NCBI GenBank assembly: GCA_015272515.1
Contig: JACYLN010000119.1
Span: forward strand, 1-62,414
Direction of reading: 5' to 3'
Length of the DNA: 62,414 bases
Source of the DNA: Leptolyngbyaceae cyanobacterium C42_A2020_001
Lineage (GTDB): Bacteria; Cyanobacteriota; Cyanobacteriia; Leptolyngbyales; Leptolyngbyaceae
Part shown: positions 1 through 62,414 of the stretch, one piece after another
How the letters are laid out: each line of letters begins with the position of its first letter
Numbering within the stretch: the stretch's first letter is position 1
The notes under the pieces: generated by a model
The model's database searches: none
Told to the model about the DNA's origin: nothing
Seen by the model: only the letters and a program-made list of their open reading frames with translations
Made by a program: the position numbers and the translations under genes

Positions 1-2081
1 AGTTTGCCTGCATTGCCCTGCACCGTGACGCGATCGCGTTCTTGCCAGCCCATCGCTTCCACGTCAGATCGATGCATCAGAATGCAGTTGCGGTGGGGCA
101 TTCCCCGGTATTTGTCACCTTCTCGGTAAACTACTGTGTTGTGTTGAGAATAGCTGCGTCCGGTTCCCAAGATTACTACAAGGGCGGGAGTGGATTCTGG
201 AACCCCTAATTCTTGTTGGGTTGGTAGTGTCAGGGTTGGTAGAGGTGTCACAAACATCGTCGCTTTTCCAGTGGGAGTGGGAAAGTGGGGTGTTGTGAAA
301 ATGCGATCGCCAATAGTGAACTCCTGTTTGGTGCTATCAATGTCTGCCATCGCTTCAAAGCCGGGGATGGTTTGGGCGATCAGTTGTCGCACATATTGAG
401 TGTCTTGCAGTTTGCGCCAGTGGACGGGCGTTTCGCTGTGCAGCCGATGGGCTAATTCCGTGAGAAATTCAATTTCTGAGATTAAATCGGCGTGTTTCAA
501 GTGGGTGTCGCCTTCATCGTTGAGCCGTACAAAGTTATTGCCCGATTCTGTGGTGGTTTTGTGAGGATTCTCGAATCGAGCAAACACCGGAATAATCAGC
601 GTGTTCTGCCGGGCTAACCCGTGAAAATGTCCCAGGTTGGGTTTGGTGGCAAGATAGACAATCGTTTCAATGTTGCCTAATGCTCGTCGCGCCTGCGTGG
701 AATCTGGATTGGCTGCGTAGAGGTTGCCGCCTAGACAAAGCAACGTGTCAATCTTACCTGCATCTGCTGCTTCAATTAATGCGCGCGTGTCGTAGCCTGG
801 AACGCGGTTTAGGGGACGCTGCAACAGGTTTTCTAAGGCGAGGCGAATTTCTTCTCTGAGGCGAATCGTAACCCCCATTGAGCCAAATCCCTGCACGTTG
901 GAATGCCCCCGGATTGGCATGGTTCCGGCTCCTTCCTTGCCTGCATTGCCAGTGAGAAGAGCAGTATTAGCGATGCTATGAATATTGTCTACACCGTTGC
1001 TATGTTGAGTTACACCCATAGCCCAGGCAAAAACAACTCCTTTGGCATGACCAATGATATTTGCAGTCTGATCAATTTCTGTCTTAGATACTCCGCATAG
1101 GGTTGTAATTGATTCCCACGATGTTGCTTGTGCGTATTCAATAATTGATTTCCAATCAATCGCATGAGCTTGCAAATACTTCCACTGGACTAAGTCTTGT
1201 TCAATGAGGGATTTTTGAATACCAACGAACAATGCTACATCGCTGCCAGGAATCGGTTGCAAGTACAGAGACGAGATATCAGAGCCACCTGCCAGCATGG
1301 ATTTGATCGGATAAGCCGGAGAGGCAAATTTGACCAAACCCACTTCCACCAGGGGATTAACGATGATGACCTTGCCGCCGCGATCGCGCAATTGAATCAA
1401 CTCATTCATCAAACGCGGATGGTTGGAAGGCGCGTTGGAGCCAATCAACACCACACAATCGGCTTTTTTCAAGTTCTCCAGGCTCACCATTGAGGTGCCA
1501 GAACCAAACATTTGTTTGAGTCCAACGGTGGAAGCAGCATGGCAGAGATCTGAGCAATCCGCCAAATTGTTTGACCCCAACGCCCGCATCATTAGTTGCA
1601 ATAAATAAGCCGCTTCATTCGATGAGCGCCCGGAACTGTAGGATGCAACTCGTTCGGCTGGTTGACGGAATCCAGTTTCTACAATTTCATACACCTCATC
1701 CCAGGAAATGCGCTCGTAGCGATCGCTGCCTGCTCGGAGAATCAATGGCATGCTCAAGCGGCCGAGCCGATCTGCCTGGAGTGAGGTGAGTTGCTGAAGC
1801 TCTTGAAGGTTGTACAGCTCATGAAAATGGGTGGCGGGTTGCAGTTCTGCCGCGATCGCTTCCACACTCTTGGCACAGCGTTGCAAAAACTCGCCTTCTT
1901 CATTGTAAAAACCACCTTTTTGTCCGCCCGTTCCCCACGCGCAAGACAAACAAGCGCTTTTATGATTCAAGGTCTTCCAGAGTTTGATGCCATCCGGTGA
2001 AAGGGTGTGCTCTGCCCAATATTGAATAACGGGTATGCCGCCGCCTACAACCGGAGTATTGCTGGGGGTGTCTGCTGCCAT
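1..2081 (-). CDS. FdhF/YdeP-family molybdopterin oxidoreductase, C-terminus cut by window edge
   Basis: The reverse strand is open from an ATG at 2081 to the first base of the window, so about 693 residues are present and the C-terminus lies outside. The family is formate-dehydrogenase-H-like and binds a bis-pterin Mo or W cofactor; its substrate is usually unknown. Near the N-terminus comes a Cys pair (KSACLSCAWGTGGQKGG), then YSSGRSSNEAAYL, GSNAPSNHPR, GVTQHSNGVDN, NTALLTGNAGKEGAGTMP and RGHSNVQGFGSMG, which together are characteristic of the YdeP type. A stop codon immediately upstream in frame (near 2102) limits the N-terminus, and MAADTPSNTPVVGGG suits the family; no strong ribosome binding site is seen. 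It is divergent from the NIL-domain gene. The family is certain, the reaction is not. Confidence 0.9.
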   Translation of the reverse strand, partial: MAADTPSNTPVVGGGIPVIQYWAEHTLSPDGIKLWKTLNHKSACLSCAWGTGGQKGGFYNEEGEFLQRCAKSVEAIAAELQPATHFHELYNLQELQQLTSLQADRLGRLSMPLILRAGSDRYERISWDEVYEIVETGFRQPAERVASYSSGRSSNEAAYLLQLMMRALGSNNLADCSDLCHAASTVGLKQMFGSGTSMVSLENLKKADCVVLIGSNAPSNHPRLMNELIQLRDRGGKVIIVNPLVEVGLVKFASPAYPIKSMLAGGSDISSLYLQPIPGSDVALFVGIQKSLIEQDLVQWKYLQAHAIDWKSIIEYAQATSWESITTLCGVSKTEIDQTANIIGHAKGVVFAWAMGVTQHSNGVDNIHSIANTALLTGNAGKEGAGTMPIRGHSNVQGFGSMGVTIRLREEIRLALENLLQRPLNRVPGYDTRALIEAADAGKIDTLLCLGGNLYAANPDSTQARRALGNIETIVYLATKPNLGHFHGLARQNTLIIPVFARFENPHKTTTESGNNFVRLNDEGDTHLKHADLISEIEFLTELAHRLHSETPVHWRKLQDTQYVRQLIAQTIPGFEAMADIDSTKQEFTIGDRIFTTPHFPTPTGKATMFVTPLPTLTLPTQQELGVPESTPALVVILGTGRSYSQHNTVVYREGDKYRGMPHRNCILMHRSDVEAMGWQERDRVTVQGNAGK

Positions 2082-2300
2082 CGCCGTGTAAACCCAGTGC
2101 TAAAGATTATTTCTGCTTCAACGCTACCGCAAATTCCCAGGTCATGGGCAAATCGCTGCATGGAATCTTGCTTGCGATTGCGTTTGTTTTCAAGTATCAC
2201 TGCTAAATATCCGGTTAATCGGTAGATTGACCGTAGATTAAATTTGAATTAAGCAAATAAACTCAATGTAGATGCATAACTCTACTTGCTTGCATTCGTA

Positions 2301-2315
2301 CTAAGCCCGGCTTAG
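2301..2315. promoter_or_regulatory. Perfect dyad CTAAGCC-C-GGCTTAG upstream of the NIL-domain gene
   Basis: A 15-base perfect inverted repeat (7-base arms, 1-base centre) lies 24 bases before the NIL-domain ATG and within the divergent region shared with the molybdopterin oxidoreductase. A weaker pair, GTAGA/TCTAC, sits at 2268-2285. The size fits an operator for a dimeric regulator; the regulator is unknown. The rest of 2082-2339 shows no gene. Confidence 0.4.
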
Positions 2316-2339
2316 AACCTGCTCAAGGAGAAAGCTTTC

Positions 2340-2624
2340 ATGTCATTAAGCACAGCAGATGACAATCGCTCAACTCAAAAACGAATTCGGATTCGGATTC
2401 CTAAGCAATACCATCAAGACCCAATCATTTCTCGACTGGTATCTCATTATCACCTGACAGTTAATATCACCGCTGCCATTCTAGGAGCGAATGCGGCTGG
2501 GGATGGATGGTTTGATCTGGAACTGCAAGGAAACGCCAGCCGCATTAGTGACGCTTTAACTTACCTGGATGAGTTAGATTTAGATGTTTTGGAAAGACAG
2601 CGAAACAGATGGTTAGTAGTATGA
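2340..2624 (+). CDS. NIL-domain small protein
   Basis: A 94-residue protein made almost entirely of one NIL domain, the ferredoxin-fold ligand-binding module named after a conserved NIL motif in methionine-uptake ABC ATPases. A charged N-terminus (RIRIRIPKQYH) leads to the pattern DPIISRLVSHYHLTVNI, then GANAAGDGWFDLELQG and ISDALTYLDELDLDV, typical of the stand-alone cyanobacterial form. AAGGAGAAAG before the ATG is a clear ribosome binding site. Stand-alone NIL proteins are generally assumed to sense or bind a small ligand, possibly sulfur-related; nothing here shows which. It is transcribed away from the molybdopterin oxidoreductase and precedes htpX in the same direction with a gap of about 118 bases. 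Confidence 0.85.
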   Translation: MSLSTADDNRSTQKRIRIRIPKQYHQDPIISRLVSHYHLTVNITAAILGANAAGDGWFDLELQGNASRISDALTYLDELDLDVLERQRNRWLVV

Positions 2625-2742
2625 CCTGCTTGATCTTCTTTCTTCTCTAACCAGAGATAGAGACTGCTTTGCTCCGCCGGAAAGATTCTCTCTTGCCACC
2701 TGATCTGAGACGGTGTAAGCAGGTTTTAAGGTGGTGAGAACT

Positions 2743-3627
2743 ATGCGATTTGGCATTAACGAAATCAAAACAGCGGGCTTGCTGGGGTTACTTAGTGGTT
2801 TACTCGTGTTAGGTGGCTATTACTTACTTGGTAACGAACAAGGTTTAATCCTGGGATTCGTGGTTGCGGCATTATCGAGTTTTGGCTCCTGGTATTATTC
2901 CGATCGCGCGGCACTAGCGGCGTTTCAGGCGCAACCCTTGACCCGAGAAGAAGCCCCAGACTTGTACGATACGGTGGCTCGGTTGAGCGATCGTGCCGAA
3001 ATTCCCATGCCGAAACTGTTTGTCGTGCCAACTCAGGCTCCAAACGCTTTTGCCACGGGGCGTGACCCAGACCACGCCACGATTGCCGTATCGAAAGGGA
3101 TTTTGGAACTGCTGAATCGCGAAGAACTAGAAGGTGTGATTGCCCACGAAATGACGCATATCAAAAACCGTGACACGCTGACTCAAGCAGTTGCCGGAAC
3201 GGTTGCTGGAGCGATCACTTACTTAGGTCAAATTCTCAGCTTCGGATTACTGTTTGGACCCGTAAGTCGGCATTCTCGCCAGGGACAGAACCCATTTGGA
3301 CTGTTGTTTTTGATTGTCCTCGCGCCTCTGTCTGCCTCTTTGCTGCAATTAGCCATTTCGCGGACTCGTGAATACTCGGCTGACCTGGGAGCGGCTCAAA
3401 TTACCGGAAATCCAACGGCTCTTGCCACTGCACTACAGAAGCTAGAAACCATGAGCCATCAAATTCCAATGAATGGTAACCCTACAATGGCTCCCTTGCT
3501 GATTATGAATCCGCTTCCACGTCAGGGGTTACAAGCGTTGTTTATGACCCATCCCCCCACCGCAGAGCGAATTCGCCGCTTGCTGGAGTTAGCTCAACAA
3601 CAATCCCTCACCGCTGCTGCTGTATAA
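2743..3627 (+). CDS. htpX: Membrane zinc metalloprotease HtpX
   Basis: M48 family endopeptidase of 294 residues that degrades misfolded membrane proteins. Two hydrophobic segments occupy about residues 10-50. The zinc motif HEMTH is at 135-139 (His135, His139, catalytic Glu136) and the third ligand is probably Glu210 in SRTREYSAD. A second hydrophobic pair (about 150-172 and 186-206) separates the two parts of the active site, as in the family. An in-frame GTG lies at 2731, but ATG 2743 is preferred because AAGGTGGTGAG sits just before it and MRFGINEIKTA fits the family. The stop codon lies within a 16-base tandem duplication, described separately. Confidence 0.95.
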   Translation: MRFGINEIKTAGLLGLLSGLLVLGGYYLLGNEQGLILGFVVAALSSFGSWYYSDRAALAAFQAQPLTREEAPDLYDTVARLSDRAEIPMPKLFVVPTQAPNAFATGRDPDHATIAVSKGILELLNREELEGVIAHEMTHIKNRDTLTQAVAGTVAGAITYLGQILSFGLLFGPVSRHSRQGQNPFGLLFLIVLAPLSASLLQLAISRTREYSADLGAAQITGNPTALATALQKLETMSHQIPMNGNPTMAPLLIMNPLPRQGLQALFMTHPPTAERIRRLLELAQQQSLTAAAV

Positions 3628-3644
3628 AGCTGCTGCTGTATAAA
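3613..3644 (+). repeat. Exact 16-base tandem duplication across the htpX stop codon
   Basis: GCTGCTGCTGTATAAA is present twice, at 3613-3628 and 3629-3644. The first copy holds the last codons (Ala-Ala-Ala-Val) and the TAA stop of htpX; the second is untranslated. It looks like a recent replication-slippage event seeded by the GCT run. Confidence 0.9.
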
Positions 3645-3772
3645 AGCGTTAAATTGCAGGTTCCGAGTCACGATGGGAACGGTTGCAGGAGACTGAGCCG
3701 TTCTTTTTTGTCAAAATTCAAAATTAGCTTCTCTGTCTCTGTAGTGATGTATAGGGTTAGCTGGAGAAACTG

Positions 3773-4624
3773 ATGAAGGTCCAACGATTTGAACATCCTA
3801 TTGAGTTCTGCGATCGCGCCGAACCTTTCTTGCAGCAAAACGAGGTGGTTCATAATCTGCCGCTGCGGCTTTGTCGCTCGTTTCGAGAAGGCAGTCCTCA
3901 TATCAAGCCCAGTTACCTGGCGCTGGTTGAGGTAGATGGCAACCCGGTTGCCGTGGCAATTAGAACGCCGCCATTTCCTCTGGTAGTGTCAGAAGTGACA
4001 GAACCAGCCGCGATCGCCTTACTTGTGGATGATTTGCAAGCGGCTGAGCCAGAACTGGCGGGTGTGAATGCGCCTCAAGCCGTTGCCGATGAATTTGCCA
4101 GAATTTGGCAGCAGCGCACTAACCAACTGGCTCACCTGTATATGGCAATGCGAGTGCACAAGCTGACCGCAGTGCAGCCTGTAGCTCAAACGAGTGGATG
4201 GTTGCGATTGGCGGAAGCAGGCGATCGCTCCTTACTGACTGATTGGTACATCGCCTTTCAGCAAGAAGCCTTACAAGAATCGCCAGAACTGGCTACGGCT
4301 CAAGCCTGGGCAGAGCGACAAATTGGCTATCAAACCCTGTATTTATGGCAGGATGGCGATCGCGTGGTGTCTGCGGCATCTGGGTTTCCAGCTTCTGCGC
4401 GGGTGGGCGTAGTGAATTTTGTATACACGCCGCTGGAGTTTCGGAAGCGGGGGTATGCGACTACCTGTGTTGCCGCGGTTAGTCAGCGCCTTTTGAAGCA
4501 GGGCTATCAAGCCTGTGCTCTGTTTACCGATCTGGCCAATCGCACGTCCAACAAAATCTATCGTGCGATCGGCTATCAGCCTGTTTGCGATTGGAATCAG
4601 TATCGGTTTCAGCCCAAACTTTAA
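3773..4624 (+). CDS. GNAT-family N-acetyltransferase
   Basis: A 283-residue protein with a poorly conserved N-terminal half and a C-terminal GNAT fold. The acetyl-CoA region is seen around residues 215-255: VNFVYTPLEFRKRGYATTCVAAVSQ holds the R/Q-x-x-G-x-A-like motif (RKRGYA), followed by CALFTDLANRTSNKIYRAIGYQPV, a classic GNAT ending. A GGAGAA ribosome binding site precedes the ATG. The substrate cannot be told from sequence. It converges on the secreted-protein gene that ends at 4627, leaving 2 bases between stops. Confidence 0.87.
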   Translation: MKVQRFEHPIEFCDRAEPFLQQNEVVHNLPLRLCRSFREGSPHIKPSYLALVEVDGNPVAVAIRTPPFPLVVSEVTEPAAIALLVDDLQAAEPELAGVNAPQAVADEFARIWQQRTNQLAHLYMAMRVHKLTAVQPVAQTSGWLRLAEAGDRSLLTDWYIAFQQEALQESPELATAQAWAERQIGYQTLYLWQDGDRVVSAASGFPASARVGVVNFVYTPLEFRKRGYATTCVAAVSQRLLKQGYQACALFTDLANRTSNKIYRAIGYQPVCDWNQYRFQPKL

Positions 4625-4626
4625 GC

Positions 4627-5301
4627 TTAGGGTTTAGCCGGGGAGGGGGAGACTTCTTCGCATTCGAGGCGAGGAATGGTGTTAAAGGAGCGATCGCCCG
4701 GAAATTCGATCGCTCCACTCAAGCGATTTACCTTAGAACCGCTAGCACCAATCACCTTGCCGTCTACCGTGCAACCCACTTGAAAATTTCCCGTCAATTT
4801 CCACAAATCCCCTTCCTTTGTGGCGGCCGTCAGCGGCACTTCACCCTTAAAAGTAGACATGGTTATTGCCTGCTTTGTTCTGCCGGGACCGCCAAACAGG
4901 ACAGTTAAAGCAATTCCGGCTCTATCCGTTCGCACATCTACAAAATTCGCCTCAACGGCCATTGTTTCTTTTTCAAAATTGCGGTTTTCAATGTCTCGAC
5001 CGGTAAACTTGCCCTCTGCTTCAAAATCAAATCGCTGAAGCTTATCGTTGCGAGGTAGAAATACTTTCTCCACAAACTCCTGAGAACCATCTTCGGCAAC
5101 TTCGCTTTTAGGCACTTTCGTAATTTTTTGGGCAGGTGGATCGTTTTCAGGATTGGGGGAAAGGATGACTTTTGTTACGTCATAAGCTTGAGCAGGAAGG
5201 GCAACATTCATCCATATTGAAACAGTTGTCAGCGAGAGCAGGAAATCCAATTTTTTACCTGCAAATTCTAGGCGATGCGCTTGTGTATGCATTGTGGTCA
5301 C
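4627..5301 (-). CDS. Exported protein of unknown function
   Basis: A 224-residue product read from a GTG at 5301 (an ATG lies 9 bases further in). The first 39 residues look like a Sec signal: basic GKK, a hydrophobic stretch FLLSLTTVSIW, and a probable cleavage after PAQA. The mature part is hydrophilic with no recognised motif; it contains a GAIEFPGDRSFNTIPRLECEE region near the C-terminus and is probably beta-rich. I do not recognise the family. Likely periplasmic. The next gene on this strand (Ycf66) lies downstream of its start at 5428 but ends there, so the two are in the same orientation with a 126-base gap. Confidence 0.7.
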   Translation of the reverse strand: MTTMHTQAHRLEFAGKKLDFLLSLTTVSIWMNVALPAQAYDVTKVILSPNPENDPPAQKITKVPKSEVAEDGSQEFVEKVFLPRNDKLQRFDFEAEGKFTGRDIENRNFEKETMAVEANFVDVRTDRAGIALTVLFGGPGRTKQAITMSTFKGEVPLTAATKEGDLWKLTGNFQVGCTVDGKVIGASGSKVNRLSGAIEFPGDRSFNTIPRLECEEVSPSPAKP

Positions 5302-5427
5302 CAGTTCTCATCTGTGTTTCAGGCACGCAAGAGAGCGATGGGAGCATCCCTTCAGGAGGACACTACCACAGGTGCATCAGAACTCCAATCAACTGCGTTC
5401 GTTTTTTCTGAAAAAGTTGGAAGTATC

Positions 5428-6609
5428 CTATTCTTGACCTATTTCTGGTGTTGGCGGGTCAGAAGGTAGCCCTTTTTCTTCTGCATCGGCGATCGCTGCT
5501 TCTACCAATTCGGGACTAGGAGGGTGAGGTGGCACTGCCTGAGGGACTTCATCACCACTTTCATGGGTTTGTTCCTGCGACGAGATATCTTCCAGTAGTT
5601 CTTCCACAATTTCTTCTGCCGTCGCATCAGACAACGCCCCAGCTAACAAATCGGGAGCCAGTTCATCACTCACAATTTCGATCGTCGCTTCAGCAACTAA
5701 TGATCCATCGGCGGTTCTGCCAATTTCTTCTACAACTGAAATCACCGTTGCATCTGTGACTTGCAGTTCAGTCGTAGGCTTGTTCTCCCGAAATTGTTTG
5801 CGGACGTAGGTTGGCTTCGTCTCTTTCTTTTTGGAGAAACTTTTCAGCAAAGATTGAATCGTCTCTGTCAACACCTTGACCAGATTGGAGGCTTTTTGAG
5901 GCAGGTTCAACGGGGAATTAGGTGGGATGGGTTCTGAAGCTGAGACGGATTTTGCTGCTCGTTCTGCGGCAATTTGTACAGAGGTTGCTACTGACTCTGC
6001 TTGTTCTGCAATGTCTGTGGCTGCTTCAGTGAGGCTATCTTGCACTTGGTCGGTTGCCTCAGTCAGTGTTTCTGAAACAGTCCTTTCTTCTGGAATTGCG
6101 GCTTTAGCAAACCGCTCGATCGCTTCCTTGCCTGCGGTCCCAAATTCTTCCAACTTGGGTGGGGTGTAAGGTTCATCAATCGTGACCGTGGGTTTGGGTT
6201 GGGTTGCAGAGGCGATCGCGCCCTGAATGCCCTCCTTCAGTTGCCCAAAGGTGCGAGAAGCTTGCTGCGATAACTGCGATCGCCCCTCCGGGCTAGAAAG
6301 GTTGCTGAAAGCGGCTTTCACATCATCTGTGGTCGGCAAAGCGGTTTGCTGATCCAGGGGTGACACTTGCCGTCTTAGGAGAAAGGTTTGCCAGCCCAGC
6401 CAGCCCAGCAATGACACTCCAGCAATTTGCCCCAACAGCACACCGCCCGTAATCCGTCCAGCATACACCCATAACACCAGCGCATAAAACAATCCCACAC
6501 CGCTCCAGATAAAGTCATTTTTACGATGGACTTCTGGAAAGAAAAAGGCAGCCATATACAGCGCAAAGCTCCCTAATCCAACCACCAGTGCGAGAATGTA
6601 TGCCAGCAT
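5428..6609 (-). CDS. ycf66: Ycf66-family protein
   Basis: 393 residues. The N-terminal 100 residues are Ycf66: MLAYILALVVGLGSFALYMAAF, then FPEVHRKNDFIWSG and VYAGRITGG, with about three membrane segments. Ycf66 is conserved in cyanobacteria and some plastids; its function is unknown. The remaining part is a long acidic tail rich in Ala, Glu, Thr and Ser, probably disordered or coiled-coil and cytoplasmic, with one basic island (about 270-290, KKKETKPTYVRKQFR). An in-frame codon at 6642 would add 11 residues, but the ATG at 6609 has AGGAGG six bases upstream and matches the family N-terminus. Confidence 0.9.
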   Translation of the reverse strand: MLAYILALVVGLGSFALYMAAFFFPEVHRKNDFIWSGVGLFYALVLWVYAGRITGGVLLGQIAGVSLLGWLGWQTFLLRRQVSPLDQQTALPTTDDVKAAFSNLSSPEGRSQLSQQASRTFGQLKEGIQGAIASATQPKPTVTIDEPYTPPKLEEFGTAGKEAIERFAKAAIPEERTVSETLTEATDQVQDSLTEAATDIAEQAESVATSVQIAAERAAKSVSASEPIPPNSPLNLPQKASNLVKVLTETIQSLLKSFSKKKETKPTYVRKQFRENKPTTELQVTDATVISVVEEIGRTADGSLVAEATIEIVSDELAPDLLAGALSDATAEEIVEELLEDISSQEQTHESGDEVPQAVPPHPPSPELVEAAIADAEEKGLPSDPPTPEIGQE

Positions 6610-6725
6610 ACGGTTCCTCCTGCCAAAACCTGAAACTGCCACGAGCGATCGCGGTTTAACTACCTATCACTCTACTCTGGCGTTAGAAATTTTGACCCGT
6701 GAGTTTGGTTTAATCCACAATCGGT

Positions 6726-7172
6726 TCAATCCACCAGCCATTGTGTCATCAGGTAAGCCATCCAACCAATCCAAACGCCTGTAAATGTTAAAATCCCAAA
6801 GCTTACCCAGAGCAAAAAATATAGGATTCTACGCAGTACGCCTCTTGGCTGTGAGGTAGGTAGAGTTGTCATTGAATCTTGATACTGCCAAAAAAACAAA
6901 AATAGGGCAAAACTGAGGGCTAAAAGTGCTGCCAAGATTGTTGCTCCAGTTATCCAATCGCTTTCACGGATGTGTTGGAATGCAGGGAGTAAAGAGCCAG
7001 CATTGCCACTGTTTGGTTGAAATGTGGGATCTCGCAAGGGGGAAGCTTGATGGATAAGCACTACCCCTGCGGCTGAGAGCAATACTATCACCGCAAAACT
7101 GAAGCCTGATAGGCGTTGAAGAGTTTGAAGACGCATAGAAATTTTTGCTTCGTTTGAGAGTCTCAATTGCAC
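6726..7172 (-). CDS. Small multi-pass membrane protein, unknown function
   Basis: 148 residues from a GTG at 7172, which has GGGG six bases upstream; an ATG at 7136 would give 136 residues. Three hydrophobic helices are seen at roughly residues 24-44, 73-95 and 112-142, and the last is rich in Trp and Gly. The loop between helices 1 and 2 (SPLRDPTFQPNSGNAG) would face the periplasm or lumen if the N-terminus is cytoplasmic. No family is recognised. It lies in the same orientation as ycf66 with a 116-base gap and is divergent from gnd. Confidence 0.65.
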   Translation of the reverse strand: MQLRLSNEAKISMRLQTLQRLSGFSFAVIVLLSAAGVVLIHQASPLRDPTFQPNSGNAGSLLPAFQHIRESDWITGATILAALLALSFALFLFFWQYQDSMTTLPTSQPRGVLRRILYFLLWVSFGILTFTGVWIGWMAYLMTQWLVD

Positions 7173-7408
7173 AACTGCCCCTGCTCAAATGGATGACTCT
7201 GCGATCGCCAAAATGTTTCTAAACATACACTGCTTGCTACCCTCAGCTTCCCTCGATTGTCAGAGTCTTAATCTCTTCTTCCAGGTTAATCTGGCGGGAT
7301 CGGGCTACCCTGAAAGGACAATAGACAGCCTTGACCCGTTGTAAGCAACCAAAAACTTAAACGACCAAAACTTGTAAAGCTACAGAACCTAGTTACCCAG
7401 AGAGTCTT

Positions 7409-8854
7409 ATGGCACAGCAATTTGGTGTAATCGGTCTTGCCGTAATGGGCGAGAACCTGGCATTGAACGTTGAAAGCAAAGGATTTCCCATTGCAGTTTA
7501 CAACCGTAGCCGTGAAAAAACCGATCAATTCATGGCAACCCGCGCACAAGGCAAAAACTGCGTTGCCGCCTACACCCTGGAAGAATTTGTTGCCTCACTA
7601 GAGCGTCCCCGCCGCATCTTGATCATGGTGAAAGCAGGAGCACCCGTCGATGCAGTGATTGAGCAATTAAAACCTCTTCTGGATGAAGGCGACGTGTTGA
7701 TCGACGGTGGCAACTCGCTGTTTACCGATACCCAGCGGCGGGCAGCAGCGTTGGAAGCAGAAAAGTTTACCTTCATTGGTATGGGAGTCAGCGGTGGTGA
7801 AGAAGGTGCCTTACTTGGGCCTAGCCTCATGCCTGGCGGTACAAAGCAGGCTTATGACAATTTAGAGCCAATTCTGACAAAGATTGCCGCTCAGGTAGAT
7901 GATGGTCCCTGTGTAACCTACATTGGACCGGGTGGCGCAGGGCACTACGTTAAAATGGTGCACAACGGTATTGAGTACGGTGATATGCAGCTCATCGCCG
8001 AAGCCTACGACTTAATGAAAAACGTTGCAGGTTTGACGAGCACTCAGTTGCATGAAGTGTTCTCAGAGTGGAATCAAACTGATGAGTTAGATTCTTACCT
8101 GATTGAAATCACAGCAGACATCTTTAAAGTGACCGATCCAGATACGGGTAGCCCACTGGTAGATGTAATTCTGGATGCGGCTGGGCAAAAAGGTACTGGG
8201 CGTTGGACGGTGGATACCGCCTTAGAACTAGGGGTGCCCATTCCCACGATTATTGCTGCCGTAACTGCCCGCATCATGTCGTCTTACAAGAAGGAGCGGG
8301 TAGAAGCCTCTAAGCAGCTTTCTGGTCCGTCAATCTCATTTGATGGCGATACGAGCGAGTTTGTGAATAAAGTACGGGATGCGCTTTACTGCTCCAAGAT
8401 GTGTTCCTACGCACAGGGTATGGCATTGCTCAAGAAAGCGTCAGAGGTGTATAACTTTGGTCTGAATTTGGGTGAATGTGCCCGCATCTGGAAGGGGGGT
8501 TGCATTATCCGCGCCCGCTTCTTGAATAAGATCAAGAAAGCGTTCGATGAGAATCCTAACCTGCCGAATCTGCTGCTGGCTCCAGAATTTAAGCAATCCA
8601 TTCTCGATCGCCAATCGGCATGGCGAGAAGTGATCGCAACCGCAGCAAAAGTTGGTATCCCAGTTCCAGCGTTTAGTGCGTCGCTTGACTACTTCGACAG
8701 TTACCGTCGCGATCGCCTGCCCCAAAACCTCACCCAGGCACAGCGCGACTACTTTGGTGCTCACACCTATGAGCGGGTAGACAAGGACGGCGTTTATCAC
8801 ACCGACTGGATTCATGTAGTCGATGAAATTCCTGAACCAGCTTTAGCGAAATAG
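7409..8854 (+). CDS. gnd: 6-phosphogluconate dehydrogenase, decarboxylating
   Basis: Converts 6-phosphogluconate to ribulose 5-phosphate with NADP reduction, in the oxidative pentose phosphate pathway that feeds cyanobacteria in the dark. The 481-residue length is standard. The Rossmann motif [12 protein letters not shown] is at residues 8-19 and NRSREKTD follows. GVSGGEEGA and [14 protein letters not shown] hold the substrate-binding and catalytic Lys/Asn positions. The C-terminal helical domain ends with [24 protein letters not shown], a family signature. A hairpin terminator follows the stop. Confidence 0.98.
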
Positions 8855-8877
8855 GGAATTTGTGTAAGTTCTGAAAG

Positions 8878-8908
8878 GTGCGTTAGAGCTTTGCCTGACG
8901 CACTTTTT
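8878..8908 (+). terminator. Rho-independent terminator of gnd
   Basis: Stem GTGCGTTA/TGACGCAC (one G-T pair) with a 12-base loop, then TTTTT, 24 bases after the gnd stop. Confidence 0.8.
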
Positions 8909-9328
8909 AATGCGCCCTCACTTTACTGATGTCCTCAACTGCATAATTGCTTGAGATGACCCGTAATAATAATTGGAACGGTACGGAGCAAAGCAGCGCA
9001 CACACCAATCGAATTCGACTTCGTTTGCAGCCTTTTCGTCCTCTAAATTCTCCAAACTGAAGGGACTTTGAATGGTTTGGCTCCCTCAACATGGGGTGAA
9101 AGCAGTTCGGCAGGACTTTGGCTAGATTTGATGATTTGTGTGTACAGCGTAGCTAAACTTGGAGTCCAGAAGGGCGAAACTCATTAATTTCGTAAGTCTT
9201 ATCCCTAAAAGCTTGATGAAGTAAAGCCTTGAAGCGATTAGCTTTGAGTGCATCTGTAGTTTAGATCACGCCTGAAGCGGGTGTTGTGTCACTTAGTCAT
9301 AAGGACGTGCGTCTCAACTTTTGATTCT

Positions 9329-9353
9329 AAAACTCAGAAATTTACCGAGTTTT
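9329..9353 (+). promoter_or_regulatory. Upstream leader inverted repeat
   Basis: AAAACTC and GAGTTTT form a 7-base perfect stem around an 11-base loop, 70 bases before the ATG at 9423. It could be an operator or the first hairpin of the leader RNA. Confidence 0.4.
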
Positions 9354-9383
9354 CATCACACTGTCAAGAAAAAATTAAGCGGA

Positions 9384-9419
9384 TGATTAATCCTATAAGC
9401 CCCCTTAAAGGATTAATCA
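9384..9419 (+). promoter_or_regulatory. Long hairpin covering the ribosome binding site of the 715-residue protein
   Basis: TGATTAATCCTATAAG (9384-9399) pairs with 9404-9419 over 15 of 16 positions around a CCCC loop. The right arm contains the AAAGGA ribosome binding site (9407-9412), and the ATG follows at 9423. The ribosome binding site is therefore buried in the stem when folded. Confidence 0.65.
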
Positions 9420-9422
9420 ATC

Positions 9423-11570
9423 ATGAAACCTGAAAATTGCACTACCAACTCAGCTAACTCGTCTAGTACTTCTTCTCTTACATCTCCTAGCAATTCACAA
9501 GACGCGAATCCTCGTTTGAGTGTTCCCACAAAATCCAAAGAACGCTACAGCGTCAGGTTAGCTCGTCAAATTGCGGCGCAGATGCCTCGTTTGTTGCCTG
9601 CGATCGCGTTGCTGTCTGCAACCTCAGCGCTGGCAGTTCCGGTCGATTCTTCCTCCATATACGGCAAAGGCATGGTTTTGCAAACTCCGCAAAATACAGC
9701 GTTGCCAGAGGGCATGAAATTCACCGGAAACGGGCACTCAATCGACAGCGATCGCTTCCTCTCAATTGACAGCCTGGATCGCTCTAAACTCACGCTTACC
9801 ACCTGGCAAACAACCCTGCCCGTCACCTTGCCCACGGGACAGGCAGCAACCGCGACCTTCTATGGTTCTCCTGACAAACCTCTAGAAACTCCAGGAGTGG
9901 CTGTTCAACGAGGGTTCACGTTGCCAGAAGAACGCATCACCTTCTCAACTGAGCCAGAATTCCTCAGAAACTCAGGACTCAACGGAATTCTTCACAATAA
10001 CGCTTTTACAGGAGAGGGGCATGGTTCAGCCCTTAACCCAACTGAGTTTGGCAACGAACACGTTAAGGGTGGCATGACTACCAGCGCCAACTGGATGGTG
10101 GTTCGTGATAAAGATGGCAATGTGTTGTTTGAAGGTACGCCCGCAACCTATGGTGCTCAACTGTATTGGGATGGGAACGTTGCCCAAATTTCCGATGCAG
10201 AAGGATTGAAGATTGGTGAAGGTAACTACCAAACCAGTCGCGAAACGATGACTGAGACGACCATTGAGATGACGCAGCAGCAGCGATCGCGGCAAGATGT
10301 TGTAGAAACTCAGCATTCTGTGCAGGGTCAACGTACCTGGAGCACAGTTGATGTGCAACAACGCACCGAGTTTTCCACCTCCACAAAACCCTTCCAAACC
10401 GAGGAGACCAGCCAATCTAAGCAATCCTTCGGCACAGATTTGACCTCAATTTTTCCACTCCACAACGTTGCCATTCTGCATCGTGACAAAAGTACTTCCA
10501 ACACCTTTCAGTTAAAAACAGACTTTCAGCTTTCTGGCGACGTGAGCAACGAGAGCAACCCCACTCTCTCAGGGCAACTGCGGATTCCGCTCAATACCAA
10601 ACGTGGCACTTCCAGCGTGAATATCTTGGTAGGCGGTGCCCCACAAAACGATCAACCCGGACAGCCCGATTTCTATGCTTTGCTGTTCGCTCAACTCAAT
10701 ACTTCTCTTTTTCAAGTTGTGGATGGGCAACAGCAACCCAGTCGCTTTATAGCAGGCGTGCGCTTTGGCGGTGGAGTGTTTCATGTTCCGGTTGCCGAGC
10801 AAATTATTACTCGCACCGTTTCCAAATCAGGCATGGATATTCTATCGGAGCGTCAAACCTTCAACGATTTCACCACAACCAACTGGGGTCAAAACTTCAC
10901 CACCAACTTCAGCCAACGAGTAACGAATGATTATGTTGATACTTATCGGATTGACACAACCCGTAGCACTCCCATTACCCGGGAAACAACCGATGTCGTT
11001 GTGACTAGAACCGATGGTTCTACGTTTACGGCTCCAGACTATCGAACTGTGTCTGAACGTCGAGGTGAAACCTTCAGCACGAGTGCTACATCGTTGATAA
11101 GCTCTGACCTGGTTGCGTCCTCTACCTTAATCCAACCCGGCACCACCCAGTTAGCTGAGGCTGAAAGGCTATCTCAGCAAACAACATCGCAATTAGTTGG
11201 CTCTGAAGTCACATCTCAGCGAGTGGTGCAAGATGTGAGCGTGAAGCAAACCATCTCCGAGAAAGATGCCTGGGGAAATCTCTTGTTTGTCAACCCGTAC
11301 TTTGGCAATTTTGACCTTGCCCCTGTAAAACAACCGGGCAGCTTGCTGTACGAGATTGGTGGCAACTTTGTGAGAAGTTCGTTGTTGGGCAATGTTAGCT
11401 ACAAAGATTCCAATCTTTACTTCACTGCCGGGATGCCGCTGTGGAATCCTACCCTATCGGACAAGAAGACCGCGGGAACGGGGTTGTTGACGGTACGGGG
11501 ATATGCCATCTACTTGCCGATGACAAATGATGTAAGAGTTGGGGCGGGTCTGCAATTGAGCAGCTTCTAG
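9423..11570 (+). CDS. Large exported protein of unknown function
   Basis: 715 residues; no family recognised. An unusual N-terminus: about 45 residues rich in Ser, Thr and Asn, then a basic stretch (RYSVRLARQ) and a Sec-like hydrophobic core (LLPAIALLSATSALA, about 57-71) with a likely cleavage before VPVDSS. The mature part is very rich in Thr, Ser and Gln, has almost no Cys, and reads as beta-strand, including a Glu/Gln/Thr-rich stretch at about 265-325. It ends in a sequence resembling a final outer-membrane strand (DVRVGAGLQLSSF), with a terminal Phe. An outer-membrane or cell-surface protein is the best inference. A shorter start at Met54 would give a conventional signal peptide, but the ribosome binding site supports 9423. 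A terminator follows. Confidence 0.75.
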   Translation: MKPENCTTNSANSSSTSSLTSPSNSQDANPRLSVPTKSKERYSVRLARQIAAQMPRLLPAIALLSATSALAVPVDSSSIYGKGMVLQTPQNTALPEGMKFTGNGHSIDSDRFLSIDSLDRSKLTLTTWQTTLPVTLPTGQAATATFYGSPDKPLETPGVAVQRGFTLPEERITFSTEPEFLRNSGLNGILHNNAFTGEGHGSALNPTEFGNEHVKGGMTTSANWMVVRDKDGNVLFEGTPATYGAQLYWDGNVAQISDAEGLKIGEGNYQTSRETMTETTIEMTQQQRSRQDVVETQHSVQGQRTWSTVDVQQRTEFSTSTKPFQTEETSQSKQSFGTDLTSIFPLHNVAILHRDKSTSNTFQLKTDFQLSGDVSNESNPTLSGQLRIPLNTKRGTSSVNILVGGAPQNDQPGQPDFYALLFAQLNTSLFQVVDGQQQPSRFIAGVRFGGGVFHVPVAEQIITRTVSKSGMDILSERQTFNDFTTTNWGQNFTTNFSQRVTNDYVDTYRIDTTRSTPITRETTDVVVTRTDGSTFTAPDYRTVSERRGETFSTSATSLISSDLVASSTLIQPGTTQLAEAERLSQQTTSQLVGSEVTSQRVVQDVSVKQTISEKDAWGNLLFVNPYFGNFDLAPVKQPGSLLYEIGGNFVRSSLLGNVSYKDSNLYFTAGMPLWNPTLSDKKTAGTGLLTVRGYAIYLPMTNDVRVGAGLQLSSF

Positions 11571-11598
11571 ATCCGTTGCAATTGATTCTTTAACTGTA

Positions 11599-11627
11599 AG
11601 CCTGGTGAACGCGACCAGGCTTTTTTT
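11599..11627 (+). terminator. Rho-independent terminator
   Basis: AGCCTGGT and ACCAGGCT form a perfect 8-base stem around GAACGCG, followed by a run of T. It ends the transcript of the 715-residue protein gene. Confidence 0.9.
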
Positions 11628-11714
11628 GCTTTGAAGGATGCGATCGCCGAAATGACTCTAAATTTCAACTGTTCGATTGCATGAACCTGGCTTTGGTTAG
11701 AAAGCTTGAGAAGG

Positions 11715-11804
11715 AGAATTAACGAAAAATGAAACGTTAAAAATTCAGGATGCGTTCTAAGACGGCTTCGCCATTTTGAATTTTACAGTTTGAATGATTC
11801 ATTA
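11715..11804 (-). repeat. Interspersed AT-rich repeat, reverse copy
   Basis: Read on the reverse strand it gives AATGAATCATTCAAACTG, then TAAAATTCAAAATGG, a variable centre, and GAATTTTTAACGTTTCATTTT. This matches the copies at 23470-23560 and 62290-62372. The whole gap 11628-11984 holds this repeat and no gene. Confidence 0.7.
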
Positions 11805-11984
11805 TCCTTAGGACAAGGCAAACTCCTGAAAACGCGATTCTAGATGGGTGTTCTGATACATGTTTGCCGCGTCTCCCTGGCTCAGGATAGGGAAATCTGG
11901 TGGGCTAGGAAGAATGGAGGGTGCTTCACCAGAGTCAAAACGTTATTATGAGGGGGATTGATAAAACTTTGTTAAAAATTATCA

Positions 11985-13442
11985 ATGATTGTTACCTCTT
12001 CCGGTTTGGACAGAATCAAAGAAGCAGTCAAAGAGAAGGTGTTTTTTGGACACGAGCCAACTCTGGAATTGATTGCCATTCTGCTGGTCTACATTGTGCA
12101 GGGAGTTTTGGGACTGGCACGCCTTGCCATCAGTTTCTTCCTCAAGGATGATCTGGGCTTAAGCCCGGCTGAAGTCTCTGCATTGGTTGGTGTAGCAGCC
12201 CTCCCATGGATGGTGAAACCGCTGTTTGGGTTTGTCTCGGATGGGTTGCCCATCTTTGGCTATCGCCGTCGTCCTTACCTCATCCTATCGGGTTTGCTGG
12301 GTGCTGCATCCTGGGTAGCAATGGCAACGGTGGTGAATTCTGCCTGGGCGGCGATGCTGGCGATCGCAATGGGGTCGCTCTCCGTTGCCTTCAGTGATGT
12401 GATTGTCGATTCCCTAGTGGTTGAGCGGGCACGCCAAGAATCGGTTGGCGATGCCGGATCGCTGCAATCGCTCTGCTGGGGCGCATCGGCGGCAGGAGGT
12501 TTGCTCACTGCGTACTTCAGTGGGTCGCTGTTAGAGCATTTCTCAACCCGCACCGTATTCGCAATTACGGCAACCTTTCCACTGATTGTTTCGGTGGTGG
12601 CGTGGCTAATTGCCGAGTCCAAAGTGATGGAACAATCGGAATGGGCGATCGTTAACCATCAGCTTAAGGAATTGTGGAAAGCGGTGAGCCAAAAATCTAT
12701 TTGGCTGCCAACCCTGTTTCTGTTTCTGTGGCAGGCAACGCCAACCGCTGAATCGGCGTTTTTCTTCTTCACCACTAACGAATTGCATTTTGAACCGGAG
12801 TTTTTAGGGCGAGTGCGGCTGGTAACCAGTGTGGCGGCGTTGGTAGGCGTGTGGGTGTTCCAGCGATTTTTAAAGAATGTTCCGTTTCGGGTAATTTTTG
12901 GCTGGTCTACAGTGATTTCAGCCGTGCTGGGTTTATCAACCTTGCTGTTGGTGACCCATGCCAATCGGGCGTTGGGCATTAGCGACAAGTGGTTTAGCCT
13001 GGGCGATAACCTGGTACTCACAGTGATGGGGCAAATTGCCTTTATGCCTGTGTTGGTGTTGGCGGCACGACTCTGCCCTCCGGGAGTGGAAGCTACGCTG
13101 TTTGCTTTGTTAATGTCGGTTGTAAATCTGGCGGGGCTGGTGTCTTACGAAACGGGTGCGTTTTTGATGCATCAGTTTGGCATTACCGAGAGCAATTTCA
13201 ACAATCTGGCGCTGCTGGTCGTGATTACAAATGTCTCGACGCTGTTGCCGCTGCCATTGTTGGGTTGGCTTCCTGGAGCAGATTCGGTGCAGTCGGCTGA
13301 GAAAACAGAGGCGGCATTGCATCCTTCCACGGCGATCGACCTCGATTCTTCGTCCTCAAAGCACCTTGCCCAACCCTTCTTGCCAGATTTGATGAGTGAA
13401 TTGGTGACGCATTCGCGCGAACCGGAACCGAGTGAGCAGTGA
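11985..13442 (+). CDS. Folate/biopterin-family MFS transporter
   Basis: 485 residues of the BT1/FBT family, first known from Leishmania biopterin transporters; the cyanobacterial Slr0642-type members carry folates. About twelve membrane helices are visible. Family motifs include LARLAISFFLKDDLGLSPAE near residue 46, LPWMVKPLFGFVSDGLPIFGYRRRPY around 75-98 and SDVIVDSLVVERAR around 135. The C-terminal 50 residues are a hydrophilic cytoplasmic tail. The ATG at 11985 has no clear ribosome binding site. It ends 52 bases before the preferred start of the carotenoid oxygenase, so the two may be co-transcribed. Confidence 0.92.
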   Translation: MIVTSSGLDRIKEAVKEKVFFGHEPTLELIAILLVYIVQGVLGLARLAISFFLKDDLGLSPAEVSALVGVAALPWMVKPLFGFVSDGLPIFGYRRRPYLILSGLLGAASWVAMATVVNSAWAAMLAIAMGSLSVAFSDVIVDSLVVERARQESVGDAGSLQSLCWGASAAGGLLTAYFSGSLLEHFSTRTVFAITATFPLIVSVVAWLIAESKVMEQSEWAIVNHQLKELWKAVSQKSIWLPTLFLFLWQATPTAESAFFFFTTNELHFEPEFLGRVRLVTSVAALVGVWVFQRFLKNVPFRVIFGWSTVISAVLGLSTLLLVTHANRALGISDKWFSLGDNLVLTVMGQIAFMPVLVLAARLCPPGVEATLFALLMSVVNLAGLVSYETGAFLMHQFGITESNFNNLALLVVITNVSTLLPLPLLGWLPGADSVQSAEKTEAALHPSTAIDLDSSSSKHLAQPFLPDLMSELVTHSREPEPSEQ

Positions 13443-13494
13443 GCCACCAGCAAACCGTCAGTTAATCCATTTACATAACCCTCTACGCCAGATT

Positions 13495-15024
13495 ATGACG
13501 AGTACTCTGAACCCAGCGATCGCGTCTGAAAAATCATACAATCGGAATGAATGGCAACGCGGCTATCGTTCTCTTAAGCAGGAATTTGATTACTGGATTG
13601 AGGAGGTTGAGGGGACGATTCCGGCGGAGTTGAACGGTACCCTATTTCGCAACGGACCGGGCTTACTGGATGTAAATGGGCAGCGAATTCATCACCCGTT
13701 TGATGGCGATGGCATGATTTGCGCGATCGCCTTTCAAAACGGACGCGCCCACTTCCGCAATCGTTACATCCAGACGGAAGGCTACCTGGCGGAACAAGAA
13801 GCTGGAAAAATTTTGTACCGGGGCGTGTTTGGCACTGATAAACCTGGTGGCTGGTTGGCAAACCTGTTTGACCTGAAGCTGAAAAATATTGCCAACACCA
13901 ACGTAATTTATTGGGGCGGCAAACTGCTGGCACTCTGGGAAGCAGCAGAACCCTATCGCCTCGATCCCGCGACCCTAGAAACTCTCGGCTTGGACTACCT
14001 GGATGGCTTACTGAAACCGGGAGATGCTTTTGGTGCCCATCCCTGGATTGATCCAGCCTGTGAGCAAGATGGGGGTGCGCCCTGCCTGCTAAACTTTGCC
14101 ATCAAACCAGGATTATCCTCCAAGATCACTGTTCACGAATTTGCGCCCAGTGGCAAACTGCTGCGGCAAAACACCGCCACCGTTCCTGGCTTCTGCTTTA
14201 TTCACGACTTTGCCATCACTCCCCACTACAGCATCTTCTTTCAAAATCCCGTTACCTTTAATCCGATTCCCTTCCTCGCCGGGTTGCGTTCTGCTGGGGA
14301 GTGCATCCAATTCCATCCCAATCGGGCAACGAAGATTGTGGTGATTCCCAGAGGAGACGGAGGGCAGAGGACAGGAGGTAAGGGTGATGAGGAAGTCAGG
14401 AGTCAGTCTTCTATTTTTGAAACGCATTCTGGGTTTGTTTTCCATCATGCCAATGCGTTTGAGGATGGGGACGAGGTAGTGATCGATTCGATCTGCTACG
14501 ACTCGTTGCCGTCTGTGGAGCCGGATGCTGATTTTCGTGAGACGAACTTTGGAGCGTTAGACCCGGGGCAGTTGTGGCGATTTCGGATCAATGTGCGAAC
14601 AGGCAATATTCAGCGTCAGATGTGGGATCAGCGATGTGTGGAATTTCCAACGCTGCATCCGGCAAAGGTGGGGCGATCGCATCGCTATCTTTACTTTGCG
14701 GCGGCTCATGCTCCCACGGGTAACGCGCCGAATCAGGCAATTTTGAAGATGGATCTGGAGTCGGGCGGTCGCCAACTCTGGAGTGCGGCACCCTGGGGCT
14801 ACGTGAGTGAGCCTGTGTTTGTACCAGGTCACCCAAATCACAGCCAGGTAGTGGGTGCAGAAGACGACGGTTGGCTGCTGACGCTGGTATTTGATGCCCG
14901 AAGCGATCGCTCTGCTCTTGTCATCCTCGATGCACGGGATATGCGCCAACTCGCCCGCCTCAATCTGCGACATCACGTTCCCTACGGCTTACACGGCAGC
15001 TTCACAACTGAGTGTTTCGTTTAG
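13495..15024 (+). CDS. Carotenoid oxygenase family protein (RPE65/apocarotenoid oxygenase type)
   Basis: Non-haem iron dioxygenase that cleaves carotenoids or apocarotenals, producing retinal-like or other apocarotenoids. The ATG at 13495 gives 509 residues; a GTG at 13432 would overlap the transporter gene by 11 bases. Family features: ELNGTLFRNGPGLLDVNG, HPFDGDGM, the iron-ligand region CFIHDFAITPHY, ETHSGFVFHHANAFEDG, and a last ligand region in HHVPYGLHGSFT. Four His ligands appear present. Around residues 285-303 the sequence DGGQRTGGKGDEEVRSQ is a low-complexity interruption encoded by purine-rich DNA (about 14350-14405), lying between VIPR and the FETHSGF motif. Confidence 0.93.
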   Translation: MTSTLNPAIASEKSYNRNEWQRGYRSLKQEFDYWIEEVEGTIPAELNGTLFRNGPGLLDVNGQRIHHPFDGDGMICAIAFQNGRAHFRNRYIQTEGYLAEQEAGKILYRGVFGTDKPGGWLANLFDLKLKNIANTNVIYWGGKLLALWEAAEPYRLDPATLETLGLDYLDGLLKPGDAFGAHPWIDPACEQDGGAPCLLNFAIKPGLSSKITVHEFAPSGKLLRQNTATVPGFCFIHDFAITPHYSIFFQNPVTFNPIPFLAGLRSAGECIQFHPNRATKIVVIPRGDGGQRTGGKGDEEVRSQSSIFETHSGFVFHHANAFEDGDEVVIDSICYDSLPSVEPDADFRETNFGALDPGQLWRFRINVRTGNIQRQMWDQRCVEFPTLHPAKVGRSHRYLYFAAAHAPTGNAPNQAILKMDLESGGRQLWSAAPWGYVSEPVFVPGHPNHSQVVGAEDDGWLLTLVFDARSDRSALVILDARDMRQLARLNLRHHVPYGLHGSFTTECFV

Positions 15025-15130
15025 CATAAAGATTTCCTGACATTCCCATCCAAGATTCCGTCAGAGGATTGTTGATCGCCACGCTCTCCTCTACACTGCA
15101 ATTGATCCGTACTCTCCCATTTCAGCACCC

Positions 15131-16027
15131 ATGACCACGACGCAAAACGAATCTATCCAAGCGACCGGAGCGATGAAAGCTCAGATTTTGAGTGAAGCCC
15201 TGCCCTACATTCAGCAATTTACGGGCAAAACCATCGTGGTTAAGTATGGTGGTGCGGCAATGAAGGACAGCAATCTCAAGGATCAGGTGATTCGAGACAT
15301 TGTGTTCATGTCGTGCGTGGGAATTCGTCCGGTGCTGGTGCATGGGGGGGGACCTGAAATTAATACCTGGCTAGATAAGTTGGGCATTGAACCACAATTT
15401 AAAAACGGTTTGCGCGTCACCGATGCACCCACGATGGATGTGGTGGAAATGGTGCTGGTTGGGCGTGTGAATAAGGAAATTGTGTCTTTAATTAACCAGG
15501 AAGGCGGCTCTGCGGTGGGATTATGCGGTAAGGATGGCCATTTGATTACGGCACGTCCCGCTGACCAAGAGGGAATTGGATTTGTAGGAGAGGTGACGAG
15601 TGTGGATACTCGCATTCTGGAAGCGCTGGTGAATGCAGGGCATATTCCAGTGGTGTCGAGTGTGGCAGCCGATGAAACTGGGCAGGCGTACAACATTAAT
15701 GCCGATACAGTGGCTGGGGAAATTGCGGCGGCACTGGGTGCGGAAAAACTAATTCTGTTGACGGATACAGCAGGAATTTTGCGGGATTACAAAGACCGTT
15801 CGACGTTGATTCCCAGGTTGGATATTTCCGAAGCCCGCAAACTGATTGATGAAGGGGTGGTTTCGGGTGGAATGATCCCTAAAGTCAATTGCTGTGTGCG
15901 ATCGCTGGCGCAAGGGGTGCGGGCTGCTCACATTCTTGATGGTCGAATGCCCCACTCTCTACTTTTAGAAACCTTCACCGATTCTGGGATTGGCTCCATG
16001 ATCGTGGCATCTGGATTCACGAAATAG
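15131..16027 (+). CDS. argB: Acetylglutamate kinase
   Basis: Phosphorylates N-acetylglutamate in arginine synthesis; in cyanobacteria it is the step controlled by the PII protein GlnB. 298 residues, standard length. KYGGAAM at residues 37-43, VHGGGPEIN, the substrate-contact region [20 protein letters not shown], and [10 protein letters not shown] near the C-terminus are all family signatures. The N-terminal helix present here is found in the arginine-sensitive hexameric type. It stands alone rather than in an arg operon. Confidence 0.98.
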
Positions 16028-16116
16028 CCCACAGCCCTTTTCTCAGGAAAACCATCCCCTGTTCTCAGGAATGTAAATTAGAGTAAAGATAGTTCATCAA
16101 TGCGGGGTTTCAGGCA

Positions 16117-16776
16117 ATGGTTTTATTTGGATTTGGTAAGAAGCTTTCCCTTCCTACTCCAGATGAGGCGCTTCCAGGACGGACAACCGAGATGCCCCTC
16201 ACCAACCGTCATTTTGTCAATGGCAATCCACTCAAGCCTCCCTTTCCAGAAGGGATGGAGCTAGCTCTGTTTGGCTTGGGATGTTTTTGGGGTGCGGAAC
16301 GGAAATTTTGGCAACAGGAAGGTGTATTTAGCACCTCTGTTGGGTACGCCGCTGGCGTGACACCGAATCCTACTTATCAAGAAGTGTGCAGCGGTGGGAC
16401 GGGACATAACGAAGTGGTACGGGTTGTGTACGATCCAACCGTAATCAGCTACGAAGTGCTGCTGAAAGTTTTTTGGGAAAGTCACAATCCTACTCAGGGA
16501 ATGCGCCAGGGCAATGATGTGGGAACGCAATACCGCTCTGGGATCTACGTTTATTCTGAGGAGCAGCGGAAACTGGCAGAGGCAAGCTGCGAGATGTATC
16601 AACAGGCGTTGGATAAGGCAGGCTACGGCAAGATTACGACTGAAATTCTGGATGCTCCAGAGTTCTACTATGCCGAAGATTACCACCAGCAGTATTTGGC
16701 TAAGAATCCTGGTGGCTACTGCGGTTTGGGTGGAACGAATGTTTCTTGCCCAGTTGGGGTAGCTGAAGTCAAGTAG
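16117..16776 (+). CDS. msrA: Peptide methionine (S)-S-oxide reductase MsrA
   Basis: Repairs oxidised methionine with thioredoxin. 219 residues including an extra N-terminal segment of about 45 residues. The catalytic motif GCFWGAE is at about 54-60 (Cys55 as nucleophile). [27 protein letters not shown] and [19 protein letters not shown] are family blocks. Two C-terminal Cys ([14 protein letters not shown]) fit the resolving cysteines. ATG 16117 is chosen. Confidence 0.97.
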
Positions 16777-16821
16777 AAAGCTGGCTATTCTGACTCCTGA
16801 CTTCTAAATGCTATTCAACCG

Positions 16822-17895
16822 ATGTCGTTTTCGCTGGATGCTGTTGAGTCTTACCTGCGCGATCGCATTCTGCCGCAAGCCAACACCCTGGATCAGAATG
16901 CCGTAGCACTTCGAGCTGCGTTTTTGGCATTAGGGCAACAACGCTGGCTTGGCTTGAAAATCCCCGCGATCTGGGGTGGATACGAAGTGAATGCAATCGC
17001 GTTTCAGCAGTTTCAAGAAGCGATCGCGCGGGTCTCTGGGGCGTTGGCATTTCTGCAAGCCCAACACCAGAGCGCAGGTGCCTTCATCAGCCGCAGCCAA
17101 AACCACGAATTGAAGCAAGAGTATTTGCCACGCATGGCAATGGGCGAAATTGCCGTTGGGGTAGGATTCTCCCATTTGCGGCGGGCAGGCTCACCCCTGC
17201 TGAAAGCGCTGCCTGTGGAAGGTGGTTACCAGCTACATGGAACTATTCCCTGGATTACGGGCTACAGCATTTTTCAATGGTTTATCGGGGCGGCTGTTTT
17301 ACCCGATGACTGCGCCGTCTATGGCATGATGCCTTTTGTTCCACAGCAAACGGCGACTGACTCTCTCCACTTTAGCGATCCGATGGCGCTGGCTGCGATG
17401 ACTGCTACCAACACCGTCACCGCAACCCTAAATCATTGGTTTTTGCCGCAAACGCAGGTATTGTTCACCACGCCTGCCAACGCCATTCATCACAACGATG
17501 TGCAAAACGTGTTGCAGCATAGTTTCTATGCGTTGGGGTGTGCCAGGGCCGGGTTAGATGTGGTGGAACAGGTTGCCCAGAGGCGATCGCAGCCTTTTTT
17601 GCACACTGCTTACGCAGCTCTAAATCAGGAATTGACAACCTGTCGGCAAGCGATTTATCAAGCGGCTGCACAATCCTTTGGCGATCGCTTGCAGCTTCGT
17701 GCCTGGGCAATTGAGCTGGCTGGTCGTTGCGCTCACGCGGCAGTTGCAGTTTCAGCCGGAGCCGCCAACTCTCTTCATCACCCTGCCCAACGCATTTATC
17801 GAGAATCGCTGGTTTTCACTGTTGCTGGACAAACGCCCGCAGTAATGGAAGCCACCTTGCATCGGCTCACCCGTTCCAAAATGGGTCACCTTTGA
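16822..17895 (+). CDS. Acyl-CoA-dehydrogenase-like flavoprotein
   Basis: 357 residues, with an acyl-CoA dehydrogenase fold: N-terminal helices (QQRWLGLKIPAIWGGYEVNAIAFQ), a central beta domain (GGYQLHGTIPWITGYSIFQW) and a C-terminal helical domain. The usual glutamate catalytic base near the end is not evident; the C-terminal block is RIYRESLVFTVAGQTPAVMEA, which resembles the R-D-x-x-V-F-x-I-x-x-G-T region. Most cyanobacteria lack fatty acid beta-oxidation, so a different substrate is likely. It follows msrA by 45 bases in the same direction. Confidence 0.8.
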   Translation: MSFSLDAVESYLRDRILPQANTLDQNAVALRAAFLALGQQRWLGLKIPAIWGGYEVNAIAFQQFQEAIARVSGALAFLQAQHQSAGAFISRSQNHELKQEYLPRMAMGEIAVGVGFSHLRRAGSPLLKALPVEGGYQLHGTIPWITGYSIFQWFIGAAVLPDDCAVYGMMPFVPQQTATDSLHFSDPMALAAMTATNTVTATLNHWFLPQTQVLFTTPANAIHHNDVQNVLQHSFYALGCARAGLDVVEQVAQRRSQPFLHTAYAALNQELTTCRQAIYQAAAQSFGDRLQLRAWAIELAGRCAHAAVAVSAGAANSLHHPAQRIYRESLVFTVAGQTPAVMEATLHRLTRSKMGHL

Positions 17896-18019
17896 GTGAC
17901 CGACTTATTTGACAAAGCCTGGATCTTGGCTTTTTATAAAGTCTTTAGTCTGGATGCTGTCAGGTACGATGCTCAGACTGATTGGACAATTTAATTCATG
18001 AGTGAACGGAGACAACTCT

Positions 18020-18424
18020 ATGGCAAGGAGAGGTAGAAGTGCTGCAACCGGGTTTCTGAGAGATTTTCAGGAATTCATCATGCGCGGGAATGTGGTGGAT
18101 CTGGCAGTTGCGGTAATCATTGGCGGTGCGTTTGGCAAGATTGTGGATGCGTTTGTAACCTGGTTAATGTCCGTTTTACTTGCCCCGGTATTGCAACAGG
18201 CAGAGATCGATCAACTCAAGAATCTTCCTTACGGACTGGGAGATTTAGCAGTTGCGATCGTTAATTTTATTGTGATTGCGTTCGTGATCTTTTTGCTGAT
18301 TCGCGCGATCGAAAAATTTCTTCGCAGGCAAGAAGAAGTCACTCCCCCCGACCCGGTGGTGGAATCGCAGGAGCGTTTAACGGCTGCGATTGATCGCTTG
18401 ACTGAAACTATGAATCGTCAGTAA
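18020..18424 (+). CDS. mscL: Large-conductance mechanosensitive channel MscL
   Basis: Homopentameric inner-membrane safety valve opened by membrane tension during hypo-osmotic shock. 134 residues. GFLRDFQEFIMRGNVVDLAVAVIIGGAFGKIVDAFV covers the N-terminal amphipathic helix and TM1, with the small-residue pore lining; the second helix is around residues 75-95, followed by RAIEKFLRRQEE and a C-terminal bundle helix. A GTG at 18002 is possible, but ATG 18020 has ACGGAG eight bases upstream and gives the usual MARRG-like start. Confidence 0.97.
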   Translation: MARRGRSAATGFLRDFQEFIMRGNVVDLAVAVIIGGAFGKIVDAFVTWLMSVLLAPVLQQAEIDQLKNLPYGLGDLAVAIVNFIVIAFVIFLLIRAIEKFLRRQEEVTPPDPVVESQERLTAAIDRLTETMNRQ

Positions 18425-18441
18425 GCAGGGGCGATCGTAAT

Positions 18442-18475
18442 AAAAAGGGACAGTCCAACTGGACTGTCCCTTTTT
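18442..18475 (+). terminator. Strong rho-independent terminator of mscL
   Basis: AAAAAGGGACAGTCC and GGACTGTCCCTTTTT form a 15-base perfect stem with a 4-base AACT loop. It can work for both strands, but the gene ending at 18581 on the reverse strand lies about 100 bases away. Confidence 0.95.
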
Positions 18476-18580
18476 GCGTATGGGTTGTGAGGAAACTGTA
18501 AGGGCGGGTTTAGCGGATCAATTTATACCCTGCAATGAATTTGACAGTAAAACTCGCCCTTACCAAATAATTTCTATCTC

Positions 18581-20209
18581 TTACTCTCGACGTTTGAAAT
18601 TCGCCAGCCATTCGCGCAGTTGCTCTGCTGCTACATCGCGTCCACCTAAACCAAAGGCAAGGGCGATCGCCACAGAAATCGCACCCAACAGCAAGCCAAA
18701 CGCCAGGTTAATAATATTGGGTGCCAGCCCAATTTGTTGAAGTGCCATCGCGATCACCAGTGCCAAAATCGCAATTCTGGCGGTTTGAGCCAAAATTTTA
18801 GACTGTGCCGATCCGGTTGAAATGATGCTGTACGCCAGATTTGCCAGATAAAGCCCAACCGCAAAAATTGCCAGACCTACCAGCACCTGCCCCAGCAGTA
18901 CCAGAAGTCCACCCACAATTGCCGTGAGGGCTGGAATGCCAAGCACATTAGTAGCGGCAACCGCTGCCAGTAGAATGATCCCCACCATTGCCACAATTCC
19001 AACCACCTCAGACGGAGTGCGGGCTGAAGGCAATCCAGAATCTGGTTCGATCAGCAATGGGCGATCTGGGTCGAGTGGTTCTACGGGCGGCGGGGGTGGC
19101 AAAGGAGTGGTTTCGGTTCGCAACCCCAGCCAGGAGAGGACATTGTTGAAACCCAAGCCCGTTAACAGGTTGGTAACGAGATCTTTGACCAACTGCCCCA
19201 CCACATAACCAAGAACTAGAATCACCGCTGCCGTGAAAATTTGCGGAATCGCTGCCAGAATTTGATTCAGCATGGCAGCAGCAGGCAGAGAAATCGAGCG
19301 AATTTGTAATGCTTCCAATGCCGCGATCGCCGTGGGGATCAAAATCAACACGTAGACAATGGTCGCAATAATCCAGGAAAGCGGCTGTTGACTGGTGCTA
19401 CGAGTTAGCCCAATTCGGTTGCCGAAGCGATCTGTCCCCACCGCAACCAGCAGATTTCGCACAATTTCTCGCACTACTCGAGCAATCAGCCAGCCAGCAA
19501 ACCCAATCACAATTGCCTTAAAGATATTAGGCAGTGCTGCTAGAAACTCATTGAGCAAGTTCTGCACAGGGGTTAAAGGACCCTGCAAATTCAGCACGCC
19601 TAAAATCAGCGGCAGAAAGAACAAAAAGATGAACCAATAGAGCACGTTGCCCAGCGTATCGCTGAGGAGAAACTGATTTTGCGGAGGGGCGAGTTCGTCT
19701 TCTGGTTCGCCCATGACGCGCTCATCCAACGCCAGCGATCGCGCCAGCCGGATTACGAGTAAACGGCTGATGGTTGCCAAAATCCAGGCGGCTAAAATGA
19801 GCAATGCCGCACCACCCAGACGCGGCAGATAGCTAAAAATTTGATTTAGAAATCCGTTCAACGGCTGAGAAACCGTTGTCAGGTTCAGTACGTTCAATGC
19901 CGCGACGATCGCCAGAATCATGATGATCCAGAAGACGACGGTCGCAATAATTTTCTCAATGTTGATACCAGGGGCTTGCTGCCCAGCCGTCATACCAACA
20001 ATACGATTATCCAAATCGGTGCGCTTGAGCAGGTTTCGCACAGTGGATGAAACCAGCGCCGCTACAACCCAGCCCAACAGGAGGATTGCGATCGCTCCAA
20101 TTAGGCTCATGACCACGTTAAAAACGGTGGGCGGAATGCCCAAAGACTCAGGAAGGGCAGGATTTCCAACCTGCACCTGTGCTGTAAAAACACCCAAAAG
20201 ATGTGACAC
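18581..20209 (-). CDS. Mechanosensitive-channel-like protein with conserved TM-helix repeats
   Basis: 542 residues with about ten to twelve membrane helices arranged as repeated blocks: each repeat has a helix with GWVVA/GWLIA/GYVVG, then a basic amphipathic stretch such as VRNLL or VTNLLTGLGF. These are the conserved TM-helix repeats of MscS-related proteins, but no MscS beta domain follows. A proline-rich acidic loop (PLPPPPPVEPLDPDRP) splits the protein at about residue 372. GTG 20209 is chosen because GGGGAGGAGG lies four bases upstream; a TTG at 20233 precedes that site. Probably an ion channel or membrane tension sensor. Confidence 0.82.
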   Translation of the reverse strand: MSHLLGVFTAQVQVGNPALPESLGIPPTVFNVVMSLIGAIAILLLGWVVAALVSSTVRNLLKRTDLDNRIVGMTAGQQAPGINIEKIIATVVFWIIMILAIVAALNVLNLTTVSQPLNGFLNQIFSYLPRLGGAALLILAAWILATISRLLVIRLARSLALDERVMGEPEDELAPPQNQFLLSDTLGNVLYWFIFLFFLPLILGVLNLQGPLTPVQNLLNEFLAALPNIFKAIVIGFAGWLIARVVREIVRNLLVAVGTDRFGNRIGLTRSTSQQPLSWIIATIVYVLILIPTAIAALEALQIRSISLPAAAMLNQILAAIPQIFTAAVILVLGYVVGQLVKDLVTNLLTGLGFNNVLSWLGLRTETTPLPPPPPVEPLDPDRPLLIEPDSGLPSARTPSEVVGIVAMVGIILLAAVAATNVLGIPALTAIVGGLLVLLGQVLVGLAIFAVGLYLANLAYSIISTGSAQSKILAQTARIAILALVIAMALQQIGLAPNIINLAFGLLLGAISVAIALAFGLGGRDVAAEQLREWLANFKRRE

Positions 20210-20650
20210 TCTACCTCCTCCCCTTCTAGACAATGCTCAACGCGATTTTGAAGATGTGCTTGCTTTAGCCAGCATTCCTGTCGAAGGTGCCAAAAGCAAG
20301 CCTCTTGTGACGTAAATTGATTGTTAATGCTGAATTTGGATAAATTTTGCTGCCATAGTACGTCAAATACACGCAAACACATCCTATAACGAGAAATATT
20401 CCGTTGTCAGTTTTCAATACTACGGGGAGTTTTATCCAGCGTGAGGCTTAATCCCCGTGTAACACCATAAAACGTTACTTAACCTCCAAGCTTCGTAATA
20501 AAAACATGACATCGTTCGTAACGATACGTATTAATCAATGGTTTCTTGATAGGATTTTTATCAATTTCATTTCCCTTTCGGTAAAGTGTGATACTACCCT
20601 GGTTCAAAAAAATTGGTCAATCTTCTCAAGAAAAATAAAGGAAGCCTTCT
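20210..20650. other. Divergent intergenic region between the TM-helix protein and aqpZ
   Basis: 441 bases without a gene. It carries the dyad at 20511-20525 and an AAGGAAG ribosome binding site for aqpZ at the end. A TGATA/TATCA pair surrounds 20548-20566. No other structure is recognised. Confidence 0.6.
20511..20525. promoter_or_regulatory. Dyad ATCGTT-CGT-AACGAT upstream of aqpZ
   Basis: A perfect 15-base inverted repeat 126 bases before the aqpZ ATG, in the region shared with the TM-helix channel gene. It may be an operator controlling one or both osmotic genes. Confidence 0.35.
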
Positions 20651-21439
20651 ATGCCTTTAACGAAAAAACTCATTGCTGAGTTCATTGGCACTTTTTGGTT
20701 AGTGTTGGGTGGGTGTGGCAGCGCTGTGCTGGCAGCCGCTTTTACTGCAAAGGCGGCTACCATCAGTAACAACGTTTTCTTCCCATTGGGGATTGGTCTG
20801 GTTGGGGTTTCTCTGGCTTTTGGTTTGACAGTATTAACTGCCGCTTATGCTGTAGGTCACATCTCTGGCGGACACTTCAATCCAGCCGTTTCCTTTGGGT
20901 TGTGGGCGTGCAAGCGGTTTCCCGGTTCTGAATTATTGCCTTACATTCTGGCGCAAGTGCTGGGAGGCATTTTGGGCGCAGGCGTTTTGTATGTTATTGC
21001 CAGCGGTAGACCCGGCTTTGTAATTGATCCGGCTGCGGCTGGAGTCTTTGCCACGAATGGGTTTGGAGATCACTCTCCCGGTGCCTTCTCGCTGGTAGCC
21101 TGTTTCGTTGCCGAATTTGTGCTCACCTTTATGTTCTTGCTGATCATTTTGGGTGTAACAGATGGACGTGCACCCAAAGGGTTTGCTGGGCTGGCGATCG
21201 GGTTTGCGCTGACGTTGATTCACCTGATTAGTATTCCAGTTACCAATACCTCTGTGAATCCGGCTCGCAGTTTGGCTCCAGCCTTGTTTGTGGGTGGTAC
21301 TCCTCTGGCGCAGGTGTGGCTGTTTTGGCTGGCTCCAATTCTGGGCGCGATCGCCGCCGGCTACCTGTATTTGAACGTGTTTGAACTGTCTCGCTTTGAT
21401 CGAGTGGATACGGAACGCGAAGTGGACGCGATTCGATAA
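20651..21439 (+). CDS. aqpZ: Aquaporin Z water channel
   Basis: 262 residues, six membrane helices and two half-helices of the MIP fold. The first NPA is in [11 protein letters not shown] (about residues 76-82) and the second in [15 protein letters not shown] (about 195-200). An Arg directly follows the second NPA, as needed in the selectivity filter. The residue spacing and the N-terminus [22 protein letters not shown] match AqpZ rather than glycerol facilitators. AAGGAAG precedes the ATG. A terminator follows at 21464-21497. Confidence 0.96.
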
Positions 21440-21463
21440 TTCTGTCGATCGCAACGGTTATTA

Positions 21464-21497
21464 CCCCAGGCGACGTTGGTTAGACCTGGGGATTTTT
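21464..21497 (+). terminator. Rho-independent terminator of aqpZ
   Basis: CCCCAGG and CCTGGGG form a 7-base stem with a 14-base loop, followed by ATTTTTG. Confidence 0.85.
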
Positions 21498-21627
21498 GTG
21501 TCTCGGCTAAGTGACGATCTTCATCTCAAATTCATACAAAGCCGCGATCGCGGTTGCAATCTGGGAATTCTAAATTGAACAGGCTAGTCTGGTTACAAAG
21601 CAGCTTAGAAGTTGGGAAGGAGGTCTT

Positions 21628-22623
21628 GTGTCGGAGAAGCCAACGATTTTAGTTACAGGCGGAGCAGGATACATTGGCTCTCATGCCGTACTGGCACTGA
21701 AACAGGCTGGATACGATGTCGTTGTGCTAGACAATTTATCCTACGGGCATCGCGAAATTGTTGAAGAGATTTTGAAGGTTGAGTTAATCATTGGTGATAC
21801 GGGCGATCGCGCCTTGCTGGATCAACTTTTTGCCAGTCGCGCGATCGCGGCAGTGATGCACTTCGCAGCCTTGATTCAAGTAGGCGAATCGGTGAAAGAA
21901 CCGGGAAAATACTATCAGAACAATGTTGCTAGCACGCTAACGTTGCTAGAAGCGATGCAGGCAGCATCAATTAACAAATTTGTGTTTTCGTCTACCTGTG
22001 CTACTTACGGTGTACCTCAATTCATCCCCATCACCGAAGACCATCCGCAAAACCCAATTAATCCTTACGGCACCACCAAATGGATGGTAGAGAGAATGCT
22101 GCTCGACTTTGATAAAGCGCATGATTTCCGGTCGGTATACTTCCGCTATTTCAACGCGGCGGGTGCTGATCCCAGTGGCTTATTGGGAGAAGATCATACG
22201 CCCGAAACTCACATTATTCCGTTGGTGCTGTTTGCAGCGCTCGGCAAGCGCGACTCGGTCTCTATTTTTGGTACGGATTACGATACGCCGGATGGTACCT
22301 GCGTACGCGACTACATCCACGTGTTGGATCTGGCACAGGCACACGTTTTGGGCCTGGAATATCTGTTGAAAGGTGGGGAAACTGCCGTCTTCAACCTGGG
22401 GAACGGCAATGGCTTCTCAGTGAAAGAGGTAATTGAAACGGCACGAGAAGTGACTGGAAAACCGATTACTGCGATTGAACATCCGCGTCGCGAGGGAGAT
22501 TCGCCGTTTTTGGTAGGAAGCAGCGATCGCGCCCGCAAAGTGTTGGGCTGGAATCCGCAGTATGCCGATCTGAAGCAAATTATTGCTCACGCCTGGAATT
22601 GGCACCAACGACGACACGGGTGA
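21628..22623 (+). CDS. galE: UDP-glucose 4-epimerase
   Basis: Interconverts UDP-glucose and UDP-galactose for glycolipid and polysaccharide synthesis. 331 residues of extended SDR type: TGGAGYIGSHA at residues 10-20 binds NAD, the catalytic Ser is in SSTCATYG and the YxxxK pair is in PYGTTKWMVE. DPSGLLGEDHTPETHIIPLV and DYDTPDGTCVRDYIHV are typical of GalE. It starts at a GTG with GGAAGGAGG just upstream. The stop overlaps the start of the next gene in the sequence GTGA. Confidence 0.96.
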   Translation: MSEKPTILVTGGAGYIGSHAVLALKQAGYDVVVLDNLSYGHREIVEEILKVELIIGDTGDRALLDQLFASRAIAAVMHFAALIQVGESVKEPGKYYQNNVASTLTLLEAMQAASINKFVFSSTCATYGVPQFIPITEDHPQNPINPYGTTKWMVERMLLDFDKAHDFRSVYFRYFNAAGADPSGLLGEDHTPETHIIPLVLFAALGKRDSVSIFGTDYDTPDGTCVRDYIHVLDLAQAHVLGLEYLLKGGETAVFNLGNGNGFSVKEVIETAREVTGKPITAIEHPRREGDSPFLVGSSDRARKVLGWNPQYADLKQIIAHAWNWHQRRHG

Positions 22624-23105
22624 AGCGTAATACCCTGATTTGGCTAGTTTTGCTGGGAGTTGTTTTAGGACTGGCAGCAACGTTTTTGCTGCGATCGCGC
22701 CAGGTAAAAGTAGTGTGGTTGTTGTTCACAAAACACTGCCCTCGTTGTGATTTGCGTGGTGTTCGGTTGTTTGGAGCCAATTTGCAATCTGCAAACCTTC
22801 AGGCAGCCGATTTGCGTGAAGCGACTTTGAGTGAGGCAGATTTGAGCCAGGCCAACCTGAGCAGTGCCGTATTGACCAACAGCAACTTGACCTTGACCAA
22901 TTTAACAGCCGCCAATTTGACAAGTGCCACGCTGACGAATGCAGATTTAAGTGGTGCTACTTTAACGACCGCTAATTTCCAAAATGCCAATTTGCAGCGT
23001 GCAAGGCTGATGTTTGCCGACCTGGAACATGCCAACCTCACAGGTGCAAACCTGCAATCGGCGCAACTCGATGGCGCAAGCCTGTTTGGTACATTCATCA
23101 AATAA
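22620..23105 (+). CDS. Membrane-anchored pentapeptide-repeat protein
   Basis: 161 residues from a GTG at 22620 that overlaps the galE stop by four bases, so it is probably translationally coupled. An N-terminal hydrophobic helix (about 6-24) is followed by RQVKVVWLL and then about 20 consecutive A(N/D)LxX pentapeptides starting near residue 45 (CPRCDLRGVRLFGANLQ), which fold as a right-handed quadrilateral beta-helix. Pentapeptide proteins are very common in cyanobacteria; function here is unknown. A CPRC pair lies just before the repeats. Confidence 0.9.
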   Translation: MKRNTLIWLVLLGVVLGLAATFLLRSRQVKVVWLLFTKHCPRCDLRGVRLFGANLQSANLQAADLREATLSEADLSQANLSSAVLTNSNLTLTNLTAANLTSATLTNADLSGATLTTANFQNANLQRARLMFADLEHANLTGANLQSAQLDGASLFGTFIK

Positions 23106-23209
23106 TCCATCCAAATAGTTGGAAAAAATAGTTGGAAAAAGTGGCGATCGCTGTCCTAAAAGTTTGCTATGTGGCTGACATTAAACTGGCGATCTGCAAT
23201 GCTGCAAAA

Positions 23210-23503
23210 ATGCAACCATCTAAAAACTTTCAGCGCGCAGCGATCGCAACCGGAATTGGTATTGCTGCTCTTGGCGGATTTGCTTACTGGTACCTGAGCC
23301 GCCAACAATGGTGTGTGAAAACGATGCCTGTGACTGGGAGAGCGGTTGACGGGCAGGAAGTGGTTTATAGCTGGGGCTGTTTGAATCCGCAACGCTTTCG
23401 GCAGTGGAGTGTAACTGCCACCGCCGAAAGCGCGATCCGTCATGCAGGTTTAATTGAATTTGAAACCGCTAAAAATAATGAATCATTCAAAATGCCAAAT
23501 TAA
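23210..23503 (+). CDS. Small single-pass protein of unknown function
   Basis: 97 residues from the ATG at 23210; a TTG at 23132 would add 26 residues. A hydrophobic helix (AAIATGIGIAALGGFAYWYL) is followed by a short domain with two Cys (QQWCVKTMPVTGRAVDGQEVVYSWGCLN), perhaps disulfide bonded outside the membrane. No family is recognised and no ribosome binding site is clear. The last residues (NNESFKMPN) are encoded by the interspersed AT-rich repeat, so the natural C-terminus may have been replaced. Confidence 0.55.
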   Translation: MQPSKNFQRAAIATGIGIAALGGFAYWYLSRQQWCVKTMPVTGRAVDGQEVVYSWGCLNPQRFRQWSVTATAESAIRHAGLIEFETAKNNESFKMPN

Positions 23504-23560
23504 AGTGGCACAGCCTCACCAGAAACCATTTTGAACTTTTAACTTTTCATTTTTAATTCG
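23470..23560 (+). repeat. Interspersed AT-rich repeat, direct copy
   Basis: Contains AATGAATCATTCAAAATG, a variable centre, and CATTTTGAACTTTTAAC followed by TTTTCATTTTTAATTC. It is closely similar to 62290-62372 and, reversed, to 11715-11804. It overlaps the end of the small gene at 23210-23503 and fills the convergent gap to trmFO. Confidence 0.75.
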
Positions 23561-23569
23561 TTCTCATTC

Positions 23570-24946
23570 CTAAGCAGACTGATGCAACGGCTGGTTTACC
23601 TGAACTGTCTGCATCCAGGTAGCCAGATCGGTAAGAGCGCGATCGCGGTACTGTCCATACCGTTCTTGCTTGCTGCGAATGCGTTGCGGTAGTTCTGGCA
23701 GAATGCCAAAATTCGGCGGCATCGGCTGAAAGTGTTTCGGTGAGGCAGAACTGATGAAGTCGAACAATGCTCCCATCATCGTAGTCGTGGGTAGTTGCAA
23801 CGGTTGTTGTCCTAAGGCGATGCGTGCCGCATTGGTACCTGCCAACCATCCCCCGGCAGCAGCGGCAGTGTAGCCTTCTGTTCCAATTAACTGCCCGGCT
23901 GCTAAAAGCTGCGATCGCTGTTTGAATTGCAAGCTTGGGGCGAGTAGCTCTGGGGCATTAATGAAGGTGTTGCGGTGCATTACGCCCATTCGCACAAACT
24001 CGGCTTCTTCTAACCCTGGAATCAGACGAAACACCCGCTTCTGCTCACCCCAGCGCAAATTAGTCTGAAACCCTACCATGTTCCACAACTGCCCAGCTTT
24101 GTCCTCTTGTCGCAATTGCACCACCGCATAGGGGCGTTTTGCTTTGTTCTCCGGATCGCGATAGTCGCCCAATCGGGCATCAAAAATCCCCACAGGCTTC
24201 AACGGGCCGTAGCGCATGGTATCTTCTCCGCGACGCGCCATTTCTTCGATCGGTAAGCAGGCTTCAAAGAATTTTGCCGTTTCTCGCTCAAAATCTTTTA
24301 GCTCTGCCTGTTCTGCTTTGCAAAGCTCCTGCCAAAAGTGGAGATACTGCTCCCGATTCATGGGGCAGTTGAGATAGGCGGCTTCCCCTTTGTCATAGCG
24401 TGAGGCACGAAAGGCAATGTCATAGTTAATCGATTCGCCCACCACAATCGGACTCGCCGCATCAAAAAAGCTCATGTACTCTATGCCTGTAAACTGGTGT
24501 AAATCGTCTGCCAGATCGGGGCTGGTCAACGGTCCAGTGGTCAACACCGTGATACCCTCCGTAGGAATGGAGCGTAATTCTTCCCGCCGCAATTCAATCA
24601 GGGGATGATTTGCTAAGGTTTCGGTGAGCTGTTGGCTGAAGACTGCGCGATCAACTGCCAATGCTCCGCCTGCCGGAACGGAGTGTTGATCTGCCATGCC
24701 GATAATGATGGAGCCGAGGCGACGCAATTCTGCATGAAGTAAACCGGAAGCGCGATCGCTGGATTGTGCCCCAAAGGAGTTACTACACACCAGTTCTGCT
24801 AAATGGTCACTGTGGTGCGCCGGACTTTGCCGCAATGGACGCATTTCAGACAAAATCACAGGCACTCCAGCCTGAGCAATCTGCCATGCTGCCTCTGTTC
24901 CTGCCAGTCCACCCCCAATTACCCGAATCGGTTCTGCGATCGTCAT
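23570..24946 (-). CDS. trmFO: Folate-dependent tRNA (uracil-54-C5) methyltransferase
   Basis: Uses methylenetetrahydrofolate and FAD to make ribothymidine at position 54 of tRNA. 458 residues. The FAD motif [17 protein letters not shown] is at about residues 11-27, followed by LSEMRP, and [28 protein letters not shown] is the family signature with its catalytic Cys. The C-terminal block includes [22 protein letters not shown] and [30 protein letters not shown] before the ATG is a clear ribosome binding site. Confidence 0.97.
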
Positions 24947-25016
24947 TGCATCCTCATCTCCTACTTCTGTTGTTGCAATCTAAACCTCACTGCCTTTGGT
25001 ACCTCCCCTCAGGAAT

Positions 25017-25050
25017 GAGAATTGAAAAGTTAAAAATTCAAAATGGTTCC
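25017..25050 (-). repeat. Partial copy of the interspersed AT-rich repeat
   Basis: Read in reverse it gives GGAACCATTTTGAATTTTTAAC followed by TTTTCAATTC, the right half of the element seen at 23470-23560. It lies between trmFO and the aldo/keto reductase gene. Confidence 0.55.
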
Positions 25051-25053
25051 CAG

Positions 25054-26016
25054 CTAAAAATTCCACATCACTGGGTTGCCATCCTGCATTGGCTCAAATA
25101 CTGAAAGCCCGATCGCGCTAATTTCTGCCAATTCGTCATCGGATAAGGTAACTTCGGCAGCTTGAGCGTTTTGCACCGCTTGCTCAACATGACGCACTCC
25201 AACAATCGCGTTGGTTTGCGGTTGGGCAATCAGCCATGCCAGTGCCAGATTGCCGAGGGTGGTGTGATGACGTTCGGCGATCGGCTTGAGTTTATCGAGG
25301 GCATCTAACGCCCGTTCAAAGTTTTCACCCTGAAACAGCTTGCTCTTGGAGCGCACGTCTTCCGGGGCAAACTGGTGCCCACGCTGAAAGCGTCCGGTGA
25401 GCAGCCCTTGCGCCAGGGGAGAGTACGCCAGGATGGAAATCTTTTGCTCCACACAGTAGGGCATCAAATCCTGTTCCACATAGCGCCAGAAGAGAGAGTA
25501 GGGTGGTTGCAAACTGTCGATACGTCCAAATTGCATGGCTTCTTCCAGTTGGGCGCGAGAGAAGTTAGAGACGCCGATCGCCCGAATTTTGCCCTGCTGC
25601 TTCAGGTGATTCAATGCCCGCATGGTTTCCTCAATCGGCACAACCTCGCTGTTCCAAGAACCGGAGGGCCAATGAATCTGGTACAGGTCAATATAGTCAG
25701 TTTTGAGGTTTTGTAAGGAACCTTCGCAGGCTGCAATCACCTGGTCATACTTGAGATGGTTGGCGAAGACTTTGGTCATGTACACCAGGCGATCGCGCAC
25801 GGAGGCAAGCGCTTCTCCCACCACCCGCTCAGAATGCCCTTTCCCATACACTTCTGCCGTATCAACGCTGGTAATGCCTGCATCAACCGCGGCTCGTAGG
25901 GCAGCGATCGTGTCTGTGTCTTCAATTCCCACCCACTGAGTTTTGCCTGCCTGCCAAGTGCCTGTGATGATCGGCGTAATTTGAATGCCCGATGTCCCCA
26001 ATTCCCGTGTTTTCAT
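25054..26016 (-). CDS. Aldo/keto reductase
   Basis: 320 residues, a single TIM-barrel domain that reduces aldehydes or ketones with NADPH. The catalytic tetrad is visible: Asp and Tyr in DTAEVYGKGHSE, Lys in VYMTKVF and His in LYQIHWP. SNFSRAQLEEA and PYSLFWR are typical of the general stress/YhdN-like branch. The C-terminus carries the cofactor motif NAIVGVRHVEQAVQNA. It is 13 bases after the glycosyltransferase-like gene, so the two are probably co-transcribed. Physiological substrate unknown. Confidence 0.93.
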   Translation of the reverse strand: MKTRELGTSGIQITPIITGTWQAGKTQWVGIEDTDTIAALRAAVDAGITSVDTAEVYGKGHSERVVGEALASVRDRLVYMTKVFANHLKYDQVIAACEGSLQNLKTDYIDLYQIHWPSGSWNSEVVPIEETMRALNHLKQQGKIRAIGVSNFSRAQLEEAMQFGRIDSLQPPYSLFWRYVEQDLMPYCVEQKISILAYSPLAQGLLTGRFQRGHQFAPEDVRSKSKLFQGENFERALDALDKLKPIAERHHTTLGNLALAWLIAQPQTNAIVGVRHVEQAVQNAQAAEVTLSDDELAEISAIGLSVFEPMQDGNPVMWNF

Positions 26017-26029
26017 GCTTGTTTGCGTG

Positions 26030-27136
26030 TTAAAGAATGCGTGGTCCGTGATGGATCTTGTGCTGGTATTCTTTGTTTGCCTGCCGTTGTGCCATCACAC
26101 GCCTAGCATACTGAATGGGTCGCCCGATGTGCTGCTGCACTGGAGATTGCTTTCGCCACTGCTCGTAGCCCTGAGCGATCGCGCCTGCCAGTAAATCGCG
26201 CCATTCCTGTGCCACGCGATCAATGGTGTAATCTTGTGCCCGTTTGAAGCCGTTTTCCACCATTGCCACGTACAGGTCTGGGTCAGATTGCAGGCGCTTC
26301 AAGGCAGCGATCGCCTCCTCCGGCGTGCGAACCTCAATGTAATCTAGTTCCGACTGGCGCACTTCCTGAAACGCAGGCTCTGGTCCCAAAATTGCGGGAC
26401 ATCCAGCGAACCAGGCGTTGACCAATTTCAAGGGAGGCTTCCGTAGAATGTCAAATACGGTGTTGTTCCGCACTGCCAGCAACACATCGGTTTCCGTGTA
26501 GTCTGCCCAGTCTGCCATCATGTTTGCGCCACTGGCTTCTGAGTTGACCACCAGCTTCATGTCGATCGCAGCCAGCGCTGCCACAAACTCCGGACTTTTG
26601 AACGGTGCAAAGAGACTGTGGTCGTAGCCTTTGAACACGACATTGCGAATTTGTGTACCGCGCATTGGATCACGGGGTTTGAGGTTCGGTTGGGGACGAT
26701 GGGTGATCAAGTGGTCGCTATCGGTCAATACTTGCGATCGGTTAATCACCAACCGCCGCTCACACAGGTGCGATCGGGGGCAATCGTGGGAACAGGCAAC
26801 CACATAGCTGCGATACAGCCAATCTTTTGGTTTACAGAAGTAATGGGGAATCACACAAATTTTGCCCGGAACCGCTTTCGGCACTAGATGTACATCTAAT
26901 CCCCGCAGTTTGAGATCGAGATAGGGCTGCACTGACCAGATATCGTTGGTTTTAACGCAGCGTTGATACAGGGCTTCCGGGTCTGCAATTAGTTCTGGGT
27001 TGTCGAGAAAATCCTGCCATTTGGGGTTGCTGTTGACAAAGTAAACCGGGTGAGGGAGTGGGGCGAGGGGTTTTGGCGGAGTCGCAAAATAGGGGTTATT
27101 TCGTGCCAGCTCTTGCAGTCGGGTGGTTTGCAGCAT
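26030..27136 (-). CDS. Glycosyltransferase-like protein
   Basis: 368 residues. An N-terminal region of unknown fold with PHYFCKPKDWLYRSYVVACSHDCPRSHLCERRLVINRS, which holds three Cys, is followed by a region resembling the nucleotide-sugar half of GT-B enzymes: TDVLLAVRNN, KPPLKLVNAWFAGCPAILGPEPAFQEVRQSELDYIEV and PEEAIAALKRLQSDPDLYVAMVENG. That last pattern (choose a site, then a conserved Glu, then a counter for residues) is GT1/GT4-like. The donor and acceptor are unknown. The gene lies between an ABC exporter and an aldo/keto reductase on the same strand. Confidence 0.6.
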   Translation of the reverse strand: MLQTTRLQELARNNPYFATPPKPLAPLPHPVYFVNSNPKWQDFLDNPELIADPEALYQRCVKTNDIWSVQPYLDLKLRGLDVHLVPKAVPGKICVIPHYFCKPKDWLYRSYVVACSHDCPRSHLCERRLVINRSQVLTDSDHLITHRPQPNLKPRDPMRGTQIRNVVFKGYDHSLFAPFKSPEFVAALAAIDMKLVVNSEASGANMMADWADYTETDVLLAVRNNTVFDILRKPPLKLVNAWFAGCPAILGPEPAFQEVRQSELDYIEVRTPEEAIAALKRLQSDPDLYVAMVENGFKRAQDYTIDRVAQEWRDLLAGAIAQGYEQWRKQSPVQQHIGRPIQYARRVMAQRQANKEYQHKIHHGPRIL

Positions 27137-27238
27137 TGCTCAAAAGATCGTGAATGGGTAGATGGGTGAGGGACGCGATCGCGTTTTATAGCTAAGGATA
27201 GCTCTCGACCACAGCAGAGGCCGATCTCACATGGCACC

Positions 27239-29077
27239 CTACCGATAACCCGCCGCCTGAATAGAGAACAGGTAAGCATAGCGTCCTTGCCGTGCCAGCA
27301 ATTCCTGGTGCGTCCCCTGTTCCACCACCCTGCCCTGTTCCAGCACCAGAATGTGATCTGCCATGCGAACCGTGGAAAAGCGGTGGGAAATCAGAATTGC
27401 CATCTGATTTTGCGTCATCGCCCGAAATTGGTTGAAAATTTGCATCTCCGCCTCCGCATCCATCGCTGACGTTGGTTCATCCAATACAAGAATGCTGGCA
27501 TCCCGGCGCATAAACGCCCGTGAAAGGGCAATTTTTTGCCACTGTCCGCCCGAAAGCTCTCGCCCACTCTTAAACCAGCGCCCCAGGCGAGTGTGATAGG
27601 TTTCCGGCAGAGTCGTGATGAAGGTGTCTGCGGTGCCTTTTTCCGACGCATCCTGCCAGCGCAACTCATCCTCAATGTGGTGCACATCGCCTGCACCAAT
27701 GTTTTCGCCCACGGTGAACTGGTATCGCACAAAATTTTGGAAAATCACGCCGATACGATACTGCAATGCCTCCACATCCCAGGCTTGCAGGTCTAATCCA
27801 TCCAGCAAAATCCGCCCAGCGTCGGGGGCGTAAAGCCTGGTTAATAACTTGATCAGGGTGGTTTTGCCAGAACCGTTTTCGCCGACGATCGCCAGCTTTT
27901 CTCCGGGCTGGAGATGGAACGACACATTCTCAAGGGCGGGTCGGGTGTTGCCAGGATAGGTAAAGCCAACCGATTCAAACCGTAAGCCATCGCCGGGCAG
28001 GGTGCCGCGAGTGGCGTGCCCAATCGCTTCCGGGATGGGTTGCTCCAGAAACTCGTACAGGTTGGAGAGGTAGAGGCTGTCTTCGTATATGCCGCTGATG
28101 GAGGTGAGCAGGTTGGAGAAGGTCGCCTGCCCCTGCCGGAATACGACCAGATACATGGTCAGGTCGCCCAGGGAAATACGCCCTGCGATCGCCTCCAGCA
28201 CAATCCAGATGTAGGCTCCGTAGAATGCAGCGGTACTCAGCAATCCCAGGAAATAACTCCAGAAGCCTTTACGGATCACCAAATCCCGGTCTTCTCCATA
28301 CAGCCGCTCAAACGTTGCTTGGTAGCGATCGAGCAATCTTGGTCCCAATTGGAACAGTTTGACCTCCATTGCCGTCGTTTCGTTAGTCATCAACCATTCC
28401 AGGTAACTCTGCTCTCTGGCTTCGGGGGCACGCCATTGAAACAAGCGGAAGGCTTCTCCGGCAAAGCGGGTTTCGGCAACAAAGGCAGGAATCGCTGCCA
28501 ACACCAGAATCGCCACCGCACCGGGGGAAAACTTCAGCAGCAACCCGCCATAGGTGACTAATGCCAGCGAATCTTGCACCAATCCAAAGGTGCGCCCTAC
28601 CAGACTCAAGGGACGACTGGAGGCTTCCCGCCGAGCACGAATCATCTTGTCGTAAAACTCGGAATCCTCGAAATGCGCCATGTCCAGGGTCAGGGCTTTT
28701 TCCAGGATCAGCACATTCACTTTTTGCCCCAGCCGCATCCGCAACAGCGCTTGGCAGAGTGCAATGCCCTGTTTACTGCCAGCCAGTAGCGCCACGGCGA
28801 TCGCTTCCAGTCCTAGATATTCCAATGCCAGCCAGCGATCGCTCGGTAGCCCGGATTGAGCCGCGACCACCACCGCATCCACAATCAACTTGCCCAGATA
28901 GGCAACGGCTCCGGGGAGCAAGCCTGCGATTAAGGTTAAGCCTGCCAAAGCGAGGGTTAAAGGGCGATGGGTGGTCCACACGAGCGCGATCGCCCGTCCA
29001 CAGTATTGATAAATCGATAACGACTGCCGTACTTGTCTCAGCCGTTGTTTGAACGAAAGAATTCTCCGGTTACTCAT
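27239..29077 (-). CDS. ABC exporter, fused membrane and ATPase domains
   Basis: 612 residues from ATG 29077; a TTG at 29104 would add nine. The N-terminal half has about six membrane helices (residues 30-330). The C-terminal ATPase has Walker A GENGSGKTT, Q-loop IFQNFVRY, signature LSGGQWQKIALSRA, Walker B ILVLDEPTSAMD and switch His in LISHRFSTV, all intact. One half-transporter, so it should act as a homodimer. The neighbouring glycosyltransferase suggests a glycoconjugate or lipid substrate, but this is inference. No strong ribosome binding site marks either start. Confidence 0.93.
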   Translation of the reverse strand: MSNRRILSFKQRLRQVRQSLSIYQYCGRAIALVWTTHRPLTLALAGLTLIAGLLPGAVAYLGKLIVDAVVVAAQSGLPSDRWLALEYLGLEAIAVALLAGSKQGIALCQALLRMRLGQKVNVLILEKALTLDMAHFEDSEFYDKMIRARREASSRPLSLVGRTFGLVQDSLALVTYGGLLLKFSPGAVAILVLAAIPAFVAETRFAGEAFRLFQWRAPEAREQSYLEWLMTNETTAMEVKLFQLGPRLLDRYQATFERLYGEDRDLVIRKGFWSYFLGLLSTAAFYGAYIWIVLEAIAGRISLGDLTMYLVVFRQGQATFSNLLTSISGIYEDSLYLSNLYEFLEQPIPEAIGHATRGTLPGDGLRFESVGFTYPGNTRPALENVSFHLQPGEKLAIVGENGSGKTTLIKLLTRLYAPDAGRILLDGLDLQAWDVEALQYRIGVIFQNFVRYQFTVGENIGAGDVHHIEDELRWQDASEKGTADTFITTLPETYHTRLGRWFKSGRELSGGQWQKIALSRAFMRRDASILVLDEPTSAMDAEAEMQIFNQFRAMTQNQMAILISHRFSTVRMADHILVLEQGRVVEQGTHQELLARQGRYAYLFSIQAAGYR

Positions 29078-29235
29078 ATTTCTACGATAACCAGCCCACC
29101 CCAACCTTCACAACTTCCTCAAATGATGGGGATATCATGACGTAAGTATGGTTCGATCCTGCTTTAGACAGACGTTTTTAAGCGTTAACCAGGACAAAAT
29201 AAAACTGGTAGCATCCAGCTTAGGGAGGTGCGGCA

Positions 29236-29919
29236 ATGATTAGAAAGCAAGCGGTTTGCCAGCTTTATTCCAGCAGTTTTCTATCGTTGTTGCTGCTAAC
29301 GGCAACGGTTCCAACCGCACCGCAGTTGTTGCCTCAGTCTGGATCTCTCAAAAATGCTTCGCAAACTGAATCATCTCGTTGGTTAGGGGTCGATGCATCG
29401 CAGGTCAGCGAAACTGCTGCTGTCAGCCGCCCCGACCAGCAATTCATGATGATGATGGTGCCCTACCAGGAAGATGCGATCGCGCTAGCAAATGCGGCTC
29501 TGACTCGTGCTCAACATCCTGAAATTAAAGCCTTAGCACGTACCATTAAACAAGCTCAAGCAACCAGAAATCAGCAACTTCGCAGCTTTTATCGGCAGTG
29601 GTATGGAACCGATGTACCTGACAGTTTGCAGGGGCAAGAAATGGCAAATTCCAATCAGAAACTGAATGGGATGGGAGGTGCCCTGCAAATTGACCTGATG
29701 GACCTGGAACTGTCTCCAGATTTTGATCAGGCGTTTCTAGAAGAGATGATGCAGCATCAACAGATGGGCGTGATTATGGCGCAAGAAGTGTTAGCTAGCA
29801 GCGATCGCTCAGAAATTCGTACCTTTGCAAAGAGTGTTATTCAAACCCAAAATGCCCACATCGATGAGATGCAGTATTGGTATCAGCAGTGGTATCTGGC
29901 AGGCAACCGCGAACCATAA
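29236..29919 (+). CDS. Exported DUF305 protein
   Basis: 227 residues with an N-terminal signal (FLSLLLLTATVPTAP, about 15-29) and a C-terminal DUF305 ferritin-like four-helix domain. Two halves are visible: MMMMVPYQEDAIALANAALTRAQHPEIKALARTIKQAQ and, later, EEMMQHQQMGVIMAQEVLASSDRSEIRTFAKSVIQTQ, each ending in a Trp/Tyr-rich segment (FYRQWYG, YWYQQWY). DUF305 proteins are often linked to copper or other metals; the His-rich pattern is weaker in the first half here. A clear GGGAGG site precedes the ATG. Likely periplasmic. Confidence 0.88.
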   Translation: MIRKQAVCQLYSSSFLSLLLLTATVPTAPQLLPQSGSLKNASQTESSRWLGVDASQVSETAAVSRPDQQFMMMMVPYQEDAIALANAALTRAQHPEIKALARTIKQAQATRNQQLRSFYRQWYGTDVPDSLQGQEMANSNQKLNGMGGALQIDLMDLELSPDFDQAFLEEMMQHQQMGVIMAQEVLASSDRSEIRTFAKSVIQTQNAHIDEMQYWYQQWYLAGNREP

Positions 29920-29925
29920 ACCGAT

Positions 29926-30825
29926 TTAGTTCTGTTCGTGCTTGGCAAGGGCTTGAGCATAGGGTGTTTCGTGCAGGTGGGCTTTGTCTACCGAGCCAAA
30001 TAGGTATAGCTTGTCGGTGATCACTGCTGTCATCGTCGCGATCGCTGACTCAGCCACTTGCAAAAGATCTCCAGGGCGCTTACCACAAATTTCATCCTGG
30101 AGTGCCTGCATATATGCCTGCCGCACTTCCGTATTCACATTAAACTTGCATACACCCAACTGAATCGATTGACTAATCATCGATTCTGGTAACCCCGACG
30201 CTCCATGCAGGACCAATGGAATGTCCAGCAAACGCCGAATCCGAGACAACCGCTCAAAATCCAATCGGGGTGGGCTTTTGTACTCGCCATGCACATTGCC
30301 AATCGTAACCGCTAAGGAATCTACCCGCGTCCGTTGCACAAACTCCAGCGCCTGATCCGGGTCGGTCATTTTGGCTTCTTTCTCCGCAATGGTTAGCCCA
30401 TCTTCAGTACCACTAATTCTGCCAATTTCCGCTTCTACCACGGCACCATAGCGATGAGCTAATTCAGTCATGTCCTGGGTAAATTGCCGATTCTCCGCGT
30501 AGGGCATGGGGGAACCATCCGCCATGATGGAACGCACACCAGCCTCCAGTGCTAACCGAATGTCTTTAACCGATGTGCTGTGATCCAGATGAACTGCGAT
30601 CGGCACGGTTGCCGTGTTTGCTGCTTCTAAACATAGGGCTACTAGCGGCAACTGGCCATACTTTAACGCACTGGGATGAAGTTGCAACATTGCGGGGCTA
30701 CAGTTGGCTTCCGCCGCATTCACTACTGCTTTCACGCCTTCCAGGTTGTAGACATTAAACGCCCCGATCGCATAACTGTTGCGTCGAGCCGTTTCCAGCA
30801 ATTCCTGGGTAGAAGTCAGCATCAT
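29926..30825 (-). CDS. Class II ketose-bisphosphate aldolase, GatY/KbaY-like
   Basis: 299 residues from ATG 30825 (a TTG at 30834 is the longer frame). A zinc-dependent aldolase: AVHLDHSTS holds the catalytic Asp and a zinc His, EAEIGRISGTEDG is typical of the GatY/KbaY type, and GNVHGEY, LVLHGASGLP and FNVNTEVRQAY complete the active site. It is shorter than the 350-360 residue class II aldolase of the Calvin cycle, so it may use tagatose- or another ketose bisphosphate. It begins 50 bases after argC on the same strand, and its stop is 6 bases from the convergent DUF305 stop. Confidence 0.88.
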   Translation of the reverse strand: MMLTSTQELLETARRNSYAIGAFNVYNLEGVKAVVNAAEANCSPAMLQLHPSALKYGQLPLVALCLEAANTATVPIAVHLDHSTSVKDIRLALEAGVRSIMADGSPMPYAENRQFTQDMTELAHRYGAVVEAEIGRISGTEDGLTIAEKEAKMTDPDQALEFVQRTRVDSLAVTIGNVHGEYKSPPRLDFERLSRIRRLLDIPLVLHGASGLPESMISQSIQLGVCKFNVNTEVRQAYMQALQDEICGKRPGDLLQVAESAIATMTAVITDKLYLFGSVDKAHLHETPYAQALAKHEQN

Positions 30826-30875
30826 AATTCCCAAACGACAGTAGCAGCGGATGGTATTCGCCTGGATGAAAGGTA

Positions 30876-31934
30876 TCAGGGATAAAACGCCAGTTGCGGC
30901 AATCCCAGGGTTTCATCCCAGCCCATCATAATGTTGACACACTGAATTGCCTGCCCTGCTTGCCCTTTCATCAAATTATCGATCGCCGACATAACAATGA
31001 CTCGCGCTGTGCGGGGATCGACCTCCAACCCCAGGTAACAAAGATTTGTGCCAACTGCCCACTTCGTCTGAGGATACGTTCCGCTAGGCAACACTTTCAC
31101 CCAGGGAGAACTGCGATAAAAGGCGCTGTAGATGGTGAGCAAATCTTCCCGCACTAGCCCCGGATCACGCAGAGTGGCGTATACCGTCGCTAAAATGCCG
31201 CGCGGCATGGGGATGAGGTGGGGCGTAAACTGCACCAAAACCTCGTGCCCTGCCAGGTCGCTACAAATCTGCTCAATTTCTGGCGTGTGTCGGTGACGAG
31301 CAACCCCATACGCGCCAAAAGAACCGTCTGCTTCTGCCAGCAACATATTGGTTTTTGCCTGCCGTCCGCCGCCCGATGTCCCTGATTTGGCATCAATAAT
31401 CGCCGTTTCAGGTACGATCAATCCTTGTTTTAGCAAAGGAGACAAGGCCAACAAGCTTGCAGTGGGATAACAACCAGGGCAGCCCACCAGTTGTGCCTGA
31501 GCGATGCGATCGCGGTAGAGTTCCGGCAAGCCATACACCGCAGTTTCTGCTACTTCTTGATCGGTGCGCTCTACGCCATACCAGGAGGAGTACACCGACA
31601 AATCTGAAAAGCGATAGTCTGCCGACAGATCGAGAACTTTGCAGCCCTTCTCCAGCAGTTTGGGAGCCATCTTGCACGCCAAGCCGTTGGGCAGTGAGAG
31701 AAACACCACCTGACAGCGATCGCCAATCACATCCAAATCAATTGGCTCAACCAGATGTTTCACCCGATGCTCTAAATGGGGATACAGGTCAGAAAAGGGT
31801 TGCCCAGCGCTACTATCACCCCCCAAGTAGGCTAACTCTAGATGTGGGTGATCCATCAAAATTCGTACCAGTTGCACACCGCCATAGCCTGATGCGCCAA
31901 TAATTCCAACAGGAACACGTCCCGAATCACCCAT
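30876..31934 (-). CDS. argC: N-acetyl-gamma-glutamyl-phosphate reductase
   Basis: Third step of arginine synthesis, acting on the product of ArgB. 352 residues. [17 protein letters not shown] at residues 9-25 binds NADP; the catalytic Cys is in [16 protein letters not shown] (about 150-165), and the active-site His lies in [24 protein letters not shown] and [14 protein letters not shown] are also family blocks. AAGAAGGTTG is the ribosome binding site. It is about 15 kb from argB. Confidence 0.97.
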
Positions 31935-32017
31935 GATGTTTCAACCTTCTTGCGGGTTAAGCCAGAGAACTTTGCTGCATTGTAGTACCCCTGGCTAAAT
32001 TTTGGGAATGGAAGATG

Positions 32018-32101
32018 GGGAATGGGGGAGGGAGCGAGTGAGTAGGGGAGTGGGCGAGTGAAATTCTATCTACTCATCTACCCGTCCACCCACCCACCTA
32101 T
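32018..32101 (+). repeat. Purine-rich short tandem repeat and pyrimidine-rich tail
   Basis: GAGTGAGTAGGGGAGTGGGCGAGTGAAATTCTA is followed by CTACTCATCTACCCGTCCACCCACCCACC. The first part shares the unit and the GAGTGAAATTCTA ending with the longer array at 54978-55082. Confidence 0.65.
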
Positions 32102-32176
32102 TTCTCATCACCAACCCTTACAAAGAACTAGAATTTAAATTAAGACAACTTCTTAACCAATCTTAATGGTGGCACC

Positions 32177-33865
32177 TTGAACCTCTCCGCAGACTCTTCC
32201 AGCGTTTCATCTTTCCAGTTTGACTCGATTGAATCTGCCCTGGCAGACCTGAAGTCCGGTCGCGCTTTGGTGGTGGTGGATGACGAGAACCGCGAGAACG
32301 AGGGAGATGTGGTGTGTGCTGCCCAGTTCGCCACACCGGATATGATTAACTTCATGGCAGTGGAGGCACGGGGCTTGATTTGTTTGGCGATGACGGGCGA
32401 TCGCTTAGATGAACTCGATCTGCCACTCATGGTGACCAGAAATACCGACAGTAACCAAACTGCTTTCACCGTTAGCATTGATGCTTCGCCTCAGTTAGGC
32501 GTGGGAACAGGAATTTCTGCTGAAGATCGCGCCCGAACTATTCAAGTCACGATCAACCCCTCAACTCGTCCTGATGATTTGCGTCGTCCAGGTCATGTGT
32601 TTCCGCTACGGGCACGGGAGGGCGGCGTATTGAAGCGGGCAGGACACACAGAAGCCGCTGTAGATTTATCTCGCTTGGCAGGACTGTATCCAGCGGGGGT
32701 GATTTGTGAAATTCAGAACCCGGATGGGTCGATGGCGCGGTTGCCGGAGTTGATTGAATATGCCAAAGCTCACTCGCTCAAGATCATTAGTATTGCTGAC
32801 CTGATTAGTTATCGGTTGGAGCATGAACGGTTGATTTCGCGGGAAGCGATCGCCGATCTCCCTACTGAATTTGGACACTTTCATATCTACGCCTATCGCC
32901 ACACTCTGGATAACTCGGAGCATGTGGCGATCGTCAAAGGCAATCCGGCTCAATTCGTTGATCAGCCTGTGTTGGTGAGGATGCACTCGGAATGTTTAAC
33001 GGGGGACGCGATCGGCTCCCTCCGTTGTGATTGCCGAATGCAACTACAAGCTGCTCTCAAGATGATTGAGAATGCGGGACAGGGGGTGGTTGTGTATCTG
33101 CGACAAGAAGGGCGTGGCATCGGTTTGGTCAACAAACTCAAAGCTTATTCGTTGCAAGACATGGGTTTGGATACGGTAGAAGCCAATGAGCATTTAGGCT
33201 TTCCGGCGGATCTGCGGAATTATGGCATGGGTGCCCAAATTTTGAATGATCTGGGTGTGCATCAGATGCGGCTGATTACCAACAATCCCCGCAAGATTGC
33301 TGGATTGAAAGGGTATGGGCTAGAAATTGTCGATCGCGTCCCTCTCCTGATTGAAGCCACTGATTACAACTCTTCTTACCTGGCAACAAAGGCTGAAAAG
33401 CTGGGACACTGGATGCTGCAAACTTTTCTCATCAGCCTGTCCCTGGAATGGCAAACCACCCCACAAACTGTAACTGAGTGGTACAAGCATTTGGAATCAG
33501 TGCGGCAACTTGCCCAAATTCACGGCTTTCTACTGCAAGAAGAAGTTCGCCCCGTGGCAAAAGCCGTCTTTGGCACCTCTGCCCTAGTCGTGCATCTCGG
33601 TTTCAAGCAAACTCCTAAAGCGGAAGTGGATTGGTATCAGCAACCGGAGCATCCTTTCACGCAAGCGATCGCCCAAATTCTCGATAACGTGGCAACGATG
33701 CCCAACCTGAAGCAACTGGAGTTCATCGTCTCATCCGGGCACGATCCCCTCATTGGTTTGCAGGTGAACCTCGATCGCCAACCCTATCTTCTTAGCCAAC
33801 CTCCATCCTCCATCTTCCCCACCCTCACAACCCAAACCATCTACAGTTTTAATGCACAGGGCTGA
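32177..33865 (+). CDS. ribBA: Bifunctional DHBP synthase / GTP cyclohydrolase II
   Basis: Makes both precursors of riboflavin. 562 residues from a TTG at 32177; no closer ATG or GTG fits. The RibB domain (about 10-215) has [18 protein letters not shown] and [28 protein letters not shown]. The RibA domain (about 220-410) has [24 protein letters not shown] with the zinc Cys, [10 protein letters not shown] and [10 protein letters not shown]. The last 150 residues are an extra domain with [20 protein letters not shown] and a [22 protein letters not shown] region, unlike either catalytic domain. Riboflavin synthase is encoded at 60709-61404. Confidence 0.95.
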
Positions 33866-33892
33866 CTCCACCAGGAATTCAGGCAAGCAAGA

Positions 33893-34492
33893 TTACTGAA
33901 TAACAGTTGTTGGAGTCTTGCCGGAGCGGAAGATCGTTTTCCAGGCTGCAACAGTGCCACGACCGATCACCATATCAGTTGAGCCACCGTCATCCCACAT
34001 CAGGCGAATGGTCATGTTGCCGGAAGGGGCACTGGCAAGGGCGGTTGCCAGTTCTGGTGAGACAGTTCCCTGTTCGTAAGTCAACACCTGACCATTAATG
34101 GCAAACTTGATGGCTTTGGGTGTGCGGTTAGTGCTGTAGCGGCGATAAATTGGTTCCTGATCGGGATAGCGGATTTCTCGGCGCTTTTTGCCCGTACCTA
34201 CCCAATCACTGCGCCAAACCGTGCGATAACCTGCAATTTCAGAAAAGTATTCTTTGTAAGTAGCTTGAATGCCTTGTGGTGACCAGCGGCTGATAAATTC
34301 AAAGGTGCCACCTGGATCAAAGTTTTTGTCGTACACCACTTTGCCGTCAAATGGGTCATCCATCACCTGCGACAACTCGACTTTGGTACTTTGGCTAATG
34401 GTTACAGGCGCAACCGCAAAGCTAGCAGGGGTGACGCTCAATGCTAGCCCAATGGTAAAGCCTAAACTTAGAAATCGATTCATTGTTGTCAT
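33893..34492 (-). CDS. Exported protein of unknown function
   Basis: 199 residues from ATG 34492; upstream in-frame starts add 17 residues without a signal-like sequence, whereas this start gives MTTMNRFLSLGFTIGLALSVTPASFA, a good Sec signal with cleavage after SFA. The mature part has KVVYDKNFDPGGTFEFISRWSP, YRTVWRSDWVGTGKKRREI and MWDDGGSTDMVIGRGTVAAWK. No family is recognised. Likely periplasmic. The stop is 27 bases from the convergent ribBA stop. Confidence 0.7.
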   Translation of the reverse strand: MTTMNRFLSLGFTIGLALSVTPASFAVAPVTISQSTKVELSQVMDDPFDGKVVYDKNFDPGGTFEFISRWSPQGIQATYKEYFSEIAGYRTVWRSDWVGTGKKRREIRYPDQEPIYRRYSTNRTPKAIKFAINGQVLTYEQGTVSPELATALASAPSGNMTIRLMWDDGGSTDMVIGRGTVAAWKTIFRSGKTPTTVIQ

Positions 34493-34615
34493 GGTTAACC
34501 TGCAAGGAGAAATAACGGTTGCCCTGCAAGGTTTTATATTCATAGATTCAGTTTGTGAGAACTTGGTTCCCGATCGCCCCTAGCTTCTTTTCTTTCAACG
34601 ATTCCACCTATCATC

Positions 34616-35326
34616 ATGCGTTCACCCAATCAAATGTTCAATACCGTTCTGGTGGCGGGTGCCAGTCGCGGCATTGGTCTTGCCGTCGCTTCCCATCTAG
34701 CCCCCCAGTGCCGACGGCTATTAGCAGTTTCCCGCACTGCCGCCCCGGTGGGAGAATGGATTCAGGCTGACTTGGCTTCTCTGGATGGCGTTGAGATTGC
34801 CATGAACGCTATTGGTAAGGATGTATTGGATGCCTTGCTCTACATGGGAGGCACCTGGGAAACAAACGCCTTCACGAACCAATACCGTTTTGAAGACTGT
34901 TCCGATGAAGACATCATGCGGGTGATTGCCGTGAACCTGATTGCACCGATTCGCATGGTGAAGGCTTTGTTACCTGCACTCCAGCACTCCAACAACCCTA
35001 AGATCATATTTATGGGAGCGTTGTCTGGACGAGACAATTTCCCAGCACGGGAGGTGGCAAACTCAGCATCTAAGTTTGGGTTGCGAGGAGCGGTTCATGC
35101 CCTGAGAGAAGAACTCCGCCCTCAACAAATTGGAGTCACTGTGATCAATCCTGGGAATGTGGGAACGCCAGAAGTGCTAGCAGATCTGGCGGCGGGTGGA
35201 TTGTCAGGTGGGAGTGCCATTCCCTTGTCTGATTTGCTCACCATTATTGACTGTGTATTAGCGCTATCGCGGGCGACGTGCGTCAAAGAAATCGACCTCC
35301 CTGCCATGCTCGGTCATGGAGCGTGA
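34616..35326 (+). CDS. SDR-family protein with unusual active site
   Basis: 236 residues with a Rossmann fold. The cofactor motif VAGASRGIGLAV is at residues 13-24, MGGTWETN and LIAPIRMVKALLPAL fit a classical SDR, and INPGNVGTPEVLADLA matches the segment after the active site. However, the usual YxxxK is NSASK: the Tyr is replaced by Asn, while the Lys remains. The Ser motif is GALSG, so the serine position also differs. ATG 34616 is used; ATG 34634 is an alternative. It may have another activity or be a binding protein. Confidence 0.82.
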   Translation: MRSPNQMFNTVLVAGASRGIGLAVASHLAPQCRRLLAVSRTAAPVGEWIQADLASLDGVEIAMNAIGKDVLDALLYMGGTWETNAFTNQYRFEDCSDEDIMRVIAVNLIAPIRMVKALLPALQHSNNPKIIFMGALSGRDNFPAREVANSASKFGLRGAVHALREELRPQQIGVTVINPGNVGTPEVLADLAAGGLSGGSAIPLSDLLTIIDCVLALSRATCVKEIDLPAMLGHGA

Positions 35327-35343
35327 TGCCTCACTGATTGCAG

Positions 35344-36675
35344 CTACCGTTGCTGAATTTGTTGGAGTAGAACGGCGATCGCGCGGTCTTTTTGGGGATC
35401 AGCACCTTGAGCATATTCCACTGTAAACGGCACCTCAATGTCCGGAGTGACCCCTTTACCTTCTAATCGCTGATTGCCGTCCAGATACACATCCGATACC
35501 GCACAATAAAGCAAATTGCCATCCTCCATCAAAAACGCCCGGCCTGCCACCACTGCCCCCGGAGTCTTTGCTCCAACCACGGTGCCAATTTTGTATTGCT
35601 GAAAGCCATAAGCAAGAATTTCCTTAGCGCTACGGCTGCCCTCATTCACTAGCATGACAACAGGTTTATTCCAGTGGGCACGAATGGTATAGCGATCGCG
35701 ACTGCGAGGAATACTCGTTAAACTGGGACCGCGCGCCGTATAAATATTGAGCGCAGTCAAGGGTGCTCCGCCCCAACCTCCACGTAAATCCAACAGTAAG
35801 CCGTCCGCATCTCGCAACTTCCCATAAATCAGGTCTTCTTCAAGCTGCTCCTGGTATTGATCACCTGCGTATGACCAGAGATGTACATAGCCGATTTTCT
35901 TGCCACCTTGCTGCAACACCTGAGTGCTAGCTTTTTGCACATCGAGAAACATCGTTAGTGGATCAAGGAGTTTTGGCGTGACTGTGAGTTCCTTCTGGGT
36001 CTTTGGATCTGCCGTTTTTTGAATGACTAACTTAACGGGTTGACTGGCTTTGTCTTTGAAAGAGTCTACGGGATGAAACGGGCGACCATCGGCGCTAATC
36101 AATTCGTCTCCGGTTTGTAAACCAGCTTGAGCACCAGGGCTGCCTTCCATCACGCCACTGACAAAGGTTTTACCGGTTGTGTTTTGGGTGAAGATGCCGA
36201 TGCCGCTGTACTCTAGCTTGCCTCTGGGGAAGATGGATTTAGGGAGTTTTTGCAATTCCCGACTGCGCGGTTGAAAGATGCCCAGCAATTGGTAGTAAGC
36301 GGTTTCCTCAGGTGTGTAAAAGCGGGTGTGGGAGGTGTTGAGTTCTGCCAGCATTTGGTTAATTACGCCTGACAACTCCTCTGGTGACTGAGCTACGGCA
36401 GCTTGGGTCGCATATTTCTCGCGCATAGCCTTCCAGTTAACGCCATTGAAGTTGGGGTCAAAAAAGTTGTCGTTGATGGTTTTCCAGGCTTGCTCGAAGA
36501 CTTTGGGCGGTGCCGCAATGGTGGAGATTGTTGGTAATAGGCTCCAACTGAAAAAGCTTAATAAGAGAGTGGCGATAATCAGAATTAGGAATTTTTTCAG
36601 CGATCGCGGCGAAACAAATTGAGCAAAAATTGATTTTGAAGAAGGCATAAAAACCATAGACAGCGCAGAACCCAT
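35344..36675 (-). CDS. S41-family PDZ protease (carboxyl-terminal processing type)
   Basis: 443 residues. An N-terminal basic and hydrophobic segment (KKFLILIIATLLLSFFSW, about 27-44) targets it to the membrane or periplasm. A helical region includes LAELNTSHTRFYTPEE, the PDZ domain is at about 145-215 with GIGIFTQ and GAQAGLQTGDELISADG, and the S41 core begins near 240. The catalytic Ser lies in NEGSRSAKEI and the Lys in VVGAKTPG. Starts at 36648 or 36639 are also possible. Cyanobacterial CtpA processes D1, but this architecture with a long insert after RFYTPEE could be a different paralogue. Confidence 0.88.
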   Translation of the reverse strand: MGSALSMVFMPSSKSIFAQFVSPRSLKKFLILIIATLLLSFFSWSLLPTISTIAAPPKVFEQAWKTINDNFFDPNFNGVNWKAMREKYATQAAVAQSPEELSGVINQMLAELNTSHTRFYTPEETAYYQLLGIFQPRSRELQKLPKSIFPRGKLEYSGIGIFTQNTTGKTFVSGVMEGSPGAQAGLQTGDELISADGRPFHPVDSFKDKASQPVKLVIQKTADPKTQKELTVTPKLLDPLTMFLDVQKASTQVLQQGGKKIGYVHLWSYAGDQYQEQLEEDLIYGKLRDADGLLLDLRGGWGGAPLTALNIYTARGPSLTSIPRSRDRYTIRAHWNKPVVMLVNEGSRSAKEILAYGFQQYKIGTVVGAKTPGAVVAGRAFLMEDGNLLYCAVSDVYLDGNQRLEGKGVTPDIEVPFTVEYAQGADPQKDRAIAVLLQQIQQR

Positions 36676-36702
36676 CGATTCTAGCGAACGCCCTCAGAGA
36701 GA

Positions 36703-36760
36703 AACTTAAAAGTGCAAAATTAAAAATGCAAAGTTAAAAATGCGAAATTAAATCGGAAAA
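36703..36760. repeat. AT-rich short repeat, diverged
   Basis: Three similar units of the type AAAATTAAAAATGC or AAAGTTAAAAATGC occur between ftsY and the S41 gene. The sequence resembles part of the interspersed AT-rich repeats elsewhere in the window. Confidence 0.4.
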
Positions 36761-36787
36761 CTTTTTGTTGACAACCATTTTTAATGG

Positions 36788-38341
36788 CTAGCCATTCAGC
36801 AATGCTTCCACAAATTCGTAACTGGAGAAGGGACGTAGATCTTCTATCCCTTCTCCCGCGCCGATGAAGCGAATCGGTAAGCCCAGTTGTTGCACAACGG
36901 CAAGGGCAATGCCGCCTTTGGCGGTGCCATCCAGTTTGGTGAGCACGACACCGCTGAGTTTGGCGGATTCTGAAAACACCTGAGCCTGCCGCAAGCCATT
37001 TTGTCCCAGGGTGGAATCCAGAACGAGTAATGATTCGACGACGGCATCAGGAGCTTTTTTGTCGATAATGCGGCGTACTTTGCTCAACTCGTCCATCAGA
37101 TTCTTTTTGTTTTGCAAACGTCCGGCAGTATCCACAAGCAGCAAATCAACTCCCCTGGATTGAGCAGCGGCGATCGCGTCGAATACCACTGCTGCTGGGT
37201 CGGTGTTTTTGCCAGGGTTGGCGATGACTTCTACGTTGCTGCGGGCACCCCACACTTTTACCTGTTCAACTGCTGCTGCTCTAAACGTGTCAGCCGCTGC
37301 AATCAAGCAGTTGTAGCCAGATTTTTGGGCGATATGGGCAAGTTTGCCGATGGTGGTGGTTTTGCCTGCGCCGTTGACCCCCGTCATCAACCAAACGTTG
37401 AGCTTGTCTTTTTCGGGTGCGAAGGTGAGGTTGCCATATTCACCCAGGGGGCGATCGAGCATTTCGCGAATGATTTGTTTTAGGTAGGTAATGGCAGCAT
37501 CAGGAGGCAGAGTTTCGTCGCGCAATTTCTGTTGAAGGGAGTCGATAATGGCATCAGTCGCTTCAACCCCCACGTCTGCCTGAAGTAACGCGGCTTCAAT
37601 TTCCAGAACGGCATCTTGATTCAGCGGTCCTTGCCCAACGATCGCCCGCAGTTGGTTGACTAACCCACGACGAGTTTTATCCAGTCCCTGCCGCAGACGC
37701 TTCAGCCAGGTGATTTCTTCAATCGAGATTTGATCGGGGCGACGACCCTGTGCTGCCAAAACTTCTGCTGACCAGACGAAGCCTTCATCCAGGACAAAAT
37801 CGGGCAGGGGTGGAACGGTTTCGTCTGCCACGGGTGCAGGCTGCACTGGTTCGGGTTCCGGTTCGCCGATCGCCGTTTCCCGTAACTGCTCCAACCGCGC
37901 CTGCCGTTCGGCTTCGGCTGCTGCCCAGAAAGGGAGGGGTGTGGCGGGTTCTGGGGTGGCAGGTTCGGGGCTGGGAGCTTCTGCGATCGCAGCGGGTGCA
38001 TCCTCTGGAGGGATGGCAACATCTACGATTACTGGTTCGGCTGGCGTTTCAATGGGAGGCACTTCTGCAACGGTTTCAGCTACAGGTTCAGTTGCAGACT
38101 CAGCCGTTGGTTCAGATAGTGTGGAGTTAACTTCTGTTGTCTCAGCTGGAGCAGTTTCTTGCTGCCGTTTTTTAATGGTTTCGTAGGCAAGCTTTGCCCA
38201 GTTGAGATAATCTTCTGCCTTTTCAGCCTCGGCTGCTACTTCTGGAGATGCCTCTTCCGGCTGAGCTTGCTCGGTTTCTGCCGATTTATCTACTTCGGGT
38301 TTATCTTCGTCATAGCGGCGACGAAACCAATCAAACGTCAT
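36788..38341 (-). CDS. ftsY: Signal recognition particle receptor FtsY
   Basis: GTPase that docks SRP-ribosome complexes at the membrane. 517 residues: an acidic, Pro/Ala/Glu-rich A domain (1-185), then the N helical bundle from about 205 (LKRLRQGLDKTRRGLVNQLRAIVG) and the G domain. GVNGAGKTTTIGKLA at 321-335, ADTFRAAAVEQ, LLVDTAGRLQNKKNLM and VLTKLDGTAKGG are intact, and IGAGEGIEDLRPF is near the end. A good AGGAGG site precedes the ATG. It is 35 bases after nusB on the same strand. Confidence 0.98.
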   Translation of the reverse strand: MTFDWFRRRYDEDKPEVDKSAETEQAQPEEASPEVAAEAEKAEDYLNWAKLAYETIKKRQQETAPAETTEVNSTLSEPTAESATEPVAETVAEVPPIETPAEPVIVDVAIPPEDAPAAIAEAPSPEPATPEPATPLPFWAAAEAERQARLEQLRETAIGEPEPEPVQPAPVADETVPPLPDFVLDEGFVWSAEVLAAQGRRPDQISIEEITWLKRLRQGLDKTRRGLVNQLRAIVGQGPLNQDAVLEIEAALLQADVGVEATDAIIDSLQQKLRDETLPPDAAITYLKQIIREMLDRPLGEYGNLTFAPEKDKLNVWLMTGVNGAGKTTTIGKLAHIAQKSGYNCLIAAADTFRAAAVEQVKVWGARSNVEVIANPGKNTDPAAVVFDAIAAAQSRGVDLLLVDTAGRLQNKKNLMDELSKVRRIIDKKAPDAVVESLLVLDSTLGQNGLRQAQVFSESAKLSGVVLTKLDGTAKGGIALAVVQQLGLPIRFIGAGEGIEDLRPFSSYEFVEALLNG

Positions 38342-38376
38342 TGCCTTTGCCTCCTATCTCCTGATTCCCCTGGCTG

Positions 38377-39018
38377 TCAAGAATTCTTTTCTAACCCACT
38401 GGCTTCTGCCTTGACGCAATCCGTCACGCGACGCAATACGCCATTGATAAAGCGGTAGCCATCTTCACCGCTATAGCGCTTTGCCAATTCTACGGCTTCA
38501 TTTACGGCAACGCGATCGGGCACACCGAGATACAGCATTTCAGTGACGGCAATGCGTAAAATGTCGCGATCAATGACGGCTAAACGACCAAGTTGCCAAT
38601 CTACAAGTGCTCGTACAAGTAGTTGATCAATGTCCTTAGCGTTCTTTTTGAGGGTGCGAACGATTTCCATGGCGTAAGTTCTGACATCGCTCTGATTGGC
38701 CAACTGCACCATCTCCGGAATTTCGATCGCCAGCCCTAAACGGTTAATTGCCGTTTGCGCCAGGTCGATCGCCTCATTCACCATGCTCCGCGCACTTTCC
38801 ACATCCGTTGTGCGAGTTTGGCTACTAAGTAACCGATTGCTGCTTTGTTTCAGTTCTGCGGATGCAGTTTCCAGTGCTTCTTCTGCTTCAGTGGTCAAGG
38901 TTCGCACGGCTGCCACCACCACATTTTGCAGAGACTGGGTTTCTAAGTTTTCGGGAGTGGTAGGCAGTTGGCTAATGCTGAGTAGGGCGAGTTCACGAGC
39001 AATACGACGAGCTTGCAT
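38377..39018 (-). CDS. nusB: Transcription antitermination factor NusB
   Basis: 213 residues from ATG 39018; the longer frame adds 13 residues that do not fit the family start MQARRIARELALLS. Long cyanobacterial-type NusB with a helical insert (about 40-95) and the conserved C-terminal half: DIDQLLVRALVDWQLGRLAVIDRDILRIAVTEMLYLGVPDRVAVNEAVELAKRYSGEDGYRFINGVL. It binds boxA with S10 for rRNA antitermination. It sits between DUF502 and ftsY. Confidence 0.95.
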   Translation of the reverse strand: MQARRIARELALLSISQLPTTPENLETQSLQNVVVAAVRTLTTEAEEALETASAELKQSSNRLLSSQTRTTDVESARSMVNEAIDLAQTAINRLGLAIEIPEMVQLANQSDVRTYAMEIVRTLKKNAKDIDQLLVRALVDWQLGRLAVIDRDILRIAVTEMLYLGVPDRVAVNEAVELAKRYSGEDGYRFINGVLRRVTDCVKAEASGLEKNS

Positions 39019-39106
39019 GGCACCGATAGAGAAAAAACAAGGCTGGAGCGACAGCAAACTGCTAGCCCAGCCATCCTAAACTTACCAATATTTGGAGGAA
39101 GTGAAA

Positions 39107-39877
39107 CTAATCTTCTTCAAGCTCCATCGCCATCCTAACAGAGTCCGCATTGTTCAAGCCTGGCCGATTTTTGTCAACCAGTGGGTTGAGCGGACGACGG
39201 CTGGAAGGCGGTAACGATCCTGGAATAGTCACCTCAGGACTAACAATGCCCCCCGAAATAACTACCTTAAAGGCATCTTCAATTGGCATGGAGAGGTTAA
39301 TTACTTCAGCTTCGGGTACTATGGCGTACCAACCAGTGGTGGGATTGGGCGTAGTGGGGATGAACACACTCAACATGGGTTCCGAGAAATGCGACTGAAA
39401 CTCACCGCTGATGATGCCCGTGACAAAGCCTAGCGCCCAGATCCCAGGACGGGGATATTCCAGCAACACCACCCGCCGAAACCGATTCCCCGAATCTTTG
39501 AGTAAGGTTTCGAGTAATTGCTTTAGGGTTTTGTAAATGGAACCAGCTAATGGAATTGCCTGAAGTGTGCGCTCTCCAGTTTCGAGCAGCCAGCGTCCCG
39601 CAATATTCCGGGCCATCAGCCCAATCAGCAGGATGCAGGAGAGCGGAACGGCAAACCCTACAAGCAGGTTTAGCAAATTAACTAGAACTGGGTGCAATCC
39701 GTCAAAGGGATTGAGCTGATTGGGTACACGGGTGAGAAACCCGATGACCCACGTTGCGATCGTAATTGTTAACCAAATCGTTGTTGCTAGTGGAATCACG
39801 ACTAGCAACCCGGCGATCAAGTCGTTTTTCAAATCCTGCTTCAGGCGTTGCAGGAGGGTCAGCCCAGTTTCTTTCAT
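39107..39877 (-). CDS. DUF502 membrane protein
   Basis: 256 residues. Two membrane helices at about 18-40 and 68-90 are followed by a beta-rich domain: VVLLEYPRPGIWALGFVTG, then VFIPTTPNPTTGWYAIVPEAEVINLSMPIEDAFKVVISGGI, the DUF502 signature. The family occurs in plants as LCV-like proteins and in bacteria, with unknown function. The order DUF502-nusB-ftsY on one strand is seen in many cyanobacteria, suggesting a stable neighbourhood. Confidence 0.92.
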   Translation of the reverse strand: MKETGLTLLQRLKQDLKNDLIAGLLVVIPLATTIWLTITIATWVIGFLTRVPNQLNPFDGLHPVLVNLLNLLVGFAVPLSCILLIGLMARNIAGRWLLETGERTLQAIPLAGSIYKTLKQLLETLLKDSGNRFRRVVLLEYPRPGIWALGFVTGIISGEFQSHFSEPMLSVFIPTTPNPTTGWYAIVPEAEVINLSMPIEDAFKVVISGGIVSPEVTIPGSLPPSSRRPLNPLVDKNRPGLNNADSVRMAMELEED

Positions 39878-40086
39878 CAGTTGCAGTTAGTAGCCTTAAA
39901 GAAGCACAAACTATTCTTCTCTTAAGTATTGTAAACAAACACATGAATAAATGTTAACGCTACTGCCCTGTGTTTAGGCGTTGATTCATCTCATTTGAGT
40001 ATATTAGCGGCAGTTAGTATTGCAAATTACACTTTGCCTCAAATCGGCTTCATGCCGCATGGGCTGCCGATGCAGAGCGAAGGCAA

Positions 40087-40410
40087 CTATTTAATCGGAA
40101 TAAATGGCAGAAAGGTTTTGACGAATTTGCGAAGCTTCAATAGTCCAACGACACCTTTAACTTGCGAGGGAAGCTCTGAAGCGGGTTGATAGGTTGATTG
40201 TTGCTTGGTTTGCAGAACGGCATACTCGGCAGGTGTCATGGGTTTGCCGTCGATCGGCGATCGCGCATCCAAAATAATCTGGGTTCGCAACACTTCTTCT
40301 GGCATATCTTCTGCGGGTGGCAAGGCTAACGCCATCCCTACCGATGGCAGCAAAGCAATTGGAGAAAGCAACCCTGCTATTGTCGCCCGCCGAATTTGCA
40401 GTAGTTTCAT
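40087..40410 (-). CDS. Small exported protein of unknown function
   Basis: 107 residues from ATG 40410, which has GGAGG nine bases upstream; an earlier in-frame codon adds six residues. MKLLQIRRATIAGLLSPIALLPSVGMALA is a Sec-type signal with cleavage after ALA. The mature 78 residues contain PPAEDMPEEVLRTQIILDARSPIDGKPMTPAEYAVL, followed by a hydrophobic-basic end (LLKLRKFVKTFLPFIPIK). No named family, though the EDMPEEVLRTQI pattern seems characteristic. It is the third gene of a likely operon with the signal peptidase homologue and the small lipoprotein. Confidence 0.75.
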   Translation of the reverse strand: MKLLQIRRATIAGLLSPIALLPSVGMALALPPAEDMPEEVLRTQIILDARSPIDGKPMTPAEYAVLQTKQQSTYQPASELPSQVKGVVGLLKLRKFVKTFLPFIPIK

Positions 40411-40449
40411 GACTCTCTGCCTCCGCAATCGTGTTGGTGAAATTCTAGC

Positions 40450-40569
40450 CTATGACGATGTGGGGCTAGGGGAGGGGGCTGGTTGCGGCGGGTTAGCGCT
40501 GGGGGCGCAGGCACTTGCAACCACGGCGAGGCTGAGGGCGATCGCCCACACAATCCAGGTGCGGCTCAT
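40450..40569 (-). CDS. 39-residue predicted lipoprotein
   Basis: The reverse strand from ATG 40569 to a TAG at 40450 encodes 39 residues: a short N-terminus (MSRTWIVW), a hydrophobic run (AIALSLAVVASA) and then Cys21, making a lipobox V-A-S-A-C. The tail is rich in Pro, Ala and Ser (PPQPAPSPSPTSS). CAGGAG lies five bases before the ATG. Small Pro-rich lipoproteins with this plan are plausible cell-envelope anchors. It sits 28 bases after the lepB-like gene and 39 bases before the next one, all on the same strand. Confidence 0.75.
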   Translation of the reverse strand: MSRTWIVWAIALSLAVVASACAPSANPPQPAPSPSPTSS

Positions 40570-40597
40570 ATAGTCTCCTGACCACTATCATTCGCAA

Positions 40598-41170
40598 TTA
40601 AATTACTCCAGAACGGTCTGGAGGTAAGTACCGCCAGACGGCTTTTCCCATCATGTTTGCTCTGGGCACAAACCCCCAATAGTGGCTATCACAGCTATTG
40701 TTGCGGGAATCGCCGAGGACAAAATAAGAGTTTGCTGGCACAGATTGAGGTCCGTACTGATAATCGGGCTTTTCCAAAATATAGGATTCCTGGATGGGTT
40801 GCCCGTTGATCAGCACTTGTTGGTTGCGAATCTCAACCTTCTCCCCCGGTAACCCCACAATCCGTTTAATGTAAACGTTGTTGGTACGAGAGCTACTTTC
40901 TGTTGCGCCGCCACAAATGACCGATGCTTCTTCGGTTGCAATAAAGGTGACGACATCGCCACGTTGGGGATCGGTTGAGAGATAGGCCAATTTGTTGATT
41001 AAGATGCGATCGCCCACTTTGAGGGTTGGCTCCATTGCTTTGGAGGGGATGTATCGGGCTTCTAGCGCCAATCGTAGCGCCACAAACGCCGCAATACTCA
41101 AAATTCCTAAGCCTGCGGCAAGCCAGAGGAAAATATTAGGTTTTGCAGATGAAGAGTTGGATGGAGACAT
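40598..41170 (-). CDS. lepB: Signal peptidase I homologue lacking the catalytic Ser
   Basis: 190 residues with one N-terminal membrane anchor (about 12-32) and the S26 fold. Box B reads YIPSKAMEPT at 40-49, where the enzyme normally has Ser before Met; the residue here is Ala45 (codon at 41036-41038). Box D is intact: YIKRIVGLPGEKVEI with Lys102 as the general base, and box E is VLGDSRNNSCDSHYWGF. The preceding Ser43 is also present in active enzymes but is not their nucleophile. Either it is catalytically inactive or it uses another residue. It heads a likely operon with two small exported proteins. Confidence 0.92.
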   Translation of the reverse strand: MSPSNSSSAKPNIFLWLAAGLGILSIAAFVALRLALEARYIPSKAMEPTLKVGDRILINKLAYLSTDPQRGDVVTFIATEEASVICGGATESSSRTNNVYIKRIVGLPGEKVEIRNQQVLINGQPIQESYILEKPDYQYGPQSVPANSYFVLGDSRNNSCDSHYWGFVPRANMMGKAVWRYLPPDRSGVI

Positions 41171-41195
41171 ACAGGGGAGCGATCGCGATGCTTAC

Positions 41196-41225
41196 AAAAA
41201 CAGGCTAGCCGAATTGGTTAGCCTG
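41196..41225 (-). terminator. Rho-independent terminator of rpe
   Basis: On the reverse strand CAGGCTA and TAGCCTG form a 7-base stem with an 11-base loop, followed by TTTTT. It is between rpe and the lepB-like gene, so the latter probably has its own promoter. Confidence 0.8.
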
Positions 41226-41256
41226 CTTCTATTTTTTAATTGTTTGAAATGAAAAA

Positions 41257-41958
41257 CTACACGGCTGCGAGTTCTGGGCGCTTGCTGTTGCGAACTCCTT
41301 CGATCGCGGCTTTGTAATCCGGTGCGTTAAACACAGCAGACCCTGCGACGATCGCGTTAGCTCCGGCTTCTAGCACTTGCCAGGTGTTGTTTCCTTTCAA
41401 GCCCCCATCCACCTCGATCCAGGGATCTAACCCGCGCTCATCACAAATTTGGCGCAGCTTACGAATTTTGGGCAGCACACCTGGAATAAAGCTTTGACCG
41501 CCGAAGCCAGGGTTGACGCTCATGATCAGCACAATGTCACACAGTTCGAGTACATAGTCGATCAAATCCAGAGAACTGCCTGGATTTAGCACCACACCCG
41601 ACTTTTTACCCAGTTCTTTAATTTGTCCCAACACGCGATGAACGTGAGAGGTTGAACTAGATTCAGCATGAACCAGAATGTGATCAGCACCCGCTTTGGC
41701 GAAATCAGCCACATATTTCTCTGGTTCCACAATCATCAAGTGCACATCCAACGGTTTTTGGGTTACAGGGCGTAGCGCTTCCACCACCAGTGGACCAATG
41801 GTGATGTTGGGGACAAACCGCCCATCCATGACATCGACATGAATCCAATCTGCCCCGGCAGCATCCACGGCTCTTACTTCATCTCCGAGACGGCTAAAAT
41901 CGGCTGATAGGATGGAAGGGGCAACAACAATTGGTTTCTTCGATGGGGTCTGGCTCAT
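41257..41958 (-). CDS. rpe: Ribulose-phosphate 3-epimerase
   Basis: Interconverts ribulose 5-phosphate and xylulose 5-phosphate in the Calvin cycle and pentose phosphate pathway. 233 residues, TIM barrel. [16 protein letters not shown], the metal and catalytic region [19 protein letters not shown], and [25 protein letters not shown] and EVDGGL follow the family order. GGAGA lies upstream of the ATG. A terminator follows. Confidence 0.98.
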
Positions 41959-42334
41959 GGGGTGCGTGTCTCCTAACGGCTGATTGTAGTTATTTTAACA
42001 ATTTAACAAACTGTGACAAGTTTCTCAGATAACGGCTGTTGCCCGCTTCACCTCGATCCAAAGCTGTTTGCGATCGCAACTTTGCTTTAAACAGGCTCTC
42101 AAGGAGAAGTGCAAGCACCACCTGTCTGCTCTAGGAATAATTGCCTATATATGCAAGTTTATTAGAGAAATTGCCGGAATGTTGAAAAGTCCCGTGAAAA
42201 ATCGAAAACTTTGATCGAAAACTTTGTTAGATTCCCGTTATGTCATAGGTTGACGGGGCACCGCGATCGCGCCCTTCTGGCAAGTAAGGCTGAAGCCGAG
42301 TGACACAATGCAGCAATCACTGTAGGAGCGAAGA
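41959..42334. other. Intergenic region upstream of the subtilase gene
   Basis: 376 bases between divergent genes, with no coding frame supported. It contains the exact tandem pair ATCGAAAACTTTG at 42201-42226. TAGGAGCGAAGA before 42335 is the likely ribosome binding site of the next gene. Confidence 0.6.
42201..42226 (+). repeat. Exact 13-base tandem repeat
   Basis: ATCGAAAACTTTG occurs twice without a gap, 110 bases before the subtilase ATG. A slippage product or a pair of protein-binding sites. Confidence 0.7.
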
Positions 42335-44149
42335 ATGGGGGGTTACCAGCAATTGCATCTAAGTCGTTTTCTGATTTCCATCGGAATTGGGCTGATAGGA
42401 ATCAGTAGCCCCTGGGCGGCGATCGCCCAATCATCCAACCCGTTTCAACGTTCTGAAGCTGGGAAAACTTCGAGCAAACCGCTGCCGCCTAGCTCGATTG
42501 GCTCAACCGGGATCGATGCGTTGCGCCTGCATCAAGCACCCTACAACTTAACAGGGCGCAAAATTGCGATCGGGCAGGTAGAAATTGGTCGTCCAGGACA
42601 GTTTGGGATTGACAAAGCCGTTGCCCAAAACCGCTCCATGTTTCTGACTCGTGTGTTTTACCGCGATTCGCACGCTCGCACTAACACGAATGTAGACAGC
42701 CATGCCCAAAACGTTGCTAGCATCATGATCAGTGCCTCTAAAAGTGTGAAAGGGGTGGCACCGGGAGCACGACTATTTTCCTCCGCCGCTGGCACGCCCC
42801 GACGCTACGGACAGCCCGAAGAATGCTTGTCGGCGCAACATATTGCTATGCAAAACGGTGGTGATGTTCGGGCAATTAATTTCAGCTTTGGGGAATCGTT
42901 ACGCCACGATCCGCGCCCCAATCCTCTCCTGGATGGCAATGCTTTGTTAACCCAATGTTTGGACTGGTCGGCACGGGTGCATAACGTCTTGTACGTGGTG
43001 GCAGGAAACCAGGGGAAAGGTGGAATTTCAGTTCCAACGGACAATTACAACGGCATCAACGTCGCCTTTACGAATCGGATTCAGGGAGTCTTTGCCAGAG
43101 TTGATTTTGCCAATTTGGGCGATCCGGCATCGGGGGCGATTGAAGGGATGGAAAGCAATGTGGGACCGCGACGAGCGATCTCGCTGGTGGCACCGGGCAA
43201 CGAAATCTCGATGGTTAATCCTAATGGCACCATCACTACATCCAGCGGCACCAGTTTCGCGGCTCCCCACGTTACCGGAACCGTAGCGTTGTTGCAAGAA
43301 TACGGCGATCGCCAACTTCGGGTGCGTTGCAAAGGGGCAGGTTGTTCAGAACCCTGGACAGTGGCTGCACGACAATCCGAAGTGATGAAAGCGGTGTTGC
43401 TCAACTCTGCCGAAAAAATGAAAGACCCTGGTGACGGTCTAACTCTGGGCATGAGCCGCACCATTGTAGATAAAGTGAACCGCAACTGGCTGGAGTCTGA
43501 AGCCTATCGCGATCCCCAAATTCCGCTCAATATTCAAATGGGAGCCGGACAAATTAATGCCTTTCGCGCCTATCAACAGTTCAGCCCTGGACAGTGGAGT
43601 CCTGAGAAGTTGGTGCCTGCGATTGGGTGGGATTATCGGACGGTGGAAAGTGGTGGGGAGGGAAGGGAGATGGGGAAGGTGGAGGAGACTTTCAAAATTC
43701 AAGATTCAAAATTCGGTTCGGCTGACTCACCGGAAGCCAAAATTCAAAATTCTCTAACTCCCCAATCCCCAATCGGCAATCGCCAATCTCTGACTTATCG
43801 GGACTATGTGCTGGAAAAGCCGCTGAGGCAGGGTAGTTTTGTCTCGATTACGCTAACGTGGAATCGGTTAGTAGAACTGGTAGACACCAATCAGAACGGC
43901 GATTATGACCTGGGGGAAGAATTTCGCGATCGCGGCTTGAACAATCTCGACTTGTATCTGATGCGCGTGGACGATGACGACCCTCAGCAAAATGTGTCTG
44001 CTTCCATTAGTGATGTAGACAGCGTGGAGCACATTTTCGCCAAAGTTCCAGCAACGGGGCGTTACAAAATTCGGGTGCAGTTTCGCGATCGCATCAACAA
44101 TCCCGTTCAACCTTACGCCCTCGCCTGGTGGACAGTCCCAGTTAAATAA
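42335..44149 (+). CDS. Subtilisin-family (S8) serine peptidase, exported
   Basis: 604 residues with a signal peptide (about 1-31: hydrophobic FLISIGIGLIGISS, then AIAQ). The oxyanion region VVAGNQG, the His motif VDSHAQNVAS (His about 128) and the nucleophile motif SSGTSFAAPHVTG (Ser about 309) are clear. The position normally held by Asp in the first motif reads GQVEIG, so Glu may replace it. A C-terminal beta-sandwich domain ends with YKIRVQFRDRINNPVQPYALAWW. Residues about 439-489 are encoded by an inserted repeat (43651-43800), described separately. Likely secreted or cell-surface. Confidence 0.87.
   Translation: MGGYQQLHLSRFLISIGIGLIGISSPWAAIAQSSNPFQRSEAGKTSSKPLPPSSIGSTGIDALRLHQAPYNLTGRKIAIGQVEIGRPGQFGIDKAVAQNRSMFLTRVFYRDSHARTNTNVDSHAQNVASIMISASKSVKGVAPGARLFSSAAGTPRRYGQPEECLSAQHIAMQNGGDVRAINFSFGESLRHDPRPNPLLDGNALLTQCLDWSARVHNVLYVVAGNQGKGGISVPTDNYNGINVAFTNRIQGVFARVDFANLGDPASGAIEGMESNVGPRRAISLVAPGNEISMVNPNGTITTSSGTSFAAPHVTGTVALLQEYGDRQLRVRCKGAGCSEPWTVAARQSEVMKAVLLNSAEKMKDPGDGLTLGMSRTIVDKVNRNWLESEAYRDPQIPLNIQMGAGQINAFRAYQQFSPGQWSPEKLVPAIGWDYRTVESGGEGREMGKVEETFKIQDSKFGSADSPEAKIQNSLTPQSPIGNRQSLTYRDYVLEKPLRQGSFVSITLTWNRLVELVDTNQNGDYDLGEEFRDRGLNNLDLYLMRVDDDDPQQNVSASISDVDSVEHIFAKVPATGRYKIRVQFRDRINNPVQPYALAWWTVPVK
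43651..43800 (+). repeat. In-frame repeat insertion within the subtilase gene
   Basis: Low-complexity DNA unlike the flanking codons: a GGGGAGGGAAGG-type purine stretch, then two short copies around ATTCAAAATTC and ATTCAAAATTCTC, and a CCCCAATCCCCAATCGGC tail. It resembles intergenic repeats elsewhere in the window, and adds about 50 residues without breaking the frame. Confidence 0.65.
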
Positions 44150-44211
44150 TGTAGACGCAGACTTTTATAGTTGCTTTGCCTCTAAAACTGTGGGAATTCG
44201 ATGAGTGCTGA

Positions 44212-44328
44212 GTTTGACCCCTCTCTAAATCCCTTTCGTTTAGGAGAGGGACTGCAAATCTAAGACTTTCGTAGCTCCTCCCTTTCCGCGTCATAGAGGG
44301 AGGTTGGAAGGGAGAGGTCTGTCGGATT
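44212..44328. repeat. Imperfect inverted repeat element in a convergent gap
   Basis: Pyrimidine-rich GACCCCTCTCTAAATCCC at the left and GGGAGAGGTC at the right are roughly complementary. Inside are two smaller hairpins, CCTCTC/GAGAGG (44219-44256) and CCTCCCT/AGGGAGG (44278-44304). A small mobile-type or intergenic repeat; it lies between two convergent genes and may also end their transcripts. Confidence 0.55.
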
Positions 44329-44333
44329 CAACT

Positions 44334-44942
44334 CTAAAATCGATAGCCCACCCCCAACTGATATCGCAGCGGTGGGGTGTCTGTGCCCTTGTTACCAGAG
44401 AGCCACTTAGCATCGCCATACAGCACAATGCCCTTGCTGATTTCTGACTCCAGCCCAGTTGTCACCACAACGCCCGTGCGAGTTCCCAAAGGTGTAGTTT
44501 TGCGCGTTCCAGTGTCAACAACCGCAACGCCTGCCCCAGCATAAAGATTGGTGCTGCCGCCAATGGGAATGTCGTAGGTGACCATCGGCATAATCGCTTT
44601 GGCATTGTCTCCCAGATAAACCGAACCGCGAACCGAAAGCGGTGATGCGGGCAGATCATACCGTCCCTGAAACTGCGCTCCAACCGAGCCTGTTGCCGTC
44701 GGGGGAGTGGGATTGAATTCTGGCGTGATCCCGGTTGATTTCAACGCTTGATTCATCGCGGCATTGACTAGATGATCGGGGGTTGGCACTGGCGTGGAAC
44801 TGCTGTTTAGCAGATTCTTAATATCAACTGGAACACCTACATAGCTCCCCTTCAACCCGGTTTCAGCGATCGCATTCGTTGTCAAGACCAGTAACGCGAT
44901 CGTGGTCATTGGCAAACTGGTGACCCAGATGTTAAACCTCAT
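44334..44942 (-). CDS. Probable outer-membrane beta-barrel protein
   Basis: 202 residues. A signal peptide (MRFNIWVTSLPMTTIALLVLTTNAIA) is followed by GLKGSYVGVPVD and a region of alternating hydrophobic and hydrophilic residues. The pattern GSVGAQFQGRYDLPASPLSVRGSVYLGDN, TNLYAGAGVAVVD and YQLGVGYRF, with a terminal aromatic residue, suggests an eight-stranded barrel of OmpA/OmpX size. Exact family not recognised. The last residue Phe is typical of BAM-dependent folding. Confidence 0.75.
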   Translation of the reverse strand: MRFNIWVTSLPMTTIALLVLTTNAIAETGLKGSYVGVPVDIKNLLNSSSTPVPTPDHLVNAAMNQALKSTGITPEFNPTPPTATGSVGAQFQGRYDLPASPLSVRGSVYLGDNAKAIMPMVTYDIPIGGSTNLYAGAGVAVVDTGTRKTTPLGTRTGVVVTTGLESEISKGIVLYGDAKWLSGNKGTDTPPLRYQLGVGYRF

Positions 44943-45017
44943 TGCTCACTGAACCTCTTACAGGAATTGCTGGCAAATCCTTACACAAATAGAGCTGCAA
45001 CATCCGGGAATTTTTCT

Positions 45018-45791
45018 TCATCGACCCGACAACATTTGCCGTAACCCCGTCCAGCCCAAAATAATGTAGCCAATCGCCAGCAGCAAGCTATTTAACCCCG
45101 TCCGCAGTGCGGATCGCATCGCATTCGTTTCGGTTAATTCTTTAGCTTTCTTAGCATCGCTGTCGATTCTGGTAATCTCTTCAGTTCGCTTCGGCGCAAT
45201 TTGGGCTTCCATCGTCGCTTCCAGCGCTTTGGGATCGCTCTTCAATTGTCTCAGCCGTTCCCGTTCTTGCTGAGTTTGGGTTAATTGGGTACCTGATAAG
45301 CTTCCACTGTTGAGTGCCTGTTCGATTTGTGCCAACTGGGCATCAAGCTGTTGGGGACCTTGCGCTTTCAACTGCTTGACTTGAGTTTCTACCTGGGCTT
45401 TCAGGGTGTCTGCTCGTTTGCCCAGTTCTGTAACTTCCGTTGCGGCGGCATCACGCACTGTCAATACGTGCCAGGGAACGATCAGCAAAAACAACAGCCC
45501 CAAGATGCTGGCAACCACAAATACCACCAGTCTCAACATCGGAGATGCTTGATTACTCGTGGAAACATCTCCCGATTCAAACCACACGCCTAAGCCCGTC
45601 AGAATGATCCCAACTAACGGGATAAATCCGCGATCAACAACTCCTGTTGTGAAGGTAATGATCGTTTGCTTGTTCTGAAAATCAACAGTGGTAAATAGGG
45701 TGATGTAGTCGATCAGGCTGGTGAGGATGAGGATAGCTCCAACCAGCTTGAGCATCAGGGTAATCCAGGGGGAGGAGGAAAGGGCTTTCAT
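45018..45791 (-). CDS. HpsJ-like membrane protein
   Basis: 257 residues: three N-terminal membrane helices (about 12-30, 52-68, 88-112), a coiled-coil region rich in Gln, Leu and Lys (about 118-215), and a C-terminal helix (about 234-252). SLIDYITLF and VDRGFIPLVGI near the start resemble HpsJ family proteins, which are linked to hormogonium polysaccharide secretion and motility in filamentous cyanobacteria. No other hps genes are near, so the role is uncertain. Confidence 0.6.
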   Translation of the reverse strand: MKALSSSPWITLMLKLVGAILILTSLIDYITLFTTVDFQNKQTIITFTTGVVDRGFIPLVGIILTGLGVWFESGDVSTSNQASPMLRLVVFVVASILGLLFLLIVPWHVLTVRDAAATEVTELGKRADTLKAQVETQVKQLKAQGPQQLDAQLAQIEQALNSGSLSGTQLTQTQQERERLRQLKSDPKALEATMEAQIAPKRTEEITRIDSDAKKAKELTETNAMRSALRTGLNSLLLAIGYIILGWTGLRQMLSGR

Positions 45792-46223
45792 GGCAGGATT
45801 CGCAGCAAGAGCGTTATTTCCGAGATTTTAGAGAATCTTGATCTTTAGCCTTCCTATACTAGACCACCCTGTTCGCAAGTCAACTAAGCAGATGGAGATT
45901 GGGAAACCTCACGTAATCAACCTGAAATAAAGATTCTCCGATGGTTCGCAAAGGATGAGGAGATCTGTGATCACCCTTCGCGATCATCTTGTAAAGTTGG
46001 TAGAACTTAACACCATTGGTCTTGTCATATTCGCTAAGATCTGTTGCAAAAATTGCGAACCCATCTTCCCAAAAAGAAGTTATCCTTACCTGGCTTTAAG
46101 CGGAACTGGAATTTGACGGGTACTCTAAGTCATCATCCAATTTCGGTATCTGTTCATTTTCCAGGGATCGCGTATCTCAAACCGTTTTTATGGCTATCCT
46201 GATCCGTTAATCACCTGAACCCA
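45792..46223. other. Intergenic region before the PP2C gene
   Basis: 432 bases without a supported gene between divergent neighbours. Nothing recognised beyond AT-rich sequence that probably holds promoters for both. Confidence 0.6.
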
Positions 46224-47657
46224 ATGACCGCTGTGCCCCTTCCCCGACAGCCATCGCAACCGTCTGACCGCACTGGTGGTAATTTGCCACCAGAAGTAAC
46301 TCCTGTTTTTGCTTTGAAGGAGTTGGTGGCGCGGCTGAATCGAGAGCAGCATAAGATTCAAGATCTACTCAGTTCTCTGGGGTTTGCGCTCCGCAGCTTC
46401 AACAATCTGAATCAGTTTTTAGAGTTGATCCCGCTGATGGCCAGTCGGGTGACAGATTGTGATGGGGGGGCGTTGCTGTTGTTCAAACCGAATGGACAGG
46501 TGCGTTTGGAGCGGTTGCATTGTCAGGATAATCATCTGTGCCAGGATGTTCGCAAGGCGCTGGAGGCAGCAACTCGGAAGATTGCACCTGCGTTTGCTAA
46601 GACGACAACCGGGAATGGAGCGATCGCCCCAACCGCGCAAGCGATCGCCGATCTGGATCACCAGGTTAGCTACTACCTGGGTGCCAATGTGCAGCTTTTT
46701 GGCACCGCCATTCTGGTTAAAAATATGGAGAGGGGTCGGCTCTATGTTTTTAGCCGTGATCCGCAGTATGCCTGGACGGAAACTCGACAAAAGCTGGTGC
46801 GTCTGGTAGCAGACCAAACAGCAGTGGCGATCGAAAATGATGAACTTTCCGTAGAACTGCGAAAAAAAGAGCGGTTGGATCGGGAACTGGAAATTGGGGC
46901 TGAGATTCAACTGCGGCTGTTACCTCGGCAATGTCCTACGATTCATGGTGTTGAACTGGCAGCCCGGTGTCAAACGGCGAGCCGAGTGGGTGGCGACTAT
47001 TACGATTTCATTCCCGCTAGTTATGACCAAATTCGCTCGAAGCGGGACGGTGGCAGCGAACTGGGTAAATGGAGTGTGGCGATCGGGGATGTCATGGGTA
47101 AGGGCGTTCCTGCTGGCTTGATCATGACTATGACGCGCGGAATGCTACGGGCAGAAGTACTCAACGGTCACTCGCCCGCCCGCATCTTGCAGCATTTGAA
47201 CCGAGTCATGTACGCCGATCTGGAAAATTCCAATCGGTTTGTTACTCTCTTCTATTCTGAATACGATCCTAAAACCCAAGTTCTGTCTTACAGCAATGCG
47301 GCGCACAATCCACCGTTGCTCTGGCAGGCGAGCACAAATCAAATCAAGCGCCTGGACACATTAGGAATGTTGATTGGCTTGGATGCTGATACGCACTATC
47401 AAGACGCGCAGATTCAGCTACAAGCTGGGGATGTGCTGATCTACTACACCGATGGATTCACCGATGCCTCGAATCAGAGCGGCGAACGTTTTGATGAAGA
47501 AAATCTAACAGAGGCGTTTCACTGGGCATGTCAACACTTTGATACGCCGCAAGCGATCCTCGATCATCTCTATGAGCGAGTGCAACAGTTTATTGGGGAA
47601 GAGAATCGCAACTCAGATGACATGACCCTGATTGTGATGCAGGTTCAACCTGTTTGA
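46224..47657 (+). CDS. GAF-domain PP2C (SpoIIE/RsbU-type) serine phosphatase
   Basis: 477 residues. A GAF domain spans about residues 45-205 (NNLNQFLELIPLMASRVTDCDGGALLLF; RLVADQTAVAIENDELS), then a short coiled coil ending in RLLPRQCP, then a PP2C core: SRVGGDYYDFI, WSVAIGDVMGKGVPAGLIMTMTRGMLRAE, NAAHNPPLLW, TLGMLIGL and VLIYYTDGFTDASN, with metal-binding Asp residues intact. Such proteins usually dephosphorylate anti-sigma-factor antagonists or similar partners. The signal sensed by the GAF domain is unknown. Confidence 0.94.
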   Translation: MTAVPLPRQPSQPSDRTGGNLPPEVTPVFALKELVARLNREQHKIQDLLSSLGFALRSFNNLNQFLELIPLMASRVTDCDGGALLLFKPNGQVRLERLHCQDNHLCQDVRKALEAATRKIAPAFAKTTTGNGAIAPTAQAIADLDHQVSYYLGANVQLFGTAILVKNMERGRLYVFSRDPQYAWTETRQKLVRLVADQTAVAIENDELSVELRKKERLDRELEIGAEIQLRLLPRQCPTIHGVELAARCQTASRVGGDYYDFIPASYDQIRSKRDGGSELGKWSVAIGDVMGKGVPAGLIMTMTRGMLRAEVLNGHSPARILQHLNRVMYADLENSNRFVTLFYSEYDPKTQVLSYSNAAHNPPLLWQASTNQIKRLDTLGMLIGLDADTHYQDAQIQLQAGDVLIYYTDGFTDASNQSGERFDEENLTEAFHWACQHFDTPQAILDHLYERVQQFIGEENRNSDDMTLIVMQVQPV

Positions 47658-47762
47658 GCAATTCAGTTCGTTGTCCGATAATCTTCTGGTATGGTGTTGG
47701 TCTAGTGTTGGAAGACCTTCACTATAAGCCACGAATTGTAAGGAAATTAGGAGTGTACGGAG

Positions 47763-48014
47763 ATGCTGCTCCCTGTGATGCAGGATGCAACCCTGTGGTT
47801 AAACCACTTTAATTTTTTAGCCGATCTGTCCCAGTCGCTTCAGTTTGATCTGCCGACTGAGCATTTGGTGTTAGCACAAAACATTCGCCAGACAGATTTG
47901 GTGGGGGATGTGCAAAAGGCGTTTGATAATTTTGTTAAAACTGGGCAAGCCTGGGCGTTTTTGATCGGGTTGGTGTTTGGCTATTTGCTCAAAACATTTA
48001 CGACGTTTGGTTAA
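47763..48014 (+). CDS. Small conserved-looking membrane protein
   Basis: 83 residues. The C-terminal helix (AWAFLIGLVFGYLLKTFTTFG, about 61-81) is a membrane anchor; the N-terminal 55 residues are soluble and amphipathic (LWLNHFNFLADLSQ; VGDVQKAFDNFVKTG). Two GGAG-like sites precede the ATG. It lies between the PP2C gene (105 bases upstream) and argH (64 bases downstream) on one strand. No family name can be given. Confidence 0.7.
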   Translation: MLLPVMQDATLWLNHFNFLADLSQSLQFDLPTEHLVLAQNIRQTDLVGDVQKAFDNFVKTGQAWAFLIGLVFGYLLKTFTTFG

Positions 48015-48078
48015 TCCCAAAACTTCTAGCGTGGAACAAATGGGGTTGAATAGCTCGGTATAGACCTAAAGTATCTGG

Positions 48079-49497
48079 GTGAAGATTGTTTTGAATACGA
48101 ATTCCCAACCGTCCTCGAAGCCAACCACATGGAGCCAACGGTTTGAGTCGGCGTTGCATCCCGCGATCGCCCGCTTCAATGCCAGTATTGGCTTTGACAT
48201 TCAACTGATTGAATATGACCTGACGGGGTCGCAAGCTCACGCTCAAATGCTGGCACATACGGGCATTATTTCAGCAGAAGAGGGGGAAACCCTGGTCAAT
48301 GGGTTAGAGCAAATCCGGCAGGAATACCGCGAGGGGACATTCACGCCCGGAATCGACGCAGAAGATGTGCATTTTGCGGTGGAACGCCGCCTCACAGAAT
48401 TGGTGGGGGATGTGGGCAAGAAGCTACACACAGCGCGATCGCGCAATGACCAGGTGGGCACCGACACACGCTTGTACCTGCGCGATCAGATCCAAAAAAT
48501 TCGGGATCAACTGCGGGACTTTCAAACCGTGTTGTTGACGCTAGCGGAGCAAAATGTGGAAACCCTGATTCCGGGTTATACCCACTTGCAGCGGGCGCAA
48601 CCTCTCAGCCTTGCCCATCACTTACTGGCGTACTTTGAGATGAGCCAGCGCGATTGGGAGCGACTGGGTGAAATTTATAACCGGGTGAATGTGTCGCCAC
48701 TGGGATCGGGAGCGCTGGCGGGGACGACCTTTCCCATCGATCGCCACTACACCGCCAAGCTGCTGAATTTTGGTGGGGTGTATGCCAATAGCCTGGATGG
48801 AGTCAGCGATCGCGACTTTGCGATCGAATTTCTCTGCGCTGCCAGCCTGATCATGGTGCATCTCAGCCGTCTGTCGGAAGAAGTAATTTTGTGGGCATCG
48901 GAAGAGTTCAGTTTCGTCAGCCTCAAGGATAGCTGTTCCACAGGCTCCAGCATCATGCCACAGAAAAAAAATCCCGATGTGCCCGAACTGGTACGCGGCA
49001 AAACCGGGCGGGTGTTTGGGCATTTGCAAGCAATGTTGGTGTTGATGAAGGGGCTGCCCCTCGCTTACAACAAAGACCTGCAAGAAGACAAAGAAGCCTT
49101 GTTTGATGCGGTTGTTACGGTTCAATCCTGTTTGGAGGCGATGACCGTGCTGTTACAAGAAGGCATGGAGTTTCGTACAGGTCGTTTGCTGGAAGCGGTG
49201 AGTGAAGATTTTTCCAATGCCACAGATGTCGCAGATTATCTTGCCACTAAAGGCGTTCCCTTCCGCGAGGCTTACAACTTGGTGGGCAAAGTCGTGAAAA
49301 CGTCGCTGGCGCAGGGCAAGTTACTGAAAGATTTAACCCTGGATGAGTGGAAAGCGCTGCATCCCGCATTTGAAGCGGACATTTACGCAGCGATCGCTCC
49401 CCAACAAGTCGTAGCAGCGCGGAACAGCTACGGCGGTACGGGATTTGCCCAGGTGAGGCAGGCACTGGAATCGGCAAAAGCCCGACTTGCTGCTTAG
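48079..49497 (+). CDS. argH: Argininosuccinate lyase
   Basis: Last step of arginine synthesis, releasing fumarate. 472 residues from GTG 48079. Fumarase/aspartase superfamily motifs are clear: [30 protein letters not shown] (catalytic His) and the signature [12 protein letters not shown] with the mobile catalytic Ser. The start [14 protein letters not shown] lacks a strong ribosome binding site. The stop overlaps the convergent WD40 gene by four bases. Confidence 0.97.
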
Positions 49498-50534
49498 GGC
49501 GATCGCATGGGATACCAAACCTTCACCCCATCGCTACCTCCAGCGATCACTGCCTGCCCATTTAGCCCAAATTCTGCCAGCACTCCGCTGAATTCTGAAC
49601 CGCGCAGGGTGCCCAGGTAGCGAAACGGCTGCATTCCCCAAAGGTTGGCTGTGCCGCCATAGGTTGTAATTAATCGTGAGCCATCAGGAGTGAGGGCAAA
49701 ATCAGCGGCGACCGAATCCAGTACGCGCACCAATCTTCCCGAATTCGCATCCCACATTTTGATACCGTCTTCCCCCCGCACGCCATCGCTCCCGGTGAGT
49801 AAGAGTTGTCCATCGGCACTAAAAATGACGGTGTTCAAATCGCCGGAGTTGAGTGTGTGAACTAGTTTCTGAGTTGCCAAATTCCAGACTTTGGTGCTGC
49901 TGCTGCCAGCCGCGAGGTATTGTCCGTTGGGACTGAGGGCGATCGCGGCAACGGGTTCTCCCACGTTTAATGCTGTGCGCTGGCTAGTCGCCAAGTTCCA
50001 GCGTTGAATGGGGTAGGCAGTTTGTTTCCCCGCTCCTCTTAGAAAGCGACTGCCACTGGCAAGAATTGTGCCGTCAGCGCTAAAGGCAACACTGGTGACG
50101 CTTCCGGCAAATAACGTCGTCAGTAGTTCCCCCGTTTCCATATTCCACAGGTTCACAGTGCCATCCAGGCTACCGCTTGCCAGGGTGCGATTGTCTGGAC
50201 TGATAGCGATCGCGCTGACCCAGTTGGTGTGTCCCTTCAGCGATCGCAGGGGGGCGCGAGTTTGCAAATTCCATAGACGCACCGTTGCCTGGTCACTGCT
50301 GGCGAGAATCGTTCCATCCCGACTCGTCGCGATCGCCGTGATTTTCTGTTTAGAGAAAATTGTTTCTGGGGCGTAGCAAACCGATTCTGGCGGCGGTAAC
50401 TTGAGACAAACGGGTTGATTGGTTTGGGCGGCGATCGCTCGTTTAATGGCGCTATGCCCTGCCACCACTAGCCCCGCCAGGATTGACAGCACCACACTGC
50501 ATCCCAGAATTTGCGAAAATCGTGTCTGCCTCAT
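49494..50534 (-). CDS. Membrane-anchored WD40-repeat protein
   Basis: 346 residues. One N-terminal hydrophobic helix (about 8-27) anchors or exports the protein, followed by a soluble linker and about six to seven WD40 repeats: [15 protein letters not shown]-type blades, [51 protein letters not shown] and further degenerate ones to the end. A beta-propeller scaffold for protein contacts; no catalytic domain is fused. Its stop overlaps argH by four bases on the opposite strand. Confidence 0.9.
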
Positions 50535-50575
50535 GTTAAAAAATCATCCAACCTTCACTCGAACGCCCCTTAGTT

Positions 50576-51988
50576 GTGACGAAGACCCAGCCTCGTAATC
50601 ATGCTTTAGCCACCGGAGTGCTACTTGGGATTGCACTGCCGCTCGCCATTTATCTCTGTGTTTCACTGACCATCTTAGGTCTGGACAAGTACCACTACAT
50701 TCTGGCAGGTGGAAAACGCTTTGCCACCTTTCCCAACTTTGAGACTTTTCTAGGGATCAGTGTTGCCTACGTTGCGCTGGTGGTGCTGCACCTGATCTGG
50801 TTTTTGGGCAGCGATCGCACCTATCAATTCCTCAAATTCTCCAGCATTTTGAAAGTGAGTTGGGTGTTTTTGCTGCTAGCATTCATCGCTTACCCATTGG
50901 GGAATGACATTTACCTCTACCTGCATGTGGGCGTGATGAATTTGAACCAGGTTGATCCGTTTCTCACGCCTGCGGGGTCGTTTTTCTCCCAGCTCACGCC
51001 GTTCGTAGACTGGAAGCAAACCTCCACCTATGGTCCTGTTTCCCAACTACTGTTTGCGCTGGCAGCAACCGCCGTTCCGCTCCATCCGATTTTGGCAGTG
51101 TACCTGTTCAAAGCCGTTTGTTTGGGGGTTCACATCCTAAATAGCTACCTGGTTTGGCGAGTGGTGCCCAAGCCGCAGCAGGGCAAGTTTGCGATCGCCT
51201 ACCTGCTCAGTCCTCTGCTGCTTGTGGAACAAGTGAGTTCGGCGCATGTGGATGTGTTTGTTTGCACCAGCATTTTGTTAACCGCGATTTGCCTCTACAG
51301 TCAGCGCTATGCCACGGCATTTTTGGCGCTGTGGGGCGGATTCATGGCAAAAACCATTCCCGTCATTTGGATGCCGTTATTGGTTGTGTATTTGGTTCGC
51401 CAACGGCGCTGGAAACAGTTGATTTTAGGACTACTCGCATCGGCATCGGTGGTAGGACTTCTCACCATTACGGTGTTGCCCAGTTTTGCCGCCTGGCGCA
51501 GCCTTTTCAATCCAGGGGTTACCGGACAGTATCAATCTTCGATTCATGCCCTGGCACGAGCCGGATTTGAAACCCTGCCCTACTTCATGGTGGATGCCCC
51601 GGAGCCGAGCGTTTACAAATACTGGCTCTTGGATTTATCCCGCTACACGTTGATCGGATTTGCGATTTTCTATGCCTGGACTGCGCTCACCCTGCTACGC
51701 CGCTCTGCTACTGCTGCCCGACTGCTAGAGGATATGGGCTGGGTAACCCTCGTGCTGATGCTTTATGCCACGTCCTGGCTAATGCCCTGGTATGTTTCAA
51801 TTCTGTATGCGATCGCCGTTGTCCTACCCAGAGCACGTCTCTTTGGCTTAACCACCCTGATGTTTGGCGTTTCCAGTAGCGCCATGTACTTACTTCAAGG
51901 CGACGCGGGACTCCGTAGCCTCTGCGCTGTCGGACTCCCCACCCTCACCCTCCTGGTCGGATCAATCTGGTTAAGACAAAAACGGTAA
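50576..51988 (+). CDS. GT-C membrane glycosyltransferase, MptB-like
   Basis: 470 residues with about 12 membrane helices. GNDIYLYLHVGVMNLNQVDPFLTP contains the Asp-x-Tyr/aspartate pattern of GT-C transferases that use polyprenyl-phosphate sugars, and TSTYGPVSQLLFALA resembles the YGP region of MptA/MptB mannosyltransferases. GTG 50576 is used; its partner gene at 50534 is divergent, with 41 bases between. Donor and acceptor are not known. Confidence 0.78.
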   Translation: MTKTQPRNHALATGVLLGIALPLAIYLCVSLTILGLDKYHYILAGGKRFATFPNFETFLGISVAYVALVVLHLIWFLGSDRTYQFLKFSSILKVSWVFLLLAFIAYPLGNDIYLYLHVGVMNLNQVDPFLTPAGSFFSQLTPFVDWKQTSTYGPVSQLLFALAATAVPLHPILAVYLFKAVCLGVHILNSYLVWRVVPKPQQGKFAIAYLLSPLLLVEQVSSAHVDVFVCTSILLTAICLYSQRYATAFLALWGGFMAKTIPVIWMPLLVVYLVRQRRWKQLILGLLASASVVGLLTITVLPSFAAWRSLFNPGVTGQYQSSIHALARAGFETLPYFMVDAPEPSVYKYWLLDLSRYTLIGFAIFYAWTALTLLRRSATAARLLEDMGWVTLVLMLYATSWLMPWYVSILYAIAVVLPRARLFGLTTLMFGVSSSAMYLLQGDAGLRSLCAVGLPTLTLLVGSIWLRQKR

Positions 51989-52031
51989 GTCTAATCCCAC
52001 ACCTGATCCCCAATACCCGACATCCCATTCT

Positions 52032-53153
52032 CTACTGCATCACTCCCTGTACTCCTGCGTTTGCCTTAATTGGCGCAGAAGTTGCCTGGGCAATTTCCAG
52101 GGAATTGACCAATTGTGCCAGGGCATATTCCAACTGGGCACCTGCATCCAGCGCCACCCAGCCATCTGGGGTAAGTTGGCGGAACTCAAAGTGGAGGTGT
52201 GGACCGGTGGAGTTGCCTGTGCTGCCCACACGCCCAATCACGTCTCCCTGTTTCACCTGGTCACCAGATTGAACAAATACTTCAGATAGGTGAGCGTAGA
52301 GGGTTTGTTGAGTGCCTTTGGTATGGTCGATCGCAACGGCTAAACCATAGCCTCCCAGAAAGTCAGCGATCGCTACTTGCCCTGCATAAGCCGCCAAAAC
52401 GGGAGTGCCGATGGGTGCTGCCAGATCTGTTCCCGTGTGGAAGCGGGCATCTCCAGTAATGGGGTGAATGCGCCAGCCAAACAGCGATGAGATCGGAGCC
52501 GGGATGGACAGAGGGAAGATCAAACGAATATTGCCATTCCCCAAACGACCAGGAGGACGCATGGTGCGGCGATAAAAATCGCGCAGAGAGGGCGTTGAAC
52601 CAACTGCCACATTGGGCGTAACACTAGTCAACGATCCCGCTCCAACTGCTGTCACGCTGCCAGGAGTGCTTCTTGTGAATCCAGGGGTTGAGGGAGCGCC
52701 ATTTACTGACGGAACGCTTACGCCTCCACAAACGCCACCAGGAGCCTGCCCGGACTGCACCACTGCCTTACAACCCGTCGATCGCTCAGAAAAAATAATC
52801 GTGTTGGGCGCAATATAACCATCCGAGGACGTGGCAGGAGCCACAGGAGCCGTTGCCGCAGGAGGGACAACGGGGGCGACAGGCTGCGATCGCGGCGCGG
52901 GAGAAAACTCGGTGGGGAAGGATTCCGGTGCGGCAGCGGCTGGCGCGATTGGGGCAACAGGAGCCACGTCCGCCGGAGCCAGGTCTCTAGCCTGAGTGGG
53001 TGCAGGCTCGGCAGGCGGTGCCGCTAAAGGAGTTTGAGCCAACCCGCTACTTGTGGTTAAAACGCTAATCCCGCTTAACACACCCAACCCTGACAGAAAA
53101 AAATTGTGTTGGTAATTGAATTGCTTGCCGTTTGCCGATGCCTGTTCAGCCAT
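52032..53153 (-). CDS. M23 (LytM-type) peptidase, exported
   Basis: 373 residues. A long N-terminus with a hydrophobic segment (FFLSGLGVLSGISVLTTSSGLA) is followed by a Pro/Ala/Ser-rich linker (about 45-130), then the peptidase from about 225: FGWRIHPITGDARFHTGTDLAAPIGTPV, GGYGLAVAIDH, TLYAHLSE and TGPHLHFEF, giving the HxxxD and HxH zinc ligands intact. M23 enzymes cut peptidoglycan cross-bridges. GAGGATTC precedes the ATG. Probably cell-wall remodelling. Confidence 0.93.
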   Translation of the reverse strand: MAEQASANGKQFNYQHNFFLSGLGVLSGISVLTTSSGLAQTPLAAPPAEPAPTQARDLAPADVAPVAPIAPAAAAPESFPTEFSPAPRSQPVAPVVPPAATAPVAPATSSDGYIAPNTIIFSERSTGCKAVVQSGQAPGGVCGGVSVPSVNGAPSTPGFTRSTPGSVTAVGAGSLTSVTPNVAVGSTPSLRDFYRRTMRPPGRLGNGNIRLIFPLSIPAPISSLFGWRIHPITGDARFHTGTDLAAPIGTPVLAAYAGQVAIADFLGGYGLAVAIDHTKGTQQTLYAHLSEVFVQSGDQVKQGDVIGRVGSTGNSTGPHLHFEFRQLTPDGWVALDAGAQLEYALAQLVNSLEIAQATSAPIKANAGVQGVMQ

Positions 53154-53236
53154 GAATCCTCAATTCCTCACACCGTTTGCACTACAAAACTCAGTCGCTC
53201 GCCAGAAACTGCAAGTTCCCCACTTGCGCCAATCTA

Positions 53237-54097
53237 TTAAAGCGGATAACCCAGACTGATTGTACCTGGCTTTACTAAGATTTCGGTTGCCGTTGTCGGC
53301 TCTCGCCATTCTCCCAGCGGAGATTGGGGCGATTTTAGTTGAACTCGTAATTCGCCAGTTGGGGCAACTCCTACGATCGCGCCTGCTTGCCCATTCACAT
53401 CAACCGGGCGATCGCGATGTGCCAGTAGGGCAAAGTATGCTTCCAAAATTGGTTCAATGCCATGTTGCTGGTGATAGTGAATTCCTGATAGTAAGCCGTG
53501 TAAGGTAATCGCTGCCAACAGTTCCAGCGACTCGATCAAGGGGGTGTCGTGTTGTTCTAAAAACGATCGCAGCGTGATTCCTGTTTCCGGCACCGGATTG
53601 TCCCAGTTGATACCCACACCAACCACCGCTCGCGTAATTTGTCCCTGCTGAATCCGGGTTTCTGTCAAAATGCCACCCAGTTTCCGCCCGTGCAATACCA
53701 GATCATTCAACCATTTCAACTGCACTGGAATGCCCTCAGTCACGCCGCTTAACCGGGGTGGGATTTCTCTTAAAGCCGTGGCAATACCCCAGGCAACAGA
53801 GAGCGTCAGTTGCGCCGCATGTTCCACGGGTAACTCCAATTCCAACCCGGCTGAAAGATAGAGTCCACCCGGCTCTGACTGCCACTGCCGCCCCCACTGC
53901 CCTCGTCCTGCGGTTTGAGATCGTGCCATCACCACAGGTTTCCGCGTCCCCTGATCGATCGACTCCCAAGCCATTTGATTAGTGGATGCAACTGCGTCAA
54001 ACAGAGAAAGTTCGTTGAGTGGCCTTGCTTGGAACGAACGACAGGCTTGCACAATCGCGTAGGCTGCGAGTAACCGTTCCTGGTTGATGGTGGTCAT
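53237..54097 (-). CDS. birA: Biotin-protein ligase (biotin-[acetyl-CoA-carboxylase] ligase)
   Basis: 286 residues from ATG 54097, which has GGGAGAGAGA upstream; the longer frame to 54235 would reach across the divergent pgeF start and adds a low-quality N-terminus. The catalytic core shows SQTAGRGQWGRQWQSEPGGLYLS (the GRGRxGR-like biotin/ATP loop), KWLNDLVLHGRKLGGIL and VVGVGINWDN. The C-terminal domain is short. No N-terminal HTH domain is seen, so this is the non-regulatory type. It adds biotin to AccB. Confidence 0.93.
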   Translation of the reverse strand: MTTINQERLLAAYAIVQACRSFQARPLNELSLFDAVASTNQMAWESIDQGTRKPVVMARSQTAGRGQWGRQWQSEPGGLYLSAGLELELPVEHAAQLTLSVAWGIATALREIPPRLSGVTEGIPVQLKWLNDLVLHGRKLGGILTETRIQQGQITRAVVGVGINWDNPVPETGITLRSFLEQHDTPLIESLELLAAITLHGLLSGIHYHQQHGIEPILEAYFALLAHRDRPVDVNGQAGAIVGVAPTGELRVQLKSPQSPLGEWREPTTATEILVKPGTISLGYPL

Positions 54098-54202
54098 TCT
54101 CTCTCCCGATCGCGAGATCATAGGCATCAGAGACGCACGGACTCCGGCGGCAAAATCTTCGCTACGGTAGCATAGTCTCGCAGAGTAATTCCCTTTCCCG
54201 CG

Positions 54203-55003
54203 ATGCACACCTGGCACTGGCACACCTGGAATCAACTTCCCTATTTAACTTGTAGTCTGCTCGAACCCTGGCAGCATGGATTTTTCACCTCCCACTATGC
54301 GCCACGCTCCCCCGCAGAACTCACGCCAGTATTGCAGCCAAAAGCCCAGGCTTACCGGCTAAAACAGGTTCACGGCAACACCGTCCTGGCACCCTCTGAA
54401 ATTGCAACGATTGGGCAAGAAGATTCAAACGAGATCCAGGAATTTCCCGCTGGTGATGGATTGGTGACTGAACAGGCCGAACAGGCTGTCTGGGTATGTA
54501 GTGCTGACTGCACACCTGTCTTGCTTGCGGATATTGCCACTGGGCAGGTTGCGGCGGTTCATGCGGGATGGCGGGGCACCGCGTTGAAGATTGTGCCACA
54601 GGCGATCGCTCGAATGCAGACCCACGGAATGGATTTACAAAACTTACGAGTGGCTATGGGTCCGGCAATTGCAGGCGAAGTTTATCAGGTATCCGAAACC
54701 GTAGCGGCAGAAGTAGGAGCCAGCATTGCCCCGATTGATCCAGAGAACGTGCCAGACGCGATCGCTATCCTGCGCGACCTGCCCAACTCGCCCGTTCTAG
54801 ACGATCCAGAACCCGGACGGGTGCGGCTTGATGTTCGTCGAGTGAATGCCCTCCAGCTTGAGCAACTAGGCTTGAGTCCTGAGCAAATTGCGATCGCGCC
54901 CCACTGCACCTATCAAGACTCAGAAAACTTTTTCTCTTTCCGTCGCAGCAAGCAGAAAAAAGCACAATGGTCGGGGATTGTGAGTAGGGGAGTGAGTGAG
55001 TAG
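54203..55003 (+). CDS. pgeF: Peptidoglycan editing factor PgeF (YfiH family)
   Basis: 266 residues of the laccase-domain family. Zinc-site features are intact: KQVHGNTVL, VWVCSADCTPVLLAD (Cys), AAVHAGWRGTALKIV (His) and PHCTYQDSENFFSFRR near the end. YfiH proteins remove non-canonical amino acids from cell-wall precursors. The C-terminal residues (IVSRGVSE) run into a purine-rich tandem repeat that begins at the stop, so the natural C-terminus may have been altered. Divergent from birA. Confidence 0.94.
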   Translation: MHTWHWHTWNQLPYLTCSLLEPWQHGFFTSHYAPRSPAELTPVLQPKAQAYRLKQVHGNTVLAPSEIATIGQEDSNEIQEFPAGDGLVTEQAEQAVWVCSADCTPVLLADIATGQVAAVHAGWRGTALKIVPQAIARMQTHGMDLQNLRVAMGPAIAGEVYQVSETVAAEVGASIAPIDPENVPDAIAILRDLPNSPVLDDPEPGRVRLDVRRVNALQLEQLGLSPEQIAIAPHCTYQDSENFFSFRRSKQKKAQWSGIVSRGVSE

Positions 55004-55082
55004 AGGAGTGAGTGAGTAGGGAGGGGAGTGAGTAGGGGAGTGAGTGAGTAGAGGAGTGAGTGAGTAGGGGAGTGAAATTCTA
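54978..55082 (+). repeat. Tandem repeat array (GTGAGTGAGTAGRGGA-type)
   Basis: At least six copies of an imperfect unit about 17-18 bases long, with units such as GTGAGTGAGTAGAGGA and GTGAGTAGGGGA, end in GTGAAATTCTA. The array supplies the last codons and stop of pgeF and fills the space to the tRNA gene. A shorter relative is at 32018-32101. Confidence 0.85.
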
Positions 55083-55174
55083 ACTCCTCTACCCTTTGCC
55101 ATTTATCGCCACAAATTCCAAAAAAGGCTTGTCAAATAGCTCCTCTTGTCGTTAACATAGGATTCGCGATGCGT

Positions 55175-55246
<72 letters not shown>

Positions 55247-55296
55247 TTTACAAGCCGAATAACTACAGGAAACACACCAGGGATATGAGGAGTGGA

Positions 55297-56469
55297 ATGG
55301 GCGAGTATCCTTCTTACTCAAGCTTTGCGCGATTCTGGTTGCTCGACCCAGCAGTTGTTTTTTTAAATCACGGCTCGTTTGGGGCGTGTCCTTTGCCTGT
55401 ACTGAAGGCACAGCAACGCTGGCGAGAGCGAATGGAGCACCAACCGCTGCAATTTTTGGACAAAGATATTGAGCCATTGTTTGATTCAGCGCTTCAGGCG
55501 CTAGCAAACTTTGTCAAGTGTGATTGGCAAGACCTGGCATTTGTAGCAAATGCAACAACTGGAGTGAATACAGTTTTGCGATCGCTCAGATTGGAGCCAG
55601 GTAACGAATTGTTAACCACTAACCTTGAATACAATGCTTGTCGCAATGCGTTGAACTATGTGGCAGAGCGGGAAGGAGTCAAGGTGGTGGTAGCAGACGT
55701 GCCGTTTCCTGTTGAGTCACCCCACCAAGTGATAGAAGCGGTATTGCAACAGGTGACCGAGCAAACCCGCTTGGTACTGCTGGATCACGTTACAAGCCAG
55801 ACGGGAATGGTGTTGCCGATCGCTGAATTGGTGCAGCAGCTTAACCAGCGTGGTATTGAAACATTAATAGACGGAGCACACGCGCCAGGAATGTTGCCTC
55901 TCAACTTAACGGAGTTGGGGGCAACTTATTACACTGGCAATTGTCATAAATGGCTCTGTACACCTAAAGGAACCGCTTTTCTGTATGTTCAGCGCGATCG
56001 CCAGGCTGTTATCCGTCCCTTAACAATTAGTCACGGGGCTAACTCGCCTCGGCGCGATCGCAGCCGCTTCCGGTTGGAGTTCGACTGGATGGGCACTCAA
56101 GACCTTACGCCTCATCTGTCTGTGCCTACAGCAATTGAGTTTTTGGGTTCTTTGCTGCCAGGCGGTTGGGCGACATTGATGCAGCATAACCGTGAATTGG
56201 CGATCGCAGCTCGAACTATCCTGTGTGAGACATTGGGAGCATCAACTCCCTGCCCAGAAGCGATGATTGGTGCTTTAGCCGTTGTTCCTCTCCCTCAAGG
56301 TGATGCCCTGTCACTCCAAAGGGCGCTTATGGAGCAATACCGGATTGAGGTTCCAATTGTTCCCTGGAGCGATAAAGCGGGGCGGTATATTCGCATTTCT
56401 GCCCAAATTTATAACGCTCCAGCGCAGTACGAATACTTAGCAATGGCACTGAAACAGTTATTGAAATAA
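55297..56469 (+). CDS. PLP-dependent class V aminotransferase-fold protein
   Basis: 390 residues from ATG 55297, which has GAGGAG four bases upstream; the frame remains open back through the tRNA gene, and ATG 55285 is possible. Isopenicillin-N-epimerase-like: FLNHGSFGACP, FVANATTGVNTVLRSL, the PLP-phosphate and Asp region IDGAHAPGMLPLNL, and the Schiff-base Lys in TGNCHKWLCTPKGTAFLYV. The C-terminal half has RFRLEFDWMGTQDLTPHLSVPTAI. Family members include epimerases, lyases and desulfurases; the reaction here is not determined. Confidence 0.9.
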   Translation: MGEYPSYSSFARFWLLDPAVVFLNHGSFGACPLPVLKAQQRWRERMEHQPLQFLDKDIEPLFDSALQALANFVKCDWQDLAFVANATTGVNTVLRSLRLEPGNELLTTNLEYNACRNALNYVAEREGVKVVVADVPFPVESPHQVIEAVLQQVTEQTRLVLLDHVTSQTGMVLPIAELVQQLNQRGIETLIDGAHAPGMLPLNLTELGATYYTGNCHKWLCTPKGTAFLYVQRDRQAVIRPLTISHGANSPRRDRSRFRLEFDWMGTQDLTPHLSVPTAIEFLGSLLPGGWATLMQHNRELAIAARTILCETLGASTPCPEAMIGALAVVPLPQGDALSLQRALMEQYRIEVPIVPWSDKAGRYIRISAQIYNAPAQYEYLAMALKQLLK

Positions 56470-56804
56470 GACAACGGTTGTAAGTTTCAAAATTTTCTCA
56501 AGAGAATGTATAAAGTAATGTATCTAAAAGTTTCAAACTTTTAATTAGAATAAAACTTTAAATATAGTTGCAATTCTTTGATGCTTCCTTTTTAACCCCA
56601 CGTAGTCAATCAATCAAGCCTTTCTAAGCGGCTTAATGTTGCAAAAAACACTTGAAATTCAAAAATATTCAGTAATGATGCTGGAGTTCTGCCCATAGCC
56701 TGATTGTCATAGCAGGAACTTTTTTATATGGTGAATAGTAGATTCCCTGACATAAAAGCTTAGTCAAATATTACGACTCTTTACAAAATCCAGGTTTAAA
56801 AATC
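56470..56804. other. AT-rich intergenic region
   Basis: 335 bases with strong AT bias and no supported frame; nothing else recognised. Probably holds the promoter of the following zinc-ribbon gene. Confidence 0.6.
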
Positions 56805-56984
56805 ATGCATAGATGCCCTTGCTGTTCCGAAGTTCTACTCCGCCATGCTCGTCATGGTTCGGTTTACTGGTTTTGCACTCATTGTTGGCAAGAAATGCCA
56901 GATTTAGAAGTTGGAATAACCATTGATCAACGACGACCTGCTACCCTCCGCCGTGCAGAATTGGCTGCTCCTGTTGCTGTTTAA
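56805..56984 (+). CDS. 59-residue zinc-ribbon protein
   Basis: ATG 56805 to TAA 56984. Two Cys pairs, CPCC near the start (residues 4-7) and CTHC at about 29-32, separated by about 21 residues including LLRHARHGSVYWF, form a likely zinc ribbon. The tail is charged (DQRRPATLRRAELAA). The pattern CPCCSxxLLRHxRHxxxYWFC is shared by small cyanobacterial proteins I have seen as conserved hypotheticals. Function unknown. It lies 226 bases before the 839-residue gene on the same strand, but a terminator lies between them. Confidence 0.75.
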   Translation: MHRCPCCSEVLLRHARHGSVYWFCTHCWQEMPDLEVGITIDQRRPATLRRAELAAPVAV

Positions 56985-57020
56985 CCTGAGCAACGAAACA
57001 TTCAACCGAACGCTACAGAC

Positions 57021-57063
57021 AAAACAGCGATCGCGCCCTAACTCAGCAGCGATCGCTGTTTTT
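57021..57063 (+). terminator. Terminator built from HIP1 palindromes
   Basis: ACAGCGATCGC and GCGATCGCTGT form an 11-base stem (both arms contain the octamer GCGATCGC) with a loop of about 14 bases, preceded by AAA and followed by TTTTTA. It follows the zinc-ribbon gene. Confidence 0.85.
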
Positions 57064-57210
57064 AATTTAAGTTTTTTTAACAATAAGCAAGGATTTTTCT
57101 GATTCCTGATTAAGATGGCGATTGCTTCCAACTCAATTGCTTATAGCCAATAAAGTATGCGTTGAGTCTGCTTAAATTGGTTTTTAGCCTAATTATTAGG
57201 GTGAGTTTAC

Positions 57211-59730
57211 ATGAATCTGCCAGTTGTTCTAGATATTGCGATTGGACTAGTTTTTATTTATTTGATTGCAAGCCTACTTGCGTCTGAAATTCAAGAATTA
57301 GTATCTACCATTTTGCAATGGCGAGCAAAACACTTAAGAGAATCTATTCAAAACCTGTTGTCGGGTGGGTACGGCACTGCAAAAGATGAACAATTGGGAG
57401 GATTTATTGAGGCGATCTATGGCGATCCATTAATTAAAAATATGAACCAGAGTGCTAGGGGAACCATCGGTTCACTGGGGCAATGGGTTTATCGAAATGT
57501 TTTCTATCGCGGTCATAGTGTATTTGGACGTGAGACAAGCGCTCCTTCATACATTTCATCTGAAACATTCGCAACAGCTTTGCTTGAGCGGATCGGCATG
57601 GAAACTTTGATTGAAAAATTAACTGAGATTCGTTTAGAAAAGTTTATTGGTCGAATTATTGGACAATACGAAGTGCAAGAGGAGGGCAGCAATCGCCTGA
57701 TTACGATCCCTACGGAAGAATTTTTTCAAGATAAAGACTATCGGGAAAAAGGAGCAGTTCGGGTATTAGCTGAGAAAGCAAAAACACTGTCCCACGATAG
57801 CGAATTAGGAATCACAGCCAGTACATTACTGAGTTTGAGTAGTAATGAAGATTTTGTTGCTTTGGTTGAAGAATATGATGATGTTTTAAGAGATTTTCGG
57901 TCGGGTGAAGCAGAGTTAGAAACCTGTGTAGAACGGATGAAAGAAGGGCTAGATATTTACATCAATCAAGTTGGAGAAAAGATTCTGACAAGCACTTCTA
58001 ATTCAGAAGACGCTGCTATTGAAGGAAGCTTGATGTCTGATTTAGAAAAACAGCAACTCAGTTATTTCAAAAAACGGTTGATTTCTCTGAAAACAGGGAC
58101 ATTTGGTGACGGAACAGAACGCGCGATCGCGTCTGGTAGGCTCAGACCTACTTTGCTTGAAATTGCTCAGGTTTTTGACCGAGCAAGCCTGACTTATCAG
58201 GAGATTGAGGGAGCTTATAAAGATATTGCGGCTGCCTATGCGACGGGAATGATGTCCCAAAAAATTGAGTTAGTTGTAGACGCAATTAATCAACAAATTG
58301 ATTACCTAAAAACAAATGCTCGAAATCATCAAAAATCTGGGCTGAATCAGTTGCTGCCTCAACCCATGACAATTGGAGATTTGGCAGAAGAACAATACCA
58401 GCCAGCGATTGATCAAATTGTTCAAACTTTGCCAGTGGAAGAACGCCAAATTTACAAAGAGTGGCAGACTTATCAACAAGGATTTACAAAGATTGTGCGA
58501 GCGATCGCTGAGCAACTCCAGAGCCAGGGCAAATTACTAGACAACGGAGTGGAACTGACTCAGCCAGTCGCCGAAATAAATTTAGAAACCTTGCGCCAAT
58601 CTGTGGCAGTTTCCTTCAAACAATTGCCGCAAGAAGATTTTCGTCTGGTTGATCAAAGTGTGCTGGCGCAGCTCACTCCTTTTGACCAACAAACCTATCG
58701 AGGCTGGTGCATTTATCAACAAATCATTTTAGAAGTCACTCGCGACCTGGCAGTGAAGCTACAAGAAGAAGATAGATTATTTAGCTTTAAAACAAAAACA
58801 GAGTTCAGAGAATCGTTGGCTGAGTGGGATGACTCTCATTTATATCAATCAGTTAAATATTCTTTGAATTTGATGTCGAATGAAGAGCGCCAGCTTCGTA
58901 TCAATGCAGCGATTAGACAATTGCTGACTGATCAGCGTCAAATTTATCGCAACTTTCAAACCTACGAACAAATTCAAGATCTGCTGGCAGGTGTGCCGAC
59001 ATCGGTCAAACAAAGTCTGGCAATTTTAGCGCGACGAGCGCAGGTGAAAGTTGGGCAAACCAAAGATCAACTGAACCAATTCAATATCGAGGTTTCTAAA
59101 TGGTTCGATCGCTCCATGAGTCGGGCATCGGGGGTGTATAAACGGAATGCCAAAGGAGTTGCCATCATTATCGGATTTCTGATTGCGCTCTTTTCCAATG
59201 CGGATACATTTCATGTAATTGCTCGTTTATCAGGAGATGATGACCTGCGGCAGATCATCACTGCTCGTGCAAGCGGTATTACCCAGAACGCCAAAAGCGA
59301 AGATTTATATTCGCGTCAGCAATTACGCGACTTGAAGCAAAACACCGACGCAATTCTTCAAGAAATCTCGTTGCCTCTTCGTTGGACTCCAGAAAACCTG
59401 TCGCAGCAGTTTAACTGTCGTTCTGCCGCTAACCCAGCTCCTGCTGTTACCAGTACCAATCCCCGCACACCCTGGCAAGCGTTTTATGCCACCTGTCTTA
59501 ACGAAGAGGCTCCAGAGCGCTTTGATTTATTCAAAATCGGCCGAATCGCCTTTCGTCCAGAAAACATGATTGATGCAGGCAGAATGTTCTTAGGGTGGAT
59601 GGTTAGCGGGATCGCGATCGCCATGGGTGCGCCCTTCTGGTTTGATCTCATGAGTAAAATCATGAATGTCCGCAACACTGGCTCCAAACCTGCCCCCGCC
59701 ACCGACAAAGAACCCTCCAAAACCACTTAG
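57211..59730 (+). CDS. Large membrane protein with three internal repeats, unknown function
   Basis: 839 residues. One N-terminal membrane helix (LDIAIGLVFIYLIASLLAS, about 7-25) and two more near 657-675 and 790-810. The long middle is soluble and highly charged. Three similar units occur about 82 residues apart, centred near residues 409, 491 and 574: each has a short acidic turn, then RQIYKEWQTYQQ, QQTYRGWCIYQQ or RQIYRNFQTYEQ, followed by a leucine-rich helix. The C-terminal tail is Pro/Thr/Lys-rich. The N-terminus (LPVVLDIAIGLVFIYLIASLLASEIQELV) seems characteristic of a conserved but unnamed cyanobacterial family. ATG 57211 follows a GGGTGAG-like site. Confidence 0.75.
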   Translation: MNLPVVLDIAIGLVFIYLIASLLASEIQELVSTILQWRAKHLRESIQNLLSGGYGTAKDEQLGGFIEAIYGDPLIKNMNQSARGTIGSLGQWVYRNVFYRGHSVFGRETSAPSYISSETFATALLERIGMETLIEKLTEIRLEKFIGRIIGQYEVQEEGSNRLITIPTEEFFQDKDYREKGAVRVLAEKAKTLSHDSELGITASTLLSLSSNEDFVALVEEYDDVLRDFRSGEAELETCVERMKEGLDIYINQVGEKILTSTSNSEDAAIEGSLMSDLEKQQLSYFKKRLISLKTGTFGDGTERAIASGRLRPTLLEIAQVFDRASLTYQEIEGAYKDIAAAYATGMMSQKIELVVDAINQQIDYLKTNARNHQKSGLNQLLPQPMTIGDLAEEQYQPAIDQIVQTLPVEERQIYKEWQTYQQGFTKIVRAIAEQLQSQGKLLDNGVELTQPVAEINLETLRQSVAVSFKQLPQEDFRLVDQSVLAQLTPFDQQTYRGWCIYQQIILEVTRDLAVKLQEEDRLFSFKTKTEFRESLAEWDDSHLYQSVKYSLNLMSNEERQLRINAAIRQLLTDQRQIYRNFQTYEQIQDLLAGVPTSVKQSLAILARRAQVKVGQTKDQLNQFNIEVSKWFDRSMSRASGVYKRNAKGVAIIIGFLIALFSNADTFHVIARLSGDDDLRQIITARASGITQNAKSEDLYSRQQLRDLKQNTDAILQEISLPLRWTPENLSQQFNCRSAANPAPAVTSTNPRTPWQAFYATCLNEEAPERFDLFKIGRIAFRPENMIDAGRMFLGWMVSGIAIAMGAPFWFDLMSKIMNVRNTGSKPAPATDKEPSKTT

Positions 59731-59731
59731 A

Positions 59732-60637
59732 TTAGTTCAACATTTCAACAACAAACCGGGCGATCGCCTTCAAATACGAAGCGTCACCTGGTTGGTAGAT
59801 GCGAACATGTTCAGCATTTGGAATTAAATGCAGTCGCTTGGCTGAGGTGGTTGCGTCATAAAGTTGCTGGCTCATTTCCACCGGAACCAGCGCATCAGCC
59901 TTTCCGTGAATAAATAGAACTGGCGTTTGCAGCGATCGCACTTTGGTCAGCGAATCAAACCGCTCGGTCAGCAACGCATGGATGAGAAACAATCCTAAAG
60001 GCGGGCGACGTTTTGCCACACTTGCCATTGAGGTGAAAGAGCTTTGCACAATCAAACCCTTTGCGTTTGGGTGTTTGGTTGCTAAGTGAATGGCGATCGC
60101 GCCCCCTAAAGACTCTCCGTAAAGCACAATTTGGTTGGGGGCAATTTGACGAGTCTGGGTTAGATAATTCCATATCAATTCGCTGTCTGCATACAATTGC
60201 GCCTCGTTGGGAAAGCTGCCCTCGCTTTTACCGTATCCACGATAGTCTGCGACAAACACCGCAAATCCCAATTGGCGCAAGCCTTCAATCCGAGCAAGAT
60301 AATTGCTTTTGTTTCCACCTGCCCCACATAGAAAAACCAGGACTTTGGGCGATCGCAGCACTCGCACAGGCTCATCAGGTAAGGTGGCAATGGTTTCTTG
60401 AGGAGCGGGGGATGGGAGCCACCAGGCGTGCAGGCGATCTCGACTGCCAGGAATCGTAATCCACACGTCCTCATACGGCAACTTGAAACCTTCAGCAGAA
60501 GGAAGTCGCGCCATAGTTGATGTGGGATGGAAGATCAGATGCCGCTGATAGACAAATAACCCTAAACACGCCAACCCATAGCTGGTTATCAGCAAGACTA
60601 ACAGCGATCGCATCCATTGCCACGGTTGATGCTTCAT
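59732..60637 (-). CDS. Alpha/beta hydrolase
   Basis: 301 residues. An N-terminal membrane anchor (SLLVLLITSYGLACLGLF) leads to a typical hydrolase: GAGGNKSNYLARIEG (oxyanion region), DYRGYGKSEG, the nucleophile elbow LYGESLGGAIAIHLA (Ser about 163), Asp in HGKADALVPVE and His in PNAEHVRIY. The overall plan resembles BEM46/YfhR-like membrane hydrolases. Substrate unknown. AAGGAG precedes the ATG. The stop is 1 base from the convergent 839-residue gene stop. Confidence 0.93.
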   Translation of the reverse strand: MKHQPWQWMRSLLVLLITSYGLACLGLFVYQRHLIFHPTSTMARLPSAEGFKLPYEDVWITIPGSRDRLHAWWLPSPAPQETIATLPDEPVRVLRSPKVLVFLCGAGGNKSNYLARIEGLRQLGFAVFVADYRGYGKSEGSFPNEAQLYADSELIWNYLTQTRQIAPNQIVLYGESLGGAIAIHLATKHPNAKGLIVQSSFTSMASVAKRRPPLGLFLIHALLTERFDSLTKVRSLQTPVLFIHGKADALVPVEMSQQLYDATTSAKRLHLIPNAEHVRIYQPGDASYLKAIARFVVEMLN

Positions 60638-60708
60638 TCGCAGGGACTCCTTCCTACACGCACCTGCAAGAAATCAGTGCAGGTTGACGAAATTTCGGAA
60701 ATCGTTGA

Positions 60709-61404
60709 TCAAGAATAACCATGCTCTGCCAGAAATGAGGGCGTTAATTGCTCAAGCGATTGGGGTTGATTGGGCGAAGATTGCCAGCGGTCGCCCCTGG
60801 TGGTCGGCAATCCGCCCCGCAAGAATTTCTCCACATATTTGCCCAAAATGTCACCTTCCAGATTGACTAAACTGCCCGGTTGCAGATGATGCAGGTTAGT
60901 TTCCCGGTAGGTATGGGGAATGACAGCAACCGTAAACTGGGAACCATCCTCGTTACAGGTCGCAACGGTGAGGCTAATACCATTAATGGCGATGCTGCCT
61001 TTGGAGATGATGTGACGAGCAACGGTCGGTGGTGCTGCAAAGGTCATTTCCCACGACGTTGAGGTTTCAACGGCAGATTCCAATTGCCCAATGCCATCCA
61101 CATGCCCGGTGACAAAATGCCCGCCCAGTTTGCTGCCGACCCGTAGAGAGGTTTCTAGATTCACAATGCGATGGTTGGCGCTGCTGAGGGTGGAGCGATC
61201 GCGCGTTTCGGGTGACACCACCGCAATAAACCCCTGCGGCAAAATCTCTACCACAGTGAGACAAATTCCATCCACTGCCACACTGTCTCCTAACGCTAAA
61301 TCTAGCAGAATCAGTTCGGCTGTGTGACGTGAGCAGGTGACTTGTACTTTATCCGTTGCCAGCGGCTGTAGTGTTCCTAAACCTTGAATCAATCCTGTAA
61401 ACAT
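60709..61404 (-). CDS. ribE: Riboflavin synthase
   Basis: Final step of riboflavin synthesis: two 6,7-dimethyl-8-ribityllumazine molecules give riboflavin and a pyrimidine. 231 residues made of two lumazine-binding barrels: MFTGLIQGLGTL with DSVAVDGICLTV in the first (1-95) and GHFVTGHVDGIG with GSIAINGISLTVA in the second (about 98-190). VNLEGDILGKYVEKFL is the usual C-terminal helix. GAGAGG lies before the ATG. The last 30 residues extend beyond the standard end. Confidence 0.97.
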   Translation of the reverse strand: MFTGLIQGLGTLQPLATDKVQVTCSRHTAELILLDLALGDSVAVDGICLTVVEILPQGFIAVVSPETRDRSTLSSANHRIVNLETSLRVGSKLGGHFVTGHVDGIGQLESAVETSTSWEMTFAAPPTVARHIISKGSIAINGISLTVATCNEDGSQFTVAVIPHTYRETNLHHLQPGSLVNLEGDILGKYVEKFLRGGLPTTRGDRWQSSPNQPQSLEQLTPSFLAEHGYS

Positions 61405-61776
61405 TAGGTGTTCCTCTCTATTGACGAGGAGGGAAAAACCCTCCTAGAAATCTCTCTCAAACACCACTCCCGCCCTGAATCGAGAACTCTTCTTTACATT
61501 CCCTAATTTGCAGAAGGATCATCTAGGATTAGGGGATATATGAGGGCATACTGGATATCAAATGATTTATCACTGATATATAACTAATACGCTGAAACTT
61601 AGCTCGCCTTTAGACACTAGTTTCTTTTTTTGAGGAAACTTGTTACTGTCCTCTAGGTTATTCGCTAAGCGTTCGATTCGTCTTTTCACAGGACTGACGG
61701 TGTATTATTTGTCACACGTTATCTCCTTATTCATTTTCAACGTTCCCTCGCCGCAGGTGTTGTAGAGGCTAAGACG
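61405..61776. other. Divergent intergenic region before the nuclease gene
   Basis: 372 bases without a supported gene. Nothing recognised; likely promoters of ribE and the nuclease gene. Confidence 0.6.
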
Positions 61777-62283
61777 ATGATTGAGATGAAAGTCGCTGGA
61801 ATTGCGTTGGATGCCGTTACACGCAGTCCAATTGTTCTCTTGAGAGACTTTAGTGAGCGACGCGCATTACCCATCTATATCGGCAATGATCAGGCCAAGG
61901 CAATTATCAACGCGATCGAAAACCAGGCTCCTCCTCGTCCTCTTACCCATGATTTGCTTGCCAATATGCTGGAAGTGTGGGATATGACCCTGGAACGAGT
62001 TGTAATTCACTCTCTACAAGATAATACATTCTATGCTTCGTTGACCGTGGTTCAAGGAGAGGTCAAGAAAGAAATTGATGCCCGCCCCAGTGATGCGATC
62101 GCTCTGGCTCTCCGCACGAACAGCCCCATCTGGGTGTTGGAAGAAGTGATCGCCGATGCCTCGATCCCAGTTGACCGAGATGCAGACGAGGCAGAACGCC
62201 AGGCATTCCGCGATTTTCTTTCCAACCTGCGCCCAGAAGATTTTACCCAACGTGGGAACGTTAGCAACGAAGAAGCTCAATAA
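61777..62283 (+). CDS. Bifunctional nuclease family protein (DUF151/BFN)
   Basis: 168 residues. MIEMKVAGIALDAVTRSPIVLLRD, ALPIYIGNDQAKAI, RPLTHDLLANMLEVWDMTLERVVIHSLQDNTFYASL and ARPSDAIALALRTNSPIWV are the whole DUF151 signature, named after a plant enzyme with RNase and DNase activity. Bacterial members are thought to act in nucleic acid metabolism. The C-terminal acidic tail (about 128-168) is extra. An AAGACG stretch precedes the ATG, with no strong ribosome binding site. Confidence 0.95.
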   Translation: MIEMKVAGIALDAVTRSPIVLLRDFSERRALPIYIGNDQAKAIINAIENQAPPRPLTHDLLANMLEVWDMTLERVVIHSLQDNTFYASLTVVQGEVKKEIDARPSDAIALALRTNSPIWVLEEVIADASIPVDRDADEAERQAFRDFLSNLRPEDFTQRGNVSNEEAQ

Positions 62284-62289
62284 GGAGAA

Positions 62290-62372
62290 TGAATCATTCA
62301 AAATGTAAAATTCCAAAAGGCAAAGTCTAATTGGAAGCCATTTTGAACTTTTAAATCTTCATTTTTAATCTC
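62290..62372 (+). repeat. Interspersed AT-rich repeat, direct copy
   Basis: Starts with GAATCATTCAAAATGTAAAA, runs through a variable centre, and ends with CATTTTGAACTTTTAAATC followed by TTCATTTTTAATC. It matches 23470-23560. Confidence 0.75.
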
Positions 62373-62387
62373 TGCGGGTCAATTCCC

Positions 62388-62414
62388 CGCCGCTCTGCGG
62401 CGTAAAATGCAGAG
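62388..62414. repeat. Palindromic end sequence at the window edge
   Basis: CGCCGC-TCT-GCGGCG (62388-62402) is a perfect hairpin, and CTCTGC/GCAGAG (62393-62398 and 62409-62414) is another possible pairing that overlaps it. GTCAATTCCCCGCCGC precedes the hairpin. It may be the end of an element that continues outside the window. Confidence 0.4.

What the first reader, a model, noticed from the sequence alone, without database searches (positions are those of the whole stretch)
40598..41170. Signal peptidase I homologue with Ala in place of the nucleophilic Ser
Seen: box B reads YIPSKAMEPT, with codon GCA (41036-41038) where the family has the Ser before Met; the catalytic Lys (Lys102 in YIKRIVGLPG) and boxes C-E are intact. 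Known: in E. coli LepB, Ser90 at this position is the nucleophile. Inference: either a pseudoenzyme that binds signal peptides or an enzyme with a rearranged nucleophile (Ser43 is two residues away). Full conservation of the rest of the fold argues against a decaying pseudogene.
Basis: partly seen in the sequence, partly recalled or inferred. Interest (0 to 1): 0.65.

Follow-up and report, generated by a model that had tools for sequence, protein, structure and literature searches.

The report
Signal peptidase copy without its nucleophile
A cyanobacterial gene looks like a spare copy of the enzyme that clips export tags off proteins, but its cutting residue is replaced by alanine; similar losses recur in other cyanobacteria, so it may be a reused, non-cutting helper protein, although this particular copy could also be fading away.

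Summary
In detail: 40598-41170(-) encodes a 190-aa S26 protein (TIGR02227, 146 bits, cut-off 47) with Ala45 (GCA) at the LepB Ser90 position and Lys102 kept. Box E is not intact: residue 155 (LepB Asn274, which helps position the nucleophile) is Ser here, but Asn in all 156 readable Ser-bearing rows. The genome has two ordinary signal peptidases. The window copy shares a Cys86/Cys160 pair with the clade of its paralogue L001 only, so it is probably a fast-diverged duplicate; a genus mate lacks it at the same place. It has no close orthologue, but loss of the nucleophile recurs: 32 of 192 S26 rows read (31 genomes, six families; partly sought by pattern) have Ala or Gly, four of them with Lys lost too. 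A single clade is rejected (p 8e-30; at least seven changes). In one family (f7, taken for Nostoc-type) Ser and Ala copies share 10 loci, and the Ala copies are under purifying selection (dN/dS 0.16). Best reading: a catalytically dead signal peptidase that keeps its groove and works, like streptococcal SipA, as a non-cleaving binder. Main rival: a decaying duplicate. New variant of a known kind.

The parts
40598..41170 (-). S26A: signal peptidase I homologue, 190 aa, one N-terminal helix (residues 13-35 of the model), nucleophile Ser replaced by Ala45
   Evidence: predicted fold mean pLDDT 82.1
41036..41038 (-). codon GCA, Ala45, at the position of LepB Ser90
41042..41044 (-). codon of Ser43, two before the nucleophile position (LepB Ser88)
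40865..40867 (-). Lys102, at the position of the general base Lys145
40706..40708 (-). Ser155 (TCC), at the position of LepB Asn274 (Asn in 156 of 156 readable Ser-bearing rows)
   Evidence: role of Asn274 from PMC12984324 passages
40913..40915 (-). Cys86, one of a Cys pair shared with the L001 clade
40691..40693 (-). Cys160, second of the Cys pair
41201..41225 (-). terminator-like hairpin behind the upstream gene (rpe, named by eye), followed by TTTTTG, 30 nt before the S26A start; a similar one is seen at that place in genus mate G387
   Evidence: by eye; the scan lists this hairpin with a + strand tail only; 91-nt region -22 kcal/mol, z-score -2.8
40555..41252 (.). 698-nt stretch holding S26A without a DNA match in genus mate G387, where 214 nt lie between the same flanks

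Best explanation
S26A is a catalytically dead copy of a type I signal peptidase that is still used as a protein. Shown: it has the S26 sequence family and predicted fold, an N-terminal helix, Ala at the nucleophile, Ser at the Asn that helps position the nucleophile, and it keeps Lys102 and 33 of 38 near-invariant residues. Shown: two ordinary signal peptidases are encoded in the same genome. Inferred: it arose by duplication of the Cys-pair paralogue (L001 type), lost acyl-enzyme chemistry and kept the peptide groove. It then acts on the periplasmic or lumenal face as a non-cleaving binder of signal peptides or precursor segments (a trap, holder or regulator beside the active peptidases), in the manner proposed for SipA. 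The confidence is for 'dead as a signal peptidase and still used'; client and compartment are guesses.
For: Homology and family scores. Two columns that do not vary among Ser-bearing rows are both changed; Asn274 helps position Ser90 and is also replaced in SipA according to PMC12984324 passages. Normal paralogues. Cys86/Cys160 occur together in 17 of 197 alignment rows (one further frame, L128, is split over two rows and has both): the window and the L001-type branch; AU test does not reject window + L001 group (p 0.54). Recurrence: 32 of 192 rows with readable box B are Ala (29) or Gly (3); a scan for any GNN codon at that position in 388 genomes gave 11 matches that are S26, 8 Ala and 3 Gly. 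Four Ala forms and one Gly form differ from the 38 near-invariant columns at S45 alone. Short f7 Ala copies: median dN/dS 0.158 (34 pairs) against 0.064 for their Ser copies (39 pairs). By VIA-align the predicted fold's best solved neighbour is the inactive SipA (Z 16.6, 1.9 A over 126), then SpsB 15.1 and LepB 14.1; SipA's small size may explain that, and Foldseek ranks SipA fourth behind SpsB.
Against: No close orthologue, so selection on this gene cannot be measured. It was not found in the two other genomes held of its genus (one is 84% complete) and is missing from the same place in the complete one. Longest end branch of the 62-row tree (in the 107-row tree L034, L197 and L179 are longer). 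Only 33 of 38 near-invariant columns. It starts 30 nt after a terminator-like hairpin, and the promoter scan found no minus-strand site there. Lys102 is kept although of no evident use without a nucleophile. The intact-ORF argument is modest: neutral runs stay stop-free in 15.5, 7.2, 2.6 and 0.9% of cases at 85, 75, 65 and 55% identity.
Confidence: 0.55

Rival explanations
1. Decaying duplicate: S26A is a spare copy of the L001-type peptidase that lost its nucleophile and is drifting, with little or no function.
For: Gene missing at the same place in genus mate G387; longest end branch of 62; five near-invariant columns changed, including N155S; start 30 nt after a terminator-like hairpin; no orthologue recognised in the 42 genomes of the family, where five Ala forms occur in four genomes.
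Against: Full-length ORF at 60% identity to the nearest paralogue, while neutral runs stay stop-free in 2.6% of cases at 65% and 0.9% at 55% identity; 33 of 38 near-invariant columns, Lys102 and the Cys pair kept; GC3 0.51, near L001 at 0.54.
Confidence: 0.35
2. Still a peptidase with a moved nucleophile: Ser43, or Ser155 (new in this protein), attacks with Lys102 as base.
For: Lys102 is kept; Ser43 is present; Ser155 replaces Asn at a residue that contacts the nucleophile in LepB.
Against: The residue at position 43 is Ser in 144 of 160 Ser-bearing rows, so it is no special feature; the other Ala form with Ser155, L176, has lost the Lys. Model coordinates were not at hand to measure distances.
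Confidence: 0.06
3. Sequencing or assembly error at codon 41036-41038.
For: Draft genome of 149 contigs; a single-base difference (TCA) would give Ser.
Against: A second active-site change (N155S, codon TCC, two bases from an Asn codon), a long branch, and Ala or Gly at the same column in 30 other genomes, with three different Ala codons among 16 f7 copies.
Confidence: 0.02

Closest known systems
SipA/LepA of Streptococcus pyogenes (PDB 4n31, 4k8w)
   Same: S26 fold without the catalytic Ser; peptide groove kept; the Asn274-equivalent also replaced (PMC12984324 passages); best VIA-align match of the window model. PMC4049620 seen as passages.
   Different: SipA has Asp and Gly at the Ser and Lys sites and is needed for pilus polymerisation; the window protein has Ala and keeps Lys. 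None of the neighbouring ORFs looked at was recognised by eye as a pilus gene; no family search of the neighbours was run.
SpsA of Staphylococcus aureus
   Same: Inactive type I signal peptidase homologue beside an active one (PMC12445088 passages).
   Different: Lacks two catalytic residues according to that paper; the window protein lacks the Ser only.
Type I signal peptidase (LepB, SpsB; TIGR02227), cyanobacterial LepB1/LepB2
   Same: Sequence family, fold, N-terminal helix, general-base Lys, score above the cut-off. LepB1/LepB2 of Synechocystis from PMC3210150 passages; which of L001 and L002 is which was not tested.
   Different: Nucleophile Ser and its positioning Asn are missing.
f7 Ala copies that share a locus with a Ser copy
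   Same: Same Ser-to-Ala loss, Lys kept.
   Different: All non-Ser forms as one clade is rejected, so it is probably a separate loss; found in many species, whereas the window copy is solitary and lies on another contig than its active paralogues.

Membership tests
Type I signal peptidase (peptidase S26A, active enzyme) | Sequence family score above the curated cut-off | tested here: met
   PF10502 151.5 bits (cut-off 22.9), TIGR02227 146 bits (cut-off 47)
Type I signal peptidase (peptidase S26A, active enzyme) | Nucleophilic Ser in box B | tested here: not met
   Ala45, codon GCA
Type I signal peptidase (peptidase S26A, active enzyme) | General-base Lys | tested here: met
   Lys102 aligned to the LepB Lys
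Type I signal peptidase (peptidase S26A, active enzyme) | GDN of box E, whose Asn helps position the nucleophile | tested here: not met
   GDS; Asn in 156 of 156 readable Ser-bearing rows
Type I signal peptidase (peptidase S26A, active enzyme) | Cleavage of a pre-protein | not testable with these tools
   needs an assay
Inactive signal-peptidase-like proteins (SipA/SpsA kind) | S26 fold | tested here: met
   model mean pLDDT 82.1; SipA 4n31_B Z 16.6, rmsd 1.9, 126 aligned
Inactive signal-peptidase-like proteins (SipA/SpsA kind) | Catalytic Ser absent | tested here: met
Inactive signal-peptidase-like proteins (SipA/SpsA kind) | Catalytic Lys absent as well | tested here: not met
   Lys102 present, (lost in L176, L062, L317, L197)
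Inactive signal-peptidase-like proteins (SipA/SpsA kind) | A shown non-enzymatic function | not testable with these tools
   needs deletion and binding experiments

The most novel reading that the evidence does not exclude
The nucleophile has moved across the groove: Ala45 has lost the hydroxyl, and Ser155, which replaces the Asn that contacts the nucleophile in LepB, supplies it against the retained Lys102, giving a Ser-Lys protease with its serine on the omega loop instead of box B.
Probability: 0.04. Interest if true: 0.8.

Novelty: new variant of a known kind. Interest (0 to 1): 0.42.

Why it matters
The inactive signal peptidase homologues that I know of (SipA, SpsA) are from Gram-positive bacteria. 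Here the nucleophile is lost several times in cyanobacteria, to Ala or Gly, in 5 of 32 rows as the only change among 38 near-invariant columns, and in family f7 next to an intact copy. That makes a testable case for non-cleaving signal-peptide binders in cells that sort proteins between two membranes. It also warns that the TIGR02227 model gives these proteins scores far above its cut-off for signal peptidase I.

Tried and rejected
Single clade of non-Ser forms: rejected by the AU test, 176 log units worse; part of that rests on Ser copies nested among the f7 Ala copies, where gene conversion could mislead. Window + L045/L050/L117 (other small Ala forms of its family): already one side of a branch in the best tree, support 70/83, not starred, and L045 shares 59% identity over residues 36-189. 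This competes with window + L001 group (log-likelihood 1.0 higher than the free tree, p 0.54). The Cys pair, which is not among the rows of L045/L050/L117, decides me for L001, but the placement is not proven.

f7 Ala forms without their Ser copies as one clade: p 0.057, 34 log units worse, so these may be one loss or more. Co-variation of position 43 with loss: no signal by eye, 31 of 32 against 144 of 160 Ser. Enrichment of the long TM2-like architecture among non-Ser forms, 16 of 32 against 11 of 160 rows, Fisher 3e-8: not used as evidence, because Ala forms were sought by pattern, long Ser forms were fetched on purpose, and rows are related.

PADLOC: no match for the two proteins given. 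First structure model with two sequences was poor (mean pLDDT 57.4) and was set aside. Active-site distances could not be measured; no coordinates were in the box. The genome-contig scan with the single window protein found one relative, from a MAG labelled Bacillota, with Ser. A first viral scan found none. Plasmid copies: two translated, both with Ser. The first tree (187 rows, FastTree, at least 12 changes) was replaced by trees of 107 and 62 rows (7 changes each). Rows left out of the trees as too short: L128, L158, L329, L133; fragments without box B were not counted. Pattern hits that are not S26 were dropped: 17 of 25 genomes, 8 of 19, 22 of 55 matching genomes carry IPSGAM or IPTAAM by their letters and 18 of these were read as S26. 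In one search one 15-residue S26A match near rpe (L307, E 0.97) was taken as chance.

Names of neighbours (rpe, DUF502, nusB, ftsY, lipoprotein-like, glyoxalase-like) and 'Nostoc-type' for family f7 are mine by eye or recall; no call names them. Papers: PMC4049620, PMC12984324, PMC12445088, PMC3210150, PMC5296341, PMC12756182 seen as passages; all others as search listings only. In some searches I saw no title, abstract start or passage that describes Ala-bearing cyanobacterial signal peptidases; the library lacks most subscription journals.

Full report
What is there. The minus-strand ORF 40598-41170 encodes 190 residues. It scores 151.5 bits to Pfam PF10502 (cut-off 22.9) and 146 bits to TIGR02227 signal peptidase I (cut-off 47). 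Aligned to E. coli LepB, Ala45 (codon GCA, 41038-41036) lies on the box B Ser (Ser90) and Lys102 on the general base (Lys145). A model built from 18 sequences has mean pLDDT 82.1. VIA-align matches it to SipA 4n31_B (Z 16.6, 1.9 A over 126), SpsB (Z 15.1) and LepB (Z 14.1); Foldseek puts SpsB entries first and SipA fourth.

The site is changed twice. I aligned S26 frames from the loci held and took the 38 columns at least 95% conserved among 158 Ser/Lys rows. The window keeps 33 and departs at R32L, A36L, S45A, V75T and N155S. Position 155 is Asn in all 156 Ser-bearing rows with a letter there (four have a gap); two Ala rows, the window and L176, have Ser, and 27 Ala rows keep Asn. PMC12984324 (passages) says that LepB Asn274 interacts with the nucleophile Ser90 and that it is Tyr in the inactive SipA. 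So 'boxes C-E intact' is not right for box E, and the second change fits loss of catalysis.

Paralogues and origin. The genome holds three PF10502 proteins: the window, L001 (IPSKSM) and L002 (IPSDSM). The window has Cys86 and Cys160. Both occur together in 17 of 197 alignment rows, and the other 16 belong, with the split frame L128, to one branch of the first tree that holds L001 (support 94). Highest identity in the trees is to L001, 60% over 145 columns; L045 reaches 59% over residues 36-189. The window's end branch is the longest of 62, and its place is open: window + L001 group gives a log-likelihood 1.0 higher than the free tree, p 0.54; window + L045/L050/L117 is also found, support 70/83. 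I take the Cys pair as deciding for a diverged L001-type duplicate; this is inference.

Locus. In genus mate G387 (one contig) the order rpe, small lipoprotein-like ORF, 107-aa ORF is kept, but 214 nt stand where the window has 698 nt with S26A. No S26A was found beside DUF502 in the 29 other loci of the family looked at (about 1.5 kb each side), nor beside rpe in 10 genomes. A terminator-like hairpin behind rpe (91-nt region -22 kcal/mol, z -2.8) stands in both species by eye and ends 30 nt before the S26A start, and no minus-strand promoter-like site was listed there, so separate transcription is not obvious.

Recurrence. Of 192 rows with readable box B, 160 have Ser, 29 Ala and 3 Gly; among the 32, Lys is replaced by Gln in three and Met in one. 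The 32 come from 31 genomes of six families. Counts are not a rate: many loci were sought by an Ala pattern. The least biased part is the window's family: PF10502 was searched in 42 genomes, and of 97 rows with box B read from that family 92 have Ser and 5 Ala, in four genomes. A scan of 388 genomes with any GNN codon at the nucleophile gave 19 matching genomes, 11 of them with an S26 protein there: 8 Ala and 3 Gly, no Val, Asp or Glu; other codons were not scanned. L049, L080, L225 and L243 (Ala) and L325 (Gly) differ from the 38 columns at S45 alone. All non-Ser rows as one clade is rejected (p 8e-30); the 62-row tree needs at least seven changes.

Ser/Ala pairs. In the family of G022 (f7; Nostoc-type by my recall, unnamed in the calls), 18 genomes gave Ala forms read as S26. 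In 10 loci of about 3 kb a Ser copy accompanies the Ala copy (e.g. L265). Short Ala copies have median dN/dS 0.158 (34 pairs with dS 0.05-1.5, range 0.076-0.236), long Ala forms 0.157 (8 pairs), Ser copies 0.064 (39 pairs, range 0.019-0.127): under constraint, but looser. This shows that a Ser-to-Ala signal peptidase can be kept; it does not show that the window's own copy is.

Verdict on mechanism. Loss of canonical catalysis is near certain from the chemistry of the family (established knowledge, not tested here). Whether the window protein is used is less sure: the intact ORF (neutral runs stay stop-free in 2.6% at 65% and 0.9% at 55% identity, but 15.5% at 85%) and the kept Lys and Cys pair speak for use; absence from the genus mate, the long branch and the hairpin speak for decay. 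I put 0.55 on a used non-cleaving binder and 0.35 on a decaying copy. A moved nucleophile is possible but unsupported: Ser at position 43 is ordinary (144 of 160 Ser rows, 31 of 32 others), and L176, which also has Ser155, has lost its Lys.

Known and new. SipA (PMC4049620, passages) and SpsA (PMC12445088, passages) are inactive homologues, so the kind is known. New to me are its repeated rise in cyanobacteria, the Ala/Gly replacements with the rest kept, and the Ser/Ala pairs; the searches listed under Tried and rejected showed no report of them.

Noticed in passing
L265 1023-1628 and 1808-2461 (and nine similar loci): Ser-bearing and Ala-bearing signal peptidase copies in the same locus in family f7; the Ala copies evolve under purifying selection, about 2.5 times looser than the Ser copies.
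   Followed up: partly
L049 1489-2772, L080 799-1938, L067 736-1950, L176 1492-2682 and others: S26 proteins with about 200 extra N-terminal residues holding a repeated TM2/DUF5683-like membrane motif (KEPWLAVNLS...PGIGQIYAG; most Pfam scores below cut-off), seen in 16 of 32 rows without the nucleophile and 11 of 160 with it; the sample is biased.
   Followed up: partly
L045, L050, L117 (f1 genomes G388, G389, G411): Small Ala-bearing S26 proteins in which the usual membrane anchor before box B is replaced by a secretion-signal-like N-terminus and a Cys-bearing stretch; in G389 and G411 they follow a similar 120-aa gene, glyoxalase-like by eye.
   Followed up: no
window 39107-40410 against L303 and L305: Gene order is broken between the 107-aa ORF and the DUF502-nusB-ftsY block relative to genus mate G387, where the two blocks lie about 0.47 Mb apart.
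   Followed up: no
G415 contig 2 (L123): Contig length 325,675 and hit position agree with plasmid AP017309.1 of Leptolyngbya sp. NIES-3755, which suggests that the window's family is Leptolyngbyaceae.
   Followed up: no
L117 4785-5453 and L120 4962-6056: Genome G411 holds two different Ala-bearing S26 proteins, one short and one of the long TM2-like type.
   Followed up: no
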